This document shows, piece after piece, positions 1 to 28,209 of a DNA stretch of 28,209 nucleotides; within the stretch, counting starts at the first letter, position 1, and each line of letters begins with the position of its first letter. A program made the position numbers and the translations under genes. The DNA is from a virus. The notes under the pieces were generated by a model. That model searched no databases and was not told the origin of the DNA. It was given only the letters and a program-made list of their open reading frames with translations. The stretch covers positions 1 to 28,209 of the IMG/VR virus record IMGVR_UViG_3300021963_006013. The stretch is one strand, 5' to 3'.

Positions 1-2
1 CA

Positions 3-290
3 ATTGGCTTACGTTCTAACTTTTCCTTTCTGTCCGATCCACTGCAACAAGCAGGTCAATTGCCAAGAGACCTAGAAGGCAAGGCTACCTATTGGACATG
101 GAATTTTGATACAGAGCGTGATAGCGTTTTCCTCAAAGGCAATGATCCAGTTGGCCTATTAATTGACGATATACACGGGGTTCCTATAACCAATCAACTA
201 AATAATTCAGTTGATATAGACCCGGCAGCATTTATCAGCAAAGGTGATCGTGCAAACATTTGGATATACGAAATCACACAAGCGGGATAA
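3..290 (+). CDS. C-terminal end of an unknown phage protein (5' end outside window)
   Basis: The frame is open from the first bases of the window to a TAA at 288-290, so this is the last 95 residues of a longer gene. A TTG at 60 could start a shorter protein, but the upstream codons are open and encode a normal-looking sequence (IGLRSNFSFLSDPLQQAG), so I treat it as a truncated gene. The fragment is rich in Asp, Trp and beta-forming residues (YWTWNFD, ANIWIYEI) and looks like the end of a compact beta domain, compatible with a virion protein. I do not recognise the family. Its stop codon lies inside a late-promoter-like box serving the next gene. Confidence 0.6.
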   Translation: MGLRSNFSFLSDPLQQAGQLPRDLEGKATYWTWNFDTERDSVFLKGNDPVGLLIDDIHGVPITNQLNNSVDIDPAAFISKGDRANIWIYEITQAG

Positions 291-293
291 ATA
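286..293 (+). promoter_or_regulatory. T4-late-like promoter box GATAAATA
   Basis: GATAAATA differs by one base from the T4 late promoter element TATAAATA, which is recognised by gp55-type phage sigma factors. It overlaps the stop codon of the upstream gene and precedes the gene at 385. The same 8-mer, followed by C, recurs at 4258. Confidence 0.5.
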
Positions 294-340
294 CAGTTTA
301 ACAGGCAAAACATATTAGGCATTTCTAACTTAGGCACATG

Positions 341-353
341 GCTCGGAGCGAGC
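341..353 (+). other. Leader hairpin before the coiled-coil gene
   Basis: GCTCG, GAG, CGAGC forms a perfect 5-bp hairpin in the untranslated leader of the gene at 385. No U-run follows, so it is not a standard terminator. It may be a leader structure or an RNA-stability element. Confidence 0.3.
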
Positions 354-384
354 ACTTGACTTAACATAAAAGGAAACAGCCATA

Positions 385-690
385 ATGGCCACAACTGTAG
401 AACGACTTGGTGTAGTAGAAACCAAGGTAGCAAACCTAGACGAAAAATTAGACGAGATCAAGGTTGATGTCAAAGACATGCACGACTGTCTAGATAAAAC
501 TCGCGACAGCGTCATGGCCAAACTAGAAGACATGTATGGTGCAAGCTGTCAACAACATAGCGAATTGGCCAGTAAAATTACAGAATTAGAAAAATTTAGA
601 CAAAAATGGATCTATATGACTGCTGGCGGCGTAGCAGTATTAGGATGGGTATCAGGGCATATGGACCTAGTTGCCAAGATATTCAATTAA
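385..690 (+). CDS. Small coiled-coil protein with C-terminal membrane anchor (XhlA-like)
   Basis: This 101-residue protein has a long charged helix (about residues 5-70) with heptad spacing (VETKVANLDEKLDEIKVDVKDM) and one C-terminal membrane segment (about 74-98, WIYMTAGGVAVLGWVSGHMDLV). That layout matches XhlA/hemolysin-type small phage proteins, which often sit near lysis or tail genes. An AAAGGA ribosome binding site precedes the ATG. A leader hairpin and a GATAAATA box lie upstream, suggesting late expression. The fold class is clear from sequence; the role (membrane-associated lysis or tail accessory protein) is inference. Confidence 0.7.
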   Translation: MATTVERLGVVETKVANLDEKLDEIKVDVKDMHDCLDKTRDSVMAKLEDMYGASCQQHSELASKITELEKFRQKWIYMTAGGVAVLGWVSGHMDLVAKIFN

Positions 691-710
691 CAACAAATGC
701 TCACTTAAAT

Positions 711-732
711 AAGGGCCATAGGTCCTTTTTTT
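711..732 (+). terminator. Rho-independent terminator
   Basis: A 7-bp stem (AAGGGCC / GGTCCTT, one G-U pair) with an ATA loop is followed by a T-run. It ends the coiled-coil gene. The next ATG follows directly at 733. Confidence 0.75.
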
Positions 733-1173
733 ATGACTAACATTTCTAAACGCTTAGAGCAAGTAGTTAGTTCTGCACAACAAAAATTAATTGAAAAACA
801 CCAGATTCTTCCAATTAAAGTTGCGGAAGGAATCCTTGTAGGCGACGTTTTAATAGTCAGTGAAGGCATAGTCAAACATCTAAAATACATTGACAAATTC
901 CTTTACAAGAACATATACTTAAATGCAGCAGCTATCCGTATTGCCAACATGCTGGCAGTAAACAAACATTCAATACAAGCAGATAATCTATATAGACTGG
1001 ATCAAGAATACGGACGCTGGTACCACGATAGTCAACTGCTACGAGCACAATATCAACGATCCGTCAATAACCAAGATCATGACCGAGCAGATACCTTATG
1101 GGCTAGATACTGTGAAAGCAGAGATCGTGCGATAAATGCCAAAAATATTGTGCAACGATTGGCCTGTATCTGA
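733..1173 (+). CDS. Unknown phage protein, 146 aa
   Basis: I do not recognise this protein. It is mostly helical and charged, has a hydrophobic stretch near residues 30-48 (KVAEGILVGDVLIVSEGIV), and a C-terminal half rich in Arg, Gln and Tyr (LYRLDQEYGRWYHDSQLLRAQYQR). The start is odd: ATG 733 follows the U-tract of the upstream terminator with no Shine-Dalgarno sequence except the AAGGG held in the terminator stem. No other in-frame ATG occurs before residue 70. The stop TGA overlaps a late-promoter-like box for the next gene. Confidence 0.6.
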   Translation: MTNISKRLEQVVSSAQQKLIEKHQILPIKVAEGILVGDVLIVSEGIVKHLKYIDKFLYKNIYLNAAAIRIANMLAVNKHSIQADNLYRLDQEYGRWYHDSQLLRAQYQRSVNNQDHDRADTLWARYCESRDRAINAKNIVQRLACI

Positions 1174-1180
1174 ATAAATA
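1173..1180 (+). promoter_or_regulatory. T4-late-like promoter box AATAAATA
   Basis: AATAAATA is one base off TATAAATA, touches the stop codon of the upstream gene, and lies 27 bases before the ATG at 1207. Confidence 0.4.
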
Positions 1181-1206
1181 TACTATCATTCTGGACCCTT
1201 TGAAAT

Positions 1207-2856
1207 ATGAAAACTACAGACCTTTTTACAAATAATAGATCAGCAAAAAGACTCAACGAATCTTTGGCAAAAACATTTGGGCAAAAACTAAACCTAGAAT
1301 CGTTTAGTATTGAACAACTCGAAGATGCCCGCAATAAATTGCGTACACAAATCTATACAGCACGTAGTAGCTCAAACTTCAATGAGACAGTTGAAAATGA
1401 AACACTAAGCAAAGCACAATTTATGCACGATGCTATCGTAGCAGAACTAATGGATCGTAATGAACCTATTGTGGATACTACACAATTTGAAGCAGACAAC
1501 ACACTTGAAGATCAAGTGGCAAGTATCATGAAACGGTTTGACGAAGACATGAACGAAATCGGCGGCTACGGGATGCCGGACGAAGACAAGATCGTTGAAA
1601 TGTTAAGACAAGGTGATGTAGAGGGTGCGTTAGATTATGTGTACGGTGCCTATGCTGATCAAGACGGTGGCGAACTTCGCAACATGGATAGCTACATTGA
1701 AGATTTGGAAGACCAGTTTGCAGATCTAGCTCAAAGCGACGACGAAGGTGGTGATACAGATGACGGTTATGCTCTAGCATCAGCCGGGCACGGTAGTGAT
1801 GAAGACTACGGAACTTTCAATCAAGACGAAGGCTATGATATGGACCAAGTTCGAGCAGACGCTGCTGCCGGTATCAAGAAGTCTATTGACAAACAATCAG
1901 ATGATCGTATTGCCAAATTAAAATCCGATAAGAACAAAGGATTTATGGCAAAGGTCGGAGATAAAATCATTGGTGGTGCAAAGGGTGCTGCTAAAGGATT
2001 TATGGGTAAAGAAGATATGAATACGAATGAAGCGTATATTAACAATGCAGAAGATGCTATTAATTTACTAGCAGATATTAGAAAACAATCTAAAATGGCA
2101 GAACGTGGTGCAGGTGATCCAGTTAGACCAAATCAGTTGGTAAACGATCTATGGGATGTCATGCAGTGGATCGAACACAACATGAAAGAATCCCCTGAAA
2201 CAGAATCAGCGCCACCAACAGCCAAAGGTGAACGCATGGTCAAGCATATCAAGAAAGGATATGCAGATGATGGTAAGCTGACAGACAAAGAAAAATCAAT
2301 TGCCTATGCCACAGCATGGAAGCAACACAACAAAGAATCTATCGAAACAGGAGAAGATATGACTAGACTACAAGAAGGTGAAATCCAGCAAGCGTCTGCG
2401 ATTGTCACAGCAAAGACAATGGTTGACAGGGTCGGCCGTTGGATTGAAGAACTTTCTGGTATGGAGAACGACACTCTATTACAGTTAGGCGATTCTATCC
2501 GCGACGAAATGGGACAAGAACAAGCTAAACAATTTATTAGTACAGTTGCTCCGGCTATCCAGTCAGCATTAGAAAATCTAAAGCAGGCACGTGAAACATT
2601 ATCAGGCGGAGTTCGTACATTAACAGGCGAAGAGCAACCAGCAGAAATGCTAGGCGGCGAGCCAGGTGCTGATATGGCTGCTCCGGCAGAACCAGACGCA
2701 ATGAATGCACCGGCTGGCGATGACCTCGGTGGCGAACCAGCCGGTGATGACTTTGATGCAGCAGAACCAGCAGCAGGTGGACTAGGTGATGCAGGACGCG
2801 AGCAGCGTGAAAGTATTGACCGTCAAAGCCGTTTGTTAAAAGTTCTAGCAGGATGA
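1207..2856 (+). CDS. Large acidic structural or scaffold-like phage protein, 549 aa
   Basis: The protein has four visible zones. An N-terminal helical part (1-120) comes first. An Asp/Gly-rich acidic part (about 125-215) follows. A basic stretch (about 220-270, KKSIDKQSDDRIAKLKSDKN) is third. Residues 339-372 hold a module (GERMVKHIKKGYADDGKL, KEKSIAYATAWKQHN) that I recall from many uncultured marine phage proteins. The last 80 residues are low-complexity Ala/Gly/Pro/Asp, a typical flexible tail. No enzyme motif is visible. Length, acidity and the ATGA-coupled neighbours suggest a virion or capsid-assembly protein, but this is inference. A late-type box precedes it. Confidence 0.7.
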   Translation: MKTTDLFTNNRSAKRLNESLAKTFGQKLNLESFSIEQLEDARNKLRTQIYTARSSSNFNETVENETLSKAQFMHDAIVAELMDRNEPIVDTTQFEADNTLEDQVASIMKRFDEDMNEIGGYGMPDEDKIVEMLRQGDVEGALDYVYGAYADQDGGELRNMDSYIEDLEDQFADLAQSDDEGGDTDDGYALASAGHGSDEDYGTFNQDEGYDMDQVRADAAAGIKKSIDKQSDDRIAKLKSDKNKGFMAKVGDKIIGGAKGAAKGFMGKEDMNTNEAYINNAEDAINLLADIRKQSKMAERGAGDPVRPNQLVNDLWDVMQWIEHNMKESPETESAPPTAKGERMVKHIKKGYADDGKLTDKEKSIAYATAWKQHNKESIETGEDMTRLQEGEIQQASAIVTAKTMVDRVGRWIEELSGMENDTLLQLGDSIRDEMGQEQAKQFISTVAPAIQSALENLKQARETLSGGVRTLTGEEQPAEMLGGEPGADMAAPAEPDAMNAPAGDDLGGEPAGDDFDAAEPAAGGLGDAGREQRESIDRQSRLLKVLAG

Positions 2857-3119
2857 AATTCTTTGACATTACCAACGAGAGTGATTTTCTAAAAATTAGA
2901 GAACTTGCTCCTACAATGGCTCCAGCCACTCCTGGTGCTCCGCCTCCGGGTGCAGCACCCGCTGGTAGTGCTCCGCCTCCTGATCCACAGATGCAACAGA
3001 AGATGATGGCTCAACAGGCACTAGATCGTGCCAATCAAAAGAAACAATTGCAAGATCAGATTAAGTCAAAACAAGAAGAACTTGCAGAATTACAAAAACA
3101 ATTGGCAGCTATAAAATGA
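2853..3119 (+). CDS. Small Pro/Ala-rich coiled-coil phage protein
   Basis: This 88-residue protein starts with MKFFDIT, continues through a Pro/Ala/Gly linker (about 20-47), and ends in a charged coiled coil (about 48-88, KKQLQDQIKSKQEELAELQK). It overlaps both neighbours by ATGA, so three genes (1207, 2853, 3116) are translationally coupled. The MKFFDI/MRFFEF start is shared with the next protein. The function is unknown; a structural or adaptor role is likely from context. Confidence 0.7.
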   Translation: MKFFDITNESDFLKIRELAPTMAPATPGAPPPGAAPAGSAPPPDPQMQQKMMAQQALDRANQKKQLQDQIKSKQEELAELQKQLAAIK

Positions 3120-3502
3120 GATTTTTTGAATTTAGTGGTGATGACGAAGGCGATAGATTTGTTATGGTTCTTAGAAACTATATTGGTCGTGCCGCAAGTA
3201 AGAAAGCACCTGCTAAATTAAATTGGAACGGACTTAATAAAGTACTGGCCACAAATGGTTTTGAGTTAACAGCAGACTACGAAACATTTAAGGCCATGTA
3301 CGATTCAATTCCAACTATCCAACAAATGGTCAAGAACTTCAATGCCGACGGTGTTGAACTTAATGTTCCCGGCGCACCAGACGAAGAACCTAAAGGCGAC
3401 GGAACCCAAACACCTGCAGATAGTCAAGCAGCAGTAGACCAAACAGCAGCATCGGCAGCAGCCGGACAATTGGCACAATCACAAGCAACTCCCCAGGCTT
3501 GA
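3116..3502 (+). CDS. Small phage protein with Ala/Gln-rich tail, 128 aa
   Basis: The protein begins MRFFEFS, like its upstream neighbour, has a folded helical part (about 15-85) and a low-complexity Ala/Gln/Asp/Pro tail (about 88-128). It is coupled to 2853 by an ATGA overlap. I do not recognise the family. The tail plus context suggests a virion-associated protein. The sigma70-like promoter for the next gene starts inside its last codons. Confidence 0.65.
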   Translation: MRFFEFSGDDEGDRFVMVLRNYIGRAASKKAPAKLNWNGLNKVLATNGFELTADYETFKAMYDSIPTIQQMVKNFNADGVELNVPGAPDEEPKGDGTQTPADSQAAVDQTAASAAAGQLAQSQATPQA

Positions 3503-3527
3503 CAAACTAATTTTTTTACTGTAATAT
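3499..3527 (+). promoter_or_regulatory. Sigma70-like promoter TTGACA-17-TAATAT
   Basis: A perfect -35 hexamer (3499-3504), a 17-bp spacer and TAATAT (3522-3527) are present. The expected start of transcription is near 3534, one base before the ATG at 3535. There is no Shine-Dalgarno sequence in front of that ATG, so the message is probably leaderless. Confidence 0.8.
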
Positions 3528-3534
3528 ATACAGT

Positions 3535-4257
3535 ATGAATATTACACCTCCACCGTTCGTTGAACGAATCCAATATAAAAATTGTGTCCAAATTAACGAC
3601 CCAATTACACGTAAACGTGTTTACAAAACTCCCGACGGAGAAAGCCTACCCTCTGTGACCACTATCCTTTCAGCAACAAAGGATATGACTCACTTGAATG
3701 AATGGAAGAAGCGCATCGGCGAAGATAAAGCTAGACAAATCACAACAGAAGCCGCAGGTGTAGGTACAGCCATGCATGCCAATCTAGAACGCTTTCTAAT
3801 TGGTGAACAACGACAGCCAGGCAACAACCCTGTTCACGTACAGGCCAATAAGATGGCTGACGTTATTATTGAAAACGGACTTAGCAAAATGGATGAAGTA
3901 TGGGCTATGGAACAGAGCCTATACTTTCCAGGATTGTATTCTGGTACAACTGACCTAGTGGGTGTATATCAAGGACAGCCTGCTATCTGCGATCACAAGC
4001 AGACCAACAAGCCTAAAAAAACAGAATGGGTAGAAGATTACTATCTACAATTAACAGCGTATATATTAGCACATAATGAAGTCTACGGAACGGACATGAA
4101 ACGAGGTGTTATTTTTATGTGTTCAAGAGACCTACAATATCAACAATTTGATCTAACTCCCGATAACTTTAACAAGTATCAGGACATGTGGTTAAACAAG
4201 GTTGAAGAGTACTATACAACGGGTCTACAAGGATACAAGCAACTGCTTACCCAATAA
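3535..4257 (+). CDS. PD-(D/E)XK (RecB/Cas4/MGME1-like) nuclease
   Basis: This is a 240-residue metal-dependent nuclease of the PD-(D/E)XK fold. The core motifs appear in order: an N-terminal VTTIL element (about 41-46), GTAMHANLERFL with the conserved His (about 77-88), SGTTDLVG giving the first Asp (about 138-145), AICDHKQT giving the D-x-K pair (about 151-157), and YYLQLTAY, the QxxxY motif (about 169-176) of RecB/Cas4 relatives. The overall pattern resembles mitochondrial MGME1. Such phage enzymes degrade or process DNA ends in replication or recombination. Its own strong promoter and likely leaderless start suggest early expression apart from the surrounding virion genes. Confidence 0.85.
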   Translation: MNITPPPFVERIQYKNCVQINDPITRKRVYKTPDGESLPSVTTILSATKDMTHLNEWKKRIGEDKARQITTEAAGVGTAMHANLERFLIGEQRQPGNNPVHVQANKMADVIIENGLSKMDEVWAMEQSLYFPGLYSGTTDLVGVYQGQPAICDHKQTNKPKKTEWVEDYYLQLTAYILAHNEVYGTDMKRGVIFMCSRDLQYQQFDLTPDNFNKYQDMWLNKVEEYYTTGLQGYKQLLTQ

Positions 4258-4265
4258 GATAAATA
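4258..4265 (+). promoter_or_regulatory. T4-late-like promoter box GATAAATA
   Basis: GATAAATA directly follows the nuclease stop codon (TAA 4255-4257) and precedes the tail-spike gene. It is the same 9-mer (with a trailing C) as at 286. Confidence 0.5.
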
Positions 4266-4286
4266 CCCTATAACGGGAATATATCT

Positions 4287-5879
4287 ATGGCAGTCGTGCA
4301 AATCTCAAAAATCCAGGTCCGCAGAGGATTAAAAAATTCAGGAATTGGTGTTCCGCAACTAAGCTCGGCAGAATTTGCATGGGCAGTTGATTCACAAGAA
4401 CTATTCATTGGTAATGGATCTCTTGCCGAAGGCGCTCCTTATGTGGGAAATACCAAAGTCTTAACCGAGCATGACAATATTCTAGAACTAGCTTCTAGTT
4501 ATAGATTTGCTGAAACAGAGCCTTCTATTTCAGAAAGTATTCCTAGATCTCTGCAAACTAAATTAGACGAGTATGTCAGCGTGTTAGACTTTGGAGCTCA
4601 ACCCGACGGATCATCTGATAGTACCGCAGCATTTCAAAATGCCCTAAATGAATTGTTTAGCAATGCTAATCCAGTTTTTAAAAAAACACTGCTAGTACCC
4701 AATGGCAACTATGTATTTTCTAGTAATCTAAGAATACCTAGTACAGCGGTCATTCGAGGGGAAACTCAAAACGGTGCAATTCTAGATATAGGTAATAGCA
4801 ATATTTTGTTTATTACAGAAGACGGACTAGAAGTTGCAGATTTTAACAGTAGTAATCGACCTCGCAATGTAAAGATCTCTAACTTGACCATTAGACACGA
4901 GTTAGGACAAACAGTATTAACAGGTGTAGGCGACAGCGAGTTCGACAGTGTAAGATGGGTATCTACATATATGTTAGGAGATGCTCTTGCTGGTTCAGTT
5001 GAAGACAACTCAGCATCGTTGTATTGGGAAAATTCTCTTGCAGGTACAAAAGTAACAAATATCAAAATAAAAGACTGCCTGTTCGAATCTACTGCATTAG
5101 CTGTTAGATCTGATCAAATCACTATCGATTCAAGTTCACCTCCTAGGTTTGATACTAACATTACATTTGATGGTACTAGGTTTGTCGACTGCGACACAGC
5201 CATAGTGATTAATGGTGTAGCAGGCCAAGAAAATCTTTGGAGGATAACTGACTGTGAATTTGAAGAAATTGCATATCATGCGTTCAAGTCAGACTTTGGT
5301 ACTGGTACTATCATTCAACGATCAAGATTCATCAATTGCGGAAACAACACCAACACAGCAGCCACTCCTGTATCTAGCATTGTGAAGTTCGGTGAGAAGA
5401 GCGGAAACGCTGTTGTTAATTGCACAAGCAATAGACATCAAGAAGCAGGCTTTACCGCAGTAGCAACCAAGTACGCTATTACAGAAGTTGAAAATGCTAA
5501 TAGAACTAGTCTAGTTGACATGAACTATGATGATATTTTCTTATCAGACGGTTTTAAACCACTAGCAGTATTCAGTGCATTCAATAGATACACATACATA
5601 GATTATGTTTTGCAATTGGGCGATCATGCTCGAGCAGGACAGATAGTAATAACAGTAAACGAGTCGTTAGGAGAGTTTTCTTTTACAGATAACTATTCAT
5701 ACTCGACTTTATACTCAACAACTCCAGAGGGGATTCTTATGACAAATTTTGTTTTTAATGTAGAATTAAAAGACAACGACGGCGATAGTGGAATAGAGAC
5801 ACTATTATTATCATACCGAAATCCTCAGTCTTCTGGTCGTACCGGAACGGTATCATATTCGATATCGTACGGTGTTTGA
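4287..5879 (+). CDS. Tail spike/fibre protein with pectate-lyase-like beta helix
   Basis: This 530-residue protein has an N-terminal adaptor (about 1-45, QISKIQVRRG and LSSAEFAWAVDSQELFIGNG) of the type seen at the head of phage tail fibres, related to the major-tropism-determinant N-terminal domain. The sequence YVSVLDFGAQPDGSSDSTAAFQNAL (about residues 91-115, split by the VLDFGA-x-PDG signature) opens a pectate-lyase-3 right-handed beta helix, seen as repeated short beta rungs (VKISNLTI, ITFDGTRFVDC, WRITDCEFEEI, TIIQRSRFINC). The C-terminal 130 residues look like a separate beta domain. The role would be receptor binding or polysaccharide cleavage at the host surface. A late-type box precedes it. 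Confidence 0.85.
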   Translation: MAVVQISKIQVRRGLKNSGIGVPQLSSAEFAWAVDSQELFIGNGSLAEGAPYVGNTKVLTEHDNILELASSYRFAETEPSISESIPRSLQTKLDEYVSVLDFGAQPDGSSDSTAAFQNALNELFSNANPVFKKTLLVPNGNYVFSSNLRIPSTAVIRGETQNGAILDIGNSNILFITEDGLEVADFNSSNRPRNVKISNLTIRHELGQTVLTGVGDSEFDSVRWVSTYMLGDALAGSVEDNSASLYWENSLAGTKVTNIKIKDCLFESTALAVRSDQITIDSSSPPRFDTNITFDGTRFVDCDTAIVINGVAGQENLWRITDCEFEEIAYHAFKSDFGTGTIIQRSRFINCGNNTNTAATPVSSIVKFGEKSGNAVVNCTSNRHQEAGFTAVATKYAITEVENANRTSLVDMNYDDIFLSDGFKPLAVFSAFNRYTYIDYVLQLGDHARAGQIVITVNESLGEFSFTDNYSYSTLYSTTPEGILMTNFVFNVELKDNDGDSGIETLLLSYRNPQSSGRTGTVSYSISYGV

Positions 5880-6306
5880 TCTTTACGGAAACGAAAGATT
5901 AATCAAGTGGAAACAGTTTAGAGATAGTTTAGAATTTAGCAATACGCCATTGAGTGATGTGGCTGAATTCTGGAGTCATGCTCCATTTGTTAATCCTTTC
6001 TTAGACCCCAAACAGCCAAATACATGGCCTGATCCGTGGCATTTGGTAATCGACGGCAAGCTCGATGATCTTGCTATTTGTCTCGGCATGCTGTATACTA
6101 TTAAATTAACGCAGCGGTTTATTGATACCGTTTGTGAGATACATATGTCTATGCTTCCCAAAGATCGTTATTCAAAATTCTTTTTAGTAGCAGATAACTC
6201 TGTATTAAACTACGAACCTAGGATAGCGCATGACCTTAAAGTTTTACATCAAATTCAAACCGACATCGTGTGGTCCGGCCCAGCATTACCTATAAATATC
6301 AAATAA
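5872..6306 (+). CDS. Conserved unknown phage protein, 144 aa
   Basis: It starts at GTG 5872, overlapping the spike gene by 8 bases; no better start is available without losing conserved-looking sequence. Notable features are Trp/Pro clusters (FWSHAPFVNPFLDP, TWPDPWHLV) and a helical second half. I recall similar proteins in marine T4-like phages but no function. Overlap with the spike gene suggests joint expression; a chaperone or structural partner is possible but unproven. Confidence 0.65.
   Translation: MFDLYGNERLIKWKQFRDSLEFSNTPLSDVAEFWSHAPFVNPFLDPKQPNTWPDPWHLVIDGKLDDLAICLGMLYTIKLTQRFIDTVCEIHMSMLPKDRYSKFFLVADNSVLNYEPRIAHDLKVLHQIQTDIVWSGPALPINIK
6291..6298 (+). promoter_or_regulatory. Exact T4-late box TATAAATA upstream of nrdA
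   Basis: An exact TATAAATA lies inside the last codons of the upstream gene, 21 bases before the nrdA ATG. The site may be fortuitous, because nrdA is normally an early or middle gene. Confidence 0.35.
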
Positions 6307-6319
6307 AGTAGAGACATAG

Positions 6320-8653
6320 ATGGAAATTACAGTAATTAAAAGAAGCGGCCAACGAGAGCCTCTAACAATTGAAAAATGGCAGGCACAAGTTGCCAAAGTC
6401 TGTCAAGGCATAGCTGACGTTAGTCAGTCAATGATTGAAATTAAAGCACAACCACATTTTTACGATGGAATTACTACTCGAGAAGTTGACGAGATTACTC
6501 TACGTGCTATTGTAGATCTAATTGACGTAGAACAAAATCCCGACGTAGGTCATACCAACTATCAATATGTTGCTGGTAAACAACGTGTGAGCATGTTGCG
6601 TAAAGATGTCTATGGTAGTTATATTCCACCATCTCTATACAGCATTGTAAAGAAAAATGTTGAAGTAGGATTATATACTCCTGAACTATTGCAATGGTAC
6701 TCAGAAGATGACTGGAACAAGATGAATGACATGTTGGATCATGAAAAGGATGAAACATATTCATATGCAGCCATTGAGCAGTTAATTGAAAAATATTTGG
6801 TACGCAATCGTGCGACAAAGGAAATTTATGAAACACCTCAGATCCGATATATGGTTGCAGCGGCCACTGTTATGCATAAAGAAGAACCTAATGCAGCTAG
6901 GATGCGCTACATCAAAGAGTATTATAATGCTGCTAGTGATGGCCTATTCACTCTCGCTACTCCTGTTCTTGCTGGCCTCGGAACTCCTACTAAACAATTT
7001 AGTAGTTGCGTCCTTATTCGTAGTGATGATGATTTGGATAGTATTTTTGCAAGTGGCGAGATGATGGCCAAGTATGCCAGCAAACGTGCAGGTATTGGTT
7101 TGGAGATTGGACGCTTACGTCCATTAGGATCTCCCATCAGAGGTGGGGAGATCATGCATACAGGTATGATACCATTCCTAAAAAAATGGTTCGGCGACTT
7201 AAGAAGTTGTTCACAAGGAGGTATCCGCAATGCAAGTGCTACTGTATTCTATCCTATTTGGCATCATCAGTTTGATGATCTTATTGTACTTAAGAACAAC
7301 CAAGGAACAGAAGAAACCCGAGTCCGTCATATGGATTATGGGGTTGTGCTTAGTGCTTTCTTCTGGAGACGATTTAAAAACAAAGAAGACATAACATTCT
7401 TTGATCCCAATGAAGTTCCTGACTTGTATGAGGCTTTCTACAAGAATACAGAACTGTTTGAAGAATTGTATGTTAAGTATGAGAAGCGCAAGGACCTTCG
7501 CAAGAAGACCATGAGCGCCGAAGAAGTGTTCAAGAGTGGTATACTAAAAGAACGCACAGACACGGGTCGAATATATCTCGTGTTCATTGATAATGTAATG
7601 AATCAAGGTCCTTTTGATCCTGAATACCATACGATTTATCAAAGTAACTTGTGCTGTGAGATCCTATTACCCACACGTTCATTTAAGCGATTAGACGACG
7701 ATAGTGGACGCATAGCGTTATGTACACTGGGATCTATCAACTGGGGGTCGTTCCGTAATCCAGAGGATATGCGTAGAGCCTGTAGGATTCTACAACGTAG
7801 CCTGTGTAACATTCTTGACTATCAAGACTTCTTGTCGATACAAAGTAAACTGTCTAACGACGAGATCCAGCCATTGGGTATTGGGGTTACAAATCTTGCC
7901 TACTGGCATGCCAAGCGTGGACTCAAGTACGGTGAGAAAGATGCACTACAAGATGTTAAGAGCTGGATGGAACACCAAGCCTATTACTTAACAGAAGCCA
8001 CAGTCGAATTGGCCAAAGAAAGAGGTGCTTGTCAGCATAGCTCACATACCCGATACGGTCAAGGCGTATTCCCCTGGGAACTACGTGCTAAGGGAGTTAA
8101 TGAATTAGCAGACTTTGCTCCTGAACTAGATTGGGAAACTCTACGTACCAACATGAAACAGTATGGTGTTCGTAATGCAACCTTAATGGCCATTGCTCCT
8201 GTTGAGTCTAGTTCAGTTGTAATTAACTCAACTAATGGAATTGAAATGCCCATGAGTCTTATTTCAGTAAAAGAAAGCAAGGCGGGATCATTTACACAAG
8301 TTGTTCCTGAATATCACAAGTTAAAAAACAAATATCAAATGATGTGGGAACAGAAAGATTGTGATGGCTACATTAAGACCGCAGCAGTACTAGCAGCCTA
8401 TGTAGATCAGAGTATCTCAACCAACACGTTCTATAATCCAGCACACTTTGCAGATCGTAAAGTGCCAACCACATTGATTGCCAAGAACTTGATGCAAGCA
8501 CATGTATGGGGTTTAAAAACTTTCTACTATAGTTTGATTAATAAGCAAGGTAGTAAGGCAGTTGCCGAGCCCACTCCGGAAGTGCATTATAACGGATTCC
8601 ACAACGAAAGAGAAGTTATCGAAGACGACGACTGCGAGGCATGTAAACTATAA
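6320..8653 (+). CDS. nrdA: Ribonucleoside-diphosphate reductase class Ia, alpha subunit
   Basis: This 777-residue NrdA reduces ribonucleoside diphosphates to deoxy forms together with NrdB. An N-terminal ATP-cone (VIKRSGQREPLTIEKW, about 4-90) is present, so allosteric activity control is probably kept. Catalytic elements match E. coli NrdA: SSCVLI (Cys225 equivalent), SNLCCEI (Asn437/Cys439/Glu441 equivalents with the thiyl Cys), ALCTLGS (Cys462 equivalent), KTFYYS (radical-transfer Tyr pair) and a C-terminal CEACKL redox Cys pair. Length is normal. The stop overlaps the aldolase start by TAATG. Codon use looks like its neighbours, so it is resident phage sequence. Confidence 0.97.
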   Translation: MEITVIKRSGQREPLTIEKWQAQVAKVCQGIADVSQSMIEIKAQPHFYDGITTREVDEITLRAIVDLIDVEQNPDVGHTNYQYVAGKQRVSMLRKDVYGSYIPPSLYSIVKKNVEVGLYTPELLQWYSEDDWNKMNDMLDHEKDETYSYAAIEQLIEKYLVRNRATKEIYETPQIRYMVAAATVMHKEEPNAARMRYIKEYYNAASDGLFTLATPVLAGLGTPTKQFSSCVLIRSDDDLDSIFASGEMMAKYASKRAGIGLEIGRLRPLGSPIRGGEIMHTGMIPFLKKWFGDLRSCSQGGIRNASATVFYPIWHHQFDDLIVLKNNQGTEETRVRHMDYGVVLSAFFWRRFKNKEDITFFDPNEVPDLYEAFYKNTELFEELYVKYEKRKDLRKKTMSAEEVFKSGILKERTDTGRIYLVFIDNVMNQGPFDPEYHTIYQSNLCCEILLPTRSFKRLDDDSGRIALCTLGSINWGSFRNPEDMRRACRILQRSLCNILDYQDFLSIQSKLSNDEIQPLGIGVTNLAYWHAKRGLKYGEKDALQDVKSWMEHQAYYLTEATVELAKERGACQHSSHTRYGQGVFPWELRAKGVNELADFAPELDWETLRTNMKQYGVRNATLMAIAPVESSSVVINSTNGIEMPMSLISVKESKAGSFTQVVPEYHKLKNKYQMMWEQKDCDGYIKTAAVLAAYVDQSISTNTFYNPAHFADRKVPTTLIAKNLMQAHVWGLKTFYYSLINKQGSKAVAEPTPEVHYNGFHNEREVIEDDDCEACKL

Positions 8654-9321
8654 TGCTAGAAACAATATGTGATATTATGGTAGACGCTTACAAGCGTAAC
8701 TGGATTACCAGTCGTGATGGCAATGTAAGCATACGTCATCACGATCGTGATCACTTTTACATTACACCAAGTGGTGTACGTAAACAAACTCTACAACCTG
8801 ATCAGTTTAAAAAAATTATAATTAAACCTCCTCATTCGTGGAATGAACCCGGAACAGGATTACTAGCCGAACGCTGGGGGTGGAAAGAAGATACCTATAC
8901 TGATATTAGTGCTAACCTAAAGCCTAGTGGAGAAATTCCTTTACACTTTGGTTTGCAAAAACAAATGGGTCAACATGCTAGTGAAGTTCGTGTTGTTGTA
9001 CATGTTCATCCTACTTACTGCATTGCCGCAATGCATGCCGGCATCGATCTTAGTACCGTTAGTGCAGCGTTCCCAGAACTTAATCGTTATACTCGAGTAG
9101 CACCCAATGTAGGAGATGTTCCTCCTATTAGCCAAGAACTTGCAGATCAATGCCATAAAAATTTGGAATTAGATCAAAATGGAAATATCGCCTATGACAT
9201 TGTGGGAATTAAAGGACACGGGGTAGTTGCTATTGATACAAGTCCGTGGCGTGCCTATGAGCATATTGAACGATTAGAACATATTTGCAAGATAGTACTT
9301 GCATCAGGAAATTATAAATGA
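8653..9321 (+). CDS. Class II aldolase/adducin family protein inside the nrd operon
   Basis: This 222-residue protein carries the full class II aldolase set: GNVS (24-26), TPSG (38-41), the acid/base Glu in KPSGEIPLH (E94), zinc-binding His in HVHP (H117, H119) and the third ligand in GHG (H189). The family includes fuculose- and ribulose-phosphate aldolases or epimerases and methylthioribulose-phosphate dehydratase; substrate cannot be read from sequence. Tight coupling (TAATG with nrdA, ATGA with nrdB) places it in the reductase operon. All metal ligands are intact, so activity is likely. A role in sugar-phosphate turnover linked to nucleotide supply is inference. Confidence 0.9.
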   Translation: MLETICDIMVDAYKRNWITSRDGNVSIRHHDRDHFYITPSGVRKQTLQPDQFKKIIIKPPHSWNEPGTGLLAERWGWKEDTYTDISANLKPSGEIPLHFGLQKQMGQHASEVRVVVHVHPTYCIAAMHAGIDLSTVSAAFPELNRYTRVAPNVGDVPPISQELADQCHKNLELDQNGNIAYDIVGIKGHGVVAIDTSPWRAYEHIERLEHICKIVLASGNYK

Positions 9322-10418
9322 GCAAACAACAATACAACCTAAACACAAAGACAGACTACCTAAATCGTAAGATGTTTTTAGACCCAGCAGGTCCTGTAAC
9401 TATTCAACGCTTTGAAGAAGTAAAATATAAAAAAATTGCAGACTATGATGCAACAGCACGTGGCTTCTTTTGGCAACCAGAAGAAATCAGTCTTTCAAAA
9501 GATTCAAACGATTTTAAAGACGCCAGTGATGCAGTTAAACATATCTTTACTAGCAACCTGCTGCGCCAAACTGCTCTTGACAGTCTACAAGGTCGTGGTC
9601 CAACACAGGTATTCACGCCTGTGTGCAGCCTGCCAGAAGTTGAAGCATTAATGTATAACTGGGGCTTCTTTGAAACCAACATTCACAGCAAGAGCTACAG
9701 TCATATCATTCGCAATATCTACAATGTGCCAAAAGATGTATTCAATACTATCCACGACACTAAAGAAATTGTCGACATGGCGTCAAGTGTGGGCAAGTAC
9801 TATGACCTACTGCATAGAATCAATTGCAGAAAAGAACTAGGTGAAGCAGTAGACGAATACGAACATGTCAAAGCAATTTGGATGGCATTACATGCTAGCT
9901 ATGCTTTGGAAGCATTCCGCTTTATGGTATCATTTGCTACCAGCTTGGCAATGGTTGAGAACAAGATCTTTATTGGCAACGGCAACATCATTAGCCTAAT
10001 TCTACAAGATGAACTGTTGCACAAAGGGTGGACAGCCTACTTGATCAATCAGGTAATCAAGGAAGATGCTAGATTTGTCAAAGCCAAGCAAGAATGTGAA
10101 GCAGAAGTCTATGCATTGTATATGGACGTTATTCGTGAAGAGAAAGAGTGGGCTACCTATTTGTTTAAACTAGGTCCAGTGATCGGTTTGAATGCTAATA
10201 TTCTACGTGATTTTGTAGATTATACTGCTGTCGGAGCATTAAAAGATATTGGTATCAAATATAATAACCCTGCGCCAAAAACAACACCAATTCCTTGGTT
10301 TAACAAACACAGTGATACTAGCAAAAAGCAGACAGCTCTACAGGAATCAGAATCAACAAATTACGTTATCGGAGTCATGGGAGAAAATATTGACTACGAC
10401 GAATTGCCGGCTATATAA
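9318..10418 (+). CDS. nrdB: Ribonucleoside-diphosphate reductase class Ia, beta subunit
   Basis: This 366-residue NrdB makes the tyrosyl radical used by NrdA. Di-iron ligands are recognisable: D88 (LDSLQGR), E119, H123, the Glu in EAFRFMVSF, and E/H in QDELLH. The radical tyrosine is Y127 (IHSKSYSH). One oddity: the first helix reads E-TNI-H (ExxxH) where E. coli has E-TI-H (ExxH), a one-residue insertion between two iron ligands. The acidic C-terminus (YDELPAI) is where NrdB docks on NrdA. The start ATG overlaps the aldolase stop. Confidence 0.96.
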   Translation: MSKQQYNLNTKTDYLNRKMFLDPAGPVTIQRFEEVKYKKIADYDATARGFFWQPEEISLSKDSNDFKDASDAVKHIFTSNLLRQTALDSLQGRGPTQVFTPVCSLPEVEALMYNWGFFETNIHSKSYSHIIRNIYNVPKDVFNTIHDTKEIVDMASSVGKYYDLLHRINCRKELGEAVDEYEHVKAIWMALHASYALEAFRFMVSFATSLAMVENKIFIGNGNIISLILQDELLHKGWTAYLINQVIKEDARFVKAKQECEAEVYALYMDVIREEKEWATYLFKLGPVIGLNANILRDFVDYTAVGALKDIGIKYNNPAPKTTPIPWFNKHSDTSKKQTALQESESTNYVIGVMGENIDYDELPAI

Positions 10419-10439
10419 TAGATATTAAAAGGAAGCACA

Positions 10440-10697
10440 ATGAACGCGGTAGTATGGAGCAAATATCATTGCCCTTATTGTGATCAAGCAAAAGCATTGC
10501 TGACACAAAAGGGTATTAAATTTGAAGAAAAGAAAATCGGTGATGGATACACCCGAGAAGAATTGTTAGAAGCAGTACCAACGGCTAGAACAGTTCCACA
10601 AATTTTTCTAGATGGAAAATTAATTGGCGGATTTACAGAATTGAAAAAGCTACTCGAACAGTGGGATGGACAGGGATATGGAGATGGTGAACTTTAA
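10440..10697 (+). CDS. Glutaredoxin
   Basis: This is an 85-residue glutaredoxin with the dithiol site CPYC (residues 11-14), the cis-Pro motif TVPQIF (about 56-61) and the GGF turn (about 67-69) that binds glutathione. In phages such proteins reduce ribonucleotide reductase, and the position directly after nrdB fits that role. An AAAGGAAG ribosome binding site precedes ATG 10440. The stop overlaps the next start (TAATG). Length and motifs are typical of the short bacterial GrxC type. Confidence 0.93.
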   Translation: MNAVVWSKYHCPYCDQAKALLTQKGIKFEEKKIGDGYTREELLEAVPTARTVPQIFLDGKLIGGFTELKKLLEQWDGQGYGDGEL

Positions 10698-11014
10698 TGT
10701 TATTTAATAAACAAAAATTTGCAGTTGGCGACATTGTTAGTCTTAAACTAATTACCGGTGATGAGATCATGGGTAAGTTTGTAGAAGATGCAATGGGTTC
10801 TATTACACTGGATCGTCCAGTGATGTTGGCCATGATGCAAAAAGGACCAGCTATGGCTCCTGTACTACTAACGGTCAACCCAGACGCTAAGTTGACATTT
10901 AATTCTGGTGCAATCATTACTATGGCAGAATCGGATCCAGAGGTTGGAAAGCAATATGTATTCCAAACTACGGGCATTCAGCCCGTAAGTGCTGGCAGTA
11001 TTATAAAAAGCTAA
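10697..11014 (+). CDS. Small beta protein, possibly Sm-like fold
   Basis: This 105-residue protein has the N-terminal pattern VSLKLITGDEIMGKFVEDAMGSITLDRPVML, read here only in part as KLITGDEIMGKF and ITLDRPVML. It resembles the Sm1/Sm2 beta-strand order (strand, G-D/E-turn, strand, hydrophobic strand). Sm-like proteins of this sort occur in T4-like marine phages. It is coupled to glutaredoxin by TAATG. RNA binding is a guess from fold similarity. A 7-bp hairpin inside its last codons (10969-10987) has no U-run. Confidence 0.6.
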   Translation: MLFNKQKFAVGDIVSLKLITGDEIMGKFVEDAMGSITLDRPVMLAMMQKGPAMAPVLLTVNPDAKLTFNSGAIITMAESDPEVGKQYVFQTTGIQPVSAGSIIKS

Positions 11015-11040
11015 ATTAGATCTTGTATTAGGAGAAATAA

Positions 11041-12015
11041 ATGCCGTATATAAAAGGTGGAGGTGCTCAGAAAGATAGTGGGCTTCCAGCTGTTGAAGAT
11101 GTATTTCACGCCAATGATGTCTATATCAATAATGTATTGGTGGCTCTTTGGCAAACTCCTCAGGCAAGTGCCGCCCTGGCGAAAGATGCACCGGTTGCAC
11201 AGGTCGCTGCTGAAGATTTTAATTCTTCTTTTCTTTCAACGGCTGCAAGTTTGCCACCGCAGAAGATACCAGACTTATCTGTTGAGAACAATATGGTTGA
11301 ACAAGGATATAGGGGAACTCCTACTTCAACACTTTTAGTCAATCCAGAAACACAAACCACTGGAGCTGTTCCTACGGGAAAAGTAGAACCAGTAGAAGGT
11401 GATGGATTTGGCGGACTACTTATCCCAGAAGCTACACCTAGCGGAGATCCTCAAGACTTAGCCGAATGGTTAAGAGATCGGTTAGATGAAGGACGACGAG
11501 GAATGTGGAACAGAGTAAGTCCACCTGCTTGCCCTGCAAAAGACTGCGGGCCAGCTATATCACCAGGCAATCCGAATATCCTCAACATGTGGCGATCCAT
11601 TGGACTTAGTCAGTTTACCAATAACGATCAGACTGCTTGGTGTGCTGGCTTTATGAATTTTGCATTAAAACAATGTGGATACAAATGGCTTATAGATGCT
11701 TCGTCTTGGACTATTAGGAATAGCCCGGGAAAATACGGTGCAACCGCTATTCCATTGAACCAAGGACAGCCCGGAGACATTGCACTCTTTAGCTTTGGAC
11801 ACGTGGCATTTGTATATCAGGCAGTTAATGGTACGTATAGTTTTGTTGGAGGCAATCAAGGAGGTGGTGAATTGACCGCTAAGAGTCCCAACAACAATAA
11901 CCCTGTAGCAAGTTGTGTTTCTGAAAGTTGGGCTTCAAAGGGTGCCCCTATTTGCAGTCCAAGTCTATATGGCAAAGCAGCATTAGTTGGCCTTTGGCGT
12001 CCTGGAAAGGTTTAA
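11041..12015 (+). CDS. NlpC/P60-like (TIGR02594-type) peptidoglycan peptidase
   Basis: The C-terminal domain (about residues 185-320) shows the papain-like order: NILNMWRSIGLS, TAWCAGFMNFAL with the catalytic Cys, GDIALFSFGHVAFV with the catalytic His, GGNQGGG with the third polar residue, and a final GLWRPGK. This matches the TIGR02594 family of phage and prophage cell-wall peptidases. The first 40 residues (GGGAQKDSGLP, VYINNVLVALW) weakly resemble PAAR-type tail-tip proteins, followed by an Ala/Pro-rich linker. It could be a virion-associated lysin acting at entry, or an endolysin; no signal peptide is seen. An AGGAG site precedes the ATG. Confidence 0.8.
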   Translation: MPYIKGGGAQKDSGLPAVEDVFHANDVYINNVLVALWQTPQASAALAKDAPVAQVAAEDFNSSFLSTAASLPPQKIPDLSVENNMVEQGYRGTPTSTLLVNPETQTTGAVPTGKVEPVEGDGFGGLLIPEATPSGDPQDLAEWLRDRLDEGRRGMWNRVSPPACPAKDCGPAISPGNPNILNMWRSIGLSQFTNNDQTAWCAGFMNFALKQCGYKWLIDASSWTIRNSPGKYGATAIPLNQGQPGDIALFSFGHVAFVYQAVNGTYSFVGGNQGGGELTAKSPNNNNPVASCVSESWASKGAPICSPSLYGKAALVGLWRPGKV

Positions 12016-12016
12016 T

Positions 12017-12427
12017 ATGAAAAAGTTATTTTGGAACATATTAGGATTTATCAGTCTTGGACTTGCCTACGTGGGAGTCATTACCCCAGGCATGCCTTAC
12101 TCAATCTTTGTGGTGTTTGCAGCCTATTGCTTTAGTAAAGGCAGTGAGCGTATGCATCGTTGGATCTACAATCACAAACTGTTTGGACCGTTCCTAACCA
12201 ACTGGGGTGAGAAGCGTGTGTTCCCAACCAAGATGAAATATTTCATGTTAGCTATGATGACGTCAAGTTTAATCATTATGTTCTTCACAGGAGTTAAACC
12301 TGTAGGCATTCTAAGCACTGCGGTGTTTATGGCATTGGTTGCTGTATGGGCATGGCGCTTTCCGGGTTCAGTAGAGGAACACAATCGTAGAAAAGAACAA
12401 GGCGAGAAGATAGGTTGGATAAAATGA
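12017..12427 (+). CDS. DUF454 (YbaN-like) inner-membrane protein
   Basis: I start at ATG 12017, which has a GGAAAGG site in front; an earlier in-frame TTG (11987) lies inside the upstream gene. The 136-residue product has an N-terminal hydrophobic hairpin (LFWNILGFISLGLAYVGVIT, then PGMPYSIFVVFAAYCF), a short soluble turn with HRWIYNHKLFGPFLTNW, and two more membrane segments near the end. This order is the DUF454/YbaN signature (GxxLPGLP, CFSRSS, NHKxFG). Its function is unknown in bacteria. It shares an ATGA overlap with the oxygenase gene. Confidence 0.85.
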   Translation: MKKLFWNILGFISLGLAYVGVITPGMPYSIFVVFAAYCFSKGSERMHRWIYNHKLFGPFLTNWGEKRVFPTKMKYFMLAMMTSSLIIMFFTGVKPVGILSTAVFMALVAVWAWRFPGSVEEHNRRKEQGEKIGWIK

Positions 12428-13074
12428 CAAACACATTTAAAGTAACTCCATTATTTGGCACACCACTGTATCAAACTAATTTAGGAACTCTAGACAAATC
12501 CATGAGAGAGTTTATTGAAAATTTAGAATACGAACGTATGCCAGCAGATAATGGAGATTACTCTGTTAACAAATACATTTTAAATACTCCAGAGCTAGCG
12601 CCATTAAAAGCCAAGATCATGAAGGCTGCAGACAATTTCATATACACAGTATTAGATGTAAAGCGCAATATGAATTTTCAAATGGAAAATAGTTGGGTCA
12701 ATAGACACTACACCGGAGACTATTCAGGCCAACACTATCACGGAAACAGTCTAATTAGCGGTGTTTACTATATCGATACCGACGGTGATACTGGTGCATT
12801 TATCTGCCACAAAGACAAGGGACAATATAATCTTTGGACGGAAACAGTTAGAGTAGACTTTAACTATCAAGATCATGCAGACGACGCCAAGTTAAATTTC
12901 TTTAACGCCGATGCTTGGGGAATATTTCCTGCAAAGAATGATTTGATTATGTTCCCTTCGTTAATGACACACTCCGTTGAAGAAAACGAATCAGCAAAAG
13001 TTCGATACAGTCTAGCCTTTAATCTGTTTCCAAGAGGCACAGCAGGTGGACCGATCAACACACTAACGGTATAA
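12424..13074 (+). CDS. 2OG-Fe(II) oxygenase family protein
   Basis: This 216-residue protein starts at ATG 12424, overlapping the DUF454 stop. It has the pattern of the TIGR02466-type oxygenases common in marine phages: an N-terminal FGTPLYQ strand, WVNRHYTGDYSGQHYHGNS with metal-binding His, SGVYYID, then NDLIMFPSLMTHSVEEN with the distal His, and VRYSLAFNLFP with the Arg expected to bind 2-oxoglutarate. Such enzymes hydroxylate proteins, nucleic acids or small molecules; the substrate here is unknown. Late-gene copies in T4-like phages often modify virion proteins, which is only an analogy. Confidence 0.88.
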   Translation: MTNTFKVTPLFGTPLYQTNLGTLDKSMREFIENLEYERMPADNGDYSVNKYILNTPELAPLKAKIMKAADNFIYTVLDVKRNMNFQMENSWVNRHYTGDYSGQHYHGNSLISGVYYIDTDGDTGAFICHKDKGQYNLWTETVRVDFNYQDHADDAKLNFFNADAWGIFPAKNDLIMFPSLMTHSVEENESAKVRYSLAFNLFPRGTAGGPINTLTV

Positions 13075-13078
13075 AACT

Positions 13079-13330
13079 ATGAGCAAAATAACACTTGAAC
13101 AATTGGTAGAAATTGCCGCAGAAGTAGAAGCAGGCGATCCTACAGATTGGGGCAAGCTAGCAGTAGGACAGCAAGAAGCATTCAAAATGATCGGTACAAG
13201 TATACTTGACATGTTCGACAAAGAAGTGTATACTGAAGATGACAAGTTAATAATGCTGGCAACTATTACCAAACTAACAGTGGAAAATATGTTGCTTAAT
13301 TTAAAAATTATGTCAGCAAACGATAAGTAA
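13079..13330 (+). CDS. Small acidic helical protein, 83 aa
   Basis: I do not recognise this protein. It is acidic, mostly helical and without membrane segments or Cys motifs (LEQLVEIAAEVEAGDPTD, FKMIGTSILDMF). It begins 4 bases after the oxygenase stop with no clear Shine-Dalgarno sequence, and ends 10 bases before the tmRNA acceptor region, so any tmRNA promoter would have to lie within it or transcription reads through it. Confidence 0.65.
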   Translation: MSKITLEQLVEIAAEVEAGDPTDWGKLAVGQQEAFKMIGTSILDMFDKEVYTEDDKLIMLATITKLTVENMLLNLKIMSANDK

Positions 13331-13414
13331 TTAAGAATTGTTGTAATCCCTTCAAAGCGAAGGCGTTGCGGACCCGGGTTCGACCCCCGGCAGGTCCACC
13401 ATAAGGAGATTAGT

Positions 13415-13483
13415 ATGGACACAGGATATACCACCTTAATCGGTTTTATCTTCGTTGCTATAGTATTTCTAGTCATTTTATGA
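13415..13483 (+). CDS. 22-aa hydrophobic micro-ORF in the tmRNA intervening segment
   Basis: Between the encoded CCA (13399-13401) and the 5' acceptor strand (13485) lies an ATG with a good AAGGAG site 10 bases upstream, and an open frame to TGA 13481-13483. The peptide begins MDTGYTTLIG and continues as an uninterrupted hydrophobic stretch (FIFVAIVFLVIL), a plausible single membrane span. The stop codon ends one base before the mature tmRNA 5' end. It was too short for routine gene calling. Translation is not proven; the ribosome site, the membrane-like composition and the exact fit support it. Confidence 0.5.
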   Translation: MDTGYTTLIGFIFVAIVFLVIL

Positions 13484-13569
13484 TGGGCCTGTATTGGCTT
13501 CGACGTGGCGAGATAGTAGAGACGGCAACACAGTAGGCGATGACTGTAAATCAAGCAAAAAACGTAAAT

Positions 13570-13656
13570 GCAAACGCAGATACATTTGACTTCAGCGCAA
13601 TGAGCTTCACTGGAAATTCTGTTTCCGGCAAGAGCAAAGTTGCCCTAGCTGCCTAA
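13570..13656 (+). other. tmRNA tag reading frame (28 codons plus stop)
   Basis: Starting from the likely resume codon GCA at 13570, the frame reads ANADTFDFSAMS, then 11 mainly small or polar residues (FTGNSVSGKSK), then VALAA and TAA. The ALAA ending is the ClpX/ClpA degron seen in bacterial tags. At 28 codons it is about two to three times longer than most proteobacterial tags. The resume codon is assigned by analogy with known GCA/GCN resume sites after PK1. Confidence 0.8.
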
Positions 13657-13702
13657 AAAACAGCGGTCCGAGGTAGTTATACCTTGTCATCCAAAATAGC
13701 AG

Positions 13703-13728
13703 AAAGCACCTTCGGGTGCTTTTCTTTT
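13703..13728 (+). terminator. Rho-independent terminator after tmRNA
   Basis: AAAGCACC, a TTCG tetraloop and GGTGCTTT are followed by a T-rich tract. It is a strong hairpin and closes the ssrA transcript. Confidence 0.9.
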
Positions 13729-13758
13729 GGTAATATTTCTAAATTATCGTGTCGAAGT

Positions 13759-13801
13759 TGTGCGTGTACGCACATGTTTTGTTTGATAGTTCGTGTATAA
13801 T
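13759..13801 (+). promoter_or_regulatory. Promoter with TATAAT and upstream palindrome
   Basis: TATAAT at 13796-13801 is a perfect -10 element, but no good -35 lies 16-18 bp upstream. Instead a perfect dyad TGTGCG-TGTA-CGCACA (13759-13774) ends at about the -35 position, suggesting an activator or operator site. The region drives the DUF4214 gene at 13834. Confidence 0.5.
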
Positions 13802-13833
13802 GGTAGGATCATATTATTTAAAAAGGAAAAATT

Positions 13834-14733
13834 ATGACAACAACAATCACAATCAAAGATAAACCAATCAATGCAACCTATCAAAACGTCACAGGGTTAA
13901 CAGGCGGTGCAGGAGTTGACGCAACATTTGATGTCACAAAAACTAACGGAACATATTCTGTTGTATTAGACAGTCTTGCTGCCAGTGCCGGCACAGGTTA
14001 TGTAGCAGGCGATACAATTACTCTTGCTGGTACAGCATTAGGTGGCACAGTTGCCAACAACTTGATCGTTACAGTGGCCACAGTTGGTGCTGCTGGTAAG
14101 GTTGCTACATTTGGTGTAGTGGGTACAGGACGAGTAGGCGACGGAACTGTTGATGTTCAAGTCGATGTAACAGGCACAACAGCTGTCGACACTTACGCAG
14201 TCGGCGGTGCCAGTACAGAGTACACTATTACTAAAAATGCTAGCGATATCACAATGTCAAGCACACTGGCAACTAACGTAGCATTTAAACTTGCTGATCA
14301 CGAGCGTGTGGTCTTTACTGATAAAGCTATCGCCTATGATGCTGCAGGTCGAGCAGGTGATGTCTATGCTTTGTTAGCGGCTGCATTAGGTACCACAGAT
14401 GTAACGAACTCATACAAAGGCATCGGAATTCATCTTGCCGACGCAGGTTGGACTAACAAACAACTGGCTGAAGCTCTACTGGCTACTGATACATACAAGG
14501 CAGATGCAGGTGGAGTTAGCGATGAGACATTCATCAAGCATGTTTATAAAAATGTAATGGGTTCAGATGCTACACTAGCCGAAACACAGAATCTGTTAAA
14601 TTGGATGCAGGGCAACAATTATAGCCAAGCTGATGTTTTAGTTGCTGCCAGTGAATTGGCAACTTTTGAAACAGCAATCGGCCTAGTAGGACTAGCTACT
14701 ACAGGAATCGAATATATTCCGGTGGTAGTTTAA
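13834..14733 (+). CDS. Gly/Thr-rich protein with C-terminal DUF4214-like domain
   Basis: This 299-residue protein has an N-terminal half of Gly/Thr/Val-rich beta repeats (about 15-150, GTGYVAGDTITLAGTALGG is typical of phage appendage and bacterial surface proteins) and a C-terminal helical half. The latter matches DUF4214: RVVFTDKAIAYDAAGRAGDVYALLAAALG, quoted here as VYALLAAALG, then FIKHVYKNVMGSD and YSQADVLVAASELATF. DUF4214 occurs in secreted RTX and S-layer proteins. No signal peptide is seen, so a virion surface role is more likely. AAAAAGGA precedes the ATG, and the gene is bracketed by its own promoter and terminator, so it is a single-gene unit. Confidence 0.75.
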   Translation: MTTTITIKDKPINATYQNVTGLTGGAGVDATFDVTKTNGTYSVVLDSLAASAGTGYVAGDTITLAGTALGGTVANNLIVTVATVGAAGKVATFGVVGTGRVGDGTVDVQVDVTGTTAVDTYAVGGASTEYTITKNASDITMSSTLATNVAFKLADHERVVFTDKAIAYDAAGRAGDVYALLAAALGTTDVTNSYKGIGIHLADAGWTNKQLAEALLATDTYKADAGGVSDETFIKHVYKNVMGSDATLAETQNLLNWMQGNNYSQADVLVAASELATFETAIGLVGLATTGIEYIPVVV

Positions 14734-14742
14734 CCAATACAA

Positions 14743-14770
14743 AATAGGCTCTTTGGGGCCTATTTTTTTT
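14743..14770 (+). terminator. Rho-independent terminator
   Basis: A 9-bp stem (AATAGGCTC with GGGCCTATT, one G-U pair) with a TTTG loop runs into eight Ts. It ends the DUF4214 transcript. Confidence 0.9.
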
Positions 14771-14794
14771 GACTGGAGCATGTATCACTATAAG
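14769..14794 (+). promoter_or_regulatory. Possible promoter ending 8 bases before the hydrolase ATG
   Basis: TATAAG (14789-14794) could be a -10 element; TTGACT (14769-14774) overlaps the end of the terminator U-tract, but the spacer is only 14 bp. No Shine-Dalgarno sequence precedes ATG 14803, so a near-leaderless message is possible. Weaker than the other promoters here. Confidence 0.35.
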
Positions 14795-14802
14795 TAGTGT
14801 AC

Positions 14803-15558
14803 ATGAAAAAATTAACAGTCGGCGGATGCAGAATTCCGGTAAGTTTGGATATACAAGCGAACCTAAAAGAAATTAAAAAAGCCATTGATTGGGCAGCTGA
14901 TAATTCTGTGGACATAATGTCTGTTCCAGAATGTGCTCTCAGTGGTTATATGTGGTCACCTGAATCTCAAACAGATCCTAGAATAATTGAATTAGATTTA
15001 GCATTACAATCGGTCATGTTGTATTCTAAAGAAAAATTAGTGGATCTAGTATTAGGCACAGCTTGGTATGATCGCGATGGTGTTTGGAAAAATATGCAGT
15101 TGTTTATTGTCGACGGTAAATGCCAACATGTACATCGAAAAAGTGTTTTATTTGGTACAGAAATGCAGTACTATCAAGGCGGTGGTGATTCAAGTGTGTT
15201 TGACTATAAAGGTTTTAAAATTGCAGGATTAATATGCAACGACATTTGGTCAAATACAATGTTTTGGCCCAGCGCATCAGCAATGTTATTGCAAACTTTA
15301 ATGCGTGAAAGAACCGATATAGTTTTTGTTAGTGCTAATGTGCCTCGAGATGCTAGCCATGCGGAATTATTTTACCAATGGCATGACTCTTGTATAAGAA
15401 TGTTTGGAGGCACAGGAAATTGGAATACTGTTGTTTCTGAAATAAGTCATACAAATCCAACTCCGATTTGTCCAGTTGGCATAGTTGGCCGAAATGCAAT
15501 GTGGAGTGTCAAAGGACATGATACTGAAACTTGTTATTTCAAAGAGACTGTTAATTGA
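14803..15558 (+). CDS. Carbon-nitrogen hydrolase (nitrilase superfamily)
   Basis: This 251-residue protein has the complete nitrilase Glu-Lys-Cys triad: E43 (SVPECALSGY), K113 (HVHRKSVLF) and C145 (AGLICNDIW). The family hydrolyses amides or nitriles, or makes amides such as in NAD synthesis and carbamoylputrescine breakdown; substrate cannot be assigned. I use ATG 14803 rather than GTG 14797 because it is closest to family length. Neither has a ribosome binding site. It stands alone between a terminator and the peroxiredoxin promoter. Confidence 0.85.
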   Translation: MKKLTVGGCRIPVSLDIQANLKEIKKAIDWAADNSVDIMSVPECALSGYMWSPESQTDPRIIELDLALQSVMLYSKEKLVDLVLGTAWYDRDGVWKNMQLFIVDGKCQHVHRKSVLFGTEMQYYQGGGDSSVFDYKGFKIAGLICNDIWSNTMFWPSASAMLLQTLMRERTDIVFVSANVPRDASHAELFYQWHDSCIRMFGGTGNWNTVVSEISHTNPTPICPVGIVGRNAMWSVKGHDTETCYFKETVN

Positions 15559-15601
15559 TTTTTTCTATTAGCGTTATTAAAAAATATATAGACAAAACCT
15601 A

Positions 15602-15653
15602 TTGATTTTGTATTTTAATAGGATATATAATATACACATAGAACGAAAGTTCT
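15602..15653 (+). promoter_or_regulatory. Peroxiredoxin promoter and 5'-terminal hairpin
   Basis: TTGATT (15602-15607), an 18-bp spacer and TATAAT (15626-15631) give a start near 15638. The transcript would open almost at once with AGAAC-GAAA-GUUCU (15640-15653), a 5-bp stem capped by a GNRA loop. Such 5' hairpins often protect mRNA from RNase E. Confidence 0.7.
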
Positions 15654-15684
15654 TATAAGTTTTCAACACACACAAGGAGATAAT

Positions 15685-16224
15685 ATGAAAACAGTCGGCG
15701 ATAAATTAGCCCCATTTGCTATTACAGGTGTTAAGCCAGGACAACCAGAAGATGCCTTTTTTGACATTACAGAAAAGTCATTTGAAGGTAAGTGGAAAGT
15801 AATTGTTTACTACCCAAAGGACTTCACATTTGTATGTCCTACAGAGATTGTGGCCTACGATAAATTAGCCAGCGACTTTGCTGATCGTGATGCAGTATTG
15901 CTCACAGGTTCAACAGACAATGAGTTCTGCAAAGTGTCATGGCAAAAAGCACACAGCGATCTACAAAAGATTACACACAATCAGTTTGCTGACACACAGC
16001 GTGGTGAATTGAGCTTGATCGAACAGTTGGGCGTATTCTATGCTCCAGCAGGTGCGGCACTTCGTGCAACATTCATTGTCGACCCAGACAACGTTATTCA
16101 GCACGTTACTGTCAACAACTTGAATGTTGGTCGTTCACCAGAAGAAACTCTGCGTGTACTCGACGCATTGCAAACTGGCGAGCTATGTGCTTGCAACCGT
16201 ACAGTTGGCGGTGAAACACTGTAA
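15685..16224 (+). CDS. Peroxiredoxin (AhpC/Prx family)
   Basis: This 179-residue typical peroxiredoxin reduces H2O2 and alkyl hydroperoxides. The peroxidatic Cys is C51 in FTFVCPTE; near the C-terminus GELCACN gives candidate resolving Cys C168 and C170. LRATFIVDPDNVIQHV is the usual family strand. A perfect AAGGAG site precedes the ATG. The stop overlaps the next start (TAATG), and an AhpD-like gene follows, making a peroxidase plus reductant pair. It has its own promoter with a protective hairpin, which suggests strong expression. Confidence 0.93.
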   Translation: MKTVGDKLAPFAITGVKPGQPEDAFFDITEKSFEGKWKVIVYYPKDFTFVCPTEIVAYDKLASDFADRDAVLLTGSTDNEFCKVSWQKAHSDLQKITHNQFADTQRGELSLIEQLGVFYAPAGAALRATFIVDPDNVIQHVTVNNLNVGRSPEETLRVLDALQTGELCACNRTVGGETL

Positions 16225-16424
16225 TGGAAACTAGGACAAGAACATTAGTCAAGACTGTCATCTACAGAATTTGGGTCATATGCTCAACTTATGTAATGCT
16301 GTTGATAACAGGTCAGTCAATGACAGATGCTCTTGTTCCTACAATCATTATTAATTGTGTCTGGATGACATCATACTATTTGTATGATAGACTCTGGACA
16401 CACATTACTTGGGGAAGAAAATGA
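16224..16424 (+). CDS. DUF2061 small membrane protein
   Basis: This 66-residue protein reads as DUF2061: R-TLVKTVIYRIWVICSTYVM (first membrane span), TGQSMTDAL, then IIINCVWMTSYYLYDRLWTHITWGR (quoted as YYLYDRLWTHITWGR), the family's Y-H/Y-E/D-R-xW-xxI-xWG ending. Function is unknown. It is coupled on both sides (TAATG with the peroxiredoxin, ATGA with the AhpD-like gene), so it is part of the peroxide cassette. Confidence 0.85.
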   Translation: METRTRTLVKTVIYRIWVICSTYVMLLITGQSMTDALVPTIIINCVWMTSYYLYDRLWTHITWGRK

Positions 16425-16927
16425 GTTTTATTGATACAGTAAAAGGCGCATTGCCAGACTACGCAAAAGACACCAAGTTAAATCTTGATGCTGTCCTTTT
16501 GCGTAGCACATTAGATCTAGATGTAGCAATGGGTTGTGCTGTAGCCGCACTCGCCGCAACAGGAAATGGTAAGGTACTTGCTGTCATGTTAGCAGATGCT
16601 CCTGTTCACGCAGACAGTGCAATGACAGCGGCTAGTATTATGGCACAGAACAACGTATGGTATCCATACATCGAGATGGCTGATGATCCTGCACTAAAAG
16701 GCCTACCGGCACAGCTACGTATGAACGCTATTGCAAGTCATGGTGGTACTACCAAGAGCAACTTTGAAGCATTTAGTTTGGCAGCTAGTATTGTTGGCAA
16801 ATGTCATTTTTGTGTAAAAGCACACTATGAAACATTGAAGACAGAAGGCTACACAGTGGAACAACTTCGTGATATTGGACGTATTGCCAGTGTTATGAAC
16901 TCTGTGGCAAAAGTGCTAAACAGTTAA
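16421..16927 (+). CDS. AhpD-like alkylhydroperoxidase / carboxymuconolactone decarboxylase family
   Basis: I start at ATG 16421 (ATGA overlap) rather than TTG 16409. The 168-residue helical protein carries the AhpD active site CHFCVKAH: C128-x-x-C131 with H135, almost the same numbering as in mycobacterial AhpD (C130, C133, H137). AhpD passes electrons to AhpC, so with the peroxiredoxin upstream it forms a self-contained peroxide-reducing pair. A promoter nested in a terminator follows the stop. Confidence 0.88.
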   Translation: MSFIDTVKGALPDYAKDTKLNLDAVLLRSTLDLDVAMGCAVAALAATGNGKVLAVMLADAPVHADSAMTAASIMAQNNVWYPYIEMADDPALKGLPAQLRMNAIASHGGTTKSNFEAFSLAASIVGKCHFCVKAHYETLKTEGYTVEQLRDIGRIASVMNSVAKVLNS

Positions 16928-16934
16928 TTTGAGC

Positions 16935-16963
16935 TTGACAACACTAGACAACCATTGTATAGT
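16935..16963 (+). promoter_or_regulatory. Sigma70-like promoter TTGACA-17-TATAGT
   Basis: A perfect -35, a 17-bp spacer and TATAGT, which sits in the loop of the terminator hairpin at 16948-16977. The expected start (about 16970) lies in the hairpin's right arm, so transcripts from this promoter cannot form the terminator. It drives the SGNH gene. Confidence 0.75.
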
Positions 16964-16983
16964 TATGCAATGGTTGTTTTTTT
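16948..16983 (+). terminator. Rho-independent terminator of the AhpC/AhpD cassette
   Basis: A perfect 10-bp stem (ACAACCATTG / CAATGGTTGT) with a 10-base loop is followed by a T-run. The promoter for the next gene is embedded in it. Confidence 0.85.
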
Positions 16984-16995
16984 ACGGAGACCAAA

Positions 16996-17421
16996 ATGTT
17001 AGAATGTTTGATTTTAGGCGACAGTATTGCGGTTGGTACACATCAGTTTCGTAAAGAGTGTGTTGCATACGCTAAAGGCGGATGGAATACCAAACAGTGG
17101 AATCGAGATTATTTGCAAAATGATCTTACAGCAGGTACAGTTATTATCAGTCTTGGATCAAACGATCACAAGTATATCAACACTGAAGCAGAACTGCTAA
17201 GGATACGAGAGAAGGTCAAGGCCCAACGAGTATTTTGGATATTACCTGCTGGCAATCTAAAGGCCAGCGAAGTTAACATTCAATGGATACAAGCATTAGT
17301 TCGAGATATTGCTCACAAATACGGCGATACTGTTTTGCCTATCAAAGGTCTCCAAAAAGATGGAATCCATCCTAGTTGGGCAGGCTATAAAGATATTGCA
17401 GAACACACAAAACAAAAATAA
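16996..17421 (+). CDS. SGNH-hydrolase-like protein
   Basis: This 141-residue single-domain protein has the SGNH blocks: GDSIAVG with nucleophile S10, a Gly pair near 28-29, GSND with N56, and DGIHPSWAGY with D122 and H125. The triad is complete. SGNH enzymes deacylate or deacetylate lipids and polysaccharides; a phage might use one on host surface glycan. No signal peptide is visible. ACGGAG precedes the ATG. Confidence 0.87.
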   Translation: MLECLILGDSIAVGTHQFRKECVAYAKGGWNTKQWNRDYLQNDLTAGTVIISLGSNDHKYINTEAELLRIREKVKAQRVFWILPAGNLKASEVNIQWIQALVRDIAHKYGDTVLPIKGLQKDGIHPSWAGYKDIAEHTKQK

Positions 17422-17431
17422 CGGTTTTTTC

Positions 17432-17460
17432 TTGACAATCTGCAAGATAGACTATATAAT
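17432..17460 (+). promoter_or_regulatory. Consensus sigma70 promoter TTGACA-17-TATAAT
   Basis: Both hexamers are perfect and the spacer is exactly 17 bp. The start is expected near 17467, giving a 16-base leader with TAAGGA before ATG 17483. Confidence 0.92.
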
Positions 17461-17482
17461 ACACTTAACATTAAGGAATCAC

Positions 17483-17848
17483 ATGATTACAGAAATTAAA
17501 ATTGGACCAGAATTGGTTATTCAATTTGAAGAGCCGTTGTCGGGAGAAGGTATAGGCATTGCTGGTAATATTCTATCAGTTCCTGCAATACCTAACATCA
17601 ACAGAAAGATCTACTTTAGTGTAGGTGGCCCAAAAATTTGGGGTTATCCCGGAATTGAAAATTATCCCAGTGATTTAGATAACATTGTAAAACCGGATAA
17701 TCATGTATCGTGGAAATTGGCACAACACGATCGTCGATACTGGCAAGCAGGTCAACAGGTTGTGGCGGGCGTAGATCACCCAGATTACAATTACAAAATT
17801 GAGTTAACTGAAGAACAGAGTAAGGCTATTTCGCAATATTTTCTTTAA
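17483..17848 (+). CDS. Unknown protein, 121 aa
   Basis: I start at ATG 17483, which follows a perfect promoter and an AAGGA site; longer upstream frames lie within the SGNH gene. The product mixes beta-like segments (ELVIQFEEPLSGEGIGIAG, KIYFSVGG) with a charged helix at the end (ELTEEQSKAISQYFL). I do not recognise the family. A consensus promoter suggests strong early expression by host polymerase, as for many phage takeover proteins, but no function can be claimed. Confidence 0.7.
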   Translation: MITEIKIGPELVIQFEEPLSGEGIGIAGNILSVPAIPNINRKIYFSVGGPKIWGYPGIENYPSDLDNIVKPDNHVSWKLAQHDRRYWQAGQQVVAGVDHPDYNYKIELTEEQSKAISQYFL

Positions 17849-17860
17849 TTTGGAGGCTGC

Positions 17861-18256
17861 ATGTCAATGCATTTAGAAGGCCCATGGCTTTCAACCACAG
17901 GCAAACGTAAAGGCAAACAAAAATTTGCATCAGCAGAACATGCTAGAAAGGCAAGAGAATTGAACGAATCTTGGAAAGAACTACAAAAGAAATGGGCTGT
18001 AGAAGCAGAAGACAAGAAACGCAGCCGAGGTCTTTCTGCTCCTAGTTTGAGCAGTACCTATAGTCTAAAAATTCCAGAAGGCCGCAATACCACAGCGCAT
18101 ATCAAGAGTGTTGATACTGGCGGCAATGCTGTTCTAAAAGAACCAAAGATCTATACAGGTACCAAAGTAAAAGGTATTGCTACCATGCACAAGAGCAATG
18201 CTGTGCCCGTGTTTAGTGATGAAGAAGCAATTGACATTTCTAAGATGAGGAGATAA
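17861..18256 (+). CDS. Conserved small basic phage protein, 131 aa
   Basis: This basic protein opens with GPWLSTTGKRKGKQKFASAE and closes with MHKSNAVPVFSDEEAIDISKMRR (quoted in part as HKSNAVPVFSDEEAIDIS). Both ends are, to my recollection, conserved in many uncultured phage genomes, with a variable middle. No enzyme motif is visible; the Lys/Arg-rich first 60 residues could bind nucleic acid. TTTGGAGG precedes the ATG. It sits 2 bases from the HNH gene. Confidence 0.75.
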   Translation: MSMHLEGPWLSTTGKRKGKQKFASAEHARKARELNESWKELQKKWAVEAEDKKRSRGLSAPSLSSTYSLKIPEGRNTTAHIKSVDTGGNAVLKEPKIYTGTKVKGIATMHKSNAVPVFSDEEAIDISKMRR

Positions 18257-18258
18257 TC

Positions 18259-18687
18259 ATGAGCACTCGTGAATGGTATGATGAAAAAATGGCCAATGAT
18301 CCTAGCTATTTTAAAAAGAAACGTGATCGATATCGAGATGCACTGAACGACGATCCTTATAAGTTTGCCGCAAACAAATACAGTAAACAACAAAGTTCAG
18401 CTCTTTTGAAAAGAGGGTTGGCATGGCGATTAGATAAAGAAAAGACGATTAAACTAATAGCTGAATCAACAGTATGTGCTCATAGTGGAAGAACATTAGT
18501 TCATAAAATAGGGCATCCTGATGCTCCTAGCATTGATAGAATTAACAGTAATAACGGCTACACTAAGAAAAATATACAGATAGTAGCAACTTCTATAAAT
18601 CTTGCGAAAAGAGATATGACTGACGAAGAATTTATTCAGATGTGTTGCGATGTTGCCGACTATCATCGTGGCAAAATTCGTCAATAA
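18259..18687 (+). CDS. HNH-family (His-Me finger) endonuclease
   Basis: This 142-residue protein has a helical N-terminal part and a C-terminal nuclease-like module: STVCAHSGRTL, then APSIDRINSNNGYTKKNIQI and SINLAKRDMTDEEFIQMC. The SIDR-x-N-x-GYT-xxN-xQ pattern is typical of phage HNH enzymes of the homing or packaging type. Metal-binding residues are partly recognisable; the usual CxxC knuckles are not. AGGAGAT precedes the ATG. A structured RNA candidate follows directly. Confidence 0.75.
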   Translation: MSTREWYDEKMANDPSYFKKKRDRYRDALNDDPYKFAANKYSKQQSSALLKRGLAWRLDKEKTIKLIAESTVCAHSGRTLVHKIGHPDAPSIDRINSNNGYTKKNIQIVATSINLAKRDMTDEEFIQMCCDVADYHRGKIRQ

Positions 18688-18694
18688 TTGGGTG

Positions 18695-18723
18695 TTTACA
18701 AACCAATTGTTTGATGTTATGCT
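18695..18723 (+). promoter_or_regulatory. Sigma70-like promoter TTTACA-17-TATGCT
   Basis: TTTACA, a 17-bp spacer and TATGCT, with an expected start near 18730 at the first stem of the RNA candidate. Confidence 0.6.
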
Positions 18724-18729
18724 ATATAT

Positions 18730-18966
18730 AACTACGTTTCGCAAAGAAACTGAGATAGTAGATCTGAAGTAGGTCAAAAGCTGAAAAAGATCCGCGGGTC
18801 TTGGCCAATGAGAAACCCGTATTTTCGGGATGCCAAGGGTCGCCAAAGGCACACAAGTTATGAGATTGTGCGTCCAATGGAGACAACTACACGAAAGTAG
18901 GGTTCTTTCAGAGCCTCGTGAAGTTAACTCCCTTTATGTAATGTGATTTAATTTTTTTGAATCACA
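18730..18966 (+). ncRNA. Structured noncoding RNA or long leader of unknown class
   Basis: No convincing gene covers this stretch, yet it folds densely by eye. Stem 1: CTAC with GTAG enclosing the hairpin GTTTC/GAAAC. Stem 2: GATCT with AGATC. Stem 3: CTTGGC/GCCAAG extended by GCG/CGC, enclosing CCCG/CGGG. Stem 4: GCACA/TGTGC. Stem 5: CTAC-ACGAAA-GTAG. Stem 6: GGGTT/AACTCCC enclosing TTCA/TGAA. Stem 7: TGTGATT/AATCACA at 18942-18966. It has its own promoter and ends just before the SleB ribosome site. It may be a free RNA or a cis-regulatory leader. I could not match it to a known class. Confidence 0.6.
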
Positions 18967-18968
18967 CC

Positions 18969-18985
18969 AAGTCAAAGGAGGACTT
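18969..18985 (+). promoter_or_regulatory. SleB ribosome site inside a hairpin loop
   Basis: AAGTC and GACTT (5 bp) flank the loop AAAGGAG, and the ATG follows directly at 18986. The Shine-Dalgarno sequence is thus displayed in a loop, a layout that could be switched by the upstream RNA structure. Confidence 0.5.
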
Positions 18986-19531
18986 ATGGAAAAGTTATTT
19001 AGATTTACAGCCTACGTTGCAGGCTTATTAGTAGTAGCCATATTGGTTCAAAGTGTTACTCATGCCAAAATGGAAAAACTACGAGAGGGTCAGATGTTAT
19101 CGTCTAACGATGTTGTAACGATCAAGACCAGAGAAAGGCAGCTCGAATGTTTAGCCATGAACATCTATCGAGAAGCAGGACATGAAAACTTTGAAGGTAA
19201 GGTAGCGGTAGCACAAGTTACTATGAACAGGGCATCTCATCCTTCGTTCCCAAAAGACGTCTGTGGAGTTGTCTATCAAAAGTCAGTAATAATGGACCGA
19301 GTCATTTGCCAATTCTCATGGTATTGTGATACTGCTCATAAGGCTAGACCTGTTAACCAAACAGCCTACAATGAAAGTATGTCGGTGGCCAAAAAGGTAT
19401 TATTGGAAGGATTCCGACTTGACGTAATGAAAGAAGCCCTGTATTATCATGCTAACTATGTCAATCCTAAATGGAACTTAGAAAAAATTGGATCAATTGG
19501 TAATCACATCTTTTACAAAGGCAAGAACTAA
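18986..19531 (+). CDS. SleB-type cell wall hydrolase with N-terminal membrane anchor
   Basis: Residues 5-28 (RFTAYVAGLLVVAILVQSVT) form a signal-anchor helix. The rest matches the SleB/Hydrolase_2 domain: ECLAMNIYREAGHENFEGKV with the catalytic Glu, AVAQVTMNRASHPSFP, CGVVYQ, CQFSWYCD, and near the end ALYYHANYVNPKW and GNHIFYK. It cleaves peptidoglycan glycan strands. An exported anchored lysin suggests signal-arrest-release or sec-dependent lysis. A three-span membrane protein follows after one base, which fits an endolysin/holin pair. Confidence 0.9.
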   Translation: MEKLFRFTAYVAGLLVVAILVQSVTHAKMEKLREGQMLSSNDVVTIKTRERQLECLAMNIYREAGHENFEGKVAVAQVTMNRASHPSFPKDVCGVVYQKSVIMDRVICQFSWYCDTAHKARPVNQTAYNESMSVAKKVLLEGFRLDVMKEALYYHANYVNPKWNLEKIGSIGNHIFYKGKN

Positions 19532-19532
19532 A

Positions 19533-19868
19533 ATGGCAGACTTAAACAAATTTAATCCACTCCCACATTTTGACAATATGGAACATTTCAAAACTTGGGC
19601 TACAGCTAAAGTCAGCCACATTTCGGCAGAGACATTTGGTTGGCTAGCAGTTATTGTTCTTCATGCCGCAACCATTCCCAGTCTATTGGCAGTAATGAGC
19701 GGACTAACGGACAAACTGCCCGCAGTAGATTTGGTATTGCTAGTTTGGAGCGGTCTAACACTGTTGTTTGTTAAAGCGGCAGTCCAAAAGGATATGTTAA
19801 ATGTCGTTACTATTGGAGTTGGGTTCATCATTCAAGCAGTAATGATGGCCCTAATCTTCTTCAAATAA
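19533..19868 (+). CDS. Three-span membrane protein, holin candidate
   Basis: I start at ATG 19533 rather than the upstream in-frame TTG, which lies inside the SleB gene. The 111-residue product has a soluble N-terminus and three predicted membrane segments (about 35-56, 65-85 and 90-110). Short size, three spans and the position one base after a SleB lysin make a holin the best guess. No family is recognised, so the role is inference. Confidence 0.65.
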   Translation: MADLNKFNPLPHFDNMEHFKTWATAKVSHISAETFGWLAVIVLHAATIPSLLAVMSGLTDKLPAVDLVLLVWSGLTLLFVKAAVQKDMLNVVTIGVGFIIQAVMMALIFFK

Positions 19869-19877
19869 ATTGGTAAG

Positions 19878-19914
19878 GCGCCGAGTTGACTTTGAGTACA
19901 CTCGGTGCTATACT
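19878..19914 (+). promoter_or_regulatory. Sigma70-like promoter TTGACT-17-TATACT within a dyad
   Basis: The -35 (19886-19891) lies in the loop of GCGCCGAG-N15-CTCGGTGC (19878-19908), whose right arm abuts the -10 (19909-19914). The dyad could be an operator or a hairpin ending the upstream message. It drives the lipoprotein operon. Confidence 0.75.
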
Positions 19915-19948
19915 AGTATTATCGTAAACACACACAGAGAGGCAAACG

Positions 19949-20428
19949 ATGAAAAAGGCAATTTTAGTAGGCTTGATGGCAGCAGCTATTACCGGTTGTT
20001 CTTCAATGAAGACCATTGATGATCGTAAGACTTATGCACAGCCGGATTGGTATCAAGAATGTCAACAGGCAGGAGTCAAAGGTTGGTTCTGGTGGAAGAA
20101 AGAGTTCGCCTATGCCTGCGGTGGTGGTGAAAGCGTTCACGCACAGGCGGCTGAAGAACAGATGTATGCTATTGCAATGAATAACTTTGCAAAACGCATC
20201 AATTCAGAAGTCAACAGCGAAACCAAGATTGATTTTGTCAATGACAAAAAGTCTACAAAGACATCGATCTCATATGTGGTAAAGAGCACTACTATTCGCG
20301 AACATTTGAAAACTGAGACTGCACATTTTACTATGCAAGGTCGTCACTATACCTTTGTGCGTCTTGAAATGCCAAAGCCTGTGTTTGATCAATTGATCGC
20401 TGAAGCTAAACAAGCCAAGGCACAGTAA
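19949..20428 (+). CDS. Lipoprotein, 159 aa
   Basis: The signal peptide ends in ITGC (lipobox, Cys at residue 17), followed by SSM. The mature part has a Trp-rich, two-Cys segment (WYQECQQAGVKGWFWWKKEFAYACGGG) quoted as WFWWKKEFAYACGGG, and a helical domain with AMNNFAKRINSEVNSE like LPP20-type lipoproteins. GAGAGG precedes the ATG. Its stop overlaps the next lipoprotein start (TAATG). Phage lipoproteins serve as outer spanins or in superinfection exclusion; neither can be chosen from sequence. Confidence 0.8.
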   Translation: MKKAILVGLMAAAITGCSSMKTIDDRKTYAQPDWYQECQQAGVKGWFWWKKEFAYACGGGESVHAQAAEEQMYAIAMNNFAKRINSEVNSETKIDFVNDKKSTKTSISYVVKSTTIREHLKTETAHFTMQGRHYTFVRLEMPKPVFDQLIAEAKQAKAQ

Positions 20429-20751
20429 TGAAAATTCTAGCTCTAACGATTCTTGCGGTATCGTTGGTTGGCTGTAGTTCCTCTCCTAAGGTTGCAGCCA
20501 ACAAACCGCAATACTGTTATACCAGTCAAACTATTATTACTCAAAATAGAGAGACTGTTGATAGTAAAACTGTGTTAGAATGCACAGACGATGATGTCAA
20601 ACGAATTACCACTGCACGATTAGGCATGGCTCATAACTGCGGTGAATTTACTTATTGGATGCAAATTGGAGGCCGTGATGTTCAACGCAAAGGTATCAGC
20701 TGTCAAAAGTTGGATGGTGGTTGGGAAATTATTAATACTGGTCGCAATTAG
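20428..20751 (+). CDS. Small lipoprotein, 107 aa
   Basis: The lipobox LVGC (Cys at residue 16) follows a short hydrophobic signal. The mature part has four more Cys (QYCYTS, LECTDD, HNCGEF, ISCQKL), which could form two disulfides in the periplasm. Coupled to the upstream lipoprotein by TAATG. The next gene starts inside its 3' end in another frame. Family unknown. Confidence 0.78.
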   Translation: MKILALTILAVSLVGCSSSPKVAANKPQYCYTSQTIITQNRETVDSKTVLECTDDDVKRITTARLGMAHNCGEFTYWMQIGGRDVQRKGISCQKLDGGWEIINTGRN

Positions 20752-21109
20752 TCCCGTACAGGCCAACAACATTACTAATCCTAGATTTTTTGAATATAGG
20801 AGCGGTACATTTATTAATGAACTGGTACAACTGTCTTTTGGTTGGTTCAAGACCTTAGATGACGAGCAAAGAGATTCTTATACTCAATCTCTGCAACATG
20901 CCGTTATGTTTGCTGAAAACGGTCAAGCAGTAGAATGGTACAAGCGTGATGCTAGTGGAGTTGCGGTGCCAGTAATGACCTGGCCGACAGGTTCCGGGTA
21001 TTGCCGACGTATGCATATCCAGGCAATAGCCTATGGGGTGCAAAAAACGCTAAGTAAGACTGCCTGCTTTTCAAATGCTAGCAGTAATTGGCAATGGATA
21101 CGGGAATAA
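20714..21109 (+). CDS. Exported protein resembling surface-antigen C-terminal domain, 131 aa
   Basis: I choose ATG 20714 because it yields a clean signal peptide (VVGKLLILVAISPVQA, cleavage after VQA); longer frames would add unlikely upstream sequence. It overlaps the lipoprotein gene by 38 bases. The mature part (WFKTLDDEQRDSYTQSLQHA, then GYCRRMHIQAIAYG and ACFSNASSNWQWI) follows the C-terminal pattern of 17-kDa/RT0821-like surface proteins, with a probable disulfide. Likely periplasmic or outer-membrane located. Moderate confidence in start and family. Confidence 0.65.
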   Translation: MVVGKLLILVAISPVQANNITNPRFFEYRSGTFINELVQLSFGWFKTLDDEQRDSYTQSLQHAVMFAENGQAVEWYKRDASGVAVPVMTWPTGSGYCRRMHIQAIAYGVQKTLSKTACFSNASSNWQWIRE

Positions 21110-21112
21110 ATA
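21105..21112 (+). promoter_or_regulatory. T4-late-like promoter box AATAAATA
   Basis: AATAAATA contains the stop codon of the upstream gene (TAA 21107-21109) and precedes the ATG at 21120 by only 7 bases, so any transcript start would fall in or near the start codon. It may be fortuitous. Confidence 0.3.
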
Positions 21113-21119
21113 TTAGCTC

Positions 21120-22508
21120 ATGAAGATTAATTTAAGCGATAAAATCATAGCCTGGCTGGCCTTATTCAGCGGATTAACAATATCCGCTGTTGCCATTTGG
21201 TATTCAGTAGCAGGACTGGTTAGTATCTTTGCTGCCGCAGTGATTCCTATCATTGTCATGGGTGTGGTTCTAGAAGTCAGCAAACTGATTGCCACGGTAT
21301 GGCTCAAGATAAATTGGAATCGAGCGCCAGCCTACATTAGGACTTATCTAATAATAGCCATTACTATTCTAATGATTATTACTTCGATGGGTATTTTTGG
21401 TTTCTTGTCAAAGGCACACAGTGATCAAAGTCTAGTGAGTGGCGATGTGCAGGCCAAGATTGCAGTGTTCGACGAACGTATAAAGACCGAGAGAGAAAAT
21501 ATCGAAGCCAACCGAAAAGCTCTCAAACAGATGGATGCTACTATAGATGAAACTATTGCTCGCAGCAAAACCGATCAAGGTGCAGTAAATGCTAACGCCA
21601 TGCGACAGAGACAGGCAAAAGAAAGAGCTCAAATTCAATCCGACATTGCTAAATCACAAAAATTAATCGCTAGCCTAAATGAAGAACGAGCTCCTATTGC
21701 CGCAGAAGTTCGAAAGGTCGAAGCTGAAGTAGGACCTATTAAATACATTGCGGCATTTGTTTACGGCGATAATCCAGATGCTAACCTACTAGAAAAAGCT
21801 GTAACTTGGGTAATCATAATTATCGTATCAGTATTTGATCCGTTAGCGGTTATTTTATTATTGGCCAGTCAGTATAGCTTTCAATGGTTCCGCACTGTTC
21901 GTGACGAAGAAGAAAAAACAAAATCTATTAACGACTTTGTTCCACAAACACTGATACAAGACGAAGAGCCCAAGGCAAAGGCAGAACCGTTCTATCCTAC
22001 CGGAAGTCCTCTCTGGCCTTTCCCAGCCGCACCGTATATAAAAGAAACAACACACACAGACCCTGTCCCAAGCGAAACACCGTTGACTGCACTAGGAGGT
22101 GATATAACAGCACCGGAGGAAATGCATGATGAGGACGACGATCTCGACGATGAGAATGACACTATCGAAGTTCGTGAGGCTAAGAAAAATTGGAAACACG
22201 ATCACCCTGAAGATTCTTTAAAAAGACATAAGCGTCTATTTGAAAAGGGTCTCATTGATCGTCTTCCTTGGGAAGCCTATTTAAAAGCCAAACCTGATTT
22301 TACAGATAACGAAGCTGCCGAAGAAGCTGCTAAGTGGGCTTTGGAACAGGTTGAAGAATCTAAAAAAAAAGATAACGACATGGATGGAACGAGTGGGCGA
22401 TCAGCAGATCAAGAAGACCAAAGAAGATTAGCAGGTTATGTACAAAATGCAGAACAGAATCCTTCTACTCTCTGGCAAAGAGTACAAAAAGCTAAAGGCG
22501 TCGAATGA
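21120..22508 (+). CDS. Large membrane protein with coiled coil, 462 aa
   Basis: Three membrane spans lie in the first 100 residues (about 8-28, 35-58, 75-98), then a long charged coiled coil (about 110-205, with ERIKTERENIEANRKALKQM), a fourth span (about 230-253, VTWVIIIIVSVFDPLAVILL), and a disordered acidic cytoplasmic tail. Membrane-plus-coil proteins of this type recur in marine T4-like phages without known role. No catalytic motif is seen. ATGA coupling links it to the next gene. A membrane-remodelling or exclusion role would be speculation. Confidence 0.75.
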   Translation: MKINLSDKIIAWLALFSGLTISAVAIWYSVAGLVSIFAAAVIPIIVMGVVLEVSKLIATVWLKINWNRAPAYIRTYLIIAITILMIITSMGIFGFLSKAHSDQSLVSGDVQAKIAVFDERIKTERENIEANRKALKQMDATIDETIARSKTDQGAVNANAMRQRQAKERAQIQSDIAKSQKLIASLNEERAPIAAEVRKVEAEVGPIKYIAAFVYGDNPDANLLEKAVTWVIIIIVSVFDPLAVILLLASQYSFQWFRTVRDEEEKTKSINDFVPQTLIQDEEPKAKAEPFYPTGSPLWPFPAAPYIKETTHTDPVPSETPLTALGGDITAPEEMHDEDDDLDDENDTIEVREAKKNWKHDHPEDSLKRHKRLFEKGLIDRLPWEAYLKAKPDFTDNEAAEEAAKWALEQVEESKKKDNDMDGTSGRSADQEDQRRLAGYVQNAEQNPSTLWQRVQKAKGVE

Positions 22509-22888
22509 CTGATAGAGTATTAGTAGTAACTCCGCCCGACGATGTGTTAATTGATGGTTTTAGATTGTTATTGGTTGATTTGGATGCAGATCAAACTAAA
22601 ATTATTTCTAATAATCTTTTAAATCTTGTTTCCAATTTAACTATTATAACATATCTTTGGACCATCAAAGATAACACTAGTTGGCTGTTAGATAAAAAAA
22701 TAAAAAGCGATTTAATTATTTTTAACGCTGACAGTCAAAATGAGCTGATAGTAGGCTATATCGCTGCTCAAAAAAATTCACATTACTTTGGAACACTAAA
22801 AACTTTAGCCATAGCTAACGCAAAGGCTATATATGCTAGTGAGGATTGTGAATCTTTACTTAAATTAAACATAGACAATCATGAATAA
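22505..22888 (+). CDS. Unknown protein, 127 aa
   Basis: The protein alternates beta and helix (RVLVVTPPDDVLIDGFRLLLVDLD, in part DGFRLLLVDLD; then SDLIIFNADS and LKTLAIANAKAIYAS), suggesting a Rossmann-like or receiver-like alpha/beta fold, but no active-site set is complete. It overlaps 21120 by ATGA and bS21 by 8 bases, so it is co-translated with the ribosomal protein. Confidence 0.65.
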   Translation: MTDRVLVVTPPDDVLIDGFRLLLVDLDADQTKIISNNLLNLVSNLTIITYLWTIKDNTSWLLDKKIKSDLIIFNADSQNELIVGYIAAQKNSHYFGTLKTLAIANAKAIYASEDCESLLKLNIDNHE

Positions 22889-23117
22889 ATCAAGAGTACT
22901 CGTAGGAAGAACAGTAGTTCTTAAAGAAGGCGAGAATATTAATCAGGCCCTAAGACGTTTCAAGAAAAAAGTTGACGAGTCTGGGGTATTGGAAGAACTC
23001 CGTCTAAAAGAATTCTACGAAAAGCCAACAACAGAACGCAAACGCAAAAAAGGTGCAGCAGTGGCACGTTGGCGGAAACAACTTCGCGATAACCAATTAC
23101 CTAAGAAAATGTATTAA
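22881..23117 (+). CDS. rpsU: Ribosomal protein bS21 homologue
   Basis: This 78-residue protein aligns along its length with bacterial bS21: KEGENINQALRRFKKKVDESG (in part INQALRRFKKKVDESG), then the family signature LRLKEFYEKPTTERKRKK, and a basic tail. bS21 sits on the 30S platform near the anti-Shine-Dalgarno end of 16S rRNA and aids initiation. It is one of the few ribosomal proteins known in phages, including pelagiphages. It could replace host bS21 on ribosomes. A promoter for the next gene starts 5 bases after its stop. Confidence 0.95.
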   Translation: MNKSRVLVGRTVVLKEGENINQALRRFKKKVDESGVLEELRLKEFYEKPTTERKRKKGAAVARWRKQLRDNQLPKKMY

Positions 23118-23121
23118 TCTA

Positions 23122-23150
23122 TTGACCATTGGTCAGAAAGGTAGTATAAT
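23122..23150 (+). promoter_or_regulatory. Sigma70-like promoter TTGACC-17-TATAAT with dyad
   Basis: Spacer is 17 bp. The expected start is about 23157, the A of the ATG itself, and no Shine-Dalgarno sequence exists, so the message should be leaderless. The dyad TGACC-ATT-GGTCA (23123-23135) overlaps the -35 and could be an operator. Confidence 0.85.
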
Positions 23151-23156
23151 AGCTGT

Positions 23157-23738
23157 ATGAACACAGATATTATGATAGACTTGGAGACACTAGATGTCCT
23201 CCCTTCCGCAACTATTCTAACTATTGGCGCAGTTAAGTTTAATCCATTTGGTGAGGAAGCTAACGATCCAAAAATGGAAAAATTCTATGTCAAAGTAGAT
23301 GTAGATAGTTGCGATAGAATAGGTGCAACAGTTTCCACTGCCACATTAGATTGGTGGGCGAATCAAACAGCCGCTGCTCAAGCAGATGCCTTTGATCCTA
23401 CCAATCGTATTTCAATTGAAGATGCTATGACACAGCTCTACAAGTTCTGCTGGGGAGGCAAACGTGTTTGGTCGCATGGCGCAGGCTTTGACGTTATTAT
23501 TCTAGAATGGTATTTCCGTAAAATTGGTAAAGCTATTCCTTGGAGTTTCTGGGAAGTTCGTGACACTCGCACATTGTTTGACATTGGTATTAACCCCAAC
23601 CGTGCTTCGATTACAGCTCACAATGCTCTAGCAGATGCTGTAGACCAAGCACAAGGTGTTCAAAAGATCTATAGAACACTACGTAGCTCAACAATGAGCG
23701 ACGGACAGTATATTAACCCTTTGGCAAAAACAAATTAA
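23157..23738 (+). CDS. DEDDh 3'-5' exonuclease (Rv2179c/DexA-like)
   Basis: This 193-residue exonuclease shows Exo I in MIDLETLD (D8, E10), the family strand ATILTIGAVKFNP, Exo II in WSHGAGFDVIILEW, and Exo III in AHNALADAVDQA (DEDDh His and Asp). The overall order fits the Rv2179c-like 3'-5' exoribonuclease domain and T4 DexA. It could degrade DNA or RNA 3' ends. Its own promoter with a likely leaderless start parallels the nuclease at 3535. The MazG-like gene follows after one base. Confidence 0.9.
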   Translation: MNTDIMIDLETLDVLPSATILTIGAVKFNPFGEEANDPKMEKFYVKVDVDSCDRIGATVSTATLDWWANQTAAAQADAFDPTNRISIEDAMTQLYKFCWGGKRVWSHGAGFDVIILEWYFRKIGKAIPWSFWEVRDTRTLFDIGINPNRASITAHNALADAVDQAQGVQKIYRTLRSSTMSDGQYINPLAKTN

Positions 23739-23739
23739 C

Positions 23740-24024
23740 ATGGATACACAAACTAAAGAAGTAATGGACATTCTTCAAGAAGAGTGTGCAGAAGTTATTC
23801 AAGCTGTAAGTAAAATTAGCCGCTTCGGGCTTGATAACTATAAACCAGGAAAACCTAAAACTAACAGGGAACATCTAGAAGAAGAGTTAGGAGATATGTT
23901 AGCCATGATTGATATTCTGCACAGCATGGATATTGTATCATATTCTAATATTGAACGTGCCCAAGCTGCTAAAATTGAAAAATTAAAAAAGTGGTCAAAT
24001 ATTCAGAATTTAGAGAATATTTGA
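23740..24024 (+). CDS. MazG-like nucleotide pyrophosphohydrolase
   Basis: This 94-residue helical protein has the MazG metal-binding set: QEECAEVIQAVSK (ExxE near residue 14) and LEEELGDMLAMID (ExxxD). MazG-like enzymes hydrolyse NTPs, dNTPs or ppGpp-like nucleotides; phage versions are thought to alter the nucleotide pool. No Shine-Dalgarno sequence precedes the ATG, one base after the exonuclease stop, so it is probably read by translational coupling. Its stop touches the late box before dnaK. Confidence 0.88.
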   Translation: MDTQTKEVMDILQEECAEVIQAVSKISRFGLDNYKPGKPKTNREHLEEELGDMLAMIDILHSMDIVSYSNIERAQAAKIEKLKKWSNIQNLENI

Positions 24025-24032
24025 TATAAATA
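24025..24032 (+). promoter_or_regulatory. Exact T4-late box TATAAATA upstream of dnaK
   Basis: An exact TATAAATA immediately follows the MazG stop codon (TGA 24022-24024). A transcript would have a leader of about 75 bases. No good sigma70 pair was found here. Confidence 0.6.
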
Positions 24033-24067
24033 AAATTTGTAAATTGTACCATAATGGGCAGTTTATA

Positions 24068-24104
24068 GAGCAAAGTGCTCACTAGATCTTACTTTATAAG
24101 GAGA
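24068..24104 (+). promoter_or_regulatory. dnaK leader: hairpin plus shared 18-base ribosome-site element
   Basis: GAGCA-AAG-TGCTC (24068-24080) is followed by TCTTACTTTATAAGGAGA (24087-24104), an 18-mer identical to the hsp20 leader at 26046-26063. CTTA can pair with TAAG, partly masking AAGGAG. Confidence 0.55.
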
Positions 24105-24110
24105 TGACAT

Positions 24111-26012
24111 ATGTCAAAGATCATCGGTATCGACTTAGGTACCACAAACTCATGCGTAGCCGTTATTGAAAACGGTATCCCCAAAGTTATTGAAAATTCA
24201 GAAGGTGCCAGAACAACACCCTCAATCGTTGCCTACGGCAAAGATGAAATTTTAGTAGGCGCCAGCGCAAAGCGCCAATCAGTAACTAACCCAAAAAATA
24301 CCATCTATGCATCAAAGCGTTTGATCGGTAGAAAATTTAAAGAGGAAGCTGTCCAAAAAGACATCAACCTAATGCCTTACGAAATTATGGAAGCCAAGAA
24401 CGGAGATGCTTGGGTTCGTGTAAACGATCAAGAACTTGCTCCTCCACAGATCTCAGCTGAAGTTCTTCGTAAGATGAAAAAGACCGCGGAGGATTATCTT
24501 GGTACAACAGTTACTCAAGCAGTTATTACAGTCCCTGCGTACTTTAACGACAGCCAGCGACAGGCTACAAAGGACGCTGGTAAAATCGCAGGCTTGGAGG
24601 TACTCCGTATTATTAACGAGCCTACTGCGGCAGCTCTTGCTTATGGTGTTGATAAAGCTGATAAAAAAGATAGGAAAATTGCTGTTTACGATCTTGGTGG
24701 CGGTACATTCGATGTTTCAATCATCGAGATAGCCAACGTCGACGGCGACAAACAAATTGAAGTATTGTCAACCAATGGCGACACGTTCCTAGGTGGTGAA
24801 GACTTCGACCAGCGTATCATGGACTTCTTGGTTGAAGAATTCAAGAAAGATCAAGGCGTAGACCTAACCAAGGATGTTTTGGCACTCCAGCGTCTAAAAG
24901 AAAGTGCAGAGAAAGCCAAGATCGAATTATCAAGTTCAGCACAAACATCAGTTAACCTGCCATACATTACAGCAGATGCAAGTGGCCCTAAGCACATGAA
25001 CATTACTATCAGTCGTTCTAAGTTAGAACAACTAGTAGATGAATTAATCCAACGTTCAGTGGGACCATGCAAGACAGCAATGTCAGATGCAGGTGTAAGT
25101 ACAAGCGACATCGACGAAGTTATTCTTGTTGGTGGTATGACACGTATGCCTAAGGTACAGGAAACTGTAGAAAAGTTGTTTGGTAAGGCACCACGTAAGG
25201 ATGTTAACCCAGACGAAGCAGTTGCCGCAGGTGCTGCTGTTCAAGGTGCAGTTCTAGGCGGCGATCGTAATGACGTTCTATTGTTAGACGTAACACCATT
25301 GAGCCTAGGTATCGAAACTATGGGAGGTGTGTTTGCCAAGGTTATTCAAAAGAACACAACTATTCCTACTAAAGGACAACAGGTGTTCTCAACAGCAGAA
25401 GACAACCAGCCTGCCGTGACCATCAAGGTCTTCCAGGGAGAGCGTGAGCTTGTACAACACAATAAGCTGTTAGGTGAATTTAATCTAGAAGGTATTGCTC
25501 CGGCTCGTCGAGGCCAACCGCAGATCGAAGTTGCATTTGACATCGATGCCAACGGTATCATGCATATCAGTGCTAAAGACAAAGGCACAGGCAAAGAGAA
25601 CAAGATCACTATCAAATCAGACAGTGGTTTAAGTAAAGATGAAATTGAACGTATGGTTCGTGAAGCCGAAGAAAATGCTGAGAGTGATAAACAAGCTCGC
25701 ACACTTATCGATACTCGCAATCAAGCAGAAGCCACTGTACATGAAATTAAAAAAGATCTTGAAGAATTCAAAGACGAATTAACTGATACAGAAAAAACAG
25801 AAATCGAGACAGCAGTAAAATCAGTCGAAGACGCTATGAAAGAAGACGACGCTGATAAAATTAAAGCTGAACTTGAAAAAGTTTTTCCTGCAATGAAAAC
25901 ATTGTTGGAGAAAAAGCAGGCTAAGGAACAGGCAGCTAATGCGCCTCAACCCGAAGCCAAAGCAGAAGACAATGTAGTAGACGCTACCTTTACGGAGACA
26001 AAGTCTAACTAA
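24111..26012 (+). CDS. dnaK: Full-length Hsp70 chaperone DnaK
   Basis: This 633-residue protein is close to the length of E. coli DnaK (638). The nucleotide-binding domain has [58 protein letters not shown] and [11 protein letters not shown]. The linker reads [15 protein letters not shown], the peptide-binding domain follows ([13 protein letters not shown]), and the helical lid ends in an acidic tail ([10 protein letters not shown]). All ATPase motifs are intact, so it should work with host DnaJ and GrpE, which are not in this window. Likely role: folding of virion or replication proteins. Codon use resembles the neighbours, so it is not a recent host pick-up. Confidence 0.97.
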
Positions 26013-26019
26013 TTGTCAA

Positions 26020-26038
26020 GGGGTACCTACGGGGCCCC
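26020..26038 (+). terminator. Hairpin between dnaK and hsp20
   Basis: GGGGTACC and GGGGCCCC pair around TAC with one mismatch and one G-U pair. The following T-run is weak, so it may be a partial terminator or a processing/stability hairpin. Confidence 0.45.
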
Positions 26039-26045
26039 AGTTTGT

Positions 26046-26063
26046 TCTTACTTTATAAGGAGA
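26046..26063 (+). repeat. Second copy of the 18-base chaperone leader element
   Basis: TCTTACTTTATAAGGAGA is identical to 24087-24104 in front of dnaK and lies directly before ATG 26069. Confidence 0.85.
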
Positions 26064-26068
26064 CTATT

Positions 26069-26515
26069 ATGAACAACAACGCATTACAAAGAATCGAAGC
26101 TATTAATAGAGCACTAATTGGTTTTGACACCATGTTCGACCAAATGGAGCGCCGCTATAGCAATAGCATTAATAACAACTATCCCCCACACAACATTATC
26201 AAGACTGGTGAGAATCAGTATGAGATTCAAATTGCTGTGACAGGATTTGAGAAATCAGAAATTTCTGTATCTGTAGAATCTAATGTTCTTACAGTCAAAG
26301 GCGAAGGACAAGAATCTATTCGTCACGAGAATCCAGAAATTGTATACTTACACAGAGGCCTTGCTACTCGAGACTTTGCTCGTGAGTTCCCACTTGCAGA
26401 ACACATCGAAGTAAGCGGTGCAGAGATCAAGAATGGTATGCTGATCGTTAAATTGATCCGCAATGTTCCTGAATCTGAAAAGCCACGTGTAATTGATATC
26501 GTGGAAGTTAAATAA
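26069..26515 (+). CDS. Small heat shock protein Hsp20 (alpha-crystallin type)
   Basis: I start at ATG 26069 behind TAAGGAGA rather than the in-frame TTG 26042. The 148-residue protein has an N-terminal region similar to IbpA (RIEAINRALIGFDTMFDQME), a core alpha-crystallin domain (YPPHNIIKTGENQYEIQIAV, LTVKGEG, FAREFPLAEHIEV, IKNGMLIVKL) and a short tail. It holds unfolding proteins for DnaK, which precedes it. T4-like cyanophages carry similar Hsp20 genes. A hairpin ends the message. Confidence 0.95.
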   Translation: MNNNALQRIEAINRALIGFDTMFDQMERRYSNSINNNYPPHNIIKTGENQYEIQIAVTGFEKSEISVSVESNVLTVKGEGQESIRHENPEIVYLHRGLATRDFAREFPLAEHIEVSGAEIKNGMLIVKLIRNVPESEKPRVIDIVEVK

Positions 26516-26519
26516 ATTA

Positions 26520-26541
26520 TTAGGGGGAGTAATCCCCCTAA
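26520..26541 (+). terminator. Strong GNRA-capped hairpin after hsp20
   Basis: TTAGGGGGA, GTAA, TCCCCCTAA makes a perfect 9-bp stem with a GNRA loop. No U-run follows, so it may be a 3' stabiliser or attenuator between hsp20 and clpS rather than a full terminator. Confidence 0.6.
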
Positions 26542-26557
26542 TTGTCGGAGAAAGATT

Positions 26558-26860
26558 ATGACTACAGAAATTAAAATGGATGAAAAAGTTGCAGTGAGTG
26601 TTCAGCCTCCTAAATTATGGAAAGTTGTTTTCCTTAATGATGATTCAACTCCAATGGAGTTTGTTATTGAATTACTCACGGGCGTATTCAAACATAGTGA
26701 AAGCCGTGCTAAAGATATTACTTTAGAAATTCATAATACTGGTAGTGCTGTAGCAGGAGTTTATACTCACGAGATTGCCGAAACTAAGGGCATCGAATCG
26801 ACCCACCTAGCACGTAATAATGGGTTTCCATTACAAATTACTCTTGAACAAGAGCAATGA
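26558..26860 (+). CDS. clpS: ClpS, adaptor of the ClpAP protease
   Basis: This 100-residue protein has the ClpS pattern throughout: PKLWKVVFLNDDSTPMEFVI, LLTGVFKHSESRA, EIHNTGSAVAGVYTHEIAET and LARNNGFPLQITLEQE. The NDD-x-TPMEFV loop and the pocket that holds N-end-rule residues are present. In bacteria ClpS delivers N-degron proteins to ClpA and inhibits ClpAP from degrading SsrA-tagged ones. No ClpA is encoded here, so it must act on the host protease. GTCGGAGAAAG precedes the ATG. The stop overlaps the next gene by ATGA. Confidence 0.95.
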   Translation: MTTEIKMDEKVAVSVQPPKLWKVVFLNDDSTPMEFVIELLTGVFKHSESRAKDITLEIHNTGSAVAGVYTHEIAETKGIESTHLARNNGFPLQITLEQEQ

Positions 26861-27117
26861 CATTTGACGATGTTCGTTTAATCAAACATCAAATCACAGG
26901 GGCACGTAGATTTGGCTATTGGGTACACTTTAGAGATCAACGTCCCAGTTCTAGTTCTAATGGTCGAGCAGGAAAACTAAGTATAATACGATTTGTAGAA
27001 TCAGCATTTGGTCCTTTAGGAACTCGTTGGCAATATCAAAGATTTAACACTAACGATTACATTCTTAAACTTAATAGCGAACAGGATCTGTTAATGTTGA
27101 TACTGCGTTTTAAATAA
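26857..27117 (+). CDS. Unknown small basic protein, 86 aa
   Basis: I do not recognise it. It is basic with aromatic beta-like segments (RFGYWVHFRDQRP, TRWQYQRFNTNDYILKL). It is coupled to clpS by ATGA and precedes heme oxygenase by 16 bases, so it shares their message. No metal or Cys motif is seen. Confidence 0.65.
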   Translation: MTFDDVRLIKHQITGARRFGYWVHFRDQRPSSSSNGRAGKLSIIRFVESAFGPLGTRWQYQRFNTNDYILKLNSEQDLLMLILRFK

Positions 27118-27133
27118 CATTAAAAAATAAATT

Positions 27134-27685
27134 ATGAGCCTAAAAGACCTAACCAAAGACAATCACACAAATGCAGAAAGACAAGAATTTGTAAAAATTC
27201 TATTTTCTGGAAATATAGATCCCAAGCTGTACGCTACCTATCTATATAATCAATTCCCTATGTATGAACTATTAGAAGTCTGTGCCATGCCACACGGTCT
27301 GCTTTCAGATATTCCTGGAATACTTCGAGCAAAAGCAATTAGAACAGACTTCGACGAATTATGGGGCAATGATGAAGACGATCGACCAAAACTCTGTGCA
27401 GTTGTTAAAGAGTACATGGATCATATTATGAAAATTAAAGATGATCCAAAACGTCTAATGGCACATATCTATGTTCGTCATATGGGAGATTTGGCCGGTG
27501 GCCAGATGATTGCCAAGAAAGTTCCTGGTAGCGGAAAATATTATCAATTTGAAAATTCTGATGCACTGAAAGCCGCAGTTCGTTTAAAGATTGACGACAG
27601 TATGGCAGACGAAGCCAAGATCTGTTTTGACTTTGCTACTAAATTCTTTAAAGAGATGATGGAAATTGCAAACAGCTCAAAGTAA
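27134..27685 (+). CDS. Heme oxygenase
   Basis: This 183-residue protein opens rings of heme to biliverdin IXalpha, CO and iron. The proximal His is in KDNHTNAERQEF; the distal helix reads YVRHMGDLAGGQMIAKK, the heme oxygenase signature (GDLxGGQ). It is short, as in cyanophage Ho1 proteins. The bilin reductase gene overlaps its 3' end by 20 bases, so product and user are coupled. No Shine-Dalgarno sequence is clear; coupling to the upstream gene is likely. Confidence 0.93.
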   Translation: MSLKDLTKDNHTNAERQEFVKILFSGNIDPKLYATYLYNQFPMYELLEVCAMPHGLLSDIPGILRAKAIRTDFDELWGNDEDDRPKLCAVVKEYMDHIMKIKDDPKRLMAHIYVRHMGDLAGGQMIAKKVPGSGKYYQFENSDALKAAVRLKIDDSMADEAKICFDFATKFFKEMMEIANSSK

Positions 27686-28209
27686 AGTATGGGATACACT
27701 AATAGACGTTCAAGCTCTATTAGAAGAAAGTTTTGAGCGTACCGGTCAAGAATCATTTGAACCTGGTATGGACCGCTTTAACCAACCCGGATGGGTAAAT
27801 CGTGTTTGGACCAGCGAACACTATCGCAGAGCACACGTTGATGTAGTAGATGCTAGGGATAGCAAAGGCTTGTGGATGATGCATTGCTGTATTTTTCCGC
27901 ATGTACACAATCCTGCTCCTATTTTCGGGTTTGATGTTATAGCCGGAAAGAATAAAATTACAGGATGTTTTTACGATTACAGTCCTGCCGGAGACAACGA
28001 ACATCCCATGCTAGATTGGTTTCGAGATGAAGCTAATAAATTAGAATGGCGCAAAGAGCGTGTATTGCCGGACTGGGCCCAGCGTATTTTCAGTAAGAGT
28101 ATGGTGGCCGCAGCCAATGTCAGCGATGAGCAAGAACTAGAACAAATTGTTGCTATGGCTAGAAACGGTGTAGAACACTATCTAAGCACAGTAGGTGAAA
28201 CTAATAATA
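27666..28209 (+). CDS. Ferredoxin-dependent bilin reductase (PcyX/PebS-like), 3' end outside window
   Basis: The frame opens after a TGA at 27657; the only start before conserved sequence is TTG 27666, inside the heme oxygenase gene. The 181 visible residues show the family centre NPAPIFGFDVIAG and KITGCFYDYSP, with D104 aligning with the catalytic Asp of PcyA/PebS, and LPDWAQRIFSKS further on. It reduces biliverdin using ferredoxin, giving phycocyanobilin or phycoerythrobilin. With a non-cyanobacterial host likely, PcyX (phycoerythrobilin-forming, oceanic phages) is the best match, but PebS or PcyA cannot be excluded by eye. Perhaps 50 residues are missing. Confidence 0.9.
   Translation, partial: MQTAQSKVWDTLIDVQALLEESFERTGQESFEPGMDRFNQPGWVNRVWTSEHYRRAHVDVVDARDSKGLWMMHCCIFPHVHNPAPIFGFDVIAGKNKITGCFYDYSPAGDNEHPMLDWFRDEANKLEWRKERVLPDWAQRIFSKSMVAAANVSDEQELEQIVAMARNGVEHYLSTVGETNN

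Follow-up and report, generated by a model that had tools for sequence, protein, structure and literature searches.

The window, a 28,209-nt stretch of viral DNA, encodes a PD-(D/E)XK nuclease of 240 amino acids close behind a co-directional gene of 128 amino acids. Profile searches assigned the nuclease to the PHROG 298 exonucleases (E = 5.8e-55), and Pfam PDDEXK_1 also passed. Its ATG at 3535 is the first ATG, GTG or TTG in the frame and the sole possible start. As in leaderless messages, no Shine-Dalgarno (SD) site precedes it: the SD pairing energy of +0.9 kcal/mol ranks among the poorest in the window's table of 42 starts (of which the coordinates 12011, 20701 and 26072 are not start codons), and an SD site is present at most of the others. 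Genes occupying the place of the upstream gene are annotated as virion structural in RaK2, GAP32 and Hallingskeid. The features of the locus are:

3116..3502, plus strand: upstream co-directional gene, 128 aa (ORF list; neighbourhood comparison with relatives)
3499..3504, plus strand: -35 box TTGACA, within which the upstream gene ends with its stop TGA at 3500-3502 (sequence, relatives)
3508..3544, plus strand: predicted hairpin of the read-through RNA, with core arms 3517-3523 and 3529-3535 and outer pairs reaching codons 1-4 (folding; core covariation in relatives)
3522..3527, plus strand: -10 box TAATAT, ending 7 nt 5' of the start codon (sequence, relatives)
3534..3535, plus strand: expected transcription start, at the A of the start codon or one base earlier (from spacing)
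3535..4257, plus strand: PD-(D/E)XK nuclease (PHROG 298 exonuclease), 240 aa, without SD site (profile searches, SD pairing energy)

The sequence-only reading had proposed that TTGACA and TAATAT, separated by 17 nt and ending 7 nt before the ATG, drive a leaderless nuclease message. The layout was confirmed, including the lack of an SD site. Taken by itself, the promoter match (10 of 12 positions) is weak because such sites are common by chance, 42 being found in 14 kb with 36.6 expected; what convinces is conservation. A search for related nuclease loci gave 80 viral loci, of which L005 was left out since its start lies at a contig edge. The remaining 79 relatives and the window represent 54 distinct start regions, in which promoters were searched with every gap from 0 to 22 nt between the -10 box and the ATG permitted. 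A sigma70-like promoter with the -10 box ending 5-10 nt before the ATG was present in all 54, with a gap of 7 nt in 38, 9 in eight, 5 in three, 6 in two, 8 in two and 10 in one. The spacer measured 17 nt in 52 of the 54; some relatives have poor -35 boxes (TTGCTA, TTGTAT, TAGACG). Judged from this spacing, the nuclease mRNA would start at or next to its AUG and be translated as a leaderless message.

The zero-leader form of the nuclease appears confined to an uncultured clade when compared with six cultured relatives. Five of these (XaC1, GAP32, RaK2, Munch and Hallingskeid) have a GGAG-type SD and a longer gap, and the sixth, Atu_ph07, has another layout. RaK2, GAP32, Munch and Hallingskeid share with the clade a homologous nuclease (46-48% identity), the same neighbourhood and a TATAAT-like element just upstream, but their nuclease starts differ in the GGAG-type SD, the longer distance from the -10 box to the ATG and the lack of any hairpin of note. 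Upstream of the exonuclease in L084, L085, L086 and L087, the GGAG-type SD follows the TATAAT-like element directly, at about the expected point of transcription start, and might therefore be complete in read-through RNA only.

A second gene of the same design and a possible late one lie further downstream in the window:

21105..21112, plus strand: T4-type late motif AATAAATA, 7 nt before ATG 21120, possibly a late leaderless gene (motif search)
23122..23150, plus strand: second promoter, TTGACC-17-TATAAT, ending 6 nt before ATG 23157 (sequence, relatives)
23145..23174, plus strand: predicted hairpin at the second gene, with the start codon in the loop and the 5' arm covering the -10 box (folding)
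23157..23738, plus strand: Rv2179c-like exonuclease, 193 aa, the window's second predicted leaderless gene (profile search, relatives)

For this gene 80 related loci were collected, 78 of them with an ATG start; L108 and L117, which have none, were dropped. The promoter design seen at 23157 recurs in 42 of 51 distinct start regions, and the other nine are laid out differently. On the minus strand of L224, the product of a start at 12813 of the reverse complement opens with MAKHLMID, as the second exonuclease does, and a 12-bp perfect inverted repeat (z = -7.9) surrounds the start codon and the -10 box.

Promoter spacing was then examined in four large relatives (G001, 353 kb; G002, 355 kb; G003, 280 kb, covered to base 280000 of 280019; G004, 208 kb), contigs that are possibly fragments and whose gene starts are mechanical ORF starts. 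When 518 sigma70-like sites were scored regardless of gap, they peaked 5-6 nt before an ORF start (41 of 518), and only 19 had gaps of 7-17 nt. The T4-type late motif NATAAATA behaved similarly: among 229 copies, 44 ended 4-5 nt and 56 ended 3-9 nt before an ATG, and two control motifs showed no such peak. Within 50-kb stretches, gaps of 3-9 nt numbered 0/33 in T4, 0/12 in RaK2 and 0/13 in GAP32. Across ten clade contigs, ATAAATA-N4-5-ATG occurred 91 times versus 9 for the reversed motif, compared with 17 versus 24 in seven outgroup phage records. Of the leaderless starts, 2 of 56 late and 4 of 49 sigma70-type ones had an SD pairing energy of -5 kcal/mol or lower; for their leadered counterparts the counts were 35 of 81 and 94 of 146, respectively. 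The set of leaderless-like sigma70 sites comprises 54 that were picked by gap, so that their gaps carry no weight as evidence. Taken together, the spacing peaks and the conservation at the locus lend good support to the earlier proposal that the nuclease initiates without a leader.

Protein families were scanned for 19 of the 56 late leaderless and 10 of the 54 sigma70 leaderless-like proteins and for one late-type gene with a gap of 6, long proteins being favoured. The late-type set included tail tube, head-tail adaptor, tail fibre and virion proteins, several others having no PHROG match; the sigma70-type set included DNA primase, a DnaB-like helicase and QueE. In the clade, structural genes such as those for the tail tube, the head-tail adaptor and virion proteins are preceded by a late motif of T4 type resembling TATAAATA. 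As these late genes share the zero-leader spacing, the design is not peculiar to early genes, and this weakens the suggestion of the sequence-only reading that the purpose of leaderless initiation is to evade host control in early infection. The clade-wide pattern and the complementarity around the start, described below, go beyond what that reading had claimed.

Initiation factor IF3 has been reported to disfavour leaderless messages (PMC9031893, PMC2268962). It is annotated in RaK2 (L229, 38350-38859) and GAP32 (L230, 44744-45250), both leadered, and IF3 domains were found in none of four contigs of the leaderless clade, which may be incomplete. This difference between leadered and leaderless phages is suggestive only.

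The sequence just upstream of the nuclease start is complementary to that around it. When positions -36 to +24 were folded at the 54 nuclease starts, the z values averaged -2.6, and 33 of them were below -2. The hairpin of the window itself is modest (z of -1.84, -2.49 or -2.66 across three foldings), and in its read-through RNA the AUG is 43% unpaired. In a swap test, the parts before and after the ATG were exchanged among phages in 20000 permutations and the folding energies compared. No permutation reached the observed energy, either over all 54 nuclease starts or over the 28 of TATAAT type, and the same result (0/20000) was obtained for the 42 leaderless starts of the second gene. For the 22 starts of TAATAT type, to which the window belongs, the test was negative (2832 and 17425 of 20000), which would be the outcome if neither core arm extended beyond the ATG. 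Covariation in the core was nevertheless seen in 12 distinct TAATAT-type rows, with 5 double-change cells versus 1.9 after shuffling (0 of 500 shuffles as high; kinship not corrected), and a TATAAT-type sub-alignment of seven rows gave 6 versus 2.6 (0 of 500; kinship likewise not corrected); the related sequences in all these comparisons are not independent. Openness of the AUG in read-through RNA averaged 0.33 at nuclease starts versus 0.44 at 300 background starts, a moderate difference (p = 0.006). In leaderless RNA it was 0.85, partly because the AUG lies at the RNA end. Neither folding of the two strands nor the counts of G-T versus A-C pairs (29 versus 17) told pairing in RNA from a DNA element; the start codon alone contributes many of the T-G pairs. 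Elsewhere, few leaderless genes show a notable hairpin, z falling below -2 at 8 of 54 compared with 19 of 300 background starts.

Three other explanations were weighed. The start might simply be leaderless, with the complementarity idle in read-through RNA as a product of AT-rich sequence and promoter constraint. The modest hairpin of the window, the negative swap test in its TAATAT type and the missing hairpin at most leaderless genes fit this explanation, but the covariation and swap tests are positive in TATAAT-type starts, the swap test is positive also at the second gene, and the core covaries in the window's own type, so that we regard it as possible but rather unlikely. It is less probable still, and in our view doubtful, that a repressor switches the promoter off by binding the inverted repeat over the -10 box as its DNA operator, the start being leaderless regardless. 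A strict core, TGTAATATATACA, symmetric about the -10 box, is found in 17 of 18 gap-7 starts of TAATAT type, and the strand comparisons do not separate RNA from DNA; however, arm sequences vary widely and the best symmetry axis shifts from phage to phage, unlike a shared operator, and this shift speaks for pairing and against one fixed operator site. It is highly improbable that re-initiation or coupling on upstream transcripts accounts for expression of the nuclease and that the promoter-like sequence is incidental: the upstream stop is indeed close by (median 32 nt, range 3-51, over the 54 starts) and chance promoter-like sites are common, but the start has no SD, the -35 box, spacer and gap are strictly conserved, and the start tends to be hidden in read-through RNA.

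A LexA-like operator, CTGT-N7-ACAG, was also considered at the nuclease start and rejected. The consensus of the SOS box is CTGT-N8-ACAG, from which the spacing is one off, and the outer position is C in nine and G in nine of the 18 gap-7 starts of the window's type.

We therefore favour, with some reserve, a leaderless nuclease mRNA transcribed from a sigma70 promoter, as one case of a clade-wide design, with the read-through RNA hidden by pairing. Host sigma70 RNA polymerase would start at the A of ATG 3535 or one base before, and ribosomes would load on the 5'-terminal AUG without an SD. The stretch just upstream, comprising spacer and -10 box, would pair with the stretch around the start, so that in transcripts reading through from the upstream gene the AUG would be buried in a fold. 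The leaderless transcript, lacking the 5' arm, would stay open, and expression of the nuclease would consequently depend on its own promoter rather than on the operon transcript.

This arrangement resembles that of the T4 genes e, soc, 49 and I-TevI, in which the start is masked on long transcripts made early and released by a late promoter close by (PMC3014915, PMC2988022). In both, a long transcript would fold over the start, and a promoter inside the 5' arm would yield an RNA without that arm. At the nuclease, the core 5' arm (3517-3523) lies upstream of the expected start of the internal promoter (3534-3535), and predicted structure over the initiation region of the long transcript only is strong in many relatives and modest in the window. 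Unlike the T4 genes, the nuclease has no SD to hide and its predicted RNA begins at the AUG; furthermore, its internal promoter is of sigma70 type (TTGACA-17-TAATAT), whereas the T4 cases, according to PMC2988022, are all late genes. With neither a sequestered SD nor a late internal promoter, the nuclease may be said to work like the T4 switches without being a member of the set. From the promoter type, its timing would be reversed relative to T4, early on and late off. As in leaderless mRNAs such as that of lambda cI, discussed in PMC9031893, the start codon is predicted at or next to the 5' end and an SD is lacking; unlike that type, a whole set of early and late genes appears leaderless, with a fixed spacing from promoter to ATG. 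In phage AR9, leaders range from 26 to 491 nt, and the authors remark (PMC5312081) that phage transcripts are often leaderless.

On a broader scale, sigma70 and T4-type late promoters of the clade would often be placed so that the start codon is the first base of the message. We lean, by a small measure, towards the reading that a clade of large T4-like freshwater phages moved many early and late messages to leaderless initiation by fixing the spacing between promoter and ATG, and that genes close behind another can carry a hairpin silencing read-through RNA, promoter choice alone deciding translation. In the open-access literature searched, no report of leaderless genes shared across a clade of T4-like phages was found. 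If the reading is true, these phages would provide a natural large-scale test bed for leaderless translation in phages of probable Proteobacteria, gene starts in such genomes would be better called by promoter spacing than by SD sites, and the hairpin would illustrate how one embedded promoter governs both transcription and translation of a gene.

The source of the window is a lake-water giant phage within this clade of large T4-like freshwater phages. Compared with bacteria, the phage DnaK came closest to proteins mostly from Burkholderiales (Limnohabitans, Polaromonas, Rhodoferax, Polynucleobacter), at approximately 70-74% identity; the host is probably among the Proteobacteria, and DnaK gives a hint of Burkholderiales. 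Elsewhere in the window, a terminator-like hairpin and a strongly folded start region precede a nitrilase-like gene (14741-14803). Host-like metabolic and chaperone genes, judged by the look of their translations, lie at 6320-10697, 15685-16224, 24111-26860 and 27134-27685; those recognized by eye encode ribonucleotide reductase, glutaredoxin, peroxiredoxin, DnaK, Hsp20, ClpS and heme oxygenase, of which DnaK alone was compared with bacteria.
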